Assembly (NCBI GenBank): GCA_022823225.1
Contig: JAJDXM010000037.1
Location: 1 to 64,000, forward strand
DNA from: Gemmatimonadota bacterium
GTDB lineage: Bacteria; Gemmatimonadota; Gemmatimonadetes; Longimicrobiales; Gaopeijiaceae
DNA: 64,000 nt
Direction of reading: 5' to 3'
Part shown: one piece after another, positions 1-64,000 of the stretch
Layout: every line of letters begins with the position of its first letter
Position numbering within the stretch: the first letter of the stretch is position 1
Program-made: the position numbers and the translations under genes
Notes under the pieces: generated by a model
Told to the model about the DNA's origin: nothing
The model's input: only the letters and a program-made list of their open reading frames with translations
Databases searched by the model: none

Positions 1-2598
1 ACGACGGTGGCGTTGGTTCCGGGTGCGCCGCGCAACCTCGAGGCGACCGCCACAGGCCATGCCAGGATCGACCTGGAGTGGGATGCCCCCGCGCAGACCG
101 GAGGTGCCCCGATCACCGGCTACAGGATCGAGGTGTCGGAAGACCGGCGCAGGACCTGGCGAGCGCTGGTGCGAAACACCGGTTCCAACGTCACCCGGTA
201 CTCGCACAGGGGCCTTTCCCCCAGGACCACACGTCACTACAGGGTCGTTGCGATGAACCGCGTGGGCCGGGGACCCGCTTCCAACGTGGCCTTCGCCACC
301 ACGGACGCCGACCTTCCCGGGGCACCGACCGGACTGCAGGCCGCGGCGGACGGTCCGTCCCGCATCGATCTCGCCTGGACCGCCCCGGTCTACACCGGAG
401 GGGTGCCGATCATCGGCTACCGGATCGAGGTGTCGGAGGACGCGGGATCCAGTTGGCGTGATCTGGTCGCGCGCACCCGGACGAACGCGACCGAGTACAC
501 GCATTCCGGTCTGCCGGCAGGCACCACCCGGCACTACCGGGTCTCCACGATCAACCAGATCGGCACCGGGACCGCGTCGGCCGTTGCGCGCGCAACCACG
601 GAGTCCACCGTGCCCGGCAGGCCCGCCAGCCTGTCCGCGACGCCCGACGGCACCTCCCGGATCGACCTTGCCTGGACGGCTCCGGCCGAGGACGGGGGTG
701 CCCGGATCACGGGCTATCGCGTCGAGGTTTCGGACGACGGAGAACAGAACTGGACGGACCTCGTGCCGAACACGCGCTCCAGGAATACGACGTGGGCCCA
801 CCGGGGGCTCGAACCCGCGTCCACCCGTCACTACCGGGTCTCGGCGATCAACTCCGTGGGCGTCGGCGATCCGTCCGATGTTGCCAGTGCGACGACGGAC
901 GCCACCGTCCCGGCAGCCCCCACGAATCTGGTGGCCACCGCGGTCGAGCCGACGCGGATCGAACTGGCCTGGACCGCTCCCGCCCACGACGGCGGGGCGC
1001 CGATCACCGGCTATCGCATCGAGGTCTCGGAGGACGGGGCGCTGTGGCGCAACCTGGTCCCCCACACGGGGGTCACGGCGACGATCTACTCGCACAGCGG
1101 GCTGATGCCCGGGAGCACGCGCTTCTACCGCGTTTCGGCGACCAACTCGGCGGGAACGGGGATGCCTTCGCAGGTGGCGAGCGCGACGACGGACGACGGG
1201 CGGGAGCGGACCGCGCGCGTCAACGAGAGCATTCTGTCGCACGCGGCCGCGGCGGTCACGTCAAGCACCGCCTCCGCGATCTCGTCGCGGATCGACGCCT
1301 TGGCGTCCTCGAACGGCGGCAGCGCCCGGATTGACATGGGCGGGGCTTTCGGTCTCGCCGGCGCCATGATGCACGGGAGCGGCTTGCGCGCGGCCGGGAC
1401 CGGGCGGACAGGGATCGCCGGCGCGGCGTGGCTGGTGGATGGGACCTCCTTTGCCTTGCCGGTCGGACGCCAGGTGGCGAGCGAGCAGGAGGGGATGTTG
1501 TCGACCCTGGCGATGTGGGGCGGGGGCGACTACGTCAGCCTCGGAGAGCCGGGCGGCACCGATTTGGACTGGAGCGGCAACCTCCTCAACCTGCATGTGG
1601 GCGGCGACGTTCGCGTCCGGCCGGACATCGTGGCGGGCGCGGTCGCCACCACCTCCGGGGGGTCCTTCGAGTTCACCGACCGGTCGGGAGAGAGGGAGGT
1701 GGCGGGGACCTACGACAGCCGTCTCACCTCGATCAATCCCTATGCCGCGTGGCTCCTGGGGGATCCGGGCACCGTGGCGTGGGCAAGTGCCGGCTACGGG
1801 TGGGGGGATATCGAGATCGACGATGAACTCGCGGAGTTGCGTTCGACCGGCACGACCATGCTGAGCGGCGCTGTGGGGGGCAGCCGTACGCTGTTGTCGA
1901 GCGGAACCGGCGACGTCCGTGTCAGGGGCGAAGGCTGGGTCTCCCGGGTCTCGGTGAACGAGTCCGAGGAAGTCGCCTCCCTGACGCTGGACATGCAGCG
2001 GCTCCGCTTGCTCCTGGAGTGGTCGCAGAGCTACCGGTCGGACGCCGGAGACGAGATCGCGTTCCTCGTGGAAGGGGGAATGCGCTACGACGGCGGCGCC
2101 GGCGCACAGGGGACCGGGGTCGAGGTGGGGTCGGGAATGCGGTTCGTCAACGCCGCACTCGGACTCAGGGTCGAGGGACGGGGCAGGTTGCTGGTGACCG
2201 GAGTGGAGGGGTACGGCGAATGGGGCGTGGGCGGGATCTTCCAGGTCGATCCGGCGATCAGGGGCCAGGGACTCTCGATCCGCGTGGCTCCCTCCTGGGG
2301 GGAGACCGCCAGCGGCGCCCAGGAGCTGTGGGAGCGCGGCGTTTCCGGGGTGCGCGGCGATGCCGATCCCCCCGGAGGCAGCGTCGACGGGGAGGTCGCG
2401 TACGGTCTCGCCGGGTTCGCCGGCACGCCGTACGGGGGATTCCTCCTGGGCGACAGCGGCTCACGGGCCTTCAGCAGCGGCCTCCGCTACGAAACGGGAC
2501 GGGGGATGGGTCTGCGCCTGGAAGCGACGCGCCGCGAGCGCCCGTTCGGTCCCGCCGAACACACGGTCGGCCTCCGCGGGAGGGTGATCTTCCAGTAG
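1..2598 (+). CDS. Surface protein: four fibronectin type III repeats plus C-terminal outer-membrane barrel (5' partial)
   Basis: The reading frame is open from base 1, and the first codons (TTVALVPGAP) match the linker that joins the later repeats, so the true start lies upstream. The GTG at 7 is not a convincing start. Four FN3 domains lie at about codons 6-398; each starts V/LPxxP and carries IDLxW, ITGYRIEVSED and the RHYRV strand. A linker follows, then about 400 residues of alternating glycine-rich and aromatic strands (for example YVSLGEPGG, INPYAAWLLG, AGYGWGDIEID) ending in RGRVIFQ, as expected of an autotransporter-like or OmpA-size beta barrel. I infer a cell-surface adhesin or matrix-binding protein anchored in the outer membrane. 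No protease or sugar-binding motif is visible, and the ligand is unknown. Confidence 0.82.
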   Translation, partial: TTVALVPGAPRNLEATATGHARIDLEWDAPAQTGGAPITGYRIEVSEDRRRTWRALVRNTGSNVTRYSHRGLSPRTTRHYRVVAMNRVGRGPASNVAFATTDADLPGAPTGLQAAADGPSRIDLAWTAPVYTGGVPIIGYRIEVSEDAGSSWRDLVARTRTNATEYTHSGLPAGTTRHYRVSTINQIGTGTASAVARATTESTVPGRPASLSATPDGTSRIDLAWTAPAEDGGARITGYRVEVSDDGEQNWTDLVPNTRSRNTTWAHRGLEPASTRHYRVSAINSVGVGDPSDVASATTDATVPAAPTNLVATAVEPTRIELAWTAPAHDGGAPITGYRIEVSEDGALWRNLVPHTGVTATIYSHSGLMPGSTRFYRVSATNSAGTGMPSQVASATTDDGRERTARVNESILSHAAAAVTSSTASAISSRIDALASSNGGSARIDMGGAFGLAGAMMHGSGLRAAGTGRTGIAGAAWLVDGTSFALPVGRQVASEQEGMLSTLAMWGGGDYVSLGEPGGTDLDWSGNLLNLHVGGDVRVRPDIVAGAVATTSGGSFEFTDRSGEREVAGTYDSRLTSINPYAAWLLGDPGTVAWASAGYGWGDIEIDDELAELRSTGTTMLSGAVGGSRTLLSSGTGDVRVRGEGWVSRVSVNESEEVASLTLDMQRLRLLLEWSQSYRSDAGDEIAFLVEGGMRYDGGAGAQGTGVEVGSGMRFVNAALGLRVEGRGRLLVTGVEGYGEWGVGGIFQVDPAIRGQGLSIRVAPSWGETASGAQELWERGVSGVRGDADPPGGSVDGEVAYGLAGFAGTPYGGFLLGDSGSRAFSSGLRYETGRGMGLRLEATRRERPFGPAEHTVGLRGRVIFQ
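16..1194 (+). repeat. Four tandem fibronectin type III coding repeats, 297-base period
   Basis: The V/L-P boundary codons fall at 16, 313, 610 and 907, which is exactly 99 codons apart each time. The fourth unit is slightly shorter because it lacks a codon or two near GALWRN. The repeats share long near-identical stretches such as the codons for GYRIEVSED, so they look like recent in-frame duplications of one FN3 unit. More copies may lie upstream of the window. Confidence 0.9.
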
Positions 2599-2615
2599 CG
2601 TGGGGACCCTGCCAG

Positions 2616-2643
2616 CCCCGGGGGAGGCGCGCTTCCTCCGGGG
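2616..2643 (+). terminator. GC-rich hairpin after the FN3 gene, possible terminator
   Basis: Eighteen bases past the stop codon, CCCC...GGAGG pairs with CCTCC...GGGG around a 7-base loop, leaving a 3-base bulge in the left arm. There is no T-run, so intrinsic termination is uncertain. Confidence 0.28.
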
Positions 2644-2778
2644 CGACGCGGTGTTTGTCCGCAGCCTGCCGGGGCCGCCCGCCCTTCGCGGAAGCGTACC
2701 CCTGTTCCGGGACGGCTCCGTGTCCCACTATATGGTCTACTCACAGGTCACCGCTTTTCTTTCAGATGGAGCTGCACA

Positions 2779-5412
2779 ATGAAGCGCACCCGATTCCTCC
2801 CCGTCTTCCTTTCACTGGGCGTCCTGACTCTGACCCTGTCGGCCGCTCCTTCGCTGCACGCGCAGGACGCGGCCGCCGAGGACACCCTCTCGGCCGCCGA
2901 AAAGATCCTGGCGTCCCAGGAGTGGGTTCAGCCGCCCGCGGAGATCATGGACGCGGTGCTGGCGCCGCGCTACCTGAATGTCTCGCTCTCGTCGACCAGC
3001 CCCGACAAGCGGTGGTTCCTCCACCAGGTGACCGACGGTCCGATCACGATGGAGAGGTTTGCGCGGCCCTTCGACGAACTGGGCGGCCAGTTCCTCGAAC
3101 CCCAGTCCAACCGCAGCCGGCGGCTGAGTGTGCGGGGAGCCGTCGGCTTCAAGCTCATTTCCGCCGCGGACGGTTCGGTAACGGACATCGAGGTGCCGCG
3201 CGACGCGCGATTCTCGAACGCGTCATGGTCGCCCGACGGGTCGCAGCTGGCCTTCTACGCCCACTACGACACCGAGACCCACATCTACGTGGCCGACCCC
3301 GAAAGCGGACGGTCGCGGCGAGTCACACGCGATCCGGTGCTGGCCACCATGGTCACCTCCTTCGCGTGGACCTCGGACGGCGAAGAGATCGCCACGGTTC
3401 TGGTTCCCGACGACCGTGCGCCCCGGCCCCTGGAGCCATCGGTCCCGCCGGGGCCCCAGGTCAAGCAGACCGAGGACGGAGAGAACAGGCTCCGGACCTA
3501 CGCGAGCCTCATGGCAACGCCCTACGACGAACAGCTCCTGGAGTGGCACGTGAGCGGGCAGCTCGCGACGATCGAGGTCGGCAACCGGCGGGTCACCCGC
3601 ATAGGCGAACCCGCGATGATCCGCAGCTTCAACTTCTCTCCCGACGGCCGGCACGCGCGCGTCACGACCATGCGCCCGCCCTTCAGCTACATCGTGCCGG
3701 TCACCAGCTTCGGCCGCGTGGAAGAGATCTGGGACCGCGAGGGCAACGTGCTTGTGGAACTCGACGAGACGGAGCTGAACACGGGGATCCGCGGGGCGCC
3801 GGCCGCGCCCGGGGTTGCCGGCGAGGAAGAGGAACCGGACCGCCGCCAGATGGCGTGGCGCCGGGACGGGGCCGGCCTGACCTACCTGCAGATGGAGCCG
3901 GAGCCGGAGGAGGAGGAGGAAGACGCGGCAGACGCGGCAGACGCGGCCGACGAGGAGGCGGAGGAGGAGGAAGAGGAGCGCCGCGGGCCGCGCAAGGACC
4001 GGGTCATGCTCTGGTCGCCCCCCTTCGGCGAGGACGATGTGAGCGTGGTCTACGAGAGCGACCGCAGGATGGGGTCGGTTCGCTACTCGGAGGGATACGA
4101 GTGGCTCTTCGTGAGCCAGGGCGCAGGCGGCGGAGGCTTCGGAGGCTTCGGCTTCGGCGGCGGAGGTGGCGGCGGCGGCACGAGCACCCAGTACGCCGTC
4201 CGGCTGGACCAGCCCGACTCGACCTACACGATCACCGAGTGGGACAGGAGCGATTTCTACGCCAATCCGGGCTCGCTGGTCTCGGACGACGGCTTCGTCG
4301 AGATCGTGGGGGAGAGCGGGGACGAGACGGTCTTCCTGACCGGAATGATCTATCATGAGGACCCGCTCGAAGCGTCCCCGCAGTCGTTCATGGACCGGGT
4401 CTCGGTCCGCACGGGCGAAAAGGAACGGGTCTACGAAAGCTCCAACGACGGCCAGTACGAGCGGATCTCGACGGTGCTCGACGCGGCAGCCGGACGCTTC
4501 GTCGTCAGTCGCGAGACACCGACCGAAATCGCGCAGTCGTACATGATCGAAGGGGACACCCGGACGCAGCTGACCGACAACGTCGACTACACTCCGGACA
4601 TCACGAACGCCCCGCGCGAGCGCTTCACGGTGGAACGCCCGGACGGCTTCCGCTTCCTCGTGAACGTCACGCTCCCGCCGGATTTCGTACAGGGCGAGCG
4701 GCGTCCCGCGATGTTCTGGTTCTATCCGCGCGAATACACCGACCAGGAGTCGTACGACGAACGGGGCCGCACCTTCAACAAGAACGCCTTCCCCGGCTTC
4801 GGCACCCGCTCGATGGAGTACCTGATCCGGTTGGGCTACGTGGTTGTCGAACCCGACGCCCCGATCGTGGGGGATGCGGGTGCGATGAACAACAACTACG
4901 AGCACGACCTGCGCAACAACCTCGCGGCCGTGATCGACGAGCTGGACGCGCGGGGGATCATTGACCGGCAGCGGCTCGGCCTGGGCGGCCATTCCTACGG
5001 GGCGTTCGGCACCGTCAATGCAATGGTGCACACGCCGTTCTTCAAGGCGGGGATCGCCGGAGACGGCAACTACAACCGCACCTTCACGCCGCTCGGGTTC
5101 CAGAGTGAACGAAGGATCTTCTGGGATGCGCGCGAGGTGTACCTGGGAATGTCGCCGTTCGTGTACGCGAACAACCTCACCGGGGCGGTACTGCTCTACC
5201 ACGGCATGCACGACCAGAACGTCGGGACGGCGCCGGACCACTCGCCGCGCCTCTTCCACGCCCTGAACGGGCTGGGCAAGACCGCGTCCATGTACCTCTA
5301 TCCCTTCGAGGATCATGGCCCGGCGACCCGCGAGTCGATTCTCGACCTCTGGGCCCGCTGGACCGCGTGGCTGGAGTTGCATCTGGCGGTGAAGGAGCGC
5401 CCGGTGACGTGA
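2779..5412 (+). CDS. Exported S9 family prolyl-oligopeptidase-like peptidase
   Basis: The 877-residue protein begins with a Sec signal peptide (basic MKRTR, hydrophobic core, predicted cleavage after SLHA) and so acts outside the cytoplasm. An N-terminal beta-propeller contains TolB-like strands (SWSPDGSQLAFY, NFSPDGRHARV). The C-terminal alpha/beta-hydrolase domain carries the catalytic triad: Ser739 in GHSYGAFG, Asp812 in HGMHDQNV and His846 in FEDHGP. S9 enzymes cleave short peptides, often after proline or as dipeptidyl peptidases; substrate choice here is not readable. Two low-complexity inserts sit in the propeller half, a Glu/Asp/Ala block near residues 373-402 and a Gly/Phe block near 450-468, and neither is usual for S9. 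It stands alone behind the FN3 gene and 13 bases before the transporter gene. Confidence 0.9.
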   Translation: MKRTRFLPVFLSLGVLTLTLSAAPSLHAQDAAAEDTLSAAEKILASQEWVQPPAEIMDAVLAPRYLNVSLSSTSPDKRWFLHQVTDGPITMERFARPFDELGGQFLEPQSNRSRRLSVRGAVGFKLISAADGSVTDIEVPRDARFSNASWSPDGSQLAFYAHYDTETHIYVADPESGRSRRVTRDPVLATMVTSFAWTSDGEEIATVLVPDDRAPRPLEPSVPPGPQVKQTEDGENRLRTYASLMATPYDEQLLEWHVSGQLATIEVGNRRVTRIGEPAMIRSFNFSPDGRHARVTTMRPPFSYIVPVTSFGRVEEIWDREGNVLVELDETELNTGIRGAPAAPGVAGEEEEPDRRQMAWRRDGAGLTYLQMEPEPEEEEEDAADAADAADEEAEEEEEERRGPRKDRVMLWSPPFGEDDVSVVYESDRRMGSVRYSEGYEWLFVSQGAGGGGFGGFGFGGGGGGGGTSTQYAVRLDQPDSTYTITEWDRSDFYANPGSLVSDDGFVEIVGESGDETVFLTGMIYHEDPLEASPQSFMDRVSVRTGEKERVYESSNDGQYERISTVLDAAAGRFVVSRETPTEIAQSYMIEGDTRTQLTDNVDYTPDITNAPRERFTVERPDGFRFLVNVTLPPDFVQGERRPAMFWFYPREYTDQESYDERGRTFNKNAFPGFGTRSMEYLIRLGYVVVEPDAPIVGDAGAMNNNYEHDLRNNLAAVIDELDARGIIDRQRLGLGGHSYGAFGTVNAMVHTPFFKAGIAGDGNYNRTFTPLGFQSERRIFWDAREVYLGMSPFVYANNLTGAVLLYHGMHDQNVGTAPDHSPRLFHALNGLGKTASMYLYPFEDHGPATRESILDLWARWTAWLELHLAVKERPVT

Positions 5413-5425
5413 AGCCGGAACGCCC

Positions 5426-7720
5426 GTGGTGAGGGCTACGACCCACACCCACCAGCACCTGGGGCTGCTCGGGGCGACCGGCATAGGCGTCGGCGCGATC
5501 GTCGGCGGGGGCATGTTGGCCCTCGCCGGCGTCGCCTTTGCGACCACCGGACCGAGTGCGATCGTCGCGTTCGCGCTGAACGGCGTGATCGCGACGCTGA
5601 CGGTGTTCTCCTTCGCGGAGCTTGCCGGCAGGTTCCCGCAGTCGGGCGGCACCTATACCTATGCGCGCAAGGTGCTCACGGTGGAGGCAGCCTTCGGCGT
5701 GGGGTGGGTGGTGTGGTTCGCGTCGGTGGTGGCGGCGGTGCTCTACGCGATGGGGTTCGCGGCCTTCCTGGTGCCGTTCCTGGAGCAGATCGCGCTGATG
5801 ACGACCGGGGAGGTTCCGGCCTGGCTCGGGACGCGGCCGGCCCTGCTGGGGTACGCGCTTGCGGCGGTGGCGTTCTACTCGTGGCGCCTCACGCGCACGG
5901 CGGCGGGCGGCGGCCAGTGGGAGACGATCGGCAAGGTCATCGTGCTGACGGTCCTGATCGTGGCGGGCTTTTTCGCACTCTTTGCCGAGGCCCCCGCACC
6001 CGGTGCGCTGGCCGACAGGTTCCGCCCCTTCTTCTCGGAGGGATTGACGGGGCTGGTCCAGGCGATGGGCTACACCTTCGTCGCGCTGCAGGGATTCGAC
6101 CTGGTCGCCGCGGTGGGGGGCGAGGTGCGCGAGCCCGGCCGGAACGTTCCCCGGGCGATGTTCCTGTCGCTCGGCGCGGCCCTCGTGATCTACCTTCCGC
6201 TGCTCTTTCTGATCGTCGCGGTGGGGGTGCCCGGCCAGCCGGTCTCGGAGGTCGCCGCCCAGAACCCCGAGATCCTGGTGGCGGTGGCCGCGCGCAACTT
6301 CATGGGTGGGGCGGGGTACTGGCTGGTCGCGGCCGCGGGACTCCTTTCCATGCTCTCCGCTCTGCAGGTCTATCTCCTGGCGGCGTCCCGGTTCGCCCGG
6401 ACCATGGGCGACGATCGCACGCTGCCGACACGCTATGCCAGGCTTTGCCCGGGCACGGGGATCCCCAGGGCGGCGGTGCGGCTGAGCGCGGTGCTGATCG
6501 CGCTTCTTCTGATCGCGGTTCCCGACGTGGCGACCGCCGGCGCGATGGCCAGTCTGATCTTCCTCGCCACCTTCACCCTCGTGCATACCATCGGGTATCT
6601 GGCGCGCAAGCGGGCCGGGCAGCCATCGGGATTCCGGATGCCCGCGTACCCGCTGGTGCCGGTGGCGGGCGGGGCGGCCTGCCTCGCGCTCGGTCTCTAC
6701 CAGGCGGTCGCCGTGCCCCCCGCCGGCGTGCTGGCGGCGCTGTGGCTGGGGGTGGGAGGCATTCTCTACGCACTCTACCTGGCGCCTCGCGCGCGGGTGG
6801 TGGACGCGTCCTCGGAGGGGCTCGACCCGGAGATGGTGAGGCTGCGCGGCCGGCGTCCGGTGGTCCTGACGCCAATTGCGAACCCCGCCAGCGCCGAAAC
6901 CCTCGTCACCATGGCCAAGGCGCTAGCGCCGCCGGAGGTCGCGCGCGTGCAGCTGCTCTCCGTGGTGGAACCGCCGGAACGCTACGACCCGAAGGAGCTG
7001 CCGCGCGGCATCCGTGACGCGCAGGCGGTGCTCGGCGGGGCACTGCGCACCGCCCTGGAGGTCGACCTGAGGCCCGAGGCGATGATCACGCTCCACAAGG
7101 ACCCCTGGGGCGAAATCGCAAGGGTTGCGGAGGCTGTGCGGTGCGAGAGCCTTCTCCTGGGGGTGGGCCACCTGGACGACTCGCTGATGACGGGGTCGCT
7201 GGCGCAGCTCATCGGGTCGGTGGACGCCGACGTGGTAATCCTGCGTGCACCGGGCGAATGGACGCCGGAGAAAGCCCGGAAAATCCTGATTCCGTCGCGC
7301 GGCGGGCGCGACCAGAGCCCCGTGCGTGCCCGTCTGCTGGGCAGTCTGGGGCGGAGCGCGCCTCGCGACGTGACCTTTCTGGGGGTTCTCTCCGAGGAGG
7401 CGGGGCCGGGGGTGCACCGGAGAGCCCGCCGCGACCTCGAGCGGCTGGCCTGGGACGAGTTGGGGGAATCCGCACACGCCGAACTGGTCGTCGGCGGCGA
7501 AACCTCGGACGAGGTCATACGCCGCGCCGCCGACACCGACCTGCTGATTCTGGGATTCCATCGCAGCGGCCGCCGCCGTGCCGTCTTCAGCAGCCTCATG
7601 CTGCGGATCGCCAGGGGCACCACCTGCCCGCTGCTGATGATCAGCCACCGCAGGGGCGCCGCCCTGTTGCCGGAGGCGTCCCGGCTGGCCGAGTGGCCTG
7701 CAGGGCGTAGGAAATCTTAA
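5426..7720 (+). CDS. APC-superfamily amino acid permease fused to two universal stress protein domains
   Basis: Residues 1 to about 455 form the membrane part, with roughly a dozen hydrophobic segments. It opens with the APC signature region GLLGATGIGVGAIVGGGMLA, and YTYARKVLT follows in TM2, as in the cationic amino acid/GABA permeases. After this come two Usp-like domains at about 465-610 and 615-750. The second ends in a motif close to the Usp nucleotide-binding consensus (LILGFHR, then ARGTTCPLLMI). The likely role is uptake of an amino acid or polyamine, with cytoplasmic Usp domains sensing ATP or stress; substrate is unknown. GTG at 5426 is used, and the GTG one codon later is equivalent. 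The gene converges with the minus-strand hydrolase, 11 AT-rich bases away. Confidence 0.85.
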   Translation: MVRATTHTHQHLGLLGATGIGVGAIVGGGMLALAGVAFATTGPSAIVAFALNGVIATLTVFSFAELAGRFPQSGGTYTYARKVLTVEAAFGVGWVVWFASVVAAVLYAMGFAAFLVPFLEQIALMTTGEVPAWLGTRPALLGYALAAVAFYSWRLTRTAAGGGQWETIGKVIVLTVLIVAGFFALFAEAPAPGALADRFRPFFSEGLTGLVQAMGYTFVALQGFDLVAAVGGEVREPGRNVPRAMFLSLGAALVIYLPLLFLIVAVGVPGQPVSEVAAQNPEILVAVAARNFMGGAGYWLVAAAGLLSMLSALQVYLLAASRFARTMGDDRTLPTRYARLCPGTGIPRAAVRLSAVLIALLLIAVPDVATAGAMASLIFLATFTLVHTIGYLARKRAGQPSGFRMPAYPLVPVAGGAACLALGLYQAVAVPPAGVLAALWLGVGGILYALYLAPRARVVDASSEGLDPEMVRLRGRRPVVLTPIANPASAETLVTMAKALAPPEVARVQLLSVVEPPERYDPKELPRGIRDAQAVLGGALRTALEVDLRPEAMITLHKDPWGEIARVAEAVRCESLLLGVGHLDDSLMTGSLAQLIGSVDADVVILRAPGEWTPEKARKILIPSRGGRDQSPVRARLLGSLGRSAPRDVTFLGVLSEEAGPGVHRRARRDLERLAWDELGESAHAELVVGGETSDEVIRRAADTDLLILGFHRSGRRRAVFSSLMLRIARGTTCPLLMISHRRGAALLPEASRLAEWPAGRRKS

Positions 7721-7731
7721 GTTAAGAAAAA

Positions 7732-10212
7732 TTACCGTACACCCGGAAGGGTGTCCAGCCCGTCCAGCAGCCGCCGATACACCGCGGCGGCCGCGTCCAC
7801 GCGCTCGAGAAACCGCTGGCGGTCGCCTTCGCTGACCCATCGGTTCCGTGCGACCACCCTCTCGCGGAAGGACTCCACCGCCGCGAGCAGAAAGCGGATG
7901 TCCGGCTCCGAGCGGTACTCGCGGCCTCCGGATACGACCCAGACGGGGCTGGTCTGTGCGAAGGCGTAGCTGTCCGGCACCAGAGCCGATGCGGGACCGA
8001 CGGCCCTGGCGGCGATCCAGCCCCCGCCGTCCAGGGTGATCTCCCTCGCGAACCGGAAGCGCTCTCCAACGCCCACGTCCCACACGGCGGCGACTTCACC
8101 GTTCACCACGATCTCCACCCGGTCGACCGGGCTGTTCGACGCCAACTCCACCGCTGCGGTGTGTGTCCCTCCGCCTTCCGGCACGCCTATCTCGCTGCCC
8201 GGCGGCCGGCCGTCCACGGTCAGGAAGAGCAGCGGCCCGTTCGTCGCGAAGGTGCGCCGCCCGCGGATCGCGCGCAGCCAGGCGTCGACCGAGAGAGGAC
8301 CGTCCAGGTACGCATAGGTGCGGGCCGCCCCTGGCCCCGGATCGCGCCAGACGTCCGAGAAGTTGTCGGTGCCTCCCGTCGCGGCCAGGCGGAAACCCGC
8401 GTTGAGGAGGCGGTAGTACATCTCCGCGTTGCGCAGCTCGTCGTACCAGAAGCAGATCACGTCGTAGAAGTCGCCGAGTCCGAGGGCCGCGTCCACGGGG
8501 ATTTCGGATGCGCCCACCGCCTCGGGTGTCGCGACGCTGCCGCCGCGGGCGCGCGCCTCCTCCAGGTAGTCCGCGTTGAGGACATCGGCCGCGAAGGGCG
8601 TGTTCGTCGCACCTCCGATGAGCGGCGTGATGAACTCACCGATCCCCGCGAGCCCCACATGCCCGAAAGACCCGCGGAATTCCTGAGCGTACTGGAGGTA
8701 ATGGGTGCTCGTGGAGAGCGGGTGGGGGCGGCCCGTAAGGTCATCCCAACGTCCCATCAGACGGGTCCCGTCCATGTGGATCAGGGCGATCGAGACGTGG
8801 AGATCCTCGCTGGCGAGAGCGTTGAAGAACTCGTCGTGCGTGAGTCCGTGGCGACCCTGGTGCAGGTCGTGAACATGAGTGTCGCCGCTGTACCAGCCGG
8901 CCCCCGGCGCGTCGGCGAGGCGGGTGAGGCTCAGGGAGGTGTCGCTGCGGCCGCCGGCGGGGACGGTGACGGTCGCCGCGGCGGGGCGGTATTCGATGCC
9001 GCGCCGGACCGAGACGGTCGCGGGGCCGGCGGGGATCTCGACCTCGAAGGCGCCTGCGGTGCGGAAGTAGTGTGTCTCGGTCGGTGTGAGCACCCGGTGG
9101 AAGCCCCCCCGGGGGCTGTAGCTGCGGCCGTCGCTCGCGACGACGGTGACGCGCGCGGGGACGGGCCCGCCCGCCGGGCCGAGAACGGTGCCGGCAAGCA
9201 CCCCCATCGGCGCCGCGTGGAGGCGATCTCCGAGATCGAGGGTGCGCCAGGAATTCCGCGCCCCGCCGGAAACGTCCATGACGTGCAGTTCGGTGGCGCC
9301 GTTCTCGTTCGAGACGAAGGCGATGCTGTTTCCGTCGGGGCTGATCCGGGGCGTGAGTTCGTGGCTGCCGCCCCCGGTCAGCCGGAGCGGGTTGCCACCG
9401 TTCACTCCGATCAGCACCAGATCGTTCGACCCGGCCTCGTCCGATACGAATACCAGTCCCTCCCCCCGGGGCAGCCAGTCCGGCCGGGCCCGGTAGGCGG
9501 TCTCCTCGGCGTGGACCAGCCAGGGGTTTCCGCCCGCCAGCGACCGCGCCCAGATTCCCCCGCTGCCGGTCATTCCGGCAACCGGTGCGATGTAGGCCAG
9601 CACTCCGCCAGGCGACACGCGCGGCTGGTACTGGTTGCCGCCTCCCTCGACAACCGGCTCGCGCGCGCCCGTGAAGACTTGCACGCGGTGAATGTCCATC
9701 GCCCGGCCAGCGGTGGCGAAATAGACGAAGCGTCCCTCCGGTCCCCACGACGGCTGAATGTCCACGCCTCCTCTCTCGACGAGGAGCCGCACGCTCCCGC
9801 TCTCCACATCAAGCAGCGCGATATCGAGTCCCGTGCCGGTCTCCACGGTCATTGCGATGAGTGAACCATCCGGGCTCCAACTCGGCTCGAAGTGATACCA
9901 GGGCCCGCGAGTCAGCTGTTCGGCCCTGCCGCCGCCGGCCGGCACCCGCCAGATATCGCCCGCCATGGCGAAGGCGATCCATCGTCCGTCCGGAGACCAG
10001 TCGGGACTCATGGGTCCCGTGCTCACCGCCGGGAGCATGTGCAGTTCGCCGCGGATGTTGCCATTGAGGCTGGCGTAGCGGAGCACGGAAGCGCTTTCGG
10101 GCCGCTGGGCGGCGCCTGCATGTGGCGCATGGGACGCAATCACGGCCAGGAGCATCGTGGCCATGCGGCAGCGGCGCGTGCGCCGGCCGGGGCGGCAAGT
10201 GGCTGAACGCAT
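7732..10212 (-). CDS. Exported TolB-propeller protein with CehA/McbA-type PHP metallohydrolase domain
   Basis: The 826-residue product has a basic N-terminus and hydrophobic stretch ending near SHAPHAGAAQ, consistent with export. Residues about 40-330 are TolB/WD40-like propeller blades (SPDWSPDGRWIAF, PSWSPDGSLIAM, RISPDGNSIAFVSNE). A carboxypeptidase-regulatory-like beta domain lies at about 340-430. From about 440 comes a PHP-type metallohydrolase with the metal motif GDTHVHDLH and a later ATGGTDNFSD segment, the arrangement of CehA/McbA-family hydrolases. That family acts on carbamate, phosphate or other esters, so the reaction is not certain. Acting in the periplasm on an imported polymer or ester is inference. 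The gene stands alone, with the next plus-strand gene (blaI) divergent. Confidence 0.82.
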   Translation of the reverse strand: MRSATCRPGRRTRRCRMATMLLAVIASHAPHAGAAQRPESASVLRYASLNGNIRGELHMLPAVSTGPMSPDWSPDGRWIAFAMAGDIWRVPAGGGRAEQLTRGPWYHFEPSWSPDGSLIAMTVETGTGLDIALLDVESGSVRLLVERGGVDIQPSWGPEGRFVYFATAGRAMDIHRVQVFTGAREPVVEGGGNQYQPRVSPGGVLAYIAPVAGMTGSGGIWARSLAGGNPWLVHAEETAYRARPDWLPRGEGLVFVSDEAGSNDLVLIGVNGGNPLRLTGGGSHELTPRISPDGNSIAFVSNENGATELHVMDVSGGARNSWRTLDLGDRLHAAPMGVLAGTVLGPAGGPVPARVTVVASDGRSYSPRGGFHRVLTPTETHYFRTAGAFEVEIPAGPATVSVRRGIEYRPAAATVTVPAGGRSDTSLSLTRLADAPGAGWYSGDTHVHDLHQGRHGLTHDEFFNALASEDLHVSIALIHMDGTRLMGRWDDLTGRPHPLSTSTHYLQYAQEFRGSFGHVGLAGIGEFITPLIGGATNTPFAADVLNADYLEEARARGGSVATPEAVGASEIPVDAALGLGDFYDVICFWYDELRNAEMYYRLLNAGFRLAATGGTDNFSDVWRDPGPGAARTYAYLDGPLSVDAWLRAIRGRRTFATNGPLLFLTVDGRPPGSEIGVPEGGGTHTAAVELASNSPVDRVEIVVNGEVAAVWDVGVGERFRFAREITLDGGGWIAARAVGPASALVPDSYAFAQTSPVWVVSGGREYRSEPDIRFLLAAVESFRERVVARNRWVSEGDRQRFLERVDAAAAVYRRLLDGLDTLPGVR

Positions 10213-10343
10213 GCGGGCAATCTCCGTTCAAGGCTGGCGGACGCCGAACCCGTCGTGAATTGCCTGGCCCGCCGGGGGCGTCGGCACGGGGACGGTGGGC
10301 ATCCGTGGAACCTTAATCGCCCAGTGGTGTCCTAAAAAAATAG

Positions 10344-10382
10344 TTGACATTCCGTCCGGCCTCCCCATACGTTCTACTAACG
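10344..10382 (+). promoter_or_regulatory. Candidate promoter and operator for blaI
   Basis: A perfect TTGACA at 10344-10349 stands 18 bases before TACGTT (10368-10373), a weak -10. Overlapping the -10 is the dyad CGTT-N5-AACG (10370-10382). BlaI/MecI repressors bind dyads over their own promoters, so autorepression is likely, although the dyad does not match the classical TACA/TGTA operator. Confidence 0.42.
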
Positions 10383-10469
10383 CTTTGGGAATGGACGCCC
10401 GCAACGCAGGGTTCCGGGTGTCGGCCGACAACCACGAAAGCGGGCCGTGGGGCTCGCAGGGAGACCACA

Positions 10470-10847
10470 TTGAACCGCACACTGACCGCACGCGAGATGG
10501 ACATCATGTCCGTCCTGTGGGACCTGGAGTCGGCGACGGTCGCCGAGGTGCGGGAGCGCCTCGAGGACGATCTCGCGTACAACACGGTCCTCACGATCCT
10601 GCGAATCCTGGAAGCGAAGGGGCTCGCCGCCCATCGCAAGGAGGGCAGGGCGCACCGCTACCACCCGCTGCTCGGAAGGGAAGAGGCGGGGAGGTCGATC
10701 CTCGGCCGCATGCGGGACAAGCTCTTCAAGGGCTCGGCCGAGTTGCTCATGACACACCTTGTCGCAGAGGAACAGCTGTCGCCGGAGGCCGTCCGCAGGC
10801 TCCGCAAGCTGCTGGACGAACGCCTTGAGAAGGAGGAAGAACGATGA
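10470..10847 (+). CDS. BlaI/MecI/CopY family transcriptional repressor
   Basis: The start is taken at TTG 10470, which has GGGAGA seven bases upstream and gives 125 residues, the normal BlaI size. Upstream in-frame codons would add an unrelated 42-residue tail that overlaps the promoter. The winged-helix N-terminus begins LTAREMDIMSVLW and contains the recognition region AYNTVLTILRILEAKGL followed by the basic wing AHRKEGRAHRY. The C-terminal helix mediates dimerisation. In this family the partner membrane metallopeptidase relieves repression, and here that partner (10844) starts within the blaI stop codon (ATGA), as in bla/mec-type operons. No beta-lactamase lies nearby, so the regulated target is unknown. 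Confidence 0.9.
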   Translation: MNRTLTAREMDIMSVLWDLESATVAEVRERLEDDLAYNTVLTILRILEAKGLAAHRKEGRAHRYHPLLGREEAGRSILGRMRDKLFKGSAELLMTHLVAEEQLSPEAVRRLRKLLDERLEKEEER

Positions 10848-12373
10848 TTGCCGCATGGATGCTCTGGTCGATCGGAGTGGGCGCGCTGCTGCTGGTCGCG
10901 GGGCTGGCGGCGGAGAAGCTCCTGGATGGCGGCCGCAGGTGGGTGTGGGCCGCGGTGGGCGCCGGGACCGTTGCGCTGACGGCCACCCGGGTCTTCGGGG
11001 GTGGCGCTGCGGGGTCGGGCGCCGCCTCGGTCGGGGCCCCCCGGGTAGAGGGGTTCGGCGCCTTCCCGGCGGACCCCGCGGCCGAGGCCCTCGTGGGGAC
11101 ACCCGCGTCCGCGCTCTTCGCACTGTCCATCCCGTCGGATTCGGCACTGCACAGCTTCAACGGGATGCTGCTGCTGGTCTGGCTGGCGTTGTCGGTGGGA
11201 CTGGCGATGTACGCCCTGACCGGGACCGGTGATTTCCTCCAGCGCCGCCGGGGCTGAAAGCCGGGCACGCTGCTCGGCCAGCCGGTCCTGTGGTCGCGCG
11301 ATACCGGCCCCGCGGTGGTCGGCCTGCTCCGGCCCACGGTGGTCATGCCCTCCTGGGTGCGCGAGCTCGAACCGCACCGGCAGAAGCTGATCCTGGCGCA
11401 CGAGCAGGAACACCGGTGGGCGGGCGACGCGGTACTGAGGTTCGCCGCCACGGCCTTCCTCATCGCCTTCCCCTGGAACCCCGCGCTGTGGTTCCAGTAT
11501 CGCCGCCTGTGCCTGGCGATCGAACTCGACTGCGACCATCGCGTGATGCAGCGGCTTCCCCACCGCCGCTGGCTCTACGGGGACCTTCTCTTCCAGGTCG
11601 GCAGCAGAACCGGCGTCCGGGCCGGACTGGCGCTGGCGGCCTTCGCCGAACAGAAGTCGTTCCTGGAACGGCGGATCCGCAAGCTGCTGTCGAGGGCCCC
11701 GGAAGTCGGCGCGGCGCGGGTCGCGTTCTTCGCCTTCGCCGCGATCCTGGTGATCGGGGTGGCGATGTGGGTGCCGGGGATCACCCGCGAGGCCGGCGAT
11801 CCCGGCGACGCGCCCCCGGTGGCCGAAGTGTCCGGGGCAACCGACGCGCCCGCGGAATCCGAGCTCCCCCGAATCCGCGGCATCCGGGAAGTGATCTTCG
11901 AGCAGACCGATGGCAGGCCCGAGATCGTCGTCAGCGGAAGTTCAGGCCGGCAACCGGTTGTGGTCCTGCGCTTCAACGACCGGCGGGAGGCGGAGATGCT
12001 GCTGCCGCCCGGCGCCGAGCTGATCGAGGTCGAGGCGGAGGCTGAGGCCGGGGGCATCGCGCGACAGCCCCGGTTCGTCGTGCACACCAAAGCGCCCGTC
12101 CTGCTGAACGAGGAGGAGGTGATCCTGGCCGTGGAGCGCGAGTATCCCGCTCTGCTGAAGGACGCGGGCGTCGGGGGCACGGTGTTGGTGCATCTGTTCA
12201 TCGATGCGGACGGCAGGGTCCGCAATCAGCTGGTGAGCAAGACTTCGGGCCACGCCGGGCTGGATCGCGCGGCCCTTCGGGTGGGCCCGGATGCGCTGTT
12301 TTCCCCCGCGCAGAACCGGGACGTTCCCGTGGCGGTCTGGATCGAATTGCCGATCACCTTCAAGGGGAGTTAG
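10844..12373 (+). pseudogene. BlaR1-like M56 metallopeptidase sensor with TonB-like C-terminus, interrupted by in-frame TGA
   Basis: ATG 10844 has a strong AAGGAGG site and overlaps the blaI stop. The frame runs 137 codons through three membrane segments to TGA at 11255-11257. It then continues in the same frame with GQPVLWSRDTGPAVVGLLRP and other conserved M56 sequence, so nothing is frameshifted. Family members usually have tryptophan at this RRGW position, which suggests a TGG to TGA change. Downstream are the zinc motif HEQEH (186-190 counted through the stop), a fourth membrane segment (AFFAFAAILVIGVAMWV) and a TonB-like C-terminus (TVLVHLFIDADGRV). The only nearby restart, GTG 11315, has no ribosome site. 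It could be a real pseudogene, readthrough or a sequencing error. Confidence 0.8.
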
Positions 12374-12409
12374 CGGCCCGCCGCGGGCGAATCGTGGCCG
12401 CGGCCTCCC

Positions 12410-12418
12410 TGCTACATT
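12410..12418 (+). promoter_or_regulatory. Extended -10 element directly before manA
   Basis: TG-C-TACATT forms an extended -10 (TGnTAnnnT). It ends five bases before ATG 12424, so transcription would begin at or next to the start codon. This would make a leaderless mRNA, and no ribosome site is visible to contradict that. Confidence 0.4.
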
Positions 12419-12423
12419 ACGGG

Positions 12424-13440
12424 ATGTCCGCAACCCCCGCGGCGCTCGCGGCGCCCCTGACCTTCTCGCCCTGCCTGAAGCACTACATGTGGGGCGGGCA
12501 CAACCTCGCACGCCTCACGGGACGCGCCCCTCGCGACGGCGTCGTTGCCGAAAGCTGGGAGATCTCGGGTCACCCGGCGGGCCCCTCGATCGTCGAGGGC
12601 GGGCCCCTGGGGGGGCTTGGCCTGCCCGAGGTGGCTGCCCGGTACGGGGCGGCGCTGGCGGGGCGCCGTGCGGAAGCGTCCCCGGCAGGGCAGGCGTTCC
12701 CGCTCCTGGTCAAGCTGCTCGACGCGAGCCACGCGCTCTCGGTACAGGTCCACCCGGACGACGACTACGCGGCGGCGCACGCCCTCGGCGAACCGGGCAA
12801 GACCGAGATGTGGTACATCCTGGAGGCCGAGCCGGGGGCGCGGATCGTACATGGCCTGGTCCGCGGCACCGATCGAGCCGCCCTGCGGCGCGCGGTCGCG
12901 GCGGGAAGCGTCCATGACCGCCTGCGCCGCCTTCCGGTGAAGCCCGGGGACGCGGTGATGGTGCCGGCCGGCACGGTGCACGGCATCCTCTCCGGGATTG
13001 TCCTGGTGGAGATCCAGCAGAGCGCCGACACCACCTACCGGATCTACGACTGGGACCGCGTGGGGCCGGATGGGCGTCCCCGGCAGCTGCACGTCGAGCG
13101 CGCGCTGGAGGTGATCGATTTCGCGCGGCCGGGTCCGGGGATCGTGGCGTCGCGCGTGGCCGAGGCGGGGGGTGGGGTGCGGCGCGAGGTGGTCGCCGAG
13201 TGCGACCGGTTCGTGGTCGAGCGGGTGACCCTGAGGGAGGGGGCGGCGTTCGAGACGATCCTCGATGGCGAGACCTTCGAGGCGTGGGGGGTGGTGTCGG
13301 GGCGCGTCTCGTTCCGGGCCGAAAAGCCGCCGCCGCTTGAGGTGGCCGCCGTGCGGTTCGCGCTTCTCCCGGCGGCGATGGGATGGTGCGGCATCCGGGC
13401 TGTTGCGGATTCGGTCCTGTTGCGGGCCTACCTGCCGTAA
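12424..13440 (+). CDS. manA: Type I mannose-6-phosphate isomerase
   Basis: The enzyme interconverts mannose 6-phosphate and fructose 6-phosphate in the cytoplasm, feeding GDP-mannose and polysaccharide synthesis or mannose use. The cupin zinc site is complete, with Gln108 and His110 (SVQVHPDD), Glu128 (KTEMWYIL) and His186 (GTVHGI). Their spacing of 2, 18 and 58 residues matches the short bacterial ManA class. The family N-terminal motif KHYMWGG is present near residue 20. I prefer ATG 12424 (338 residues) to the upstream GTG 12394, because the extra ten residues are not family-like and would overlap the promoter element. It is a single gene, convergent with tRNA-Lys. Confidence 0.92.
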   Translation: MSATPAALAAPLTFSPCLKHYMWGGHNLARLTGRAPRDGVVAESWEISGHPAGPSIVEGGPLGGLGLPEVAARYGAALAGRRAEASPAGQAFPLLVKLLDASHALSVQVHPDDDYAAAHALGEPGKTEMWYILEAEPGARIVHGLVRGTDRAALRRAVAAGSVHDRLRRLPVKPGDAVMVPAGTVHGILSGIVLVEIQQSADTTYRIYDWDRVGPDGRPRQLHVERALEVIDFARPGPGIVASRVAEAGGGVRREVVAECDRFVVERVTLREGAAFETILDGETFEAWGVVSGRVSFRAEKPPPLEVAAVRFALLPAAMGWCGIRAVADSVLLRAYLP

Positions 13441-13531
13441 GACGGGGGCGGCGCGCCCGATGCGCGAATTGCCCGCGGGACGCAAAACGGGGCGGGAGCC
13501 GGAAGACCAGCCCCCACCCCGCTCGGCCGAG

Positions 13532-13604
13532 TGCCCCGCCAGGGACTCGAACCCCGAACCTGCCGATTAAGAGTCGGATGCTCTACCAGTTGAGCTAGCA
13601 GGGC
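13532..13604 (-). tRNA. tRNA-Lys (anticodon CTT)
   Basis: The minus strand folds as a complete 73-base cloverleaf. The acceptor GCCCTGC pairs with GCGGGGC, the D-arm is GCTC/GAGC, and the T-arm CGGGG/CCCTG encloses TTCGAGT. The anticodon loop is CTCTTAA, reading codon AAG. The top pair of the anticodon stem (27-43) is a T-C mismatch. CCA is not encoded. Confidence 0.95.
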
Positions 13605-13615
13605 GAGCGACCCTG

Positions 13616-13644
13616 AATATACGGACCGGGCCCGGAACCACCAA
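13616..13644 (-). promoter_or_regulatory. Promoter for tRNA-Lys
   Basis: On the minus strand TTGGTG (13644-13639) is followed after 17 bases by TATATT (13621-13616). The -10 ends 11 bases before the tRNA 5' end, which fits a stable-RNA promoter. Confidence 0.55.
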
Positions 13645-13653
13645 TCCTCCCTC

Positions 13654-14256
13654 CTAAAGGTCCTGTTGGGACCCGCCGGGGCCCCGGCTCGGCGTGCGCC
13701 GGTCGCCGCGCCCGCGCCCGCGATCCGTGTCTCGCCTGTCCCTGAAGCTTCTCACACGCTCGAAACGTTCCCGGTCGGGGCCACCTCGATCGCGCCAGGC
13801 TCCGCCCCGGCCCCACGCCCCGCGATTGCTCCGGATAGCGCGCCGGCTCAGCTGGCGGAGTTTGTCGGCCTGCTCCTCGGTCAGGATCTCCTGAAGTGTC
13901 TCGCGCGTCCCGCCCAGGGTCTCGCGCGCGTTCCGCACCGATTGCGAGATCTCCGGGCGCATGGCCTCCCGCTCCCGCATGCCCGCCTGAATCTCGGAAA
14001 GCAGAGTCATCTGCTCCGATGTCCGGCTGATGCGCATCTCCAGCATCTCCAACCGGATGGATTCCAGTGCTTCCCGCTGCGTCCCGCTGAGTTCGAGTTC
14101 GTCGGCCAGCCTGATCACGCTCTCGACGCTGACGGCGCCGCCGGCCCTCCAGGTGCCGGGACCCGCCCTCTGGGCGGTTGCCTGGGGTGCGCTGGCCGCG
14201 AGGGCCACGATGAGCCCGAAGGCGGCGGTCAATCTGGTTGAGAAGTGCCCGTTCAT
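13654..14256 (-). CDS. Spy/CpxP-like periplasmic protein
   Basis: ATG 14256 has AGGAGAT seven bases upstream and gives 200 residues with a signal peptide (hydrophobic core LTAAFGLIVALAASA, cleavage near ATAQ). The mature part is all-helical and charged, with the repeated leucine/glutamate pattern ELSGTQREALESIR and ILTEEQADKLRQL. This resembles the LTxxQ motifs of Spy/CpxP chaperone-like proteins and metal-resistance helical proteins. The tail after residue 150 is Arg/Gly-rich (NRGAWGRGGAW) and probably disordered. A periplasmic stress or metal-responsive role is inferred from the family; sequence similarity is only at motif level. The gene is divergent from the metallo-beta-lactamase/rhodanese cluster. 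Confidence 0.68.
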   Translation of the reverse strand: MNGHFSTRLTAAFGLIVALAASAPQATAQRAGPGTWRAGGAVSVESVIRLADELELSGTQREALESIRLEMLEMRISRTSEQMTLLSEIQAGMREREAMRPEISQSVRNARETLGGTRETLQEILTEEQADKLRQLSRRAIRSNRGAWGRGGAWRDRGGPDRERFERVRSFRDRRDTDRGRGRGDRRTPSRGPGGSQQDL

Positions 14257-14305
14257 CGTCCGTATCTCCTGTTGTTCCTGTTTGCAGTGCATTGCTGACG
14301 TGTCG

Positions 14306-14336
14306 TTGACAGGGGACACCGGGATTCCGTTAGGGT
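14306..14336 (+). promoter_or_regulatory. Candidate promoter for the sulfur-transfer cluster
   Basis: TTGACA at 14306-14311 is followed after 19 bases by TAGGGT (14331-14336), about 50 bases before the start at 14388. The spacer is long and the -10 weak, so this is tentative. Confidence 0.33.
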
Positions 14337-14387
14337 AGATGTGCAGGGGCGTCGACTGCGCGTCCCGTCATCGGTCCGGGAGCCACC

Positions 14388-15821
14388 ATGTTTTTCAGGC
14401 AGATCGTAGACGACAAGCTGGCACAGCACGCTTATCTGGTGGGCTGCCAGCGCACTCGCCAGGCGCTGATCATCGACCCGCAAAGGGACGTGGATCGCTA
14501 CGTGGCGATGGCGCGCAACGAGGGACTGCGGATCACGGCCACCGCGGAGACCCACATTCACGCAGACTTTCTGTCGGGGTGCCGCGAGCTGGTCGAGCAC
14601 CACGGCTGCAGGGCTTTCCTTTCCGCCGAAGGCGGGCCGGACTGGCAGTACGAATGGGCCTCCGGGAACCACTCCGTCACCCTGCTCCGTGACGGCGATT
14701 CCTTCACCGTCGGGGGGATCGGCTTTCAGGCCGTCCACACGCCCGGCCACACCCCCGAGCACATCAGCTTTCTCCTCACGGACCGGGGTGCCGGCGCGGA
14801 CAGCCCGATGGGAATGGTCTCCGGCGACTTCGTCTTCGTGGGCGATCTGGGACGCCCCGACCTCCTGGAATCGGCCGCGGGTCACGCGGGAGCAATGGAG
14901 CCCTCGGCACGGCGCCTCTACGACTCGGCACTGGGCGTCCTCGACCTGCCCGACTACCTGCGCATCTGGCCCGGCCACGGGGCGGGGAGCGCCTGCGGAA
15001 AGGCGCTCGGGGCGATACCCGACACCACCGCGGGCTACGAAAAGCGCTTCAGCCCCGCCCTGGCAGCGGTCAGGAAGGGAGAGGACGCTTTCGTCTCGTA
15101 CATTCTCGATGGCCAGCCCGAGCCGCCCCAGTACTTCGGGCGCATGAAGGAGGAGAACCGGCGCGGGCCGGCGCTCCTCGGCGCATTGCCCCGTCCGCGG
15201 CGGCTGTCCGGGCGGGCGTTGCTGGCCGCCGCTTCCGAACCGGGCACGGTCGTCGTCGACACGCGGGTCGACCGTCTCGGCTACTACGCCGGCCACATAC
15301 GCGGTTCGGTATACGCGCCGCTCAACCGTTCATTCCCGATGGTTGCGGGGTGCTACCTCGACCCCCGCGCGAAGATCGTCCTCATCTGCCGGGAGGTGGA
15401 GGTGGAGGGGGCGGTGCGCGATCTGATACGGATCGGACTGGACCGCGTGATCGCGTGGGCGCCGCCGCGGGAACTGACGGCCTATGAGAGCGGAGGCGGT
15501 GAGCTGGCAAGCATCGAAGTCATCGATTTCGACGAGGTGGCCCAGCGCCTCGGTGATCCGGGCGTGCAGGTCCTGGACGTGCGCAGGGCCACCGAATTCG
15601 CCTCCGGGCGGGTCGAGGGCGCGCGCAACATCGCGCATACGCGGCTGGCCGGCCGGCTTGGCGAACTGCCGCGCGACAAGCGGTTGCTCGTGCACTGCCT
15701 GAGCGGAGCCCGCGCCTCGGCCGCCGCCTCCTTCCTGGAGCGCGAGGGCTTCCAGGTGTCTGCCGTGAACGACCTCTTCCAGTACGCTGTGGGGAACCAT
15801 GCACAGACGCCGGTCGAATAA
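14388..15821 (+). CDS. MBL-fold persulfide dioxygenase-like protein with two rhodanese domains
   Basis: The 477-residue protein joins an ETHE1-like metallo-beta-lactamase domain (1 to about 240) to two rhodanese domains (about 270-360 and 375-470). The mononuclear metal ligands are visible: His56, His58 and Asp60 in ETHIHADF, His117 and His121 in HTPGHTPEH, and Asp153 in VGDLGRPD. The last rhodanese domain has its catalytic Cys437 in VHCLSGARAS; the first has Cys in LICREVE. Family knowledge says such fusions oxidise glutathione or CoA persulfide to sulfite and move sulfane sulfur between thiols. I infer cytoplasmic sulfide detoxification. The end overlaps the next rhodanese gene by 23 bases, which suggests one operon of three genes. 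Confidence 0.87.
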   Translation: MFFRQIVDDKLAQHAYLVGCQRTRQALIIDPQRDVDRYVAMARNEGLRITATAETHIHADFLSGCRELVEHHGCRAFLSAEGGPDWQYEWASGNHSVTLLRDGDSFTVGGIGFQAVHTPGHTPEHISFLLTDRGAGADSPMGMVSGDFVFVGDLGRPDLLESAAGHAGAMEPSARRLYDSALGVLDLPDYLRIWPGHGAGSACGKALGAIPDTTAGYEKRFSPALAAVRKGEDAFVSYILDGQPEPPQYFGRMKEENRRGPALLGALPRPRRLSGRALLAAASEPGTVVVDTRVDRLGYYAGHIRGSVYAPLNRSFPMVAGCYLDPRAKIVLICREVEVEGAVRDLIRIGLDRVIAWAPPRELTAYESGGGELASIEVIDFDEVAQRLGDPGVQVLDVRRATEFASGRVEGARNIAHTRLAGRLGELPRDKRLLVHCLSGARASAAASFLEREGFQVSAVNDLFQYAVGNHAQTPVE

Positions 15822-16377
15822 CCCGGCGCCTCGCCACCCTCGGTGCCCCTCCGGGATTATCCTCGGACTGCTCTGCGTCGCGTGGCTCTTGCCGGCGGTT
15901 CCCGCCGGCGCCCAGGGGCCGGACGCGGAGGCCGGCCGGCGGGCCGCGATGGAGCGGATGATCGCCGAGATCAGGGAGGACTACCCCGATGTCCCGACGA
16001 TCACGGCCGCGGAACTCCGTGAGGCGCTCCGGGAGGGTGGCATCGTGCTCGTCGACGTGCGCACCCGCGGGGAGCGCGAGGTGTCGACGCTGCCGGGAGC
16101 GATCAGCACGGACGACTTCGATGCGAGGCTGCAGGAGTTAGCGGGCCGGACCCTGGTCGCGTACTGCACGATCGGCCTCCGCAGTTCCGACTATGTCCGG
16201 AAGATGCGCAGACGAGGTGTGGACATTGTCAATCTGGAGGGCAGCGTGCTCGCGTGGACCCATGCGGGCGGGGAACTCTACGCCCGGGGGGAGCGCACGG
16301 ACCGGTTGCACGTCTACGGTCGGCGCTGGAATCTGGCGGCGGACGGCTACCGCACCGTCTGGAACCCTCAGCCATGA
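15799..16377 (+). CDS. Exported single-domain rhodanese-like protein
   Basis: The 192-residue product has a signal peptide (GIILGLLCVAWLLPAVPAGA) followed by a rhodanese domain (DVPTITAAEL, VLVDVRTRGE, GAISTDDF) with candidate persulfide Cys123 in VAYCTIGLRSS. Export would place sulfur transfer in the periplasm or membrane, complementing the cytoplasmic fusion enzyme upstream. The C-terminal 40 residues (DRLHVYGRRWNLAADGY) lie outside the normal rhodanese fold and are unexplained. The ATG overlaps the upstream gene by 23 bases, and its own stop overlaps the next start (ATGA). Confidence 0.83.
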   Translation: MHRRRSNNPAPRHPRCPSGIILGLLCVAWLLPAVPAGAQGPDAEAGRRAAMERMIAEIREDYPDVPTITAAELREALREGGIVLVDVRTRGEREVSTLPGAISTDDFDARLQELAGRTLVAYCTIGLRSSDYVRKMRRRGVDIVNLEGSVLAWTHAGGELYARGERTDRLHVYGRRWNLAADGYRTVWNPQP

Positions 16378-17240
16378 TCGATCGGAGGAACGGTACAGGT
16401 AACATTGTCCACGGACTGCTCGTGCTCATGTGCGTGTCCGCGCCGGGGCTGCACGCGCAGGACGCCGAACGCCGGTGGAACGCCTCCAGCGAGTTCAGTT
16501 TTGTCCGCACGGGAGGCAACGCGGAGTCCTCGACCTTCGGGCTGGCCGGAAGCGTGACGCGTGCATGGGACAGGACCGAGGTGAAGGTCGAGGCCGGCGG
16601 TATCCGAACGCACTCGACCCGCGTCCAGCGCAGGGCCGTCGGGAGCGAATCCGACTACAGCATCGACGAAACGAGCGAGAGCAACCTCTCGGCGGAAAAC
16701 TACAACGGCCTCGTGCGGGTGGACCGCCGGTTCTCGACCCGGACTTCCTTCTACGTGCAATCGGGGTGGAAGCGGGACACCTTCGCCGGCTTCAAGCATC
16801 GGGTTGTCAACGTATTCGGGGTATCGACACGTTGGGTCCGAAACAACCGGCAGAGGCTCCGCACGGCGTACGGATTGACTCACACGGTGCAGCGGGACGT
16901 GGTCCCGGATCCGGACGCTTCGGGCCGTTTCGTGGGGATCAGGCTATCCTCGGAGTACTTCCGCCAGATGACGGAGAACACCGACCTGAGGAGCAATCTG
17001 GTCCTCGACGGAAACGGCGACAATCCGTCGGATGTGCGGGCGGACTGGACCAACTCCGTGAGCGTGGCGATGAACGAACACCTGGGCCTGAAGACATCGT
17101 TCCGGACCACCTTCGACAACGAGCCGGCCCTGCGAAGGGTTCCGCTGTGGTCCCCGGATGGGGAAAGGACGGGGTCGGTAACGGTGCCGCGGGACGAACT
17201 GGACCGCGTCTTTACGATCGCGCTCGTCGTTACCTTCTGA
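16374..17240 (+). CDS. DUF481-type outer-membrane protein
   Basis: ATG 16374 overlaps the upstream stop and gives 288 residues. A signal peptide (IVHGLLVLMCVSAPGLHAQ) precedes a protein of alternating strands: SSEFSFVRTGGNAESSTF, WDRTEVKVEAGG, TSFYVQSGWKRDTF. The end LDRVFTIALVVTF has the terminal aromatic residue typical of barrels. The opening motif on glycine and asparagine (TGGNAESS) is the DUF481/YdiY signature, a salt-induced outer-membrane barrel family of unknown substrate. Being third in the sulfur-transfer operon suggests export or sensing of a related metabolite, but this is guilt by association only. Confidence 0.75.
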   Translation: MIDRRNGTGNIVHGLLVLMCVSAPGLHAQDAERRWNASSEFSFVRTGGNAESSTFGLAGSVTRAWDRTEVKVEAGGIRTHSTRVQRRAVGSESDYSIDETSESNLSAENYNGLVRVDRRFSTRTSFYVQSGWKRDTFAGFKHRVVNVFGVSTRWVRNNRQRLRTAYGLTHTVQRDVVPDPDASGRFVGIRLSSEYFRQMTENTDLRSNLVLDGNGDNPSDVRADWTNSVSVAMNEHLGLKTSFRTTFDNEPALRRVPLWSPDGERTGSVTVPRDELDRVFTIALVVTF

Positions 17241-17258
17241 GCGACTCCGGCGGCCCGG

Positions 17259-17927
17259 TCAGTTCCGTCGCCGCGACACCAATGGACCCACGTCGGTCCG
17301 ATCCGCGCGCAGACCGATGTCGTAACCCTCGATATACGGCTCGCCGAAGCGCAGGAGGATGGTGGTGGGCGGCTGGCCGGGGTGGGCGACGACGATGTAG
17401 AGCCTGTCGTACTCGTATTCGTCGATCGGATCGAACGGGTCGCCTCCGAGCGCGGCAACCAGCACGGGAGTGGTATTGCTGTGGCCCACGACCAGGTGGC
17501 GTCCCGGCGTCCTGAGAATGCCGTCGGCCAGCATTCGGAGTTCGCGCGGGTCGTAGACGGCGGCGTCGACGCCGCGCTCTTCGGCGATGGGTCTGATGGT
17601 ATCGCGCGTGCGGTTGAAGTCGGTCGTGTGGATGTGGGTCAGCCCGGCGTCGCCCAGGAGTTGCCGCAGGCCCATGACCCGGATCTTTCCCGCGAGAGAC
17701 AGCGGCGGATCGTCGGTACCGTCGTCAGCCTTCTCCGCGTGCCGCACCAGGTACACGACCACGGGCCCCTGGGAGACCTCCGGGTGGTCGTCCGCGGGGG
17801 GCTGGGCCGACGTCAGCCGGGGTGCCGCGGCCAGGGCCAGAGACAGGGCCGCGAAGGCCAGCAGCCCGCGGGCCGCCGGTGTCGAACACGTGTCCACCCG
17901 GGTAGTCACAACTCGGCGCCAGACCAT
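17259..17927 (-). CDS. Exported histidine phosphatase family protein
   Basis: The start ATG 17927 is chosen because AAGGA lies eight bases upstream; longer starts have no ribosome site. The 222-residue protein carries a signal-like hydrophobic stretch (LLAFAALSLALAAAPRL). The phosphohistidine motif is YLVRHAEK, with a second active-site histidine in VVGHSNTTP. It belongs to the branched SixA/phosphoglycerate-mutase-like superfamily, which hydrolyses phosphate esters or phosphohistidine. An exported version most likely frees phosphate in the periplasm; the substrate is unknown. The gene lies in its own unit, convergent with the DUF481 gene and divergent from the RNase P RNA gene. Confidence 0.83.
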   Translation of the reverse strand: MVWRRVVTTRVDTCSTPAARGLLAFAALSLALAAAPRLTSAQPPADDHPEVSQGPVVVYLVRHAEKADDGTDDPPLSLAGKIRVMGLRQLLGDAGLTHIHTTDFNRTRDTIRPIAEERGVDAAVYDPRELRMLADGILRTPGRHLVVGHSNTTPVLVAALGGDPFDPIDEYEYDRLYIVVAHPGQPPTTILLRFGEPYIEGYDIGLRADRTDVGPLVSRRRN

Positions 17928-18186
17928 CACGACCATCCTTGCGTTTGAGGACGTGAACTCGTGGATCGTACGGCTCTGGAGTCGTACATTGAACGATATG
18001 GTCACGATTCCGGAAAGTCAATACCCCTATTTCGTCACGGGGGAACAAGTTATCCGATTAACTGGAACACATGTTTCCCGAAAAATCTAATGTTTCGGCT
18101 TGCGGGGGCGCTGAGCCGCGGCACCGGGCCGGGCTGCCGGCTCTGGTCACGGTGCCCCTTCCGGGTGAACTTTCCGGGAGCGCGTT

Positions 18187-18577
<391 letters not shown>

Positions 18578-18597
18578 GGCGCCTTCACGGCGCGGGC

Positions 18598-18626
18598 TTG
18601 ACCGAAAAAGTCTCCGGACGGATGAT
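18598..18626 (+). promoter_or_regulatory. Promoter for tRNA-Arg
   Basis: TTGACC (18598-18603) is followed after 17 bases by GATGAT (18621-18626), 11 bases before the tRNA 5' end. Confidence 0.5.
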
Positions 18627-18637
18627 TACAGCACCTT

Positions 18638-18711
<74 letters not shown>

Positions 18712-19494
18712 CTACTTTTCGGCGGCAGGAGCGGCTGCGGCGCCCTTCGGTCCGTCGGGATGCCTTTGCGGCGGACGCAGTCTGACCGGCTCCCTGACCC
18801 GCCGTGCCCGCAGGTTCAGCCCCTCGACGAAGATCGAGAAGCCCATGGCGAAGTAGATGTAGCCCTTGGGTATGTGCTGGCCGAAGCCCTCGGCGACCAG
18901 CGTCATCCCCAGGAGGAGCAGGAAGCTGAGCGCGAGCATCTTCACGGTGGGGTGGTCATTCACGAATCTGGACACGGGTTCGGCCGCGATCATCATCACC
19001 ACCACGGCCAGCACGATCGCGATGACCATCACCATCAGGTCCTCCGCCAGTCCCACGGCCGTGATCACGGAGTCCAGCGAGAAGACCATGTCCATGACCG
19101 CGATCTGAGCCAGGACGGCACCGTAGCTGACCGCGCGCGCCTTCTTCCTCCCTTCCTCCTCGCCCTCCAGCCGATGGTGGATCTCGCGAGTCGCCTTGGT
19201 GAGCAGGAAGAGTCCTCCAACCAGGAGGATCAGGTCACGCCCCGAATAACCATGGCCAAGAACGGTGAAGAGCGGTTCGGTCAGCCTCATGATGAAGGTG
19301 ATCGTACCGAGCAGGGCCAGGCGCGTGGCCATGGCCAGGATGAGGCCGTTGCGCCTCGCCCTCGGCTGCTGTTCCTCGGGAAGCTTGTCGGCGAGGATCG
19401 AGATGAAGACGATGTTGTCGATCCCGAGGACGATCTCCAGGACCGCCAGGGTCGCCAGGGCAATCCACGCTTCGGGGCTTGCAATCCATTCCAT
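18712..19494 (-). CDS. TerC family membrane protein
   Basis: ATG 19494 (MEWIASPEAW) is the family-typical start, giving 260 residues; an earlier start would add a soluble basic tail. There are about seven membrane segments, with the acidic membrane motifs EIVLGIDNIVFISIL and MDMVFSLDSVITAVG that define TerC/Alx proteins. Family members export manganese or other divalent metals and protect against tellurite or alkaline stress. The C-terminus is a Lys/Pro/Ala-rich cytoplasmic tail. The stop codon touches the 3' base of the opposing tRNA-Arg, so the two converge with no spacer. No yybP-ykoY-type riboswitch was recognised in the 175-base leader, but I could not test folding. Confidence 0.9.
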   Translation of the reverse strand: MEWIASPEAWIALATLAVLEIVLGIDNIVFISILADKLPEEQQPRARRNGLILAMATRLALLGTITFIMRLTEPLFTVLGHGYSGRDLILLVGGLFLLTKATREIHHRLEGEEEGRKKARAVSYGAVLAQIAVMDMVFSLDSVITAVGLAEDLMVMVIAIVLAVVVMMIAAEPVSRFVNDHPTVKMLALSFLLLLGMTLVAEGFGQHIPKGYIYFAMGFSIFVEGLNLRARRVREPVRLRPPQRHPDGPKGAAAAPAAEK

Positions 19495-19669
19495 AGCTGA
19501 CTCTTCGTTCCTGGGTGCCGCGTGAGGATTGTTTCGACCTCGCCGCGGGTGTTTCCTTTCGAATGGGAAGCTAAGCCATCCTTTCGCCCGAAGCATCGAA
19601 GTGCGGTACCGCGTCCGGCGAGCCGGAGGGCCGACGGGTCGCACACCGTAACATGGGCGGAGGCTGCAA

Positions 19670-20776
19670 ATGAGTGAAACGCTGGAGGCGTTGATCGAGC
19701 AATGGGATGGATTGGGCGTCGTGGCGTCGTATCACGCGGGGACGGGCAGCTGGATCTTCATCGCGCTTCACGACGACACCCTGGGCCGGCCGACGGGGGG
19801 TTGCCGGCTCAAGACCTACGCGACGCCGGCCGAGGGCCTGAAGGACGCGATGCGGCTGGCCGAGGGAATGACCTGGAAGTGGGCCGCGATGGGGTTCGGC
19901 TACGGAGGAGGCAAGTCGGTGCTGGCGGTTCCCGGACCGATGCGCGGGGAGGCGCGGCGAAGTCTGCTCACCCGATTCGGGCAGATCCTCAACGTTCTGG
20001 GAGGTGCCTACCGCGTCGGCGAGGACCTGGGGACCACCCCGCGGGACATGGCGTTTCTGGCGGGAGTGACCAACAGCGTCGCGGGCTGCTCGGCGGGGAT
20101 CGAGGCGGGAGGTCACGCGGTCGATCCGGGGCCGTTCACCGCCGCCGGCGTGCACGAGGGGATCCTGGCTGCGCTGGCCCACATCGACGGAACCAGGGAC
20201 ATGAACGGCCGCACGGTGCTGGTCCAGGGGGCCGGTGACGTGGGTGGCCCCCTTGCGCGGCTGCTGGGTCGCTCCGGGGCGAGGGTGCTGGTTTGCGACC
20301 TGGATGCCGACCTGGCGCGGACGGTGGCCGAGGAGTGTGGCGGCGGGGTCGTGGAGCCCCTGGCGGTTTACGAGACGCCGTGCGACGTGTATGCCCCCTG
20401 TGCGATCGGCGCGACGGTGAACCGGCGCACAATCCCCGTGCTGCGGTGCAGGATCGTTGCGGGGTCGGCCAACAACCAGCTCGAGACGGCGGAAGACGCC
20501 CAGCGTCTTCGCGAACGCGGCATCCTCTACGCGCCGGACTACGTCATAAACGGTGGAGGCGCGATGGCCTTCGGGCTGATGGAATCCGGAATCTCGGATT
20601 CCGGCGAACTGGAACGACGGGTCCGGTCGATCGGTCGGACGCTGACCCGGATCTTCCGGGACGCGGACGACCGGGGGATCGCCCCGACCGAGGCGGCGCG
20701 TGCGCTGGCTCTGGCGACACTGGCGGAGGGGCCCCGGGATGTAGAGATTCAGGTAACAGGAGACGCTGGCAGATGA
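19670..20776 (+). CDS. Leucine/phenylalanine/valine dehydrogenase family enzyme
   Basis: The 368-residue enzyme has the Glu/Leu/Phe/Val dehydrogenase fold. Lys70 (GMTWKWA) and Lys82 (GGGKS) stand 12 apart, like the two active-site lysines of leucine dehydrogenase. A Rossmann domain follows with VLVQGAGDVGGPLARLL for NAD. The reaction is reversible oxidative deamination of a branched-chain or aromatic amino acid to its 2-oxo acid and ammonia. The family glycine motif GG(T)R is GGCRLKTY here, so residue 45 is Cys instead of Thr. ATG 19670 follows GGAGG. The stop overlaps the next start (ATGA), which begins a run of co-directional genes up to 25797. Confidence 0.9.
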   Translation: MSETLEALIEQWDGLGVVASYHAGTGSWIFIALHDDTLGRPTGGCRLKTYATPAEGLKDAMRLAEGMTWKWAAMGFGYGGGKSVLAVPGPMRGEARRSLLTRFGQILNVLGGAYRVGEDLGTTPRDMAFLAGVTNSVAGCSAGIEAGGHAVDPGPFTAAGVHEGILAALAHIDGTRDMNGRTVLVQGAGDVGGPLARLLGRSGARVLVCDLDADLARTVAEECGGGVVEPLAVYETPCDVYAPCAIGATVNRRTIPVLRCRIVAGSANNQLETAEDAQRLRERGILYAPDYVINGGGAMAFGLMESGISDSGELERRVRSIGRTLTRIFRDADDRGIAPTEAARALALATLAEGPRDVEIQVTGDAGR

Positions 20777-21396
20777 ACACGAACCGGAGACTGCCGGGGA
20801 CCGGGGAACGGGTTCCCGCTGACACGCGGGCGGCGATGCGCGCCGTCCGGCGGGCGCTGCTGTTCCCGGTCGCGATCATCCTCCTTGCGGCCCCCGCCGG
20901 GCTTCAGGGACAGTGCCCCGGCTCCGGCGGATCGGACGAGGCGGCGTTCCTTCGCGCGGTGGGCGAGCATTTCTCGGTCCCGCAGCAGGAGGTCATGGTG
21001 CTGGCCCAGTGGAAGCTCGCCCCGGGCGAGATACCGGTGGCGCTCTTCCTGGCCGAACGCGCCGGAGTCTCCCCGGACGTGGTCATCTCGCAGAGGCGCC
21101 GGGGCGAGGGCTGGATGGCGATCTCCAGCGAGTATTCGGTCCACGCGGGGGACTTCCATGTACGCATCGACGGCCACGCCGGCATTCTCGCCGACGCGTA
21201 CGAGCGCTTCAGTGCACGGGCCGCCAGCGAGTGGAACGAGATCGTGCTGTCGGACGACGAGGTTGTGGGATTCGTCAATGTGCGCTTCCTGTCGCGGCAC
21301 CTCCAGGTGTCGCCCGAGCGCGTAGCCCGCGAGCTGGAGGATGTGGACGGCGTGGTCGCCGTGTTCGTTCGCCTCAGGGGCAGTGGAGGTCCGTGA
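20773..21396 (+). CDS. Unrecognised exported or membrane-anchored protein
   Basis: I do not recognise this 207-residue protein. ATG 20773 overlaps the dehydrogenase stop. After a basic N-terminus comes a hydrophobic segment ([17 protein letters not shown]) ending near GQCPGSG; a Cys follows, but the preceding residues are not a clean lipobox. The mature part is mixed helix and strand, with [20 protein letters not shown] and [20 protein letters not shown]. The second of these resembles a short DNA- or peptide-binding-like helical repeat seen in some secreted proteins of unknown function. Its stop overlaps the nitroreductase start (GTGA), so it is coupled to both neighbours. A periplasmic accessory role is a guess. 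Confidence 0.72.
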
Positions 21397-22061
21397 CCGG
21401 GCCCCGCTTCCACCCGCTGGAATCCTGGGTGGAATACGCCCCCGCCGAGATGGAGCGGAGGGCGGCCGAGTTCCGCCGTGAGATCGCTCGCCGGCGGACC
21501 GTGCGCGACTTCAGCTCACGCCCGGTTCCCCGCCCGGTGATCGAGGAGTGTATTCGGGCGGCCGGAACAGCGCCAAACGGCGCGAACCACCAGCCATGGC
21601 ACTTCGTGGCCGTCACCGAACCGGAGGTGAGGGCCCGGATACGAGTCGCTGCCGAGGAGGAGGAGCGGGCCTTCTACGGCGGTGGAGCGCCGCAGGAGTG
21701 GCTGGACGCCCTCGCGGAGCTCGGAACCGACGAGCACAAGCCATTTCTGGAGACTGCACCGTTCCTGATCGTGATCTTCGCGGAGCGCTATCAGGAACTG
21801 CCCGACGGGCGGAGAGTCAAGAACTACTACGTCCAGGAAAGCGTGGGCATCGCCACCGGCATCCTCATCACCGCACTTCACCACGCCGGACTGGCTACGC
21901 TCACGCACACGCCCTCGCCGATGGGTTTCCTGAACGAGATACTCGGCCGGCCCCCGAACGAGCGTCCGTTCCTCATCCTGGTGGCTGGCTACCCCGCCGG
22001 CGACGCCCGGGTGCCGCGAATCACCAAGAAGCCGCTGGACGACATCGCCACATTCCTTTGA
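21393..22061 (+). CDS. Iodotyrosine-deiodinase-like FMN nitroreductase
   Basis: GTG 21393 overlaps the previous stop, and the product is 222 residues. FMN-binding features of the nitroreductase fold are present ([27 protein letters not shown]). The C-terminal half ([57 protein letters not shown]) is much closer to iodotyrosine deiodinases than to general nitroreductases. The active-site lid residues that bind the halotyrosine zwitterion are all present, as Glu91, Tyr95 and Lys116 with E-x3-Y-x20-K spacing equal to human Glu157/Tyr161/Lys182. I infer reductive dehalogenation of halotyrosine or a related aromatic amino acid, which fits the nearby amino-acid dehydrogenase. Confidence 0.85.
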
Positions 22062-22200
22062 GTCGGCTGGAATGGCAGGGCCGCCGACCTTTCCGCAACG
22101 CCCCCCCGGCGATACACTATTTCCGGCCCGCGAACGGGGCTCTGCAGATGTTCCCGGCTGCCGGGAGGGCAGGCCCCCACACGCAGCTGAAGGAGACACG

Positions 22201-24114
22201 ATGGGAGTAGACGTCGCACCGCAGACATCGCCGGAGGCGATCCGCAGATTCACGCGGGCATTGCTCAGGGATCTCCAGGCCATGGAGCGCATCCTTGACG
22301 AAGGGCTGATCGAGTCGGGCATACGCCGGTTCGGCGCAGAGCAGGAGATGTTCCTGGTCGACGAAGCGTGGAGGCCGGCACCCGTCGCGGTGGAGGTTCT
22401 GGATGATGTCGACGCCGAGCCCTTCACCACGGAGCTTGCCCGTTTCAACCTGGAGGCGAACCTGTCTCCGCGCGTTCTCGAAGGCTCCTGCTTTTCCGAC
22501 ATGAAGGAAGAGCTGGACGGCTACGTGTCCCGGGTGCGGGAGGCCGCTCGGCGAAGGGACTGCGAGGTTGTTCTGACCGGGATTCTGCCGACCCTGGCCA
22601 AGTCGGACCTTTCGCTGGACAACATCACGCCACGGGCTCGCTACTACGCGCTGAACGAGGCGATGAACCGGACCGGAAGGGGCCCGTACCGGCTTCGCAT
22701 CCGAGGGACCGACGAGCTCATGATCGAACACGATTCGGTCATGTTGGAGTCCTGCAACACGAGCTTTCAGGTGCACCTCCAGGTGTCGGCCGACGAGTTC
22801 GCCCACCACTACAACGTGTCACAGGCCTGCACCGGTCCGGTACTTGCGGCGTGCGTGAACTCACCGTTGCTCTTCGGGAGGCGGCTTTGGTCCGAGACCC
22901 GGATCGCGCTCTTCCAGCAGTCCCTCGACACTCGCAGCGCCGATCTCCACATGCGCGAGATGAGTCCGCGGGTCCGCTTCGGCGGGAGCTGGCTCGAACG
23001 CAGCGTGGTGGAACTCTTTCAGGAGGACATCGCCACCTTTCGCGTTCTTCTGGCCACCGAGGTCGACGAGGACCCGATCCGGCTGCTGGATGAGGGAGGC
23101 GTGCCCAAACTGAAAGCGCTTCAGCTCTTCAACGGCACCGTGTATCGGTGGAACCGGCCCTGCTACGGCATCTCGAACGGGAAGCCCCATCTGCGGATCG
23201 AGTGCCGGGTGCTCCCATCGGGCCCCACCACCCTCGACGAGATCGCGAACACGGTGTTCTGGATCGGGACCGTGCTGGGCGCCGCGAAGGAGTATCCCGA
23301 TCTTACCGAGCGCATGGACTTCGACGACGCGAAGAGCAACTTCCTGGCCGCGTCGCGTCTCGGCCTGAGGTCCGGGCTGGCGTGGCTGGATGGCCAGAGC
23401 GGTCCCGCCGACCAGCTGATTCTGGACACGCTGCTGCCGCTCGCTCGGCACGGGCTCGCCGACTACCCGCTGAACCCGGGCGACGTGAACCGCTACCTGG
23501 AGATCATCGAGGAGCGAGTGAAGGCGGGCGTGACCGGTTCGAGCTGGGCCGTCAGATCGCTTGGCAGCCTCAAGAAGGCCGGGACGCGCAGCGAAGTCCT
23601 GAGCGCGATCACCTCGGCCACCGTGCGGCAGCAGACGGAGGGCATTCCCGTCGCACAGTGGGAGCTGGCGAATCTCGAGGAGACCGGAGGCTGGAAACAC
23701 CACTACGTCCGCGTCGAGCAGTACATGACGACCGCGCTGACCACCGTCAATCAGGATGAACTGGTCGAGCTGGTCGCCTACCTCATGGACCTCCGCAACA
23801 TTCGCCACGTCCTGATCGAGGACAACGATCACCGGCTCGTGGGGATCGTCTCCTATCGGTCGATCCTGCGGCTCATGGCGCAGGGGCGCACCCAGGAGGA
23901 AGCCGAGAGCATGCCCGTCAGCGAGGTGATGGAGAAACACCCCATCACGGTCACTCCCGAAACCACCACGCTCGATGCGATCCGCACGATGCGCAGCCAC
24001 AGGGTGTCGGCGCTGCCCGTCGTGAAGCGCGGACAACTGGTGGGCCTCGTGACCGAAATCGACTTCATGCCGATGGCCTATCACCTTCTGGAGGAGAGAC
24101 TGGAGGGAGCGTAG
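22201..24114 (+). CDS. GCS2-type carboxylate-amine ligase with C-terminal tandem CBS domains
   Basis: ATG 22201 follows AAGGAGA, and the product is 637 residues. Residues about 20-450 form a glutamate-cysteine ligase family 2 domain (GAEQEMFLVD, TELARFNLEANLSP, CNTSFQVHLQVS, IECRVLPSGPTT). Enzymes of this fold use ATP to join the carboxylate of glutamate or a similar acid to an amine. Residues about 510-635 are two CBS domains (VEQYMTTAL..., MEKHPITVTPETTTLDAIR), which in other proteins bind adenine nucleotides and regulate activity. The substrates are unknown, and glutathione synthesis is only one option. The next gene, a deacylase-like protein, begins at the base after this stop, so the two products probably act together. 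Confidence 0.85.
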   Translation: MGVDVAPQTSPEAIRRFTRALLRDLQAMERILDEGLIESGIRRFGAEQEMFLVDEAWRPAPVAVEVLDDVDAEPFTTELARFNLEANLSPRVLEGSCFSDMKEELDGYVSRVREAARRRDCEVVLTGILPTLAKSDLSLDNITPRARYYALNEAMNRTGRGPYRLRIRGTDELMIEHDSVMLESCNTSFQVHLQVSADEFAHHYNVSQACTGPVLAACVNSPLLFGRRLWSETRIALFQQSLDTRSADLHMREMSPRVRFGGSWLERSVVELFQEDIATFRVLLATEVDEDPIRLLDEGGVPKLKALQLFNGTVYRWNRPCYGISNGKPHLRIECRVLPSGPTTLDEIANTVFWIGTVLGAAKEYPDLTERMDFDDAKSNFLAASRLGLRSGLAWLDGQSGPADQLILDTLLPLARHGLADYPLNPGDVNRYLEIIEERVKAGVTGSSWAVRSLGSLKKAGTRSEVLSAITSATVRQQTEGIPVAQWELANLEETGGWKHHYVRVEQYMTTALTTVNQDELVELVAYLMDLRNIRHVLIEDNDHRLVGIVSYRSILRLMAQGRTQEEAESMPVSEVMEKHPITVTPETTTLDAIRTMRSHRVSALPVVKRGQLVGLVTEIDFMPMAYHLLEERLEGA

Positions 24115-25092
24115 TTGAAGGAAGGGGGCGATGGCCTCATCGGATGGGTGGAGGGCGCATCGGAAGGTCCGCTGCTGCTTTGCTTCGGTGGCGTCCACGG
24201 AAACGAACCCGCCGGGGTACGCGCGCTGGAAGCGATGGTGGACACGGTGCGGGCGAGATCCGGCGTGCTGACCGGCGACTTTGTGGCCGTTGTGGGCAAT
24301 CGTCCCGCGCTCGCAGCCGGGCAGCGGTTCATTGCATATGACCTCAACCGCGCCTGGACACCAGAGTTTCTGGGGGCGCTGGAGTCCCGCGGCGATGGCG
24401 CCTCGGCCGACGGAGCGATCGCTGCCACCAATTCCCGGCGGGTCGGAACGCCCGCACGGGAGGACCTCGAGGTCCTTCGGGTGCAGGGGCTTCTGGAAGA
24501 AGTTGCCGCCCGGCGGCGGGGTCCGGTGTACGTGCTCGACCTGCACTCCACTTCAGGACGGGGCGGCACTTTCACCTCGACCGACGACCGACCCGGCCAC
24601 CGGGCCTTTGCCCGGGAGATCCCGCTTCCCATGGTGCTGGGCCTCGACGACCACCTCCGGGGTACGCTGCTGAGCCACCTCAATCGGCTCGGTTACACCA
24701 CGGTGCTGTGCGAATGCGGGCAGCACGGGGAGGCCCAGGCCGCGACCAGGGCGGTGGCGGCGATCTGGCTGGCCATCCGCGCGGCGGGTCTTCTCGGAGA
24801 TTCGGATGCGCCGGAGGCGAGGCGCGCGTTTGAGATGCTGCGGAATCTGACCGGCCATCTTCCCGGGCATCTCGAGGCGGTGTACCGTCACCCGGTGGAG
24901 GAACGGGACGACTACACCACGCGGCCCGGCTGGCGGAACTTCCAGCGCGTGCGTGCGGGCGACGTTGTCGGCGACGACCGGAACGGGGAAGTGGCGGCGC
25001 CCTGCAGCGGCATGCTGCTGATGCCGCTATACCAGCGCCTGGGCGAGGATGGGTTCTTTGTCGTGAGGGATCTGGCGGCGATTCGTGGGTAG
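24115..25092 (+). CDS. AstE/AspA family zinc deacylase (succinylglutamate desuccinylase/aspartoacylase-like)
   Basis: TTG 24115 follows the upstream TAG with no spacer, giving 325 residues. The zinc ligands of M14-like deacylases are visible: His28 and Glu31 in GGVHGNEPAG and His144 in LDLHSTSG. An arginine follows in YDLNRAW (residues 75-81), and the catalytic Glu is in LCECGQHGE. Such enzymes remove an acyl or amino-acid group from an amide nitrogen. The C-terminal beta domain (about 230-325) is like that of the aspartoacylase branch. Its pairing with an ATP-driven amide ligase suggests one makes and the other breaks the same kind of bond, or that the ligase product is trimmed. AstE of arginine catabolism is unlikely, as no other ast genes are nearby. 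Confidence 0.84.
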   Translation: MKEGGDGLIGWVEGASEGPLLLCFGGVHGNEPAGVRALEAMVDTVRARSGVLTGDFVAVVGNRPALAAGQRFIAYDLNRAWTPEFLGALESRGDGASADGAIAATNSRRVGTPAREDLEVLRVQGLLEEVAARRRGPVYVLDLHSTSGRGGTFTSTDDRPGHRAFAREIPLPMVLGLDDHLRGTLLSHLNRLGYTTVLCECGQHGEAQAATRAVAAIWLAIRAAGLLGDSDAPEARRAFEMLRNLTGHLPGHLEAVYRHPVEERDDYTTRPGWRNFQRVRAGDVVGDDRNGEVAAPCSGMLLMPLYQRLGEDGFFVVRDLAAIRG

Positions 25093-25122
25093 GCCGAGGA
25101 GCCTCCGCGACGAGGCGGAGCC

Positions 25123-25797
25123 GTGTGCGGCCGCTTCACCGTAACGGGCGAGGCCGATGCGATCGGGGCCGCCTTCGCCGCGGGCGTCGCGCCGCTCCGG
25201 GACGTGCGGCTTCCGCGGTACAACATTGCGCCGACCGATGAGGTCCCGGTGGTCGTCGCCGCTCCGGAGGGACGGCGCGCCGGGCCGATGCGGTGGGGCC
25301 TGGTGCCGCACTGGGCGGACAGTCCCGGGGTGGGCGCCCGCATGATCAACGCCAGATCCGAGTCGGTGTCGAGACGGAGCGCCTATCGGGAGCCGTTTCT
25401 TGCCCGGCGATGTCTGGTCCCGGCGGACGGATTCTACGAGTGGGTGGCGCGCGAAGGCGTGAAGCAGCCGTACTGGCTTCACCGTCCCGGACGCGCGCTC
25501 TTCGCGATGGCGGGCATCTGGGCGCTCTGGAAGCCCGCTCGGGGCAATCGGCTGGCGACCTTTTCGGTCCTCACCCGGGCCGCGCCCCCGGCGATCCGCT
25601 GGCTCCACGACCGCGTACCCGTGATCCTGCCCGAGTCGGCATGGGACGATTGGCTGGCGCGCGGCACCCCGCCGGCTGCGCTGGAGGACATCCTGGCCGG
25701 GAGTGCAACGCCCGAACTGCACCTGCACCCCGTGTCGCGCGCCGTGAGCAAGGCGGGCTACGACGAGCCCGATTGCATTGAAGAGGTGGAGCTGTAG
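25123..25797 (+). CDS. SOS response-associated peptidase, SRAP/YedK (HMCES-like)
   Basis: The protein begins MCGRFT (GTG start at 25123); after Met removal Cys2 becomes the N-terminal nucleophile that cross-links to abasic sites in single-stranded DNA. Other SRAP hallmarks are YNIAPTDEVPVVV, the MINARSES motif, DGFYEW with the catalytic Glu, and WLHDRVPVIL with the active-site His. At 224 residues it is of normal size. In the family it shields abasic sites at stalled replication forks. It is the last gene of the 19670-25797 run, 30 bases after the deacylase, and converges on the aminotransferase. No LexA box was recognised, so SOS control is not shown. Confidence 0.93.
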   Translation: MCGRFTVTGEADAIGAAFAAGVAPLRDVRLPRYNIAPTDEVPVVVAAPEGRRAGPMRWGLVPHWADSPGVGARMINARSESVSRRSAYREPFLARRCLVPADGFYEWVAREGVKQPYWLHRPGRALFAMAGIWALWKPARGNRLATFSVLTRAAPPAIRWLHDRVPVILPESAWDDWLARGTPPAALEDILAGSATPELHLHPVSRAVSKAGYDEPDCIEEVEL

Positions 25798-25815
25798 CGG
25801 GACTGCGGCCGCCGC

Positions 25816-26952
25816 TCAGGCCATCGCCCGGAGCGGGCCGGGTTCCCGGGCAAAGCCCGCGCGCAGACGTTCCAGCCCGGCGAGCAACTCCTCCGGCGGA
25901 GGACCGAAGCCGAGCCGCATCGTCGAGTCGATCCCGAAGTGCGCACCCGGGACGATCAGAAGGCTCTGCTCCACCCGCAGGCGTTCGGCGAGTTCGAGAG
26001 AGCCGAGGTCGGAGTGGTAGCGGATCATTGAAATCGCCCCGGCGTCCGGTGGGGTGAAGGTGAAGAGTCCGCCGCTGGCGTCGATCCATGAGGTCAACAG
26101 CGCCAGGTTGCGGCGGATGATCGCCTGCGTGCGTTCCAGAATCCGGGGCCGGACCCCGGGCGACAGGGCGATGCGCGCGAGCGCGTCCGATACGGACGGG
26201 GGGGCGATCGTGGTGTAGTCGGTGCGGGCCCACAGCCGCTCCACCACCTCGTCGGGTCCCACCACCCAGCCCAGGCGAACGCCGGGCAAGCCGTATGCCT
26301 TGGACAGTGAGTTGGTGACCAGGACCTTGTCGTATCGGCCCCAGAAGCTCGGCACGGGATCCGGCCCCACCTCGGCGCCCCGGTAGACCTCGTCCGACAG
26401 GATCCACGCCCCGTAGCGGTCGGCCAGGGTGACAATTTCGTCCATTTCCGCCGGCGTTAGCGCTACGCCCGTGGGGTTGTTGGGGTTCGTGACGAGAATG
26501 AACCCCGCGCCGGCGGCGAGCGCCGATTCCAGCTGGTCCAGATCCGGACGCCAACCGGTCTCCTCGCGGAGGTGGAAGGGCTGGGCGCCGCCCTGGAAGT
26601 TCCGGATCAGGCCGGGAACCTGCATGTAGTTGGGAAGCATCACGGCGACAGGCTTCCCGGGACGCGAGAGCTCCCAGAACCCCACGAAGTTCGCCTCGGC
26701 ACCACCGATCGTCACCACGACCGAGCGCTCCGTCGCGCCGGGATGCAGCGAGGCGATCAGGGCTCGCAGCTCGTCCGTCCCGTTCGACTGGCTGTACCCG
26801 AGCAGTACGCGGGACAGGTCGGCCGATGGCCCCGCGAAGGCGAGAAGCTCGCCGACCGTGAGCGGATGCACCCCGCTCTCCGAAAGGTTGTAGTCGACCC
26901 GGTGCTCGTAGGTGGACTGCCAGCGTTCCATCTGGAAGGGGGTGAATTCCAC
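25816..26952 (-). CDS. Class I/II PLP-dependent aminotransferase
   Basis: GTG 26952 (first residues MEFTPFQMERW) has AAGGAGA eight bases upstream; longer in-frame starts have no ribosome site and add an arginine-rich tail. The 378-residue enzyme is fold type I, with FILVTNPNNPTGVALTP, the ILSDEVYRG aspartate, the Schiff-base lysine in SLSKAYGLPG and a C-terminal arginine in STMRLGFG. It transfers an amino group between an amino acid and a 2-oxo acid. The compact N-terminus (RVDYNLSESGVHPL) resembles the capreomycidine-synthase and related aminotransferase branch, so it may do an elimination or cyclisation instead. Upstream is a divergent M16 peptidase pair. Confidence 0.86.
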   Translation of the reverse strand: MEFTPFQMERWQSTYEHRVDYNLSESGVHPLTVGELLAFAGPSADLSRVLLGYSQSNGTDELRALIASLHPGATERSVVVTIGGAEANFVGFWELSRPGKPVAVMLPNYMQVPGLIRNFQGGAQPFHLREETGWRPDLDQLESALAAGAGFILVTNPNNPTGVALTPAEMDEIVTLADRYGAWILSDEVYRGAEVGPDPVPSFWGRYDKVLVTNSLSKAYGLPGVRLGWVVGPDEVVERLWARTDYTTIAPPSVSDALARIALSPGVRPRILERTQAIIRRNLALLTSWIDASGGLFTFTPPDAGAISMIRYHSDLGSLELAERLRVEQSLLIVPGAHFGIDSTMRLGFGPPPEELLAGLERLRAGFAREPGPLRAMA

Positions 26953-27086
26953 CGAAGTGTCTCCTTGTGGCCGTCTGCGCACCCGCGGGCGCGGCTCCTG
27001 AGATGGTGGCCCGCTTGTGCTGTGCGGCTGCATGGCGAGAATTGTTCTGTGACGGTTGAATATGCGTTGCGAACGGCGGGGGAGGA

Positions 27087-28349
27087 ATGATCGAAATCGA
27101 ACAGCACCGGCTCGACAACGGCCTGAGAGTGGTCCTGGCGCCGGATGCGACCACGGCGGTGACCGCGGTGAATCTCTGGTACGGCGTCGGATCGCGGAAT
27201 GAGCCGGATGGTCGCACCGGCTTCGCCCATCTCTTCGAGCACATGATGTTCCAGGGCTCCGCGCACGTCGCGAAGAACGGGCACTTCCAGCACATCGAGC
27301 GGGTCGGCGGCTCCGCCAACGCCACGACCTGGTTCGACCGCACCAACTACTTCGAGACCTTGCCCTCCCACTACCTCGATCTGGCACTCTGGCTCGAGGC
27401 CGACCGGATGGGATGGATGCTCCCCGCCATGACCGCCGAGAAGCTGGAGAACCAGCGCCAGGTGGTGATGAACGAGCGCCGCGAGCGCTACGACAACCAG
27501 CCCTACGGCGACTGGGACGAGCGGATCCAGTCCCTCCTCTTTCCACCCGCGCATCCGTACCACCACACCGTCATCGGGTCCATGGATGACATCTCGGCTG
27601 CCACCCTGGAGGATGTGCGCGACTTCTTCCGGACCTACTACCTCCCCAACAACGCGGTTCTTTCCATCTGCGGCGGCATCGATCCCGCCCATGCTCTCGG
27701 CCGCGTCGACCGCTATTTCGGAGCGATCCCGCCGGGCCCCGAACCTCCCCCCCTCCCGGGCGACGGGCACGTCCCCTTCTCGACCGGTGAGACCTTGCGC
27801 GCCGATGTCGTCGCGGCGGTGCCGCTGCCGAGGATCTACATGGCCGCGCGGGTGCCGCCCTTTACCAGCGACGAGTTCTACCCGGGCCATGTCGTGTCGT
27901 GCTGCCTTGGATCGGGTCGTTCCTCGCGCCTCTACGAGCGCGTGGTGCGCGGCGGGCTGGGGAGGTCGGCCACCTGTCACCTGCTGCCCCTCACCACCGG
28001 CGCGACCATCTTTCTGGTGATTGCGACCGGCCTTCCGGATACGGACCCGGACGCGCTCGAGGAAGCGGCGAGCGGGGTGTTGGACGGTGCCCCCACGCTT
28101 GCCCGCGAGGAGTTCGAGCGTGCGGTCGCCGGACTGGAGACCCGCGAGGTAAGGGATCTGCAGCAGGTGGCCACGCGCGCCGATCTGCTGTCGATGTACA
28201 CGACCCATTTTGGAACTGCCGCGCGCCTCAACGAGGATCTGCGGCGGCTCCGGGAAGTCGAGTTGGAGGAGGCTCGGGAATGGGCCCGGGAATACCTGCA
28301 CGGGGAGAACAGGGTGGTTGTGCGGTACCTGCCGGAGGGGCGGGCATGA
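27087..28349 (+). CDS. M16 family zinc peptidase, catalytic subunit
   Basis: The 420-residue protein has the inverted zinc motif His48-x-x-Glu51-His52 in FAHLFEHMMFQ, and a third ligand Glu near residue 130 in VVMNERRER. This places it in the M16B (processing-peptidase-like) group. No signal peptide is visible, so it acts in the cytoplasm, or outside only if exported by another route. Its partner gene starts at the stop codon (ATGA) and encodes the inactive half. M16B enzymes work as heterodimers that enclose small unfolded peptides. Start ATG 27087 follows GGGGGAGG. The unit is divergent from the aminotransferase at 26952. Confidence 0.92.
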   Translation: MIEIEQHRLDNGLRVVLAPDATTAVTAVNLWYGVGSRNEPDGRTGFAHLFEHMMFQGSAHVAKNGHFQHIERVGGSANATTWFDRTNYFETLPSHYLDLALWLEADRMGWMLPAMTAEKLENQRQVVMNERRERYDNQPYGDWDERIQSLLFPPAHPYHHTVIGSMDDISAATLEDVRDFFRTYYLPNNAVLSICGGIDPAHALGRVDRYFGAIPPGPEPPPLPGDGHVPFSTGETLRADVVAAVPLPRIYMAARVPPFTSDEFYPGHVVSCCLGSGRSSRLYERVVRGGLGRSATCHLLPLTTGATIFLVIATGLPDTDPDALEEAASGVLDGAPTLAREEFERAVAGLETREVRDLQQVATRADLLSMYTTHFGTAARLNEDLRRLREVELEEAREWAREYLHGENRVVVRYLPEGRA

Positions 28350-29722
28350 ACGGCCGCGACCGCGGTCGTCCCCCGGCGCCGGATTCGATCCGTCCGTTCG
28401 AGTTTCCCCCGGTGGAAACGGGCGCTCTGGACAACGACATGGAGGTTCGGGTCGTCCGAGGCTCTCCGTTTCCCATCGTGACGGGGATGATCGTTCTCCG
28501 TTCCGGAGAGACCGCGGTGCCCGAAGGCAAGGGTGGTCTGGCCGTTCTGACGGGAAACGCGCTGGAGGGTGGAACGAAGCGCCTTTCCAGCCGCGAACTC
28601 GCCAGGGAGCTCGAGGACATCGGGGCCGGCTTCGGCGTCGCGGCGGGGTGGGATTCGACGACGGTGGCCGTATCCTGCATGGCCGACCGGCTGCAGGACG
28701 CCTTGCCCCTCCTTTCGGAGATGGTGCGGCGCCCGGCCTTCCCGGCGGCCGACTTCGAGCGGTACCGAGCTCAGCTGGTCGCGGCGGCGGCGCATCGGCG
28801 CATGGACCCTGCGTCCCTCGCGAGCGACGCGTTCGCGCGCTTCATCTTCGGCGATGGAGGCGACTATGGTCGCCCGCTGGGCGGGACCGAGGTCTCGCTG
28901 GGAAGCCGGACCCCGGCGGACGCTCACGGCTTTGCCGCCGCCCGGTATGGACCGTCGGAAGCGGCGCTGATCGTGGCCGGAGATGTCGAGCCGGCGGAGG
29001 CGATGTCGCTCGCGGAACGGGATTTCGGTGGATGGGATCGCGTGATCGAACCCGGTCCGGAGCCGGGGGCGCCGGCGCGGTGCCCGCAAAGGGCGGTTCA
29101 TCTGGTCCACCGGCCGGGGTCGGTCCAGTCCGAGATCCGCATCGGGCACCCGGGGGTGGCGCGAAGCGTGGAAGACTATTTTTCGCTTATGGTGCTGAAC
29201 CTCGTGCTGGGCGGCTCGTTCTCCTCCCGGCTCAACCTCAACCTGCGCGAACGAAACGGCTTCACCTACGGCGTGCGGTCCAGGTTCAGTGCGCGGCGGG
29301 GGGCCGGACCGTTCGTCGTTTCCACATCGGTGGACAATGCGGTTACCGGCGCCGCGGTGCGCGAGATCCTCCGTGAGATCGAGGGTGTCGTCGAGGATGG
29401 CCCGACGCGCGAGGAGGTTGATGCGGCGACAAGCTACATGGCCGGGGTGTTCCCGTTGCGCGTGGAGACCACGGGACAGATCGCCTCGCGCGTCGCCGAA
29501 CTCGTGATCTTCGACTTGCCCGGGGACTACTACCGGAGCTACCGGGACAGGGTGCGCGCGGTCGACCTTGACCAGGCGGCGGCATCGGCGCGGCGGCACA
29601 TCCGTCCGGAGGAACTGTGCACCGTGGTCGTGGGAGATGCGGACGAGGTCCAGCAGCAGTTGGAGGCGCTCGGCGCCGGGCCGGTGTCCGTGCACCGCGA
29701 TGACGATGAGGCTGTGCCATGA
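28346..29722 (+). CDS. M16 family peptidase, non-catalytic partner
   Basis: The start is ATG 28346 in the upstream stop, giving 458 residues. The M16 fold is clear (VVRGSPFPIVTGMIVLRSGE, the glycine-rich segment GGSFSSRLNLNLRERNGFTY, and a second domain from about 260). At the position of the zinc motif the sequence is AVLTGNALEGGT: neither histidine is present and only the glutamate position survives. This is the usual inactive partner of a catalytic M16B subunit, supplying the glycine-rich loop and arginine/tyrosine that hold the peptide. The 4-base overlaps on both sides make a three-gene unit with the Nudix gene. Confidence 0.91.
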   Translation: MNGRDRGRPPAPDSIRPFEFPPVETGALDNDMEVRVVRGSPFPIVTGMIVLRSGETAVPEGKGGLAVLTGNALEGGTKRLSSRELARELEDIGAGFGVAAGWDSTTVAVSCMADRLQDALPLLSEMVRRPAFPAADFERYRAQLVAAAAHRRMDPASLASDAFARFIFGDGGDYGRPLGGTEVSLGSRTPADAHGFAAARYGPSEAALIVAGDVEPAEAMSLAERDFGGWDRVIEPGPEPGAPARCPQRAVHLVHRPGSVQSEIRIGHPGVARSVEDYFSLMVLNLVLGGSFSSRLNLNLRERNGFTYGVRSRFSARRGAGPFVVSTSVDNAVTGAAVREILREIEGVVEDGPTREEVDAATSYMAGVFPLRVETTGQIASRVAELVIFDLPGDYYRSYRDRVRAVDLDQAAASARRHIRPEELCTVVVGDADEVQQQLEALGAGPVSVHRDDDEAVP

Positions 29723-30276
29723 GCGAGGACCGAAGCGCGCTGCTGAGCACCCGTCTCATTCACGATGGCCGGATCGTCCGCCTCAGCCTCGACACGGTTC
29801 GATACCCCGACGGGTCGGTGGGCGAACTGGAGATGATACGTCACCGTGGCGCCGCCGCGGTGCTCCCCGTGGCCGGAAGCGAGGCCGAACCGGATCCCGA
29901 GGTGATCCTGCTCCGCCAGTACAGGTACGCCGCCGGCGGCGTGATCTACGAAGTCCCGGCCGGGATCATCGAGCCGGGGGAGAGTTGGGAGGAGTGTGCG
30001 CGGCGGGAGCTGGAAGAGGAGGCGGGGGTACGGGCAGGCCGGCTGGTCGAGCTGACTACGATCCACACGACGCCGGGATTCACCAACGAACAGATCCACC
30101 TTTTCGCGGCTTTCGATCTGAAGCCGGGAACGGTGAGCACGGACAGGGACGAGTTCCTCGAGGCGGGACGAATGCCTCTCTCCCGCGCCGTGGAACTGGT
30201 GCGGCGGGGCGAGGTCAGCGACGGGAAGTCGGTGGTCACGATCCTGTACGCCGCACACTTCCTGGCCCGCGGATAG
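29719..30276 (+). CDS. Nudix hydrolase, ADP-ribose pyrophosphatase-like
   Basis: The 185-residue enzyme contains a perfect Nudix box at residues 82-104 (G-x5-E-x7-RELEEEAGV), which binds the divalent metals. The flanking sequence (LLRQYRYAAGGVIYEVPAG before the box, then TTPGFTNEQIHLF) is that of the ADP-ribose/sugar-nucleotide pyrophosphatase group. The proline 15 residues after the box supports ADP-ribose. The role would be to clear ADP-ribose, NAD or ADP-sugars. It is the third gene of the M16 operon (ATGA overlap), and an association with peptidases is not known to be functional. Confidence 0.9.
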   Translation: MSEDRSALLSTRLIHDGRIVRLSLDTVRYPDGSVGELEMIRHRGAAAVLPVAGSEAEPDPEVILLRQYRYAAGGVIYEVPAGIIEPGESWEECARRELEEEAGVRAGRLVELTTIHTTPGFTNEQIHLFAAFDLKPGTVSTDRDEFLEAGRMPLSRAVELVRRGEVSDGKSVVTILYAAHFLARG

Positions 30277-30532
30277 TCCCCGCGTCGCACCCGGCGCATC
30301 GCTGGCACGCATGCAGCGGGGACGTGCGTCCACCTGCCGCCGGCGAGCGATACCGTCGGAGCATGCGACGGATTTGCCGGACCCCGTTCCCGCGGACTGT
30401 CGCGCGGAGGGGATTGGATGTCCACGAAAGGGGACAGGCAAGGGAGTGACCGCCCGGACGCACCTCCGTCCGAATGCAGCGGGGACTCGCCCCTGCGGGC
30501 TGTTCAGGGCCTTCTCGAACGCCGATCCCGTT

Positions 30533-30549
30533 TTGGCATGGTTTATGCG
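30533..30549 (+). promoter_or_regulatory. Sigma-54-like -24/-12 site
   Basis: TTGGCATGGTTTATGCG has GG (30535-30536) and GC (30547-30548) separated by exactly 10 bases, and TTGGCA matches the -24 consensus. The -12 box is ATGC instead of TTGC. It lies about 100 bases before the sigma factor start. Confidence 0.3.
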
Positions 30550-30561
30550 AGCAACATGGGA

Positions 30562-30593
30562 GGTGACGGGAAACGGTGACGGGAAACGGTGAC
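30562..30593 (+). repeat. Tandem repeat of 13 bases, about 2.5 copies
   Basis: GGTGACGGGAAAC occurs twice in full and then as GGTGAC. Each copy contains a GTG, so the number of copies changes which upstream GTG is in frame with the sigma factor. Confidence 0.85.
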
Positions 30594-30647
30594 TCATCCC
30601 AGGGTTCGGCTGACCGAACCGCACAGCCATGGAGAGGGGGTGGACAA

Positions 30648-31286
30648 GTGGTCCACGCAATACGGGTTCTCGACGAACAGAGGACTGCGAGCCAGGCCAG
30701 GCGGGAGATCGCCGAACTGGGTGACAGTCAGTTGGTTCAACTGTTTCTGGATGGCGAGGAGCAAGCGTTTACGGAACTGGTGCGGCGCTACGAGCGGCGT
30801 CTGCAGAATTTCGTGTTCGGCACGCTCGGAGACCGGGAGCGCGCCGAGGACCTGATTCAGGAGACGTTCATCCGGGTATACCGGCACCTCGACAGGTTCG
30901 ACCAGTCCCGCAAGTTCTCGACCTGGATCTACACCATTGCGGGCAACCTCGCCAAGAACGAACTGAGGAACCGCTCCCGGAATCCGGTGGTGCTCTTCCA
31001 GGCCTTGATGAAGAACTGGGAGGCCGACTTCAGACCGCTGGAGTGGGAGGATCCCAAGACCCGTCCCGACGATCTCTACCGGAGGAGGGCTTTGCGCGAG
31101 AAGGTTCACGAGGCGGTCAGGAAGCTGTCCGAACACCACCGCGTCGTCTTCGTGCTCCGCGAACTGCACGGCAAGAGATACGAGGAGATCGCCGAGATCA
31201 CCGGGTGCTCCCTCGGAACGGTCAAGAGCCGCTTGAACCGCGCCCGGAACAACTTCGCCCGGCTGATCGCTCCGATGATCGAATAG
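30648..31286 (+). CDS. ECF-type RNA polymerase sigma factor
   Basis: The frame opens as early as GTG 30576 inside the tandem repeat. I prefer GTG 30648, which lies 7 bases after a GGAGAGGGGG stretch and leaves a normal ECF N-terminus (213 residues). Sigma region 2 is AFTELVRRYERRLQNFVFG ... DLIQETFIRVYRHL, with FSTWIYTIAGNLAKNELR. Region 4 is HRVVFVLRELHGKRYEEIAE ... GCSLGTVKSRLNRAR, the -35-reading helix-turn-helix. A linker of about 40 residues between regions 2 and 4 contains DPKTRPDDLYRR. The next gene looks like its anti-sigma factor, so envelope-stress control is likely. Confidence 0.9.
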   Translation: MVHAIRVLDEQRTASQARREIAELGDSQLVQLFLDGEEQAFTELVRRYERRLQNFVFGTLGDRERAEDLIQETFIRVYRHLDRFDQSRKFSTWIYTIAGNLAKNELRNRSRNPVVLFQALMKNWEADFRPLEWEDPKTRPDDLYRRRALREKVHEAVRKLSEHHRVVFVLRELHGKRYEEIAEITGCSLGTVKSRLNRARNNFARLIAPMIE

Positions 31287-31487
31287 CCAGCCCGGACGCA
31301 TTCGCCGCTCGAATGCCGCGGAGGCTTGTCCACGGGCTGCCGGATCCGGACCGGCGGTGCGCCCGGAACGTGGAACCCTGCACGCCCACGGGCTGTATAG
31401 TAGAGTGCAGCCGCCAACGCTACGTGGTATAGTCAGAGATGGGGCGGTCGCCACACGCTCTGCCCTCGCTCCCTGGGCCGATTTGCC

Positions 31488-32129
31488 TTGGGGTGGGTTC
31501 GAGTCACCGCTTCGGAGCCGACTATATTGCTCAGGAATACCGAACATCCGGCAGATCCAGATCGGAGCGGGCCCTGGACCGCTCATGCGTGCCGCCGCTG
31601 GTTCCTGCACCTCTATTCGGATTATCGCGACGATCGGCTGGACGATGATACGCGGGCCGCGGTGATCGCCCACATGGCGGAGTGCGCGCCGTGCCGTCGC
31701 TACGACAGGGTGATCCGCACCGGGGTCGCGGTGCTGCGAGATTCGCTCAGGAAGGATCCCGAAGCGCTGGTGGATCGGGGTGAGTCACCGGTGGATCGTT
31801 GGCCCTTCGAGCGCGGCGGATACTCGCGTCCGGCCATCACGGGCCTGACCGCCTCGGCCACTCTCCTGGTGATCGTGCTCAATGTGGCGTCGGGATGGTC
31901 TCCGCGCCCTGGCCGGGGTGTGCCTGAACCCCTTCAGCCGCCGGTGGCCGCCGTTGCACCTCCCCACACGGAAGCGCCGGTCCATTTCCCGCTTCCGCCC
32001 CTGGTGCGAATCCCGCACGCGGGTCGCGGGCCTGCGGAGGCGGAGCGTGACAAGCGGCCGGAGTTCCAGAGGGAGCTGGACCGGGTTCGGGCCCGGGGGT
32101 CCGGTGTGGCTCAGGTGGATCCGGACTGA
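31488..32129 (+). CDS. Putative zinc-binding anti-sigma factor with one membrane segment
   Basis: The product (up to 213 residues) has a ZAS-type zinc site with an upstream Cys in AHACRRWF and then HMAECAPC (His-x3-Cys-x2-Cys). One membrane segment follows, AITGLTASATLLVIVLNV, and then a proline-rich region of about 80 residues ending RELDRVRARGSG. This layout, cytoplasmic zinc domain then membrane then periplasm, is that of anti-sigma factors that hold an ECF sigma factor. Its location 201 bases behind the ECF gene supports this. TTG 31488 is a weak start; an in-frame TTG follows TATATT about 40 bases later and could be the true one. Its stop lies just before holA. Confidence 0.72.
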   Translation: MGWVRVTASEPTILLRNTEHPADPDRSGPWTAHACRRWFLHLYSDYRDDRLDDDTRAAVIAHMAECAPCRRYDRVIRTGVAVLRDSLRKDPEALVDRGESPVDRWPFERGGYSRPAITGLTASATLLVIVLNVASGWSPRPGRGVPEPLQPPVAAVAPPHTEAPVHFPLPPLVRIPHAGRGPAEAERDKRPEFQRELDRVRARGSGVAQVDPD

Positions 32130-32131
32130 AT

Positions 32132-33106
32132 GTGGCCGCGGATGACGGTGGAGTATTCTATCTCCACGGCAACGACGATTACAGGAAGTCCGTCGCGGCA
32201 CGGCGCATTGTCGACCGCTACTGCGACCCGGCGACGCGGGACTTCAACCTGGACCGGCTCCACGGGCCCGATGTAACCGTCGAGCACCTGGCCTCGGTCA
32301 TTGCCACACCGCCGATGATGGCCGAGTGGCGGGTGGTCCACGTCAGCGAAGCGGAGGCGCTCGCGGGCAGCCCCAAAGCGCGGCAGGTCGTGCTGGACGC
32401 TGCGAAGAAGCCCCCGCGGGGGCTGGTGCTGATCCTGCAGGCGACCGTGCCCGCCCGATCCAGGGCCAGATTCTACCGGGATCTTGCCCGGGTCGCGACG
32501 GCTGCCGAATTCAAGCCTGTTCCGGCCGATGGGGTACCGGCGTGGATTGTGTCCTGGGCGCGGGAGGAGCTTGGCGCAGAGGTGGAGGTCGATGCCGCAC
32601 AGATGCTTGCGGGCGCGGTCGGGACCGACCTGGGTGTCCTGACCCAGGAGACGCGCAAGCTCTCCCAGATGGTCGGCGAAGGCGCGCCGGTCAATGCGGA
32701 CGCGGTTCGGCAGGGCGGTCTTCAGATCCCCCGCCAGGACCTCTGGGCGTGGTTCGACCTGGTGGGAAACCGCCGGATCAGCGAGGCCCTCGAAGGGCTG
32801 GTCATCCTCCTGGAGCAGGGCGAATCCGCCGTCAGACTGGTGATCGGACTGTCCGTCCACCTTCTGCGGCTCGGCGTCGCCATGGAAGGCGGAGCTCGGG
32901 CGCTTGACGCGGCGCTCCCCCCCTACCAGCGCTTTCTGACCCGCAGGTTCGTGGCTCAGGCACGGCGCTGGAAGCGGGACGAGCTGGCGGACGCCGTCAC
33001 GGCGCTGCGACGGCTGGACCAGCTCCTCAAGGCAAGCGCGATCGATGACCGGGTGCTGGTGGAAGAGTGGCTTCTCGGCCTCAGGACCGCGCCGAATCGG
33101 CGGTGA
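32132..33106 (+). CDS. holA: DNA polymerase III delta subunit
   Basis: The 324-residue protein has the delta-subunit layout: an N-terminal AAA+-like region ([20 protein letters not shown], then DFNLDRLHG), a central region ([18 protein letters not shown]) and a C-terminal collar domain ([30 protein letters not shown]). Delta opens the beta sliding clamp and loads it onto primed DNA together with gamma/tau and delta prime. It lacks an ATP-binding P-loop, as is normal. GTG 32132 starts 3 bases after the anti-sigma stop, and its TGA overlaps the copA ATG. Confidence 0.88.
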
Positions 33107-35403
33107 TGGCGACCGGGAGGGGCTCGGCGTCCGAAGTGCAGCTGCGGGTGCGCGGAATGCACTGCGCTTCCTGCGTCGCCACCGTTGAGCGGGCGCTCGC
33201 GGGGGTGGAAGGGGTGTCCGAGGTCAGCGTCAACTTCGCGGAGGAGATGGCCCGGGTTCGCTGGTCGCCCGGCGCGCCCGGCAACGCCGAGCCTGGCCGC
33301 CTGGAACTGGCTGTCGTGGACGCAGGCTACGAGGCGGAGGCGCTGTCCGGGGCGGCTGGGGCGCTGAAGGCGGCGCGGGGCCGCGACGACGAGCGCGAGG
33401 CGAACTACCGCGATCTCATGAGGCGCTTCCTGGTGGGACTCGTCTGTGGACTCCCGGTCGTGGCGATCGGGCACTGGGAGATGATTCCCGGCCTTCCGCC
33501 TCTGGACGGAGGGGCGCAGAGGACGGCCTGGTGGCTGTCGGCCGTACTCACGCTGCCGATCGTGCTGTACGTGGGAAGGCGCTTCTACACGGGGGCCTGG
33601 GCGCTTGCGCGCAGGGGAGCCGCGAACATGGACACGCTCGTGGCGCTCGGAACCGGCGCGGCGTGGATCTTCTCGATGGCGGCCGTGGCCCTGCCGGGCC
33701 TCTTCCCGGAAGGAAGCGCGCGCCCCTTCTTTGAGGCGGTCGCGGTGGTGATCACCCTGGTGGTCCTGGGCCAGGCGATCGAGTCGCGCGCCAAGGGCAG
33801 GACCAGCCGGGCGCTCAGGGCCCTCTTCGACCTGGCGCCCGAGACCGCGGACCGCGTCACCGAAGACGGAACCGAAACCGTGCCCGTATCGCAGGTGAGT
33901 CCCGGCGACCTGCTCCTGGTGCGCCCGGGGGCGCGTGTCCCGATCGACGGGGTCGTTCGGGCCGGCGTGTCGGAGGTGGACGAGTCGATGCTCACCGGCG
34001 AGAGCCTCCCGGTGGCGAGGGGTCCCGGCGACGAAGTGGTCGGGGGAGCGGTGAACGGCACCGGCGCACTCACCGTGGAAGCCACCCGCGTCGGCGCCGA
34101 CACCATGTTGTCGCGGATTGTCGAGATGGTGCAGCGGGCGCAGGGAAGCAAGCTGCCCATTCAGCGCACCGTCGATCTGGTCGCCGGGCGGTTCGTCCCG
34201 GCGGTGATGTTCGTCGCCGCCGCGACCTTTGTCCTGTGGTACGCATTCGGTCCGGAGCCGCCGCTCGGATTCGCCACGGTGAGCGCGGTGTCGGTGCTGG
34301 TGATCGCCTGTCCGTGCGCGCTCGGGCTGGCCACCCCCCTCTCGGTCATGATCGCCATCGGCAAGGCGGCGGCCCACGGGGTGCTCATCCGCGACGGCGA
34401 CGCGCTGCAGCGGGCGCGCCGGGTCGACACGGTGGTGCTGGACAAGACCGGGACCCTTACGGTCGGGCGGCCGGAGGTCACGCACTCGGAGCCGGCCAGG
34501 GGGTTTCCCCGCGACGACTTCGTTCGCCTGGCTGCTGCGGTGGAGTCGCTGTCGGAGCACCCCGCCGCGCGGGCGATCGCCCGGCACGCCCGGGAGGCGG
34601 GCGCCCCCCGCGTGGAGGTGCAACACTTCGCGGCCCACCCGGGCCAGGGTGCGTCGGGCGTTGCCGAGGGCCGCCGGGTGCTGGTGGGCTCGGTGTCCTT
34701 CCTGCGCGCGGCCGGGGTCGGCACGGAGTCGCTGCACGGCGGTCTGGAGCGCCTCATGGCCGATGGCGCGACCCCGGTGGCGGTGGCGGTGGATGGTGTC
34801 GCGGCGGGGGTTTTCGGTGTCGCCGATACGGTCCGGCCGGATGCGCGCGGGGCGGTGGAGCGGCTTCAGGGTGCCGGCGTGGAGATCATGATGCTCACCG
34901 GGGATGTCGAGTCCGCGGCGCAGCGAATTGCCCGCCGGACCGGGATCGCCCGGGTTCGCGCGGAGGTCTCCCCGGGCGAGAAGGCGGATGTGATCGGGGC
35001 GCTGCGCAAGGAGGGCCGGGTGGTGGCGATGGTCGGCGACGGAATCAACGACGCGCCCGCGCTGGCCACCGCGGATGTGGGCGTTGCCATGGGCAGCGGC
35101 ACTGACGTCGCGCTCGTGACGGGGGACGTGGCCCTGGTCGGCGACTCCCTGCGCGCCGTCGAAACCCTGCTGCGCATCTCGCGCGCGGCGCACCGCAACA
35201 TCGTGCAGAACCTCGCGGGGGCGTTCATCTACAACGTGATCGGGATTCCCATCGCGGCGGGTGCGCTCTACCCGGCGCTGGGACTCCGGCTCTCCCCGAT
35301 GATCGCCGGCGCTGCAATGGCGCTGAGTTCGGTGACCGTGGTTGCCAACGCGAACCGGCTCCGTCACTGGCGGCCCCGCGGAATGGAACGCGGCCGGAAT
35401 TGA
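33106..35403 (+). CDS. copA: Copper-translocating P1B-type ATPase
   Basis: ATG 33106 sits in the holA stop (TGATG), giving 765 residues. The order is: one N-terminal metal-binding domain with Cys20 and Cys23 in GMHCASC, then eight membrane segments. The membrane metal site is Cys402-Pro-Cys404 in [12 protein letters not shown], and the phosphorylated Asp446 is in [15 protein letters not shown] and [11 protein letters not shown] follow. The late membrane motifs [12 protein letters not shown] and [16 protein letters not shown] are those of Cu(I) exporters. The pump moves Cu(I) out of the cytoplasm. It is coupled to holA, and no copper chaperone or CueR-type regulator is visible; the closest regulator gene is far away. 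Confidence 0.93.
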
Positions 35404-35514
35404 TCCGCGCCGTTCGGCTCGGTATCCTTCGGTTACTTTTTCGGCAATCACGGGGGTCCGGCGCGGCAGGGGGCCGCGAAGACCTGTCACCCGTCGCGAG
35501 CCGACAGGAACGCA

Positions 35515-38124
35515 TTGGCAAAGGCACCGACCAGCGCTCTCGACACGCCGCTCATGAGGCAATGGCGGGCGGTCAAGTCCCGCCACCGGGATGCGCTCGT
35601 GTTCTTCCGCGTAGGGGATTTCTACGAACTGTTCTGCGGAGATGCGGAAGAGGGGGCCCGGCTGCTGGGTCTGACCCTGACTTCGCGGAACAACGGCGCG
35701 GCCGACGACGTCCCCCTGGCCGGAGTCCCGGCGAAGGCGCTCGACGAATACCTGGGGCGGCTTGTCGGGCTCGGGAAGCGGGTGGCGATCTGCGAGCAGA
35801 TGGAGGATCCCGCGGAGGCGAAGGACATCGTGCGGCGCGAGGTCGTCGAGACCGTGACACCGGGGACCGTCGTTGCCGACGCGCTGCTCGAAGCCAAGCG
35901 CAACAATTTCGTGGCCGCGCTCGTCCCGGCCGGCCCAACCGTCGGCATCGCGGCTCTGGACGTCTCCACGGGTCAGCTGCTGGTGCTGGAGGCGGCGCGC
36001 TCCGAAGTGGAGGACGAGCTTGAGCGCCTCGACCCCAGGGAACTCCTTTTCCCGCAAACTGACGATCCGCCGGCGGACGACCGGGGGCGCAGGGTGTGCA
36101 CGGTGAGACCCGCGTGGCTGTTCGATCTCGAGACGGCTCGCGAAGAGCTGGTGAGACGGTACGGGGTCCAGTCTCTGGACGGCTTCGGATTCGAACCCGG
36201 CGACGAGAACCTCGTACGGGCCGCGGGCGCGGCCATTGCCTATGTGGAGGAGATCAGGCCGGGAGCCGCCGAGCACCTGTGCGCACCCGTGATCCGGCGC
36301 TCCGACACGGTGATGGCACTCGACTCGATGACGCGCCGCAACCTTGAACTGGTCGAGCCCCTGCGGCCCCACGACGCCGATGCGTCCCTCCTGTCGGTGC
36401 TTGACGGGACAAGGTCCCCGATGGGGGGACGCCTTCTTCGCAGCTGGCTGCTCTCGCCGCTGCTCGACGGGCAGGAGATCTGGAAGCGCCAGGCGGGGGT
36501 GGCGGAGCTGTTCGATTCCCCGGCCACGCGCACGCGGCTCCGATCGTCGCTCGGTGCGATCCGCGACCTCGACCGGCTCGCCACCAAGCTGGGATCGGGC
36601 CGGGCGGGACCACGGGAGCTCCTCGCGCTGGCGGCCTCCATCCGGGAACTCCCGGCGCTGTCCGACGCGGCTGGCGAACTCGAGAGCGACATCCTCAACG
36701 AGCTCACCGGTGAGATGGATCTGCTGGAAGACGTCGAAGTCCGGATCAGTGAAGCGATCGCGGCGGACGCGCCGGCGGCGCTGGGTGACGGGGGCGTGAT
36801 CCGCAGGGGGTTCAGCCGGGAGCTGGACGAACTCCGGGAGGCCCGCGACGGCGCCCGGGACTTCATCGCGTCCCTCCAGGCCAGGGAGCGCGAGCGAACC
36901 GGGATCGCTTCCCTGAAGGTCGGCTACAACAAGGTCTTCGGGTACTACCTGGAGGTGACCCGGCCGAATCTGTCCCGAGTACCGGAGGACTACGTCCGCA
37001 AGCAGACGCTGTCCAACGCCGAGCGGTTCTTCACACCGGAGCTGAAGACCTGGGAAGAGAAGGTCTTCGGCGCGGAGGACAGGATCGCCAAGCTCGAACA
37101 GAGCCTGTTCATGAGAGTGCGCGGCGAACTGAACTTCGCTGTCCCGCGCATCCAGCGGACCAGTGGGCGGATCGCCGCGCTGGACGTCCTGACCGCGTTT
37201 GCCGAGGTGGCGGAGAGGCAGGCCTACGTGCGTCCCGGCGTGGGCGCGGGGTTCGCGCTGGACATCGTCGCGGGCCGCCATCCGGTCGTGGAGACCATGC
37301 TGCCGCCGAACGGTTTCATCCCGAACGATCTCCGCCTCGACGAGGAAAGGCGGATCGTGATCCTGACCGGGCCGAACATGGCCGGCAAGAGCACCGTTCT
37401 CCGCCAGGCCGGCTTGATCCAGATCATGGCGCAGATCGGGTCGTTCGTGCCCGCCGACAGTGCCGAGGTCCCGATCTGCGACCGCGTTTTCACCAGGGTC
37501 GGAGCCTCGGACAGTCTGGCGCGCGGCCAGTCGACCTTCATGGTGGAGATGAACGAGACAGCCGCGATCGTTCACGGCGCCACCGATCGCAGCCTCGTCC
37601 TGCTCGACGAAATCGGCCGGGGCACCTCCACCTACGACGGGGTCTCGATTGCCTGGGCTGTAACCGAACACCTTCACGATCACGTAGGGGTGAAGGCGGT
37701 CTTCGCCACCCACTATCATGAGCTGACACAGCTGGCCGACCGGCTGGCCGCGGTGCGCAACCTGAACGTGGCGGTCCGCGAAACGGGCGACGACATCGTC
37801 TTCCTGCGACGCCTCGAAGACGGTGGGGCGGACCGGTCCTACGGAATACAGGTGGCGCGGCTGGCAGGGTTTCCGCCTTCACTGATCGAGCGGGCGATGG
37901 AACTTCTTGCTGAGCTGGAGGGAAGACATTCGGGTGGATACGATGCTCTCGGTGGTGGGCGCGGCGCCGGCCAGCCGGCGGGGGGCGGGCAGCCGCAGTT
38001 GCCGCTGTTCGAAGTGGTGCACCCGGCGATCGAACGGCTGCGCACACTGGATCCGGACCACCTCACGCCGCGCGAAGCTCTGGACGTCCTGTATGCCCTC
38101 CGCGCCGCGGCGCGGGAAAGGTAG
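35515..38124 (+). CDS. mutS: DNA mismatch repair protein MutS
   Basis: The TTG start at 35515 gives 869 residues, normal for MutS. The mismatch-reading Phe-x-Glu is Phe36-Tyr-Glu38 in GDFYELF. A connector and lever region follows, then the clamp and the ABC ATPase with the Walker A motif GPNMAGKST at 619-627 and the signature and Walker B region DEIGRGTSTYDG. The protein recognises base mismatches and, with MutL, starts repair. A conventional C-terminus (QLPLFEVVHPAIERLR) carries the tetramerisation helix region. It is transcribed in line with copA, 111 bases downstream; mutL is not in the window. Confidence 0.95.
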   Translation: MAKAPTSALDTPLMRQWRAVKSRHRDALVFFRVGDFYELFCGDAEEGARLLGLTLTSRNNGAADDVPLAGVPAKALDEYLGRLVGLGKRVAICEQMEDPAEAKDIVRREVVETVTPGTVVADALLEAKRNNFVAALVPAGPTVGIAALDVSTGQLLVLEAARSEVEDELERLDPRELLFPQTDDPPADDRGRRVCTVRPAWLFDLETAREELVRRYGVQSLDGFGFEPGDENLVRAAGAAIAYVEEIRPGAAEHLCAPVIRRSDTVMALDSMTRRNLELVEPLRPHDADASLLSVLDGTRSPMGGRLLRSWLLSPLLDGQEIWKRQAGVAELFDSPATRTRLRSSLGAIRDLDRLATKLGSGRAGPRELLALAASIRELPALSDAAGELESDILNELTGEMDLLEDVEVRISEAIAADAPAALGDGGVIRRGFSRELDELREARDGARDFIASLQARERERTGIASLKVGYNKVFGYYLEVTRPNLSRVPEDYVRKQTLSNAERFFTPELKTWEEKVFGAEDRIAKLEQSLFMRVRGELNFAVPRIQRTSGRIAALDVLTAFAEVAERQAYVRPGVGAGFALDIVAGRHPVVETMLPPNGFIPNDLRLDEERRIVILTGPNMAGKSTVLRQAGLIQIMAQIGSFVPADSAEVPICDRVFTRVGASDSLARGQSTFMVEMNETAAIVHGATDRSLVLLDEIGRGTSTYDGVSIAWAVTEHLHDHVGVKAVFATHYHELTQLADRLAAVRNLNVAVRETGDDIVFLRRLEDGGADRSYGIQVARLAGFPPSLIERAMELLAELEGRHSGGYDALGGGRGAGQPAGGGQPQLPLFEVVHPAIERLRTLDPDHLTPREALDVLYALRAAARER

Positions 38125-38130
38125 CCGTCC

Positions 38131-38613
38131 GTGGACATTGCCGGCGTCGCCCCGAGGCCCGAACCGCAGGCGCGGCCAGGGGGGCGGCCCGTACGCCGCG
38201 CACCGTGGGCGCAGACGGCCCGGGCCGGCATGACTGCCGCCTGGGCGGCTGCGGTTTCGGCGGTGGGTTGCGAGGGTCCGGAGATGGAGAGCCCCGCGCT
38301 TCGCGCCACGCAGGGGGTGGTTGAGTATCCGTACCACCTGTGGGACCGCGGGGTCGAGGGGACGACAATGGTGCGTGTTCTGGTGAACGAAGCGGGTGGC
38401 GTCGACAGCGCCATGGTGGCGGAGAGCAGCGGGGCGCCGGCCCTGGACTCGGCGGCGGTTGCGGGTGCGTTGCGGATGGTCTTCGAGCCCGGGCGACGGG
38501 GCGGCCAGCCGGTCAGGGTCTGGACCCGCATGCCGATCCACTTCCTGAAGGAGGAAGCGGTCCGGCTCGACAGCCCGGCTGCCGGGACGCACGTGAACGA
38601 GAGCCGGCCATGA
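38131..38613 (+). CDS. TonB C-terminal domain protein, possible lipoprotein
   Basis: The product has 160 residues, or 128 from the internal Met33. From that Met, MTAAWAAAVSAVGCEGP forms a signal peptide with a weak lipobox (AVGC), so a lipoprotein is possible. The rest is a TonB C-terminal domain (TTMVRVLVNEAGGVDSAMVAE, SAAVAGALRMVFEPGRR, QPVRVWTRMPIHF). TonB proteins carry energy from the inner membrane to outer-membrane receptors, but the membrane anchor and proline-rich spacer of classical TonB are missing. It lies between mutS and cystathionine beta-synthase in a run of short gaps. Start codon choice between 38131 and the internal Met is unsettled. Confidence 0.7.
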   Translation: MDIAGVAPRPEPQARPGGRPVRRAPWAQTARAGMTAAWAAAVSAVGCEGPEMESPALRATQGVVEYPYHLWDRGVEGTTMVRVLVNEAGGVDSAMVAESSGAPALDSAAVAGALRMVFEPGRRGGQPVRVWTRMPIHFLKEEAVRLDSPAAGTHVNESRP

Positions 38614-38623
38614 GGAGTGCTGC

Positions 38624-40033
38624 ATGACCCCACCGAACCAGCCCCGCGCCGCGCGAAACGAGCGGCCCTGCAACGATGTCCTCGAACTGGTGGGGTGGAC
38701 GCCGCTGATCAGGTTGAACCGCGTCACCGCCGGGATCGGCACACCCGTGTACGGCAAGGCCGAGTTCATGAATCCGGGCGGATCGGTCAAGGACCGGATC
38801 GGCGTGGCGATCGTGGATGCGGCCGAATCGCGGGGTCTTCTGCGCCCCGGGGGAACGATCGTCGAAGCGACGAGCGGGAACACCGGGCTCGCGCTCGCGA
38901 TGGTGGCCGCGATCCGCGGCTACCGGTGCATCTTCACCATGCCCGACAAGATGAGCATCGAGAAGGTGAAGCTGCTGCGCGCATTCGGCGCGGAGGTCGT
39001 GATCACACCCGCGGCCGTGGCCCCGGACCACCCGGACCACTACGTGAACCGCGCCCGGACGATCGCCGAAGAGACCCCCGGCGGCTTCCTCGCCGACCAG
39101 TTCTACAATCGCGACAACCCCGAAGCCCACTATCTGACCACGGGCCCGGAGATCTGGGGGCAGACCGGTGGCGCCGTCACGCACTTCGTGGCCGGCGCCG
39201 GTACCGGAGGGACCATATCCGGGACCGGAAGGTACCTCAAGGAACAGAACCCGGAGATCCAGGTGATCGGGGTGGATCCGGTCGGGTCCGTGATCTCGGG
39301 ATTCTACAGGACCGGAAAGGTTGGGAAGGGCGAGCCCTATCTCGTCGAGGGTCTCGGCAACGACAAGATTCCGGGCACGCTGGACGTGGAGTTTGTTGAC
39401 GCGTATCGGACGGTGGAGGACAGAGACGCGTTCGCCATGGCCCGCCGGCTGGCCGTGGAGGAAGGACTCTTCGTCGGCGGATCGACGGGGCTGATCGTGC
39501 ATGCCGCGGTGGAGGCGGCGCGCCGGATCGAGGATCCCGGCGCTTGCGTTGTCGCGATCCTGTGCGACTGGGGCGAGCGCTACCTGACCAAGCAGTACGA
39601 CGACGAATGGATGCGCAACAACGGATTCCTCGGGCGAAGGCGGTCCACGGTGGCCGAGATGGTGGCTGCGAAGTTCGAACCCATGCCGCAGCTGCACATC
39701 GCCACGCCCGCGACGCCCGTCCGCATGGCGATCTCGACGCTTTCCACGCACAACGTCTCCCAGTTGCCGGTCGTTGTGCAGGGCGAGTGTGTGGGCAGCG
39801 TCTCCGAACGGCGGCTGATGAGCGCGGTGCTCGCGGACCGGTCGGTGCTGGGGTCCGATGTGGCCTCTGTCATGGGCGAACCCTACCCCGTACTCGACGA
39901 GGACGCCGACGGCAACGACGCGGTGGCACTCCTCACCGGCGGCGCGCAGGCGGTCCTCATCCGCTCGGGCGGCGCCCTGGACGGAATCCTCACGCGGCAC
40001 GATCTCGTGCGGTCGCTGGCGGCATCGCCATGA
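38624..40033 (+). CDS. Cystathionine beta-synthase
   Basis: This 469-residue fold type II PLP enzyme carries the Schiff-base Lys56 in NPGGSVKDRIG, the phosphate loop EATSGNTGLALA and the GAGTGGTISGTGRYLKEQNP glycine loop. Two CBS domains at about 345-465 complete the eukaryotic-type cystathionine beta-synthase layout rather than plain cysteine synthase. It condenses serine (or O-acetylserine) with homocysteine in the reverse transsulfuration pathway. No heme-binding N-terminal domain is present. The CBS domains may sense S-adenosylmethionine or adenine nucleotides. Its stop overlaps ddl (ATGA). It could be annotated as cysteine synthase with CBS domains. Confidence 0.9.
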   Translation: MTPPNQPRAARNERPCNDVLELVGWTPLIRLNRVTAGIGTPVYGKAEFMNPGGSVKDRIGVAIVDAAESRGLLRPGGTIVEATSGNTGLALAMVAAIRGYRCIFTMPDKMSIEKVKLLRAFGAEVVITPAAVAPDHPDHYVNRARTIAEETPGGFLADQFYNRDNPEAHYLTTGPEIWGQTGGAVTHFVAGAGTGGTISGTGRYLKEQNPEIQVIGVDPVGSVISGFYRTGKVGKGEPYLVEGLGNDKIPGTLDVEFVDAYRTVEDRDAFAMARRLAVEEGLFVGGSTGLIVHAAVEAARRIEDPGACVVAILCDWGERYLTKQYDDEWMRNNGFLGRRRSTVAEMVAAKFEPMPQLHIATPATPVRMAISTLSTHNVSQLPVVVQGECVGSVSERRLMSAVLADRSVLGSDVASVMGEPYPVLDEDADGNDAVALLTGGAQAVLIRSGGALDGILTRHDLVRSLAASP

Positions 40034-41085
40034 GCGCCGCATCGCCGCTCTCGGTGGCCGTGCTGCTGGGTGGCAGTTCGGAGGAGCGCGGGGTTTCGCT
40101 GGCCAGCGGCTGCGAGGTGGCGGCGGCGCTGCGGTCGGCGGGACACCGTGTTGTCGCCATCGACGCCGCGTCCGGCGCGCTGTCGGCCGCGCAGGAGCGG
40201 CACATCCTCGAATCCGGGATTGGCAGGGCGAAGGTCGCCTTCCCGGCGCCGCGACACCCGAATGCGCTGCCCGAGGCCGAGGTTGTGGCGCGAGAGCCGT
40301 GCCTGGCCGAGGTGGAGGTGGTCTTCCTTGCGCTGCATGGAGGCGTGGGCGAGGATGGTACTGTCCAAACGCTCCTGGAGGTCGCCGGAGTGCCGTACGC
40401 GGGCAGCGGACCGGTGGGCTGCGCGCTCGCCATGGACAAGGAGCTGACGAAGAGGCTCCTGCGGGACGCCGGGGTGCCTGCGCCCGACTGGGTCGCAGGG
40501 CGGGCGCCTGGCCGGGAGGTCGCGGCCCGGCTCGGCCTTCCGGTGATCGTAAAGCCGGTATCGGGAGGCTCGTCGGTGCGATTGACGCTCGCCGCCTCCG
40601 CCGACGAGGTGGATGAGGCCGCGGAGCTGGCGTCGGGAGGCGGCGACTCCGTGCTGTACGAGAAGTATGTGCGCGGACGCGAGTTCACGGTCGGCATTCT
40701 GGGCGATGACGCGCTTCCGGTGGTGGAGATCGAGCCCGTGCGCGAACTCTTCGACTTCGACTGCAAGTACGAACCCGGCATGGCCCGCGAGACGGCGCCC
40801 GCGCGGATTCCGAAAGAGGTTGCCACCATGCTGCAGACAACGGCGCTGGAGGTGCACCGGGTGCTCCGCATGGAACATTTTTCCCGGGTCGACTTCATGA
40901 TGGACGAAGCCGGCCGGGCCTGGTGTCTGGAAGCCAATGCGCTGCCGGGGTTGACGGGGAACAGCCTGCTGCCCCGGGCCGCGCGCGCGGCCGGGCTTGA
41001 ATTCTCCGAGCTTTGCGAGCGTATTTGCCTGATGGGCCGGGAAGCAGGACCGAGAAGGGCTGTGCGGACAGGAGTGGAGCCGTGA
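40030..41085 (+). CDS. ddl: D-alanine--D-alanine ligase
   Basis: ATG 40030 overlaps the cystathionine synthase stop and gives 351 residues. The ATP-grasp enzyme joins two D-alanines for peptidoglycan crosslinks. Visible motifs are LLGGSSEERGVSLASG at the N-terminus, LALHGGVGEDGTVQTLLE, MDKELTKRLL, the ATP-grasp EKYVRGREFTVGIL and the metal-binding segment CLEANALPGLTGNSLLP near the end. Its position between sulfur amino acid and membrane-protease genes is not typical of a mur cluster. The stop overlaps the rhomboid start. Confidence 0.93.
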   Translation: MSAASPLSVAVLLGGSSEERGVSLASGCEVAAALRSAGHRVVAIDAASGALSAAQERHILESGIGRAKVAFPAPRHPNALPEAEVVAREPCLAEVEVVFLALHGGVGEDGTVQTLLEVAGVPYAGSGPVGCALAMDKELTKRLLRDAGVPAPDWVAGRAPGREVAARLGLPVIVKPVSGGSSVRLTLAASADEVDEAAELASGGGDSVLYEKYVRGREFTVGILGDDALPVVEIEPVRELFDFDCKYEPGMARETAPARIPKEVATMLQTTALEVHRVLRMEHFSRVDFMMDEAGRAWCLEANALPGLTGNSLLPRAARAAGLEFSELCERICLMGREAGPRRAVRTGVEP

Positions 41086-42035
41086 GATACGGCCAGCATG
41101 CACCGGCGTTCGGCAACGCATCGGCGCGGCTGAACGTCACCCCCTGGGTGAAGCGGCTTCTGATCGCCAACGCCGTCGTGTTCCTGATTACCCTCGCGGT
41201 GGGCCGGGATCCGGTCTTCGACCTGTTCGCCTTTTCTCCCGGCGGCATCTGGAGTCGGCCCTGGGGCATTCTGACCTACATGTTCGTCCATGCGGGCTTC
41301 TGGCACCTGCTGATGAACCTCCTCTTCATCTTCTTCTTCGGTCCGCCGCTGGAGTCGAGGTGGGGATCGACGGTCTTCATCAAGTTCTACCTGATCTGCG
41401 GCCTTGGCGGCGTGCTGCTCAGCTTCGCGTTTTCCGATTCGGCGATCGTGGGGGCATCGGCTGCCTGCTACGGCATAATGCTCGCCTTCGCCATGATCTG
41501 GCCGACCACCAACATCTACATCTGGGGAATCCTGCCGGTGAGGGCGAAGTGGCTGGTGATCTTCCTCGTCGCGGTGAGCTTCGCGAGCGCAATCGGACCG
41601 GCTCGGGACGGTGTCGCGCACCTGGCCCACCTCGGGGGCGCGGTCGCCGGCTTCCTGATGATGAAGAGCGGGCTGCTCCCGTCGTATGCGGCGGCGCCGG
41701 CAGCAGCGAGGGACCGGGGGCCTGGGGCCACCGGGACGCGGATGGGCCGCGGAAGGGGCGCCGGGAAGTCACGGACCCGGGGCTGGCCTCGCACCGCGCG
41801 TGGGACCGGGTCACGGAGCCGGCGCGGCCCGCGTCGCAGGTGGAGCGTTCAGAGCGGCGGCGCTTCGGCTGCGCGGAAGGAGTCGGCGCGGAGGCACGCC
41901 GAGGGCCCCCGGAAAGCGGAGCTGGACAAGGTGGACGCTGTCCTCGACAAGATTTCCAGCCGGGGAATCGATTCGCTCACGGCCGAGGAGCGCGACCTTC
42001 TCGACCGGGTTTCCAGACAGACGCGGACCAACTGA
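41082..42035 (+). CDS. Rhomboid family intramembrane serine protease
   Basis: GTG 41082 has AGGAG seven bases upstream and overlaps the ddl stop, giving 317 residues. The rhomboid core has six membrane segments. His75 and Asn79 (WHLLMNLLF) form the oxyanion region, Ser126 (VGASAACYG) is the nucleophile and His183 (AHLAHLGG) completes the dyad. It cleaves membrane proteins within or near the bilayer. After the core comes an Arg/Gly/Ala-rich segment (about 206-280) and then a C-terminal helix (LDKVDAVLDKISSRGIDSLT) typical of bacterial rhomboids with the extra C-terminal domain. The nucleophile motif differs from GASG in having Ala. Confidence 0.91.
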   Translation: MRYGQHAPAFGNASARLNVTPWVKRLLIANAVVFLITLAVGRDPVFDLFAFSPGGIWSRPWGILTYMFVHAGFWHLLMNLLFIFFFGPPLESRWGSTVFIKFYLICGLGGVLLSFAFSDSAIVGASAACYGIMLAFAMIWPTTNIYIWGILPVRAKWLVIFLVAVSFASAIGPARDGVAHLAHLGGAVAGFLMMKSGLLPSYAAAPAAARDRGPGATGTRMGRGRGAGKSRTRGWPRTARGTGSRSRRGPRRRWSVQSGGASAARKESARRHAEGPRKAELDKVDAVLDKISSRGIDSLTAEERDLLDRVSRQTRTN

Positions 42036-42069
42036 GGAACGCATCCATCCAGCGGCCTCCGCGTGCGCC

Positions 42070-42099
42070 CTTGACCCGCCAGTCACGCGTTTTCTACAA
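42070..42099 (+). promoter_or_regulatory. Promoter for the EF-G paralogue
   Basis: TTGACC (42070-42075) is followed after 18 bases by TACAAT (42094-42099), 44 bases before the start. A strong AGGAGGT site precedes ATG 42144. This is the clearest sigma-70-like promoter in the window. Confidence 0.62.
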
Positions 42100-42143
42100 T
42101 GCGTTCCCTTCACGAACACTGGTGACCAGCAACAGGAGGTGGC

Positions 42144-44231
42144 ATGGCCGCGGCCAGGTCCTACCGGACGGAGAACATTCGCAACGTGGTGGTGCTCGGG
42201 CACGGCGGCTCGGGCAAGACCACCCTCATCGACGCGGTGTGCTTCGCGTCGGGTACATCAAGGCGCAAGGGCAACGTCGGCGATGGGACCGCCCTGACCA
42301 TGACCACACCCGAGGAAAAGGCGCACGGCATGTCTCTGGAGTTGACGGTCGCCCACGCCGTCCATGACGGGACGAAGATCAACTTCCTCGACACCCCCGG
42401 CTACATGGACTTCATGGGGGACGCGGCGGCGGCCGCGAGGGTTGCCGACACGGCGCTGGTGACCGTGGGGGCCGCCTCCGGCGTTGAGGTCGGGACCGAA
42501 ATGGTCTGGGCGTTGTGTGAACAGCGCCGGCTTCCGCGGATGATCTTCGTGTCGATGATGGACAAGGCGCACGCCGACTTCGAGCAGGTGCTGAACGACG
42601 TGAAGGAAAAGCTTGCACCGGGCGCCGTGCCGGTGCAGATCCCGATCGGTGCGCGCGACGACTTCCGGGGCGTGGTGGATCTCCTGACCGGAAAGGCGTT
42701 CGTCTTCAAGCCGGGGACCGCGACCGGGGAGTGCGAAGAGGGGGCGATTCCGGACGACGTGGCCGACGCTGTCGAAAACTGGTCCACCGAACTCATGGAG
42801 ACCCTCGCCACGACCGACGAGGAGCTCCTGGACCGGTACCTGGAGGGCGAGGAGATTCCGCTAGACGAGCTGGTCGGGGCACTTTCGGGCGCGATGGCCG
42901 ACGGGGAGGTCGTTCCCGTTCTCTGCGGGGCCGCGGAGCAGTCATTTGGCGTGAACGAGCTGGCCCGGAAGCTGGTGGAGCTGGTCCCGCACCCGGGCAA
43001 GGCCGGCGAGGTGGAAGCCGCGGGCAGCAACGGAGAGGGCGTCAATCTGCGCACCTCGGACGAGGAGCAGGTGAGCGCGCTCGTCTTCAAGACCAGCGCC
43101 GAACCACACGTCGGCGAGTTGTCGCTCTTCCGCGTGTATTCCGGAATGATCGTCAACGGGAGTGAACTCAGGAACGGGAACCGGAACGCCACGGAGCGGA
43201 TCAACCACCTCGCGATTCCGCAGGCCAAGGAACGCGTCGAGGTGGAGGCGCTGCACGCGGGCGACATCGGCGTTGTGGCAAAGCTCAAGGCCACCCGCAC
43301 GAACGACACCCTGTCCGGGGCGGGGAGCCCGGTCACGCTCGACGGCGTGGAGTTCCCCAGCCCGGACATCTCCGTTGCGGTAAGGGGGGCGGCACGCGCC
43401 GACGAAGACAAGCTGGGGGAGGCCCTGGGGCGACTCCACGACGAGGATCCCACGTTCGTCGCCGAATTCAACCCGGAGCTGCGCCAGACGATCGCGAGGG
43501 GGCTTGGCGAACTGCATTTCATGGTGCAATTCGAGCGCATGAAGCGGAAGTACGGTGTTTCGGTGGAGACGGAGACGCCTCGGATCGCCTACAGAGAAAC
43601 AATCACCGCTCCCGCCGAGGGACAGGGGCGCTTCAAGAAACAGACCGGTGGACGAGGCCAGTTCGGAGACTGCTGGATCCGACTCAAGCCCAGACCGAGG
43701 GGCGAGGGCTACGAGTTCGTCAGTTCGATCAAGGGCGGGGTGATCCCCACCAAGTACGTGCCCTCTGTCAACCGGGGAATCCGGGAGGCGGCCGAAAAAG
43801 GGGTCGTGGCGGGCTATCCCGTGGTGGACTTCGAGGCCGAGTGCTACGACGGCTCCTACCATTCGGTCGACTCATCGGACATCGCCTTCAAGGTGGCCGG
43901 ATCGTATGCCTTCCGGAACGTTGCCGAGAAGGCGAGGCCGGCGCTGCTCGAGCCCATCGTGGAGGTCAAGGTTACGGCGCCGGACGAATACGTCGGCGAC
44001 ATCATGGGCGACCTCAACGGACGTTCGGCGCGCGTGATGGGAATGGATCCACTGGGCGGAACGACGGTGATCCGCGCTCAGGTGGCCGAGGCGGAACTGC
44101 ACAAGTACGCCTCCTCTCTGCGGTCGATCACGCAGGGCAGGGGGCATCATCGCCGAAAGCTGCTGGGGTACGATCTGGTACCGCAGGTGCGCGTCGCCAG
44201 GATCGTGGCCGAGGCCGAGGAGCGGGACTGA
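42144..44231 (+). CDS. Elongation factor G paralogue (EF-G-like GTPase)
   Basis: At 695 residues this is a full-length EF-G with all five domains, including the domain IV region (GRGQFGDCWIRLKPR, KGGVIPTKYVPSVNRGI). EF-G drives ribosome translocation with GTP. The G1 loop is GHGGSGKTT (19-27), as in EF-G2-type paralogues, and DTPGYMDF is G3. The G4 motif is Ser137-Met-Met-Asp140 (FVSMMDKAHADF) where EF-G has NKMD, so Asn and Lys are replaced. This casts doubt on guanine specificity. It is a monocistronic gene with its own promoter, away from str-operon genes, so it is probably a second EF-G with a specialised role; canonical fusA is not in the window. Confidence 0.88.
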   Translation: MAAARSYRTENIRNVVVLGHGGSGKTTLIDAVCFASGTSRRKGNVGDGTALTMTTPEEKAHGMSLELTVAHAVHDGTKINFLDTPGYMDFMGDAAAAARVADTALVTVGAASGVEVGTEMVWALCEQRRLPRMIFVSMMDKAHADFEQVLNDVKEKLAPGAVPVQIPIGARDDFRGVVDLLTGKAFVFKPGTATGECEEGAIPDDVADAVENWSTELMETLATTDEELLDRYLEGEEIPLDELVGALSGAMADGEVVPVLCGAAEQSFGVNELARKLVELVPHPGKAGEVEAAGSNGEGVNLRTSDEEQVSALVFKTSAEPHVGELSLFRVYSGMIVNGSELRNGNRNATERINHLAIPQAKERVEVEALHAGDIGVVAKLKATRTNDTLSGAGSPVTLDGVEFPSPDISVAVRGAARADEDKLGEALGRLHDEDPTFVAEFNPELRQTIARGLGELHFMVQFERMKRKYGVSVETETPRIAYRETITAPAEGQGRFKKQTGGRGQFGDCWIRLKPRPRGEGYEFVSSIKGGVIPTKYVPSVNRGIREAAEKGVVAGYPVVDFEAECYDGSYHSVDSSDIAFKVAGSYAFRNVAEKARPALLEPIVEVKVTAPDEYVGDIMGDLNGRSARVMGMDPLGGTTVIRAQVAEAELHKYASSLRSITQGRGHHRRKLLGYDLVPQVRVARIVAEAEERD

Positions 44232-44233
44232 CC

Positions 44234-44253
44234 AGCCGGGGGTGTGGCCGGCT
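44234..44253. terminator. Hairpin between two convergent genes
   Basis: AGCCGG (44234-44239) and CCGGCT (44248-44253) pair around an 8-base loop immediately after the EF-G stop and within the end of the minus-strand gene. It could stop transcription in both directions, but no T-run is present. Confidence 0.3.
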
Positions 44254-45688
44254 ACCTCGTGTAGATCAGCAAGACCCCGTTCGCTCCCCGGTCACCGTAC
44301 ATGAGTCCGGCCTCGAGCGGCGTCAGAAACCGGAATTCCTTGATGTCGCGGTGGTTCAGGTCGTACAGGAAGAATGAGGGTTCGGGCACCGGGCCATCGT
44401 TGAGCCGCACCTCGACCATGTTGCAGGCGTTGGGGTTGGTGGCATTCCGGCTGCGCCGCATCTCGATGCAGACCCCGAGCTGGGGGTTGCCGAAGGCGTT
44501 CGGCAGCAGGCTCTCGGTGATCGTCAGGCCCGGCACGCGTGCCGCCCGCGCCAGTCCGGCGAAGTCGAAGACCAGAGGCGCGACCGAGTCGACCTGCGCC
44601 GCCGTAAGCCCGTCGAAGCGAGCGCCGGGGGTGACGCCGGCCAGTGCGGCGACCCCGCTCCTTCGCCCCGTCACGACGATCGGGTCCATCACGATCGCCT
44701 CGTTGGAGAGCACGACTTCCAGACCGAGGGCCTCGTTGCTGAAGACCGTCAGCGAGTCGACGCGCGACGCGTACCCGAGGCGGCTCGTTTCGATGATCTG
44801 CCTGCCGGGCGGCACCCCTTCGAAGCCGAAACGGCCCGCGCTGTCGGTAAGTTCACCAAAGGGCAGGCCTGCCAGTCTCACCTCCGCTTCGGCCACGGGA
44901 GCGCGGGTGCCGTAGTCCAGCACCACGCCGGTGATCGTGACCGGCTCCGATATGGTGATCGCGATGTCGAGGACCTGCGGCCCGGCACGCCGCAGATTGA
45001 CCGGGGGCGCCTGGTTCCTGGCGAACGAAACCCCGACGGTGAGTTCCTCCGACGAATCCAGATTGCAAACGCGGTATTCGCCCGAGTCGTCGGTCCGTAC
45101 CTCGGTGACCAGACGCCGCCGCTGCAGGACACCGCTCCGGTCTCCGAACACATGGACCAGTGCGCGCGGGAGCGGCACGCCGGTCAGCGCGTCGGTGACG
45201 ATCCCCCCAATGGAAGTGCCGCCTGCTCCCGGTTCGGCGGAGCACCACCCCGCAAGGATCGTCTCGCGGGAGGGCACCGCGAGGTAGACCTCCGTGATCG
45301 CGTTCGGGGTTACCCTTACCCTCCCGGGCGGAACGCTGATACCGAGGTGGCCCAGCCGGGGATGGAAGAACATGACCTGGTGTTCCCCCACCGGGACCTG
45401 TTCGAGCCGGAATTCTCCGTCCTCGCCCGATTCTCCGCTCACGGTGGTTCCGACCACGGCCACGGTGGCGTTCGCGAGCACCGCGCTGGTGGTGCTGTCG
45501 AATACCAGGCCGATCACGGTCCCGGTCGCAGGTTCACCGTCCTGGGCCCACGCAGTCGGAGTGGAGAGAAGAAGCAGCGAGAGCGCCGCAATCAAGCAAT
45601 GGAGCGGCTCTCTGCACGGCTTCGGGAGGGACTGCCGATGCCATGCGGCGGTGGAGGAGTGCAAGCGCCGAGATCCTGGGTTTTTCAT
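44252..45688 (-). CDS. Exported carboxypeptidase-regulatory-like protein with orphan TonB-receptor plug
   Basis: The 478-residue product has a signal peptide (LIAALSLLLLSTPTAWAQ). It carries several carboxypeptidase-regulatory-like beta domains (VIGLVFDSTTSAVLANATV, then GGIVTDALTGVPLPRALVHV, and ITGVVLDYGTRAPVAEAEV). It ends in a plug-like domain (MDPIVVTGRRSG ... YGDRGANGVLLIYTR), which is how TonB-dependent receptor plugs end before the barrel. Here the gene stops at that point, so the barrel is missing. The protein is either a free-standing periplasmic protein or a remnant of a SusC-like receptor. No frameshift or extra barrel frame is seen downstream. Start ATG 45688 is the one that leaves a clean signal peptide. 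Confidence 0.76.
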   Translation of the reverse strand: MKNPGSRRLHSSTAAWHRQSLPKPCREPLHCLIAALSLLLLSTPTAWAQDGEPATGTVIGLVFDSTTSAVLANATVAVVGTTVSGESGEDGEFRLEQVPVGEHQVMFFHPRLGHLGISVPPGRVRVTPNAITEVYLAVPSRETILAGWCSAEPGAGGTSIGGIVTDALTGVPLPRALVHVFGDRSGVLQRRRLVTEVRTDDSGEYRVCNLDSSEELTVGVSFARNQAPPVNLRRAGPQVLDIAITISEPVTITGVVLDYGTRAPVAEAEVRLAGLPFGELTDSAGRFGFEGVPPGRQIIETSRLGYASRVDSLTVFSNEALGLEVVLSNEAIVMDPIVVTGRRSGVAALAGVTPGARFDGLTAAQVDSVAPLVFDFAGLARAARVPGLTITESLLPNAFGNPQLGVCIEMRRSRNATNPNACNMVEVRLNDGPVPEPSFFLYDLNHRDIKEFRFLTPLEAGLMYGDRGANGVLLIYTR

Positions 45689-45825
45689 GATTCGTGTGAT
45701 GCGATTGCCGGGTCGCGCAGTTGCCGGGGAACAGGCCGCGAGACCGGCCTCGCCCCCGGATACCAATAATACAGCCCACGCGGGTCCCGCGCGCGGGGGC
45801 AACCCGCTGAGCCCGGCTGCGGACC

Positions 45826-45834
45826 TGCTATATT
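45826..45834 (+). promoter_or_regulatory. Extended -10 promoter for the yebC-ruv operon
   Basis: TG-C-TATATT at 45826-45834 is an extended -10 element with 5 of 6 matches to TATAAT. No -35 is visible. It lies 76 bases before the start at 45910 and shows the same TGC-TA form as the element before manA. Confidence 0.5.
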
Positions 45835-45909
45835 TCCGGGGTCGGCCGTCGTGGGCGGGTGCGGGGCCTGCACGGACGGGAATCGACTGGAACCCGACGG
45901 AGGCGTCCC

Positions 45910-46656
45910 GTGGCGGGACACAGCAAGTGGTCGCAGATCAAGCGCAAGAAGGCGGTGAACGATCAGAAGCGCGGCCAGATCTTCACCAAGATCATCCGTG
46001 AGCTCACGGTGGCGGCCCGGGAGGGTGGCGGCGACCCCAACTTCAATCCACGTCTGCGTCTCGCGGTCGATGCGGCCAAGGCGGCCAACATGCCGCAGGA
46101 CAACATCGATCGTGCGATCAAGCGCGGGACCGGCGAGTTGGCGGGAGTCACCTACGAGGAGGTTGTGTACGAGGGGTACGGCCCTGGAGGCGTGGCCCTC
46201 TACATAGAGACGCTTACCGACAATCAGAAGCGCACCGTGGCCGCCGTGCGGCACCTTCTGGACAAGAACGGCGGCAATCTGGGCACGACCGGCTCGGTGG
46301 CATGGCAGTTCGAACGGATGGGGACGATCTACGTTGCTGCCGACGGGGTGGATGAGGACGAGGTCTTCGAAGCGGCGGTGGAAGCCGGTGCGGACGACGT
46401 GCGGAGCGAAGCGGGCGAGTATGTGGTCTCGACCGGGGCCACGGCGCTGCACGAAGTGCGTGGAGCCCTTCTCGCGGCCGGGCTTGCCGTGGCGTCGGCC
46501 CAGCTGACGATGGTGGCACGCAACGAGGTGGCGGTTGGCGGCCGGGACAGCGAAAGGCTCCTCAAGCTGCTCGACGCGCTCGATGATCAGGACGATGTGC
46601 AGCAGGTCCATTCGAACGCCGACCTGGACGCGTCGGTTCTGGCCCGGGTGTCGTGA
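45910..46656 (+). CDS. yebC: YebC/PmpR family protein
   Basis: GTG 45910 gives the standard N-terminus AGHSKWSQIKRKKAVNDQKR and 248 residues, the usual YebC length. Other features are MPQDNIDRAIKRGTGE, YEGYGPGGVALYIE and GSVAWQFERMG. YebC-type proteins were long listed as transcription regulators, and more recent work gives some of them a role on the ribosome at proline stretches. It commonly precedes ruvC, as here, and its stop overlaps the ruvC start (GTGA). The extended -10 promoter upstream probably drives this whole block. Confidence 0.95.
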   Translation: MAGHSKWSQIKRKKAVNDQKRGQIFTKIIRELTVAAREGGGDPNFNPRLRLAVDAAKAANMPQDNIDRAIKRGTGELAGVTYEEVVYEGYGPGGVALYIETLTDNQKRTVAAVRHLLDKNGGNLGTTGSVAWQFERMGTIYVAADGVDEDEVFEAAVEAGADDVRSEAGEYVVSTGATALHEVRGALLAAGLAVASAQLTMVARNEVAVGGRDSERLLKLLDALDDQDDVQQVHSNADLDASVLARVS

Positions 46657-47159
46657 CCGGGGGCGCGCCGGGTGGTCGCCGGATCCTGCTGGGCGTCGAT
46701 CCCGGGACGGCAGCAACGGGGTTCGGCGTCGTCGCGGTCGATGCGCGGCGCAGCGCGAAACTCATCCGGTGCGGCGTCATCCGCACATCGCCCTCCGAAT
46801 CGCTTCCGGTGCGCCTCATGGACATTCACGAGGGCGTGGCTGCGCTGATCGAGGAGTTCTCCCCGGCGGCGATGTCGATCGAGAACACCTTCTACGGCAA
46901 GAACGTGCGCACCGCGATCACCCTGGGGCAGGCGCGCGGGGCGATCATCGTGGCGGCGGTGCGGCGGGGCGTCGAGGTGGTCGAATACGCGCCCCGCGAC
47001 ATCAAGAAGGCCGTCGTCGGCACCGGGGCCGCAACCAAGGACCAGGTCGCATACATGGTGCGACGGCACCTCCGCCTGCGGACCGACCCCAGGCCGAGCG
47101 ATGCGGCGGACGGAATCGCCGCGGCGCTGTGCCACGCCTTCACCGGATCGTTGTCGTGA
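46653..47159 (+). CDS. ruvC: Holliday junction endonuclease RuvC
   Basis: The 168-residue RNase H-fold nuclease carries its acidic catalytic residues in LLGVDPGTA, SIENTFYGKN and SDAADGIAAAL. It resolves four-way junctions by paired cuts after RuvAB migrates them. GTG 46653 overlaps yebC by 4 bases, and the stop overlaps ruvA. The order yebC-ruvC-ruvA-ruvB is the standard bacterial one. Confidence 0.95.
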   Translation: MTGGAPGGRRILLGVDPGTAATGFGVVAVDARRSAKLIRCGVIRTSPSESLPVRLMDIHEGVAALIEEFSPAAMSIENTFYGKNVRTAITLGQARGAIIVAAVRRGVEVVEYAPRDIKKAVVGTGAATKDQVAYMVRRHLRLRTDPRPSDAADGIAAALCHAFTGSLS

Positions 47160-47749
47160 TCAGCCGGGTGAGGGGCACGTTGCTCAGCCTCGACACGGAC
47201 CGGGTCGAGGTCCTGGCGACGAGCGGGATCGTCTACGAAATCCATGTCCCCCTCACGGTCTTCCAGCAGCTCCCGGCCGAAGGCTCCGAACTGGAACTCC
47301 GGACGGCGTACGTCGTCCGCGACGAGACGCCCAGCCTCTACGGGTTTCTGGATGGGCGCGAACGCACGCTCTTCTACCGGCTGATGACTGTGGGGAAGGT
47401 GGGACCTCGCCTTGCGATGGCCCTGATGAGCAGCTACCGGGCGGCCCGGCTCGCCCGCGGGATCGCCGAAAAGGACAGCAAGCTGCTCTCGCGGGTAAGC
47501 GGGGTCGGAAAGAAGACGGCGGAGCGAATCGTGCTCGAACTCTCCGACAAGGTGAACGACCTGGCGGTCCTGGACGACTCGCTCGGGGCCGGCGCAGGTC
47601 ACGCTTCGGAGGCCGTGGCGGCCCTGGTTGCTCTCGGGTACGGCTTCACCGACGCCGACGCAGCCGTGCGCGCCATGCTGAGCACGCGCGACTTCGACAG
47701 CCCGGAGGAACTCGTCCGCCTGGTGCTGGCCGAGCGGGGACTGGAATAG
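47156..47749 (+). CDS. ruvA: Holliday junction branch migration protein RuvA
   Basis: GTG 47156 overlaps the ruvC stop. The 197-residue protein has an N-terminal OB domain (ISRVRGTLLSLDTDRVEVL), then two helix-hairpin-helix motifs (LMTVGKVGPRLAMALMS and VSGVGKKTAERIVLELSDK), and a C-terminal UBA-like domain (HASEAVAALVALGYG) that contacts RuvB. It holds the junction in a flat tetramer or octamer. Confidence 0.95.
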   Translation: MISRVRGTLLSLDTDRVEVLATSGIVYEIHVPLTVFQQLPAEGSELELRTAYVVRDETPSLYGFLDGRERTLFYRLMTVGKVGPRLAMALMSSYRAARLARGIAEKDSKLLSRVSGVGKKTAERIVLELSDKVNDLAVLDDSLGAGAGHASEAVAALVALGYGFTDADAAVRAMLSTRDFDSPEELVRLVLAERGLE

Positions 47750-47755
47750 GCCGTC

Positions 47756-48819
47756 ATGACCCGGCGCACCGAGATCACGACCCCGGAGATCCTGCCCCGG
47801 GAGAAGCGCTCCGAAGCCTCCCTGCGTCCGCGGCGCCTTTCCGGGTTCATCGGACAGGAGAACCTCAAGGAGGCGCTCGAAATCTCGATCCAGGCGGCAC
47901 GTGCCCGCGGGGAACCTCTCGACCACATCCTCTTCCACGGACCCCCCGGGTTGGGCAAGACGACGCTGGCCCTGCTCCTCGCCCGCGAAATGGCCGTGAG
48001 CATCATCAGCACCTCGGGTCCCGTGCTGGAAAAGGCTGCCGACCTGGTCGGGGCCCTCACCAACCTGAGCAAGGGCGACATCCTCTTCATCGACGAGATC
48101 CACCGGCTCAGGCCCGTGATCGAGGAGTTCCTCTATCCGGCGATGGAGGATTTCAAGGTCGAGGTGCGCCTCTCGGAGGGACCGCGGGCGCATACAATGA
48201 CGATGGCCGTCGAGCCGTTCACGCTTGTGGGAGCCACGACGCGCTTCGGGCTCCTCACGGCGCCCATGCGCGCGCGATTCGGGATCACGGAGCGGCTGGA
48301 TTTCTACCCTGCCGCCGAACTGGCGCGCGTGATCGAGCGAAGCGCGGGAATCATGGGGGTGCAGGCCACCCGGGGCGGGGCGCGCGAACTGGCTGCGCGG
48401 GCTCGCGGCACCCCGCGCGTGGCGAATCGGCTGTTGAGACGCGTCCGTGACTTCGCCCAGGTGCGCGCGGACGGGGTCCTGGATGTGGAGGTTGTGCGCG
48501 AGGCGCTGGAACTGCTCAATGTGGACGAGGCCGGACTGGACGCGATGGACACGCGGATCCTGAAGACCGTGGTCGACAAGTTCGAGGGTGGTCCGGTGGG
48601 TCTCGGCTCGCTGGCGGTCGCCCTGGGCGAGGACGCCGGCACGATCGAGGAAGTCTACGAGCCCTTTCTCATCCAGGAGGGCTTCATCATGCGGGGCCCC
48701 AGAGGGCGCGTCGCGACCCGCAAGGCGTACGAACGGCTTGGGCGACCTTTCCCGGAAGGCGGCCATGGCCCGGTTGGCGGAGACTCCGGTCCCCCTCATC
48801 CAAACCTCTTCGGGCCGAG

Positions 48820-48823
<4 letters not shown>
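47756..48823 (+). CDS. ruvB: Holliday junction helicase motor RuvB
   Basis: This 355-residue AAA+ ATPase has Walker [10 protein letters not shown] at 62-70, Walker B in [17 protein letters not shown] and sensor residues in [19 protein letters not shown]. The C-terminal winged helix ends in [21 protein letters not shown]. The hexamer pulls DNA through RuvA to move the branch. ATG 47756 follows ruvA with a 6-base gap, and the queA GTG overlaps its stop. The last 20 or so residues ([19 protein letters not shown]) form a proline/glycine tail longer than usual. Confidence 0.95.
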
Positions 48824-51170
<2,347 letters not shown>

Positions 51171-51206
51171 CGCGGAACAGTTACGAAAAACAAGGACGCC
51201 GGAATC

Positions 51207-51542
51207 TTGCCACTCCATACGACCATGGCCACCGTGCTCGCAACCGCCCCGCCTCCCGCCGTGCCCCGCGAGGGCGGCAGCGGATTGACGATCCTGCTGT
51301 TCCAGGTGGTCATGATCGGGGCCATCTTCTACTTCCTGCTGATCCGTCCCCAGCGGAAGGAGCGGCAGCGCCACCAGGAGATGCTGTCGCAACTGGCCAA
51401 GGGGGACAGGGTCATGACCAGCGGCGGGATCATCGGCCAGATCGTCCATGCGTCGGAGACGGAGCTGACGATCCGTACCGCCGAGAACACCCGGCTGGTG
51501 GTGGACCGGGGCCACATCGCCCGCAAGGTCGTGGACGCGTAG
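51207..51542 (+). CDS. yajC: Preprotein translocase subunit YajC
   Basis: The 111-residue protein has one membrane segment with the YajC motif ILLFQVVMIGAIFYFLLIRP, then QRKERQRHQEMLSQLAKGDRVMTSGGIIGQI as a short SH3-like domain. YajC associates with SecDF in the Sec translocase. TTG 51207 is the likely start; an internal ATG at 51225 is an alternative. In many genomes yajC sits behind tgt and before secD, but here def follows and no secDF is in the window. Confidence 0.94.
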   Translation: MPLHTTMATVLATAPPPAVPREGGSGLTILLFQVVMIGAIFYFLLIRPQRKERQRHQEMLSQLAKGDRVMTSGGIIGQIVHASETELTIRTAENTRLVVDRGHIARKVVDA

Positions 51543-51579
51543 GGGCCGATGGCCGCACTACGCTGACGCGGACCGGGCC

Positions 51580-52086
51580 GTGGCACTTCTGGACATACGG
51601 CGGCTGGGCGCGAAGGTGTTGCGCAGGAAGGCCGAGCCGGTCGAGGAGATCACGGACGAGACGCGGCGGCTGGTGAGCGACATGTGGGACACCATGTACG
51701 AAGCCGAGGGGATAGGACTTGCCGCTCCGCAGGTCGGGATATCCCTGCGCATCCTCGTCGTGGATGTAACAAACGAGGACGAGAGCCACCACCGTCGCGC
51801 GCTTGTCAACCCCGTCGTTGTCGAGTCCAGCGACGCCACGGACAAGGCCATGGAGGGCTGCCTCAGCATGCCGGGAATCGAGGAAGCGGTAACGAGGCCC
51901 GCGAGGGTCACCGTGGAGGCGCTCTCGGAGGATGGGGAACCGGTGCGGATCGAGGCCGACGGCCTGCTGGCGCGTGCCCTGCAGCACGAGGTGGACCACC
52001 TCGACGGGGTGCTCTTCATCGACCGCGTGTCGCCGCTGAAGCGAAGCATGCTTCGGAGGAAGTGGCGGAAGCGCAAAACGGAGTAG
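51580..52086 (+). CDS. def: Peptide deformylase
   Basis: The 168-residue enzyme removes formyl groups from new N-terminal methionines. The metal site has all three elements: GIGLAAPQVG at 44-53, Cys94 in MEGCLSMPG, and HEVDH at 136-140 with His136, Glu137 and His140. Motif order and size match bacterial Def type I. A Lys/Arg-rich tail (KRSMLRRKWRKRKTE) is present. GTG 51580 is the start, and fmt, which adds the formyl group, follows after 4 bases. Confidence 0.95.
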   Translation: MALLDIRRLGAKVLRRKAEPVEEITDETRRLVSDMWDTMYEAEGIGLAAPQVGISLRILVVDVTNEDESHHRRALVNPVVVESSDATDKAMEGCLSMPGIEEAVTRPARVTVEALSEDGEPVRIEADGLLARALQHEVDHLDGVLFIDRVSPLKRSMLRRKWRKRKTE

Positions 52087-52090
52087 GGCA

Positions 52091-53020
52091 GTGAGAGTCC
52101 TCTTCTGGGGCACTCCGCATTTCGCGTTGCCAACGCTCCGCGCGGTTGCCGGCGCCGGACACGAGATCGTGGGCGTCGTGACGCGGCCGGACCGTCCGCG
52201 GGGGCGCGGGCGATTGACGCTGCCGTCGCCGGTCAGACGTCTTGCCGACGAGCTTGGCTACCCGGTGCTGACCCCGGAGATTCCCCGGGGCGACGCCTTC
52301 GAGGAGGCGGCCCGGGGTCTTGAGCCGGATGTGTCGGTGGTGGTTGCCTACGGGTGCATCCTGAACCGCGTTACTCTGGACATCCCCGCTCGCGGGTCGT
52401 TCAACCTGCATGCGTCGCTGCTTCCCGCGCTGAGGGGCGCCGCGCCGGTCAACTGGGCGATCGCCAGGGGCCACACCGAAACGGGGGTGAGCGTCATGCG
52501 CATGGTCGAGGCGATGGACGCGGGCCCGGTGCTTGCCCGGGAGCGCATCCCCATCGCGCCCACCGATGCCGCGTCGTCGCTGACAGCACGACTGGCCGAA
52601 TTGGGAGCTCGCGTGGTCGCGGAAACGCTGGGCCGCCTGGAATCCGGTCCGGTCAGGGAGAGGGCGCAGGATCATTCGGCGGCCACCTTCGCCCCGAAGG
52701 TCGATCGGGCCGCGGCGCGCGTCGATTGGAGGCGCGACCCCGATGACGTGGCCAACCTGATTCGCGGCATGGACGCGGTTCCCGGGGCCTGGACCCGGTT
52801 GGCTGGCGACCCGGTGAAGGTGTTTTCGCCAGAGGTTGTTTCGGGGACGGGCGCGGCCCCCGGCGAGATCGTCTCGGCCGACCCCGGGCGGGGGCTTCTG
52901 GTCGCGTGCGGAAGCGGGCTCCTGCGTATCCGGGAAGTGCACCCCGCGGGGAAGCGGCGCATGGAATCGGCGGCGTGGGTCCGGGGTCGCGGACCGAAGG
53001 CCGGGGATCGGTTCGAATAG
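52091..53020 (+). CDS. fmt: Methionyl-tRNA formyltransferase
   Basis: The 309-residue enzyme formylates initiator Met-tRNA using 10-formyltetrahydrofolate. The catalytic Asn105 and His107 are in GSFNLHASLLPALRGAAP, with the Asp in VEAMDAGPVL. The N-terminus (LFWGTPHFALPTLRAVAGAG) is the Rossmann fold, and a C-terminal OB-like domain (about 210-309) binds tRNA. GTG 52091 is the start. It partners def upstream. Confidence 0.95.
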   Translation: MRVLFWGTPHFALPTLRAVAGAGHEIVGVVTRPDRPRGRGRLTLPSPVRRLADELGYPVLTPEIPRGDAFEEAARGLEPDVSVVVAYGCILNRVTLDIPARGSFNLHASLLPALRGAAPVNWAIARGHTETGVSVMRMVEAMDAGPVLARERIPIAPTDAASSLTARLAELGARVVAETLGRLESGPVRERAQDHSAATFAPKVDRAAARVDWRRDPDDVANLIRGMDAVPGAWTRLAGDPVKVFSPEVVSGTGAAPGEIVSADPGRGLLVACGSGLLRIREVHPAGKRRMESAAWVRGRGPKAGDRFE

Positions 53021-53024
53021 CACC

Positions 53025-53804
53025 GTGGACGGGTCGGGCGTCGCACGGAGGTCCGTCTTCCGGTTGGGCGGAAGCGGGGGCGGAGTCGCACCGGGCAGGG
53101 CCGGGCGGTTGCCACGCCTGCATCTTGTCGCTGGGGACTCCGTCGTGGGCTCGGCGGACTATCGGCGCCGGCTCCGGCCGGTGATCGAAGCCGGCGGCGG
53201 CGAGCTGGCACTCCACCTGAGAGCGCGCGGCACCCCGGATTCACGCATCTACGAGGTTGCGGTCTGGCTGGCGCAGGCGTCGCGACGAGCGCGGCCGTCG
53301 CCGGCCGCGGGACTGATGGACACGGAGCGTGAGCCGGGCACCGCCGAGGCGGCATCCGGCGCGCGCGTCCTGGCGGTGGTCAACGACCGGGTCGATATCG
53401 CGCTCGCGGCGGGCGTGGGCGGAGTCCACCTTCGCGAAGACTCACTCCCGCCCGAGGCGGTGCGCACGGTCGCCGGGGATTCGCTCCTGATCGGCAGATC
53501 GATTCACGCGGCGGGCCAGGGGGACGATCTTCGCGGGCGGGGACTGGACTATCTGGTCATGGGGGCGGCCTACCGGACCGCTTCCCACCCTGGCCGCGCG
53601 CCTGCAGGCCCGGAGGCGGTCGCCGAGGCCGCGGCCCGCGCGGATGTTCCGGTGCTTGCAATCGGTGGGATCACGCCCGCGAAGGTGCCGGAAGTGGTGG
53701 CCCTGGGCGCCTACGGAGTCGTGGTGAAGAGCGGGGTCTGGGGACGGGAACACCCCGCCCGAGCCGTTGCACGCTACCTTCAAGTCCTTCACGGGAGGAC
53801 CTGA
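53025..53804 (+). CDS. ThiE/TenI family thiamine-phosphate synthase or thiazole tautomerase
   Basis: The frame is read from GTG 53025 (259 residues), although the first 35 residues are not family-like and a later start is possible. The TIM-barrel core has LHLVAGDSVV, RVLAVVNDRVDIALAAGVGGVHL, LLIGRSIHAAG, LDYLVMGAAYRTASHPG and VLAIGGITPAKVPEV. ThiE joins the pyrimidine and thiazole parts; TenI isomerises thiazole. The GPVxxT motif is modified here to MGAAYRTASH, and an insert of about 25 residues rich in Arg, Ala and Glu stands near residues 88-112. Genes thiS and thiG follow directly, so thiazole work is certain but ThiE versus TenI is not. Confidence 0.8.
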   Translation: MDGSGVARRSVFRLGGSGGGVAPGRAGRLPRLHLVAGDSVVGSADYRRRLRPVIEAGGGELALHLRARGTPDSRIYEVAVWLAQASRRARPSPAAGLMDTEREPGTAEAASGARVLAVVNDRVDIALAAGVGGVHLREDSLPPEAVRTVAGDSLLIGRSIHAAGQGDDLRGRGLDYLVMGAAYRTASHPGRAPAGPEAVAEAAARADVPVLAIGGITPAKVPEVVALGAYGVVVKSGVWGREHPARAVARYLQVLHGRT

Positions 53805-54068
53805 ATGACGACCCGACCCGACCGGTCAGGCGAAAGCGGCGCGGCTTCGGCCGAGTCCGGCGCGAAGGTGTCGATCGTGCTCAACGGTGAGCGCCGCTCG
53901 GTTGCGGATGGCCTCAGTGTGGCCGATCTGGTGAGACGGCTCGGGCTGTCCGCGGGCATGGTGGTCGTCGAGCGGAACCGCGAGATTCTGGCCCGGCAGG
54001 CGCTCGGGGCCACCCCGGTCGAGGAAGGGGACCGATTCGAGCTCGTTCACTTCGTGGGAGGGGGGTAG
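53805..54068 (+). CDS. thiS: Sulfur carrier protein ThiS
   Basis: The 87-residue protein has the ubiquitin-like fold (VSIVLNGERRSVADGLSVAD, VVVERNREI) and ends in Gly-Gly (FELVHFVGGG). The C-terminal glycine is activated as a thiocarboxylate and gives sulfur to ThiG for the thiazole ring. The N-terminal 22 residues are an extra low-complexity tail. ATG 53805 follows the upstream stop with no gap. No thiF adenylyltransferase is seen in the window. Confidence 0.93.
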   Translation: MTTRPDRSGESGAASAESGAKVSIVLNGERRSVADGLSVADLVRRLGLSAGMVVVERNREILARQALGATPVEEGDRFELVHFVGGG

Positions 54069-54076
54069 CACAGCCC

Positions 54077-54880
54077 TTGGACATCAATTGTCACCCGGAC
54101 GGGCCATTCGAAATCGATGGCCGCGCCTTTGGGTCGCGCTTGATCGTGGGTACCGGGAAGTACCGCTCCAACCCGGAGATGGTCAGCGCGATCAGGGCGA
54201 GCGGAGCCGAGATGGTCACGGTTGCGGTGCGCCGGGTGGATCTGGACCGGAGCGTGGAGGAGGGGATCCTGCACCACCTTGATCCGGCTGAGTTCTTTCT
54301 CCTTCCCAATACCGCCGGATGCTACACCGCCGCCGATGCGGTGCGCTACGCCCGGCTGGGCCGGGCCGCGGGGCTCAACGAATGGGTCAAGCTGGAGGTG
54401 ATCGGGGACGAGCGCACCCTGCTCCCGGACACGGCGGCGACGCTGGAAGCGGCCCGCGAACTCGTCGCCGACGGGTTCACCGTGATGGCCTACACCAACG
54501 ACGACCTGATCACCGCGTTGCGGCTGGAAGACGCGGGTTGCGCGGCCGTGATGCCGCTCGCAAGCCCGATCGGGAGCGGGCTGGGGGTGGTGAACCCCTA
54601 CTACATCCGTGAAATCAAGCGCCGCCTGGCCGTGCCGATCATCGTGGACGCGGGGGTCGGCACCGCCTCGGATGCGTGCGTCACGATGGAGCAGGGGGTC
54701 GACGGCGTCCTGATGAACACCGCTCTGGCAGCAGCGGAGGACCCGGTCGGGATGGCCCGGGCGATGAGGCTTGCGGTGCTCGCCGGGCGGGAGGCGTATC
54801 TGGCCGGGCGGATGCCGTCGCGGGAGATTGCGGTGCCGTCGTCTCCCACCACCGGGATGCTGGAAACGGAGCGCGATTGA
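54077..54880 (+). CDS. thiG: Thiazole synthase
   Basis: The 267-residue TIM-barrel enzyme has Lys105 in WVKLEVIGD, the Schiff-base lysine that binds the 1-deoxy-D-xylulose 5-phosphate intermediate, plus IVGTGKYRSNPEM and the phosphate loop VDAGVGTASDACVTMEQG. It builds the thiazole ring from the deoxyxylulose phosphate, dehydroglycine and ThiS-thiocarboxylate. TTG 54077 is the start. Its stop overlaps the rsmB start (TTGA). Confidence 0.94.
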   Translation: MDINCHPDGPFEIDGRAFGSRLIVGTGKYRSNPEMVSAIRASGAEMVTVAVRRVDLDRSVEEGILHHLDPAEFFLLPNTAGCYTAADAVRYARLGRAAGLNEWVKLEVIGDERTLLPDTAATLEAARELVADGFTVMAYTNDDLITALRLEDAGCAAVMPLASPIGSGLGVVNPYYIREIKRRLAVPIIVDAGVGTASDACVTMEQGVDGVLMNTALAAAEDPVGMARAMRLAVLAGREAYLAGRMPSREIAVPSSPTTGMLETERD

Positions 54881-56178
54881 GCCGCGCCCTCGCGATGTCG
54901 GTGCTGCTCGAGGTGGAATCGGGCCGGCGCCTCGATGTCGCGTGGGAGGCATCGGGGGCGTCCGGATCGGCGGACCGCGCGTGGCTTCGCAGACTGATCT
55001 ACGGGACGGTGCGGTTGCAGGGACGGCTGGATCACATCCTGTCGCGGTACCTTTCCCGCCCGCCCCCCGAACTCGACCCGGTGGTGCGGATCGCGTTGCG
55101 GCTGGGTGCCTACCAGATCCTGGAGATGGACGGAGTCCCGGCGTATGCGGCCGTTTCCGAATCGGTCGCGCTGGTGAAGGGCACGTCGAACCGGGCCGCA
55201 TCGGGGCTGGTCAACGCGGTGCTGCGGCGGATCGACAGCGAGCGCCCGTCCGAGTCGTCCTTTCCCGACCCCGCTGCCGATCTGGAAGGCTACCTGACGG
55301 CCTGGTGCTCTCATCCGCGATGGCTGGTCAGGCGCTGGATCGGGTACTTCGGGCCGCAGAGCGCGCAGGCGCTGGTCGCGGCCAACAACCTGGAGCCGGA
55401 GATCTGCCTCAGACCGGTGGGGGTTGCGGTGCAAGAAGCGGAAGCGGCACTGGCGCGCGCCGGGCTGTGCGATGTGGAGGGGCAACGGATGGGTGCCCCG
55501 GGCCGCGAACGCCGCTCCTGGATTCGTCTGCGCCGCGGGACCGATCCGGGGGCTGCCCTGGCGCTTGTGCCCGGCGTGGTCCAGGATCCCGCGGCGTCTC
55601 TGGTCGTGGACTACTCCTCGGTGCCCCCGGGCGCGCTGGTGGCCGATCTCTGCGCCGCGCCGGGCGGCAAGGCGCTGGCTCTGAGCGCAGGTGCCGGCGG
55701 GGTTCTGGCGGCCGACCTGTCGCCGCGCCGCCTTGGGCGGGTAGCGGAGGGCGCGAGGCGCCTGGGGGCGCCGGTTTGGCCGGTCGCCACCGACGCGCGC
55801 TTTCCGCCCCTGGAATGTGCCGACCTGGTGCTCGTTGACGTGCCGTGCAGCGGAACCGGCACGATCCGCCGGCACCCCGACGGACGCTGGAGGCTGAAGG
55901 AGGGCGATATTGCCGGGCTGGCGGACGTCCAGCGGTCGATCCTGGAAGGCGCCGCGTCGGCGGTTCCGCGCGGCGGCCTCCTTGTTTACGCTACATGTAC
56001 GCTGGAACCCGAGGAGAACCAGAGTCAGGTGCAGCGATTCCTGGCGCGGCATCCGGATTTCCGCATCGAGCCTGCTGTGGAAACGGGCGCGTTTCTGGAC
56101 GGGAAGGGGTGCCTTGTGGTGCTTCCGCAGGAGGTTGGTTTCGACGGCGCTTTTGCGGCCCGCATGAGGAGGACCTGA
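54877..56178 (+). CDS. rsmB: 16S rRNA (cytosine-5) methyltransferase RsmB
   Basis: TTG 54877 (overlap with the thiG stop) or ATG 54895 may be the start, giving about 433 or 427 residues. An N-terminal NusB-like helical domain is followed by the methyltransferase core with the SAM motif DLCAAPGGKALALS, VDVPCSGTGTIRRHP and the catalytic Cys region VYATCTLEPEENQSQ. It methylates C967 of 16S rRNA (E. coli numbering). It is commonly found near fmt and def, as here. The start is uncertain by six codons. Confidence 0.92.
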   Translation: MSRALAMSVLLEVESGRRLDVAWEASGASGSADRAWLRRLIYGTVRLQGRLDHILSRYLSRPPPELDPVVRIALRLGAYQILEMDGVPAYAAVSESVALVKGTSNRAASGLVNAVLRRIDSERPSESSFPDPAADLEGYLTAWCSHPRWLVRRWIGYFGPQSAQALVAANNLEPEICLRPVGVAVQEAEAALARAGLCDVEGQRMGAPGRERRSWIRLRRGTDPGAALALVPGVVQDPAASLVVDYSSVPPGALVADLCAAPGGKALALSAGAGGVLAADLSPRRLGRVAEGARRLGAPVWPVATDARFPPLECADLVLVDVPCSGTGTIRRHPDGRWRLKEGDIAGLADVQRSILEGAASAVPRGGLLVYATCTLEPEENQSQVQRFLARHPDFRIEPAVETGAFLDGKGCLVVLPQEVGFDGAFAARMRRT

Positions 56179-56182
56179 ACAT

Positions 56183-57337
56183 ATGGATCTGGGCAGTTCC
56201 ATTCGCCGCCGCAGGAAGCCCTCCAGGCGCGCGAAGCGCGAGGGGCCGGAGCACTCCGGTGAGCGGGCGACCGGGGCGTGGTGGTCGCGACTCTGGCGGC
56301 GCCGTGGGCGAGGCCGGCTGCCCTGGACCTGGCGGGACCCCGGGCCGGGCGGACCGTTGCGACGGTGGCGTCGCCGCGTGACGGACCCGGATCCGGAGGA
56401 GGGCCCCGCAAGCACCGGTCGCGACTGGAAGGGGGCGGCCCATGACGGTCTTCGGTCGCTGGGCGCCGCGGTGGTTGCCGGTGCACGGCGCCCCTCCGGT
56501 CTTGCGGAACGTCCATGGTTGATTGCCTTGCTGGTCATGGGCGTGGGGTTGTCGGCCGGCTACCTTGTGGCCACGACCTTTTTCTTCCGCCCCCCGGCGC
56601 CGCCACCCGAGCTTCAGGGGGTGCCGGAAGTCAGGGGCCAAACGCTTGGCCTGGCGACTGTGGCGCTGGCGGACTTGGGGCTTGAGGTCGGCCGGGTCGA
56701 CTCGATCCGGCACCCGGAGATCCCGGAGGGCATCGTGATCGGCCAGAGTCCGCTGCCGGGACGAACCTCCCTTCCGGCGGCTTCGGTCAGGGTGACGGTT
56801 TCGCTGGGACCGGAAGTCCGCCCCGTGCCGGACGTTACCCGGCTGCCCGGCAGTCGGGCTGCCGCGCTGCTCGAGGAGAGCGGTTTCGTCGTTGCGGTCG
56901 ACACGGTCGAATCGGCCGCCCCGGCCGGCCAGGTCATCCAGATCGAGCCCGTGCCCGGCACGCCGGTCGCGATTCCCGGAGACGTGCGTGTCGCCGTGAG
57001 TCTCGGACCTCCGACCGTGCCGATGCCAGCGCTGGCCGGACTGAACCGGACGGCTGCGGTCAACCTGCTGTCGGCACTTGGCCTGGTCGTCTCCGAGATC
57101 GACTATCGGTATAGCCTCCTGAACGTGGACCTCGTGTTCGGCCAGTATCCGGGTCCGCTTACCCGGGTTGAGCAGGGGAGCGAGGTTCGTCTGATCATCG
57201 GCCAGCGAGTACGTGCGCCGTTCGGTACCTTTTTCAGGAGACGCCCAGCGCAGTCTCGGGAACGGGGAGTCCGTGGATCGCCGCGCGAATGCTGCGACGA
57301 CTCGTTCCGCGAGCTGCTGGAGGAGGAATCCGGATGA
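56183..57337 (+). CDS. PASTA-domain membrane protein without kinase domain
   Basis: The 384-residue protein has a basic cytoplasmic N-terminus of about 110 residues (Arg/Trp-rich, with repeated RRR and WW motifs), one membrane segment (WLIALLVMGVGLSAGYLVA) and then three PASTA domains. Each PASTA repeat shows the pattern VPxVxG..., VVVxxSxPxxxxVP, for example GIVIGQSPLPGRTSLPAASV and the PMPALAGLNRTAAVNLLSA repeat. PASTA domains bind peptidoglycan fragments or beta-lactams. A Ser/Thr kinase domain is absent. The end (RRPAQSRERGVRGS) is arginine-rich. It lies between rsmB and tlpA, 5 bases after rsmB. Confidence 0.82.
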   Translation: MDLGSSIRRRRKPSRRAKREGPEHSGERATGAWWSRLWRRRGRGRLPWTWRDPGPGGPLRRWRRRVTDPDPEEGPASTGRDWKGAAHDGLRSLGAAVVAGARRPSGLAERPWLIALLVMGVGLSAGYLVATTFFFRPPAPPPELQGVPEVRGQTLGLATVALADLGLEVGRVDSIRHPEIPEGIVIGQSPLPGRTSLPAASVRVTVSLGPEVRPVPDVTRLPGSRAAALLEESGFVVAVDTVESAAPAGQVIQIEPVPGTPVAIPGDVRVAVSLGPPTVPMPALAGLNRTAAVNLLSALGLVVSEIDYRYSLLNVDLVFGQYPGPLTRVEQGSEVRLIIGQRVRAPFGTFFRRRPAQSRERGVRGSPRECCDDSFRELLEEESG

Positions 57338-57978
57338 CCCTGGGATCGACGGCAGAGACAGCGACGGGGACTCGTCGGCAAGGCGGCCGCCGCGGCAGCG
57401 GCGTTGCAGGCGGCCCGGCGGGTCGGCGAGGGAGCCGCGTGCCCTATTGGGGTGCGATCGGGGCGGCTGTGGGCGTGGTCGTCGTGGCGTGGTTTGCGCG
57501 AAGTCGCGTGACGCCGGTCGCGGCGGGCTATCCCGCCCCTGACTTCGAAGTGGTCGATACACTGGGCGGCCCGGTGACCCTTGCCGATTTTCGGGGCAAG
57601 GTGGTGTTGCTGAACATCTGGGCCACCTGGTGTGGGCCCTGCCGGGAGGAGATGCCATCGATGCAGGCCCTGTACGAGGCGTTCCCGCGCGACCACTTCG
57701 AGATCGCGGCGGTCAGCATCGATGCGCCGGCCGGTGACACCGACGCCGAGGGGAACCCGGGCGGTGATCCGGTGGCGTTCGCCCGCGAGCTGGGTCTGAC
57801 CTTCCCGATTCTCCTCGATCCGTCGGGAGGCATTCAGCGAGTCTACCAGACCACCGGCGTGCCGGAGTCTTTCGTGATCGGCCCGAAGGGCACCATCTAC
57901 AAGAAGGTGGCGGGCTCCACGGCGTGGGACTCGGAGACCAACGTCGGCCTCGTACGCCGGCTGATCGGGACGGGTTAG
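57334..57978 (+). CDS. TlpA-type membrane-anchored thioredoxin-like protein
   Basis: ATG 57334 overlaps the previous stop and gives 214 residues. A membrane anchor (YWGAIGAAVGVVVVAWFA) precedes the thioredoxin fold with the redox pair Cys100 and Cys103 in WATWCGPCREEMPS and the cis-proline region TTGVPESFVIGPKG. Such proteins reduce disulfides in the periplasm, for example for cytochrome c maturation. An insert (AGDTDAEGNPGGD) follows strand three. It faces the periplasm together with the PASTA and YbbR proteins. Confidence 0.92.
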   Translation: MTLGSTAETATGTRRQGGRRGSGVAGGPAGRRGSRVPYWGAIGAAVGVVVVAWFARSRVTPVAAGYPAPDFEVVDTLGGPVTLADFRGKVVLLNIWATWCGPCREEMPSMQALYEAFPRDHFEIAAVSIDAPAGDTDAEGNPGGDPVAFARELGLTFPILLDPSGGIQRVYQTTGVPESFVIGPKGTIYKKVAGSTAWDSETNVGLVRRLIGTG

Positions 57979-57981
57979 CCC

Positions 57982-58941
57982 ATGTCCCTGGCCGGGGTCT
58001 TCACGCGCAACTGGCGGCTCAAGATTGCCGCGCTGGCCCTGGCGGTTCTGCTATGGGTTACAATGAGCCTGAGCGACGAGAGCTTTGCAAGGCTCAGTAT
58101 CCCGGATGTCGAGGTCAGGGTGGACCAGTCGGATCCCGACTGGCTGCTGAGGGGGCGACCCTCTCCCGACCGGGTGGAAATGACCGTATCGGGTCCCTTT
58201 GGCGAGCTGTTTCGGCTGGCGATGGCGGATCCCGTCGTGGTGATCCCCGTGGTGTCGGTGGAGGAGGAGGATATGGTCCTTCAGCTGGACCCCGGCTGGG
58301 TCAGGAACGTCGATCGCAGCAGTGTGGGGATCGAGAGCTTCATGCCGGGCTCGATTCGGCTGGTCTTCGAACGCAACAGTCGGGAGGAGATTCCCGTTTC
58401 GGTGCAGGTGACGGGTCGGCTTCCCGACTCGCTTGCTCTGGTTGCCGAGCCGCAAGCCAACCTTCTCTTTGCCCAGGTGCGCGGCCCCGCGTCCATCGTC
58501 GACCCGCTGGAGACCGTCTTCCTGGAGCCGGTCGACCTGGCCGCGGTGACCGGGTCGGGGCGATTCGATGTTGCGCTCGACACGGTGGGGCTGGGTGGGC
58601 TGGCGGTGAGCCCCACTACGGCGACCGTGACCGTGGAGGTCGCGCCAAAGACGAGCTGGGTGATCGGTCCGCAGGCCGTCGAGTTTGCCGATGCCGGAGG
58701 GGACTGGATCGTGGAGCCCGAGTTGCTGAGCGTGACGCTGCGCGGTGCCGAGCTGCAGCTGAGCACCGTGGATGTGGACGCGATCCGGCTGGAGGTTGCA
58801 GCCGATGCCGCGGCCGTGCGCGTCGCAATCGAGCAGAACGGGGAGGCGCGCGTGGCGGTTGCGGTGACCGGTCTGCCCGGTTGGGTGGAGGGTGTCCCGG
58901 AGGCGGATTCGGTCACGATCCGGAAGGCCGGCCTGCCGTGA
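57982..58941 (+). CDS. YbbR-domain (CdaR-like) membrane protein
   Basis: The 319-residue product starts with a short N-terminus and one membrane segment (WRLKIAALALAVLLWVTMSL), the YbbR signature. Repeated beta domains follow (DVEVRVDQSDPDWLL, EIPVSVQVTGRLPDSL, VVIPVVSVEEEDMV). In Firmicutes CdaR regulates the diadenylate cyclase CdaA. No cdaA gene is in this window, so that role is not shown. It ends four bases into tsaD. Function in this bacterium is unknown. Confidence 0.85.
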   Translation: MSLAGVFTRNWRLKIAALALAVLLWVTMSLSDESFARLSIPDVEVRVDQSDPDWLLRGRPSPDRVEMTVSGPFGELFRLAMADPVVVIPVVSVEEEDMVLQLDPGWVRNVDRSSVGIESFMPGSIRLVFERNSREEIPVSVQVTGRLPDSLALVAEPQANLLFAQVRGPASIVDPLETVFLEPVDLAAVTGSGRFDVALDTVGLGGLAVSPTTATVTVEVAPKTSWVIGPQAVEFADAGGDWIVEPELLSVTLRGAELQLSTVDVDAIRLEVAADAAAVRVAIEQNGEARVAVAVTGLPGWVEGVPEADSVTIRKAGLP

Positions 58942-60092
58942 TCGCGCCGATCCTCGGTATCGAGACCACCTGTGACGAGACTTCGGCGGCGGTTCTCGAC
59001 GAGCACGGCCGGATCCTTGGCATGGTGATCCACTCACAGGACGTGCACCGGATCTACGGAGGCGTGGTCCCCGAACTGGCCGCCCGGGACCATCTCAGAA
59101 GGATCGAACCGGTCGTGGCCGCGGCCCTCGAAGAAGCGAACGTTCGCCGCTCCGGGATTCGCGCGGTCGCCGTGGCGGCGGCCCCGGGGCTCATCGGCGC
59201 CCTGCTCGTTGGGGTTTCCTGGTCGCGCGCCGCCGCCTTTGCGCTGGGCGTTCCCTGGATACCGGTCCACCACATGGAGGGACACCTTTTCGGTCCCGTG
59301 CTGGAGGATCCGCATGCCGTTCCGCCCTTTGTGGCGCTCCTCGTTTCGGGGGGGCACACCATGCTCCTCTGGGTGCCGGAGTGGGGGCGGTACCACCTTC
59401 TCGGCCAGACGCGCGACGACGCAGCCGGCGAGGCGTTCGACAAGGTCGCCAAGCTCCTCGGGATGCCCTACCCGGGCGGGCCAGCCATCGAGGCCGCCGC
59501 GCGGCGCGGAGATCCCCGGCGCTACGCGTTTCCGAGGCCGATGCTGAAGCGCCGCGGTGGCGCCCGGGATCCGGATGCATTCGACTTCTCGTTTTCGGGG
59601 CTCAAGACCGCGGTCGCGCAGACGGTGGCCCGCGTCGCGGAGCGTGGCGCGCTCGCGCGCCAGCGCGACCACCTCGCGGCGTCCTTTCAGGCGGCGGCGA
59701 TCGATGTGCTCGCCGAGAAGACCCTCGCCGCGATGGAAGCGGTGGGGTGCGAGCGCGTGCTGCTGGGTGGCGGCGTGTCGGCCAACGGGGCGCTTGGAGC
59801 GCGGCTGCGGGCAGGCGTCGGCCCGGGCGGGAGTCTCCTGGTCGGCTCGATCCGGGTTTCGCTCGACAACGGCGCCATGATCGCCCGGGCCGCCCAGTTC
59901 CGCCATGCGGCCGGTTTGCCCGGACTCGACCGCGCGGCGGCCGGCACCCCGATTCCCGGGATGCTTCCATGGAGGCCGGAAATGCGCGACCGTTCACAGG
60001 ACGGGCGCCGCGGTGACGGACGGCGGGGTGGGAAGGGCACGCGTTCTCCCGGCGGACCCGCGGGCAACCTCTCCCCGATCTCCCCCAACTGA
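58938..60092 (+). CDS. tsaD: tRNA N6-threonylcarbamoyladenosine synthase subunit TsaD
   Basis: GTG 58938 overlaps the YbbR stop and gives 384 residues. The ASKHA-fold enzyme has the metal-binding motif HMEGH at 112-116 with His112 and His116, the nucleotide loop LLVSGGHTML and the Asp in VSLDNGAMIARAA. It transfers the threonylcarbamoyl group made by TsaC to A37 of ANN-decoding tRNAs. The C-terminal 40 residues (RDRSQDGRRGDGRRGG) are a basic tail not found in most TsaD proteins. TsaB, TsaC and TsaE are not in the window. Confidence 0.94.
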   Translation: MIAPILGIETTCDETSAAVLDEHGRILGMVIHSQDVHRIYGGVVPELAARDHLRRIEPVVAAALEEANVRRSGIRAVAVAAAPGLIGALLVGVSWSRAAAFALGVPWIPVHHMEGHLFGPVLEDPHAVPPFVALLVSGGHTMLLWVPEWGRYHLLGQTRDDAAGEAFDKVAKLLGMPYPGGPAIEAAARRGDPRRYAFPRPMLKRRGGARDPDAFDFSFSGLKTAVAQTVARVAERGALARQRDHLAASFQAAAIDVLAEKTLAAMEAVGCERVLLGGGVSANGALGARLRAGVGPGGSLLVGSIRVSLDNGAMIARAAQFRHAAGLPGLDRAAAGTPIPGMLPWRPEMRDRSQDGRRGDGRRGGKGTRSPGGPAGNLSPISPN

Positions 60093-60103
60093 CAGGGACG
60101 GCC

Positions 60104-60970
60104 ATGCTTCCGGAACTCTTCAGGCTGCCCGCCGGACTCCCGATCGTCGGCGGCCTCCCGATCACCTCCTTCGGGGTGATGATGCTGCTCGCCTTCCTGG
60201 TGGGAGGGATCGTGTTGCAGCGGGAACTGGGTCGACAGGGGCTCGATGCGGAAAAGGCGTGGGACATCGTCGTCGTGGGGATCATCGGCGGGCTCGTCGG
60301 GGCGCGGCTCTACTACGTGTTTCTGAACTATCCGGCGTTCGCCGCCAATCCGTTCGGAATGCTCTTCGCCAGGGCCGGGATGGTTTGGTACGGGGGCTTT
60401 CTGCTGGCGACCGTATTGATCGTCCGGAAGATCCGCAAGAGTGGAATGCCGCTCGGGCGCACCGCCGACGCGGTCGCCCCCGCCCTCGCGCTGGCCTACG
60501 CCGTGGGCCGCATCGGGTGCTTTCTGGTCGGGGACGACTACGGCCGCCCGACCGACTCGTGGGTCGGGATTTCCTTCCCGAGGGGGATCCCGCCGACTAC
60601 GCCGGCGGCGATGTCCGAACGGTTCGGCATCGCCATCGACCCCGCGATGATCGAGAAGTACGGCGAGTTCCTGCCCGTGCACCCCACGCAGCTCTACGAA
60701 GTGGGAATGTCGATCCTGATCTTCTTCGTGCTCCGGTTCCTCGCGCGCGACCGCCGCGCGGCGGGGTGGCTGTTCATGGCCTGGTTGGCGATGGCGGGTG
60801 TCGAGCGGTTCGTGGTGGAGATCTTCCGGGCCAAGGACGACCGCTTCTTCGGTGCGCTCACCCTGGCTCAGGTCATCTCGCTTGGCCTGGTCGCCGTCGG
60901 CGTGTTCTGGATGTCGAGGCTGAGCAAGGAGAAGGGCCCCGCCGGCCGCCGGCGGAAGAGCGCCGGGTAG
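60104..60970 (+). CDS. lgt: Prolipoprotein diacylglyceryl transferase
   Basis: The 288-residue membrane enzyme transfers diacylglycerol from phosphatidylglycerol to the lipobox cysteine of prolipoproteins. It has about seven membrane segments, the Lgt signature GRIGCFLVGDDYG with its essential Arg, an arginine- and histidine-containing loop (VHPTQLYEVGMSIL) and a conserved YGGF motif (VWYGGFLLATV). ATG 60104 is the start, 11 bases after tsaD. Lipoprotein processing fits the outer-membrane setting of the last gene. Confidence 0.94.
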   Translation: MLPELFRLPAGLPIVGGLPITSFGVMMLLAFLVGGIVLQRELGRQGLDAEKAWDIVVVGIIGGLVGARLYYVFLNYPAFAANPFGMLFARAGMVWYGGFLLATVLIVRKIRKSGMPLGRTADAVAPALALAYAVGRIGCFLVGDDYGRPTDSWVGISFPRGIPPTTPAAMSERFGIAIDPAMIEKYGEFLPVHPTQLYEVGMSILIFFVLRFLARDRRAAGWLFMAWLAMAGVERFVVEIFRAKDDRFFGALTLAQVISLGLVAVGVFWMSRLSKEKGPAGRRRKSAG

Positions 60971-60992
60971 CGGCGACCTCCGCCTGGCCAGC

Positions 60993-61841
60993 GTGACCAT
61001 CCTTCATGCATCGGATCTACACTTCGGGAAACCGCACCGTCCTGCGGCGGCGGAGGCGCTGCTGCGCCTGGCGCGGACGGTGCGTCCCGACGCGATCGTC
61101 GTCTCCGGAGATCTGACGCAGCGCGCGAAGGTCCGCGAGTACCGTGCCGCGCGAGCTTTCCTCGCCAGGCTGGACCCCACCCCCGTCGTCGTCACGGCGG
61201 GGAATCACGATGTGCCGCTCTATCGCGCCTGGGAGCGTCTGTTTGCGCCCTATCGCAACTACCGGACCTACATCGCCCCCCGCCTCGACACCGTTCTCGA
61301 CATCGCCGGCGCAGGCGACCGACCCGGGATCCGCTTTGTCGCGCTCAATTCCAGCTCGCCCCGCAGGGCGATCGTAAACGGACGGCTGACGGGCCGCCAA
61401 CTCGACTTCGCGGCCGGCGCATTCGCCGGGATTCCCAGGACCTGGAAGCGCGTCCTGGTCGTGCATCACAATCTCGTCGATACCGGCGACGACGATCCCA
61501 TTCCGCCGCTTCCGCGCGCCCCGCACATCCTGCGAAGGGCGGCGGAGTGGCGGGTCGACCTCATACTCGCGGGCCACATTCATCGCACCCGTCTCGCATG
61601 GAGTCACGACGAATCGGCCCGGAGTCCGCGCCGCGGGGTCCCCGTGGTTGTCGCGGGCACCGCTTCGTCGACGCGCGGCCGGGGCAGGGAGGCGGGACGG
61701 AACTCGGTGAACGTGCTGAACGTGCGGCGATCCGGAATCGAGGTCACGGTGTATCTTTACAGTGAGCGGGCCAGCCGGTTTCAACGGCATGACAGCCGCG
61801 ACTTTCCCGCGCAACTGTATGGTGTACATGACATTAAGTAA
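60993..61841 (+). CDS. Calcineurin-like metallophosphoesterase
   Basis: This 282-residue protein has all five metal motifs of the superfamily: Asp8 and His10 (SDLHFGK), Asp40 (SGDLTQ), Asn71 and His72 (GNHD), VVHHN and GHIHRTR. It is the single-domain type, with no signal peptide, so it is probably cytoplasmic. Substrates in this group range from cyclic nucleotides to UDP-diacylglucosamine (LpxH/LpxI type) and phosphodiesters, and cannot be chosen here. The C-terminus (FQRHDSRDFPAQLYG) is extended. GTG 60993 is the start, and its 3' end overlaps the next gene. Confidence 0.88.
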   Translation: MTILHASDLHFGKPHRPAAAEALLRLARTVRPDAIVVSGDLTQRAKVREYRAARAFLARLDPTPVVVTAGNHDVPLYRAWERLFAPYRNYRTYIAPRLDTVLDIAGAGDRPGIRFVALNSSSPRRAIVNGRLTGRQLDFAAGAFAGIPRTWKRVLVVHHNLVDTGDDDPIPPLPRAPHILRRAAEWRVDLILAGHIHRTRLAWSHDESARSPRRGVPVVVAGTASSTRGRGREAGRNSVNVLNVRRSGIEVTVYLYSERASRFQRHDSRDFPAQLYGVHDIK

Positions 61842-64000
61842 GGTTGCCTTTACAGTGTGGCCGGTGGAGCCTGCCTCCCGGCGGATCGGGCTGCCTGCGT
61901 TGAACCTGCTGCTCTGCATGATGATGCCGAGCGGCGGGCTGGCGGGGCAGTCCGCGAGCGGAGAAGTCGCGTCCGTCCGCTTCGAGGGAAACGAGTTCTT
62001 CTCGGACGCGGAGTTGCAGCGGCTCATTCTGACGAAGCCGCCCAGCTGTCCGCCGATTCTGGCGGTGACCACCTGCGCACTGGGTCTCGATTGGGGGCGG
62101 AGCCGGACGACCCTGAGTTCGTCGACTCTGCAGCTCGATACCCGCGGATTGATTCTGCACTACCGGGCCAATGGCTTTCGACGCGCGGAGGTCTCTCCGA
62201 CGGCCGTGGAGAACGGCGACGGCACGGTCTCGGTCACCTTCCGGATCGTCGAGGGTGCGGCGTTCAGAATCGGCTCGATCAACTTCGAGGGCGATCCGGT
62301 TCCGCCGGGACTGGGCATCGAAGGTGACCTGCCCGTCGGGAGGGGGGACCCGATGCGTGTCGTGCTCCTCGAGCAGATGGACGACACGCTCCGGCTCAGG
62401 CTAAGGAATGCGGGCTACGCCTACGCCGATGTCTTCCTGAACTACGACCTTCCCCGAGCCGGGGACACCGCCAGCGTGTTCTATCGGGTGGAACTCGGTC
62501 CGTTGACGACCTTCGGTCCGATCGAGGTCACGGGGAACCGGCTTCTGGAAGAGGAAGTGATTCTTTCGAGGCTGCCATTTCGGGAGGGACGGCTCTTCAG
62601 CGAACAGGCGATGCGGGAGGGCCAGCGCAGCCTCTACGGACTCGGCATCGTGACGCGGGCACTGGTGGAGCGGGATACTGCCCGGATCCAGATCGACTCG
62701 GTCATGCCGGTTCGCGTGCAGGTCGAGGAGGGCGACCTCCATACCGTCGGGGCCCAGGGCGGTTTCGAGAGCGCGGAATGCCTCAACTTCGAGGGCCGGT
62801 GGGCAAGCCGGAACTTCGTGGGCGGGGGGCGAACCCTGCAGGTGCGGGGCCGGATGTCCAACTTCCTCGCCGGGGCGCTGCAGGCGACGCCGATCTGCTA
62901 TCAGGCGGGGACCGGCGAGTTCGGCCAGCTGAACTGGCTGGTCGGGGCCGACTTCAACCAGCCCAGCTTCTTTACGCAGCGGGTCAACCTCTTTCTGGGC
63001 CTCTACGCCGAACGGCAGTCCCGGAAGAACATCTTTGTGCGCGAGACCTACGGGCTGGATCTCGCGCTGAATCGGAGCCTGGCCGGAGGTTCCCTCGTGA
63101 ACCTCAGATTCCGACCGCAACTGAGCCGCCTCGAAGCCGCCGAAGTGACCCTGTGCGCGACCTTCCTGGCGTGCACGCCGGCAGACATCGACGTCCTCTC
63201 GAGCGAAAACCGGCTTTCGCCCGCCGGGTTGTCCTTCAGCCGCGACCGGACCGACGAGCTGTTCAATCCCACGAGGGGATCCAGGCTGCTGGTGGACCTG
63301 GAGTACGCGGGTGGTCCGACCGTGTCGGACTACGCCTACGCCCGCGCCTTCGTTGACGCAAGCCTCTACCGGCGGGCCGGCGCGGACGCGGTCTTCGCCT
63401 TTCGTCTGCGCGCCGGCAGGATCGAGGCGGGAGGCTTTGCGGGGGCCCTTTCGGGAGAGGGGCGTTTCAGGGATATCGTTCCGCCCCAGAAGCGATTCTA
63501 CGGCGGGGGTGCGAACAGCGTGCGGGGCTTTGCGCAGAACACCCTGGGGCCGAGGACTCTCTCGGTCGGCGTGACGGAGCTGCTGCGCAGGCGGGGGGCG
63601 GCGGGTGAGCCGGTGTGCTCCCCCGCGCAGGTTTTCGAGCTGACCTGCGACGGTTCCGCGCTGGCGGAACTGGACCTGTACCAGTTGCGTCCCGTCGGAG
63701 GACTCGCGACGCTGGAAGCGAGCGCCGAACTGCGATTCAGCCTTTCGGGCACGTTGCTCGGAGGTGTTGCGTTCGTGGATGTCGGACAGGTGTGGCCGCG
63801 GGAGTTCGACCTAGGTGACCTGGAGGTGAGCCCGGGGATCGGACTGCGCTACAATACGCTGTTCGGACCGATCCGTGCGGATCTCGCCTACTCGTTCCGA
63901 GGCCAGGAGCCGTTGCAAGTGGTAACCTCTCAGATCCGGCCCTTCGCGCCGCTGTCGGATGCCGCGCCGGACCGAATCGACATCGGGCCGAAGGGAGGCC
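61828..64000 (+). CDS. BamA/TamA-family outer-membrane protein (3' partial)
   Basis: The open frame runs to the window end without a stop, so the C-terminus is missing. ATG 61828 (MTLSKVAF), ATG 61819 and GTG 61855 are all in frame, and the start is uncertain. A signal peptide (LPALNLLLCMMMPSGGLAG) precedes several POTRA-like repeats, with VASVRFEGNEFFSDAELQRL at the first and FGPIEVTGNRLLEEEVILSR at a later one. The barrel follows from about residue 330, with the Omp85 signatures FNPTRGSRLL and RFYGGGANSVRGF. It assembles or moves proteins in the outer membrane. A low number of POTRA domains would point to TamA; the classical BamA has five. Confidence 0.85.
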   Translation, partial: MTLSKVAFTVWPVEPASRRIGLPALNLLLCMMMPSGGLAGQSASGEVASVRFEGNEFFSDAELQRLILTKPPSCPPILAVTTCALGLDWGRSRTTLSSSTLQLDTRGLILHYRANGFRRAEVSPTAVENGDGTVSVTFRIVEGAAFRIGSINFEGDPVPPGLGIEGDLPVGRGDPMRVVLLEQMDDTLRLRLRNAGYAYADVFLNYDLPRAGDTASVFYRVELGPLTTFGPIEVTGNRLLEEEVILSRLPFREGRLFSEQAMREGQRSLYGLGIVTRALVERDTARIQIDSVMPVRVQVEEGDLHTVGAQGGFESAECLNFEGRWASRNFVGGGRTLQVRGRMSNFLAGALQATPICYQAGTGEFGQLNWLVGADFNQPSFFTQRVNLFLGLYAERQSRKNIFVRETYGLDLALNRSLAGGSLVNLRFRPQLSRLEAAEVTLCATFLACTPADIDVLSSENRLSPAGLSFSRDRTDELFNPTRGSRLLVDLEYAGGPTVSDYAYARAFVDASLYRRAGADAVFAFRLRAGRIEAGGFAGALSGEGRFRDIVPPQKRFYGGGANSVRGFAQNTLGPRTLSVGVTELLRRRGAAGEPVCSPAQVFELTCDGSALAELDLYQLRPVGGLATLEASAELRFSLSGTLLGGVAFVDVGQVWPREFDLGDLEVSPGIGLRYNTLFGPIRADLAYSFRGQEPLQVVTSQIRPFAPLSDAAPDRIDIGPKGG

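Follow-up and report, generated by a model that had tools for sequence, protein, structure and literature searches.

A conserved pair of genes for a divergent GCS2-superfamily ligase with CBS domains and a zinc deacylase in Gemmatimonadota and Planctomycetota

Introduction

Enzymes that make amide bonds and enzymes that break them are found together in several described systems. In putrescine utilisation, the ligase PuuA belongs to the GS-fold superfamily, and PuuD, which hydrolyses a gamma-glutamyl amide, belongs to the peptidase family C26. DoeB and AstE act as deacylases in ectoine and arginine catabolism, respectively. The likeliest earlier description of GCS2 gene neighbourhoods is the amidoligase survey of Iyer from 2009, where a pair like the present one may already be mentioned. 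In the ligase superfamily in question, the GhExE signature forms part of the Mg/ATP site (PMC2588565). The AstE fold is able to cut omega-linked amides, as seen with the CphZ-type enzymes, which carry the annotation succinylglutamate desuccinylase/aspartoacylase and hydrolyse beta-Asp-Arg (PMC10206079).

The window considered here, 64,000 nucleotides of contig JAJDXM010000037.1 of a Gemmatimonadota bacterium (assembly GCA_022823225.1), carries a ligase gene and a deacylase gene of these general kinds, side by side. The initial annotation had described a GCS2 ligase with two C-terminal CBS domains, followed without a spacer by an AstE/AspA-type deacylase, and both the open reading frames and the Pfam matches agree with this description. 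The components are of known kinds, and the pair, as a unit, is apparently unnamed, as no description of a GCS2-CBS/AstE pair was found in the open-licence literature searched.

Architecture of the locus

The features of the locus are collected in Table 1. The ligase frame opens with an ATG and closes with a TAG (24112-24114) that directly abuts the TTG of the deacylase gene, a start supported by the GGAGG upstream of it. In relatives, the two genes are separated by approximately 30-275 nt, and the zero spacer is thus a peculiarity of this locus. A simple scan of the locus for sigma-70 promoters and terminators was uninformative.

Table 1. Features of the ligase-deacylase locus (positions in the window)
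Feature	Position	Strand	Basis and remarks
Amino-acid dehydrogenase, Glu/Leu/Phe/Val (ELFV) type	19670..20776	+	Pfam; stop overlaps the ATG of the next gene
Protein with a hydrophobic N-terminal stretch, ~207 aa	20773..21396	+	Stop overlaps the GTG of the deiodinase-like gene
Iodotyrosine-deiodinase-like flavoprotein, nitroreductase fold	21393..22061	+	139 nt before the ligase gene
Ligase, divergent GCS2-superfamily carboxylate-amine ligase with two CBS domains	22201..24114	+	ORF, Pfam; 637 aa
Pfam GCS2 match in the ligase	22333..23001 (residues 45-267)	+	E=9.5e-7
CBS1 of the ligase	23707..23880 (residues ~503-560)	+	Pfam; Asp of the ribose motif replaced, GIVSYRS
CBS2 of the ligase	23917..24069 (residues 573-623)	+	Pfam; G-h-h-S/T-x-x-D motif kept, GLVTEID
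Shine-Dalgarno sequence GGAGG	24102..24106	+	Within the 3' end of the ligase gene, 8 nt from the TTG start of the deacylase gene
Deacylase, AstE/AspA-type zinc amidohydrolase	24115..25092	+	Pfam AstE_AspA_cat, E=3.9e-16; 325 aa

Upstream of the pair, three genes overlap successively by ATGA and GTGA. The amino-acid dehydrogenase and the deiodinase-like enzyme that the initial annotation had placed beside the pair are both recognised. The former is of the ELFV type, with the tryptophan dehydrogenase ScyB as its best NCBIfam model (225 bits, below the cut-off of 600), and the latter has as its best solved relatives 5ko7 (E=4e-72) and iodotyrosine deiodinases (E ~1e-46). The protein encoded between them matches nothing in Pfam or NCBIfam, and it is kept upstream of the ligase within the family. 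The deiodinase-like gene adjoins the ligase gene in several family members, some of which have no deacylase, and of the planctomycete loci, a single one has such a gene 5 kb or less from the pair (L139:12263-12898; 65% identical and about 2 kb away), possibly reflecting a shared transfer. The idea that all five genes form the exact set of a pathway does not hold, as the dehydrogenase, the exported protein and the deiodinase are confined to the genus or family and Planctomycetota keep only the pair; a five-gene pathway would be lineage-specific at best, and the dehydrogenase and the deiodinase were rejected as parts of a core module on the same grounds. As to the flavoprotein itself, a dehalogenating role is a candidate. 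The record or bin names of several relatives of the host genome suggest sponge metagenomes, and sponges are rich in brominated tyrosines.

The ligase

The catalytic part of the ligase spans approximately residues 15-488, and the two CBS domains follow C-terminally (two stretches in Pfam, E=2e-23). The protein passes the curated cut-off of PF04107 (GCS2), with 28.9 bits versus 21, relatives scoring up to 39.9 bits, and it presents the sole GCS2 match in the host genome (4.19 Mb). Its GhExE signature reads GAEQE (residues 45-49), with G45, E47 and E49 invariant in 99 of 99 homologues, indicating an intact active-site signature; E78, N83, E85, Q190, H192, R234, R257, R319, R332, E334 and R336 are likewise invariant in these homologues. 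In a profile comparison with an alignment of YbdK-type proteins, residues 43-423 were aligned (E=6.6e-5, probability 64%), placing E334 and R336 on the corresponding strand. An hhalign comparison with Escherichia coli YbdK alone gave no significant match, nor did a profile search of PDB sequences with the catalytic domain yield a credible one. An AlphaFold2 model built with 25 relatives reached a pLDDT of only 48.7, too poor for active-site inspection or a fold search. Judged by its sequence, the protein belongs, as a divergent member, to the carboxylate-amine ligases of the GS fold, and it probably joins two small molecules through an amide bond at the expense of ATP.

Members of this clade are automatically annotated as glutamate-cysteine ligases. 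A plain enzyme of this kind, serving glutathione or gamma-glutamylcysteine and accompanied by an unrelated deacylase, would fit with the ligase being the only gene of the GCS2 family in the genome. However, the ligase falls far short of every glutamate-cysteine-ligase model: it scores 15.7 bits and its relatives 16-24 bits against TIGR02050 (YbdK-type; cut-off 176.4), and the relatives score 17-20 bits against TIGR03444 (EgtA; cut-off 370.8). In addition, glutathione synthetase (PF02955) has no match in the host genome, while BshC, of bacillithiol synthesis, is present (E=4e-74; G000:C76:23193-24284, locus L163). Among 58 genomes of the family, only three show a PF02955 match with E<1e-48, the weaker matches in the others probably representing other ATP-grasp proteins, and most of the ligase-bearing relatives are without a strong GshB match. 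With these scores and this genome content, and with the adjacency to the deacylase conserved (see below), a plain glutamate-cysteine ligase is very unlikely, and the separation of the ligase from that enzyme, already implied in the initial annotation, is upheld.

The nucleotide-ribose motif of CBS domains is kept in CBS2, where, among 89 homologues, 86 show S/T and 79 show D at the respective positions, and its Asp is lost in CBS1. This pattern is compatible with one putative nucleotide site, in CBS2, through which the ligase may be gated.

The deacylase

The deacylase passes the curated cut-off of PF24827 (59.6 bits versus 25). It possesses the zinc residues H28, E31 and H144, the residues R71, D76, N78 and R79 of the DLNR region and the catalytic E200, all conserved in 60 of 60 homologues, save for N78, conserved in 59. 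At the same time, it scores below the cut-offs of the NCBIfam models for AstE (33.8 bits versus 305.7), for the desuccinylase subfamily (34.8 versus 170) and for aspartoacylase (35.3 versus 180). The AlphaFold2 model is of good quality (pLDDT 87.8), and a fold search with it returned DoeB/EutE as the best match (Z 24.5), followed by AstE-type structures, aspartoacylase and CphZ (Z 18-24). The protein is probably a zinc enzyme cutting an amide bond. It ends at 25092, while most of the relatives outside the genus run on for about 55 conserved residues, with a consensus like FWLxVSxxLRR...WLPGV...LFHLLGFR.

Conservation of the pair

Examination of gene neighbourhoods, proposed in the initial annotation as a check, reveals that the pair is conserved. 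All 22 ligase-bearing genomes of the host's genus possess the deacylase gene directly downstream, one further member lacking both genes. Among 249 genomes of Gemmatimonadota, 59 ligase genes are of the CBS type, here meaning that the frame is of sufficient length to cover the CBS domains, and 45 of these are directly followed by a co-oriented deacylase gene, the adjacency spanning five family-level groups. The coupling had been said to be in doubt if homologues of the ligase were scattered without the deacylase, and such homologues do exist, including the remaining 14 CBS-type genes (the deacylase being found elsewhere in the genome in 4 cases and not found in 10) and all the CBS-less relatives examined, so that the coupling stands for the majority of the CBS-type genes and not for the CBS-less ones. 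Conversely, nine genomes of one genus encode the deacylase and no ligase. As each gene is found alone, neither strictly needs the other.

Similar observations can be made for Planctomycetota, the phylum of a match from Phycisphaerae (L055). Of the 294 genomes sampled, 66 encode the ligase and 52 the deacylase; the two occur together in 46 genomes, against an expectation of about 12 under independence. The deacylase gene adjoins 35 of the 68 ligase matches, the non-adjacent count taking in some fragments and matches close to the ends of contigs. The only neighbours conserved across 20 planctomycete loci are the two genes of the pair themselves, antisense shadow frames aside. In one locus (L120), the ligase gene is followed at a distance of 96 nt by what looks like a nitrilase-superfamily amidohydrolase gene, where the deacylase gene usually sits; the nitrilase superfamily was not adopted as a third hydrolase partner, this being one case judged by eye. 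Matches in a plasmid collection came from Actinomycetota, plus a weak one from a haloarchaeon.

Pairwise distances between ligases correlate with those between the adjacent deacylases (r=0.59 versus a permutation maximum of 0.23, 37 pairs). In a tree of 99 ligases, a supported branch sets the CBS-bearing sequences apart from the others, and the sequences of Gemmatimonadota and Planctomycetota are intermingled, which suggests transfer between the phyla. The adjacency counts are not independent: mapped on this tree, adjacency requires a minimum of 13 gains or losses, and well-supported branches force 5 of these. The adjacency is thus either old or repeatedly regained, and often lost. It is not due to chance, and the retention of the two genes as neighbours by many bacteria from both phyla argues for a real functional unit.

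A weaker kind of connection would be shared regulation only, the two enzymes acting on different substrates of one physiological state, such as nitrogen or osmotic state, and being neighbours for the sake of co-transcription. The occurrence of each gene alone in some genomes speaks in favour, as does the lone deacylase of one genus, positioned at a site syntenic with the ligase loci of a related genus. We nevertheless consider this improbable, as the adjacency holds across two phyla while all the other neighbours are scrambled. The syntenic site in question (L158:6850-8088) has redoxin and membrane-protein neighbours in common with the ligase-only loci L142 and L144, which looks like the loss of one or the other gene from a common ancestral pair.

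A sister branch with a different hydrolase

A CBS-less ligase, matched over about 480 aa, is encoded in seven genomes of another Gemmatimonadota family, none of which has a deacylase of the present type. In all six assessable loci, a gene for peptidase C26 (PF07722, 2e-64) is positioned directly upstream of the ligase gene. Four of the six also contain a second GCS2 gene, of the true YbdK type, and three contain a weakly matched gene for a circularly permuted ATP-grasp protein. In loci L156 (1718-8905), L166 and L168, an operon-like arrangement of the ATP-grasp-like gene, the YbdK-type gene, the C26 gene and the CBS-less ligase gene looks like a small peptide-synthesis system.

One ligase family is thus associated with two unrelated amide hydrolases, the zinc deacylase adjoining the CBS-type and C26 adjoining the CBS-less enzymes. 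Our best hint, an argument from context, is that the hydrolase acts on the type of bond that the ligase makes, and that the product is an omega-amide; the C26 partner points to a product of the gamma-glutamyl type.

The same data bear on two other explanations. One is a sequential pathway, in which the deacylase would free an amino or carboxylate group from an N-acylated precursor and the ligase would then turn the freed compound into a different amide, in one direction and with no cycle. The best fold matches of the deacylase, DoeB/EutE and then AstE-type enzymes, deacylate catabolic intermediates, and adjacency fits consecutive steps equally well. However, no other conserved pathway gene lies beside the pair in Planctomycetota, and pairing of the CBS-less ligases with a structurally unrelated amide hydrolase is a better fit to an antagonistic or recycling partner, making a sequential pathway rather unlikely, if worth serious attention. 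The other is gamma-glutamyl protection as in putrescine utilisation, with the ligase gamma-glutamylating an amine, other enzymes modifying the conjugate and the deacylase releasing the product. The superfamily of PuuA and the C26 membership of PuuD are in line with it, as is the presence of C26 beside the CBS-less ligases, and the deiodinase-type flavoprotein adjoining the ligase in the host's family could act in between. This flavoprotein, however, is not conserved outside the family, nor is any oxidase or dehydrogenase conserved beside the pair elsewhere, and we regard such a scheme as quite unlikely.

Proposed function

We tentatively propose, with somewhat less than even confidence, that the two genes form a module by which an omega-linked amide, for example gamma-Glu-X or beta-Asp-X, is conjugated and deconjugated, with the ligase regulated through CBS2. 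The conserved adjacency, the correlated distances, the C26 partner of the CBS-less branch, the precedent of CphZ, the GhExE signature and the CBS2 motif all support this reading. The occurrence of each gene alone and the lost Asp of CBS1 speak against it, and the adjacency by itself would fit a cycle or two one-direction steps alike. The ligase would activate a carboxylate with ATP, probably the side chain of Glu or Asp, and join it to an amine or an amino acid. Bonds of this kind, omega-acyl amides whose amine side bears a free alpha-carboxylate, would be hydrolysed by the deacylase. The two CBS domains, most probably through CBS2, would adjust the activity of the ligase on binding of an adenine nucleotide or of some other small ligand, keeping making and breaking from running together as a futile cycle. 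In this scheme we infer the substrates, the reversibility, the single bond common to both enzymes, the sensing of nucleotides and the control by CBS. A bolder version, which we consider doubtful, is of a hitherto undescribed, horizontally mobile two-gene switch, with a nucleotide-gated GS-fold ligase putting an amino acid or an amine into store in the form of an omega-amide conjugate, from which a dedicated zinc isopeptidase releases it when the energy or ionic state changes; in that case, the conjugate could be a nitrogen store, a compatible solute or a signal.

Overall, the pair marks an uncharacterised clade of amide ligases, here in two phyla, that is annotated as glutamate-cysteine ligase against genome content. 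Once identified, the conjugate would reveal whether an undescribed small-molecule store or signal exists in Gemmatimonadota and Planctomycetota.

Comparison with known systems

The GCS2/YbdK ligases (PF04107, TIGR02050, including EgtA) share with the host ligase the GhExE metal/ATP signature and a full-length profile alignment (E=6.6e-5, probability 64%), but the host enzyme has a catalytic domain longer by about 100 residues, carries two CBS domains and scores far below the family cut-offs. The deacylase shares the fold (Z 18-25) and all the zinc and catalytic residues with AstE, aspartoacylase, DoeB and CphZ (PF24827), differing from AstE and aspartoacylase in its scores below the NCBIfam cut-offs, and many of its relatives differ further in the C-terminal extension of about 55 aa, which is absent from the host's genus.

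As to the complete systems, in cyanophycin metabolism (CphA, cyanophycinase, CphZ) an ATP-dependent amide ligase is likewise clustered with an omega-dipeptide hydrolase of the AstE family (PMC10206079). However, CphA is an ATP-grasp enzyme making a polymer, while the host ligase is of the GS fold and carries CBS domains, and no cyanophycinase was noticed with the host pair. PuuA and PuuD also combine a GS-fold amide ligase with an amide hydrolase, and the CBS-less relatives adjoin C26, but the host pair employs a zinc deacylase, without the oxidase and dehydrogenase steps. In pupylation, a GS-fold ligase of the GCS2 lineage, PafA, is opposed by an amide hydrolase, Dop (PMC2588565). No small tag protein was seen with the host pair, and while Dop is itself a GS-fold homologue, the hydrolase of the host pair is an unrelated zinc enzyme.
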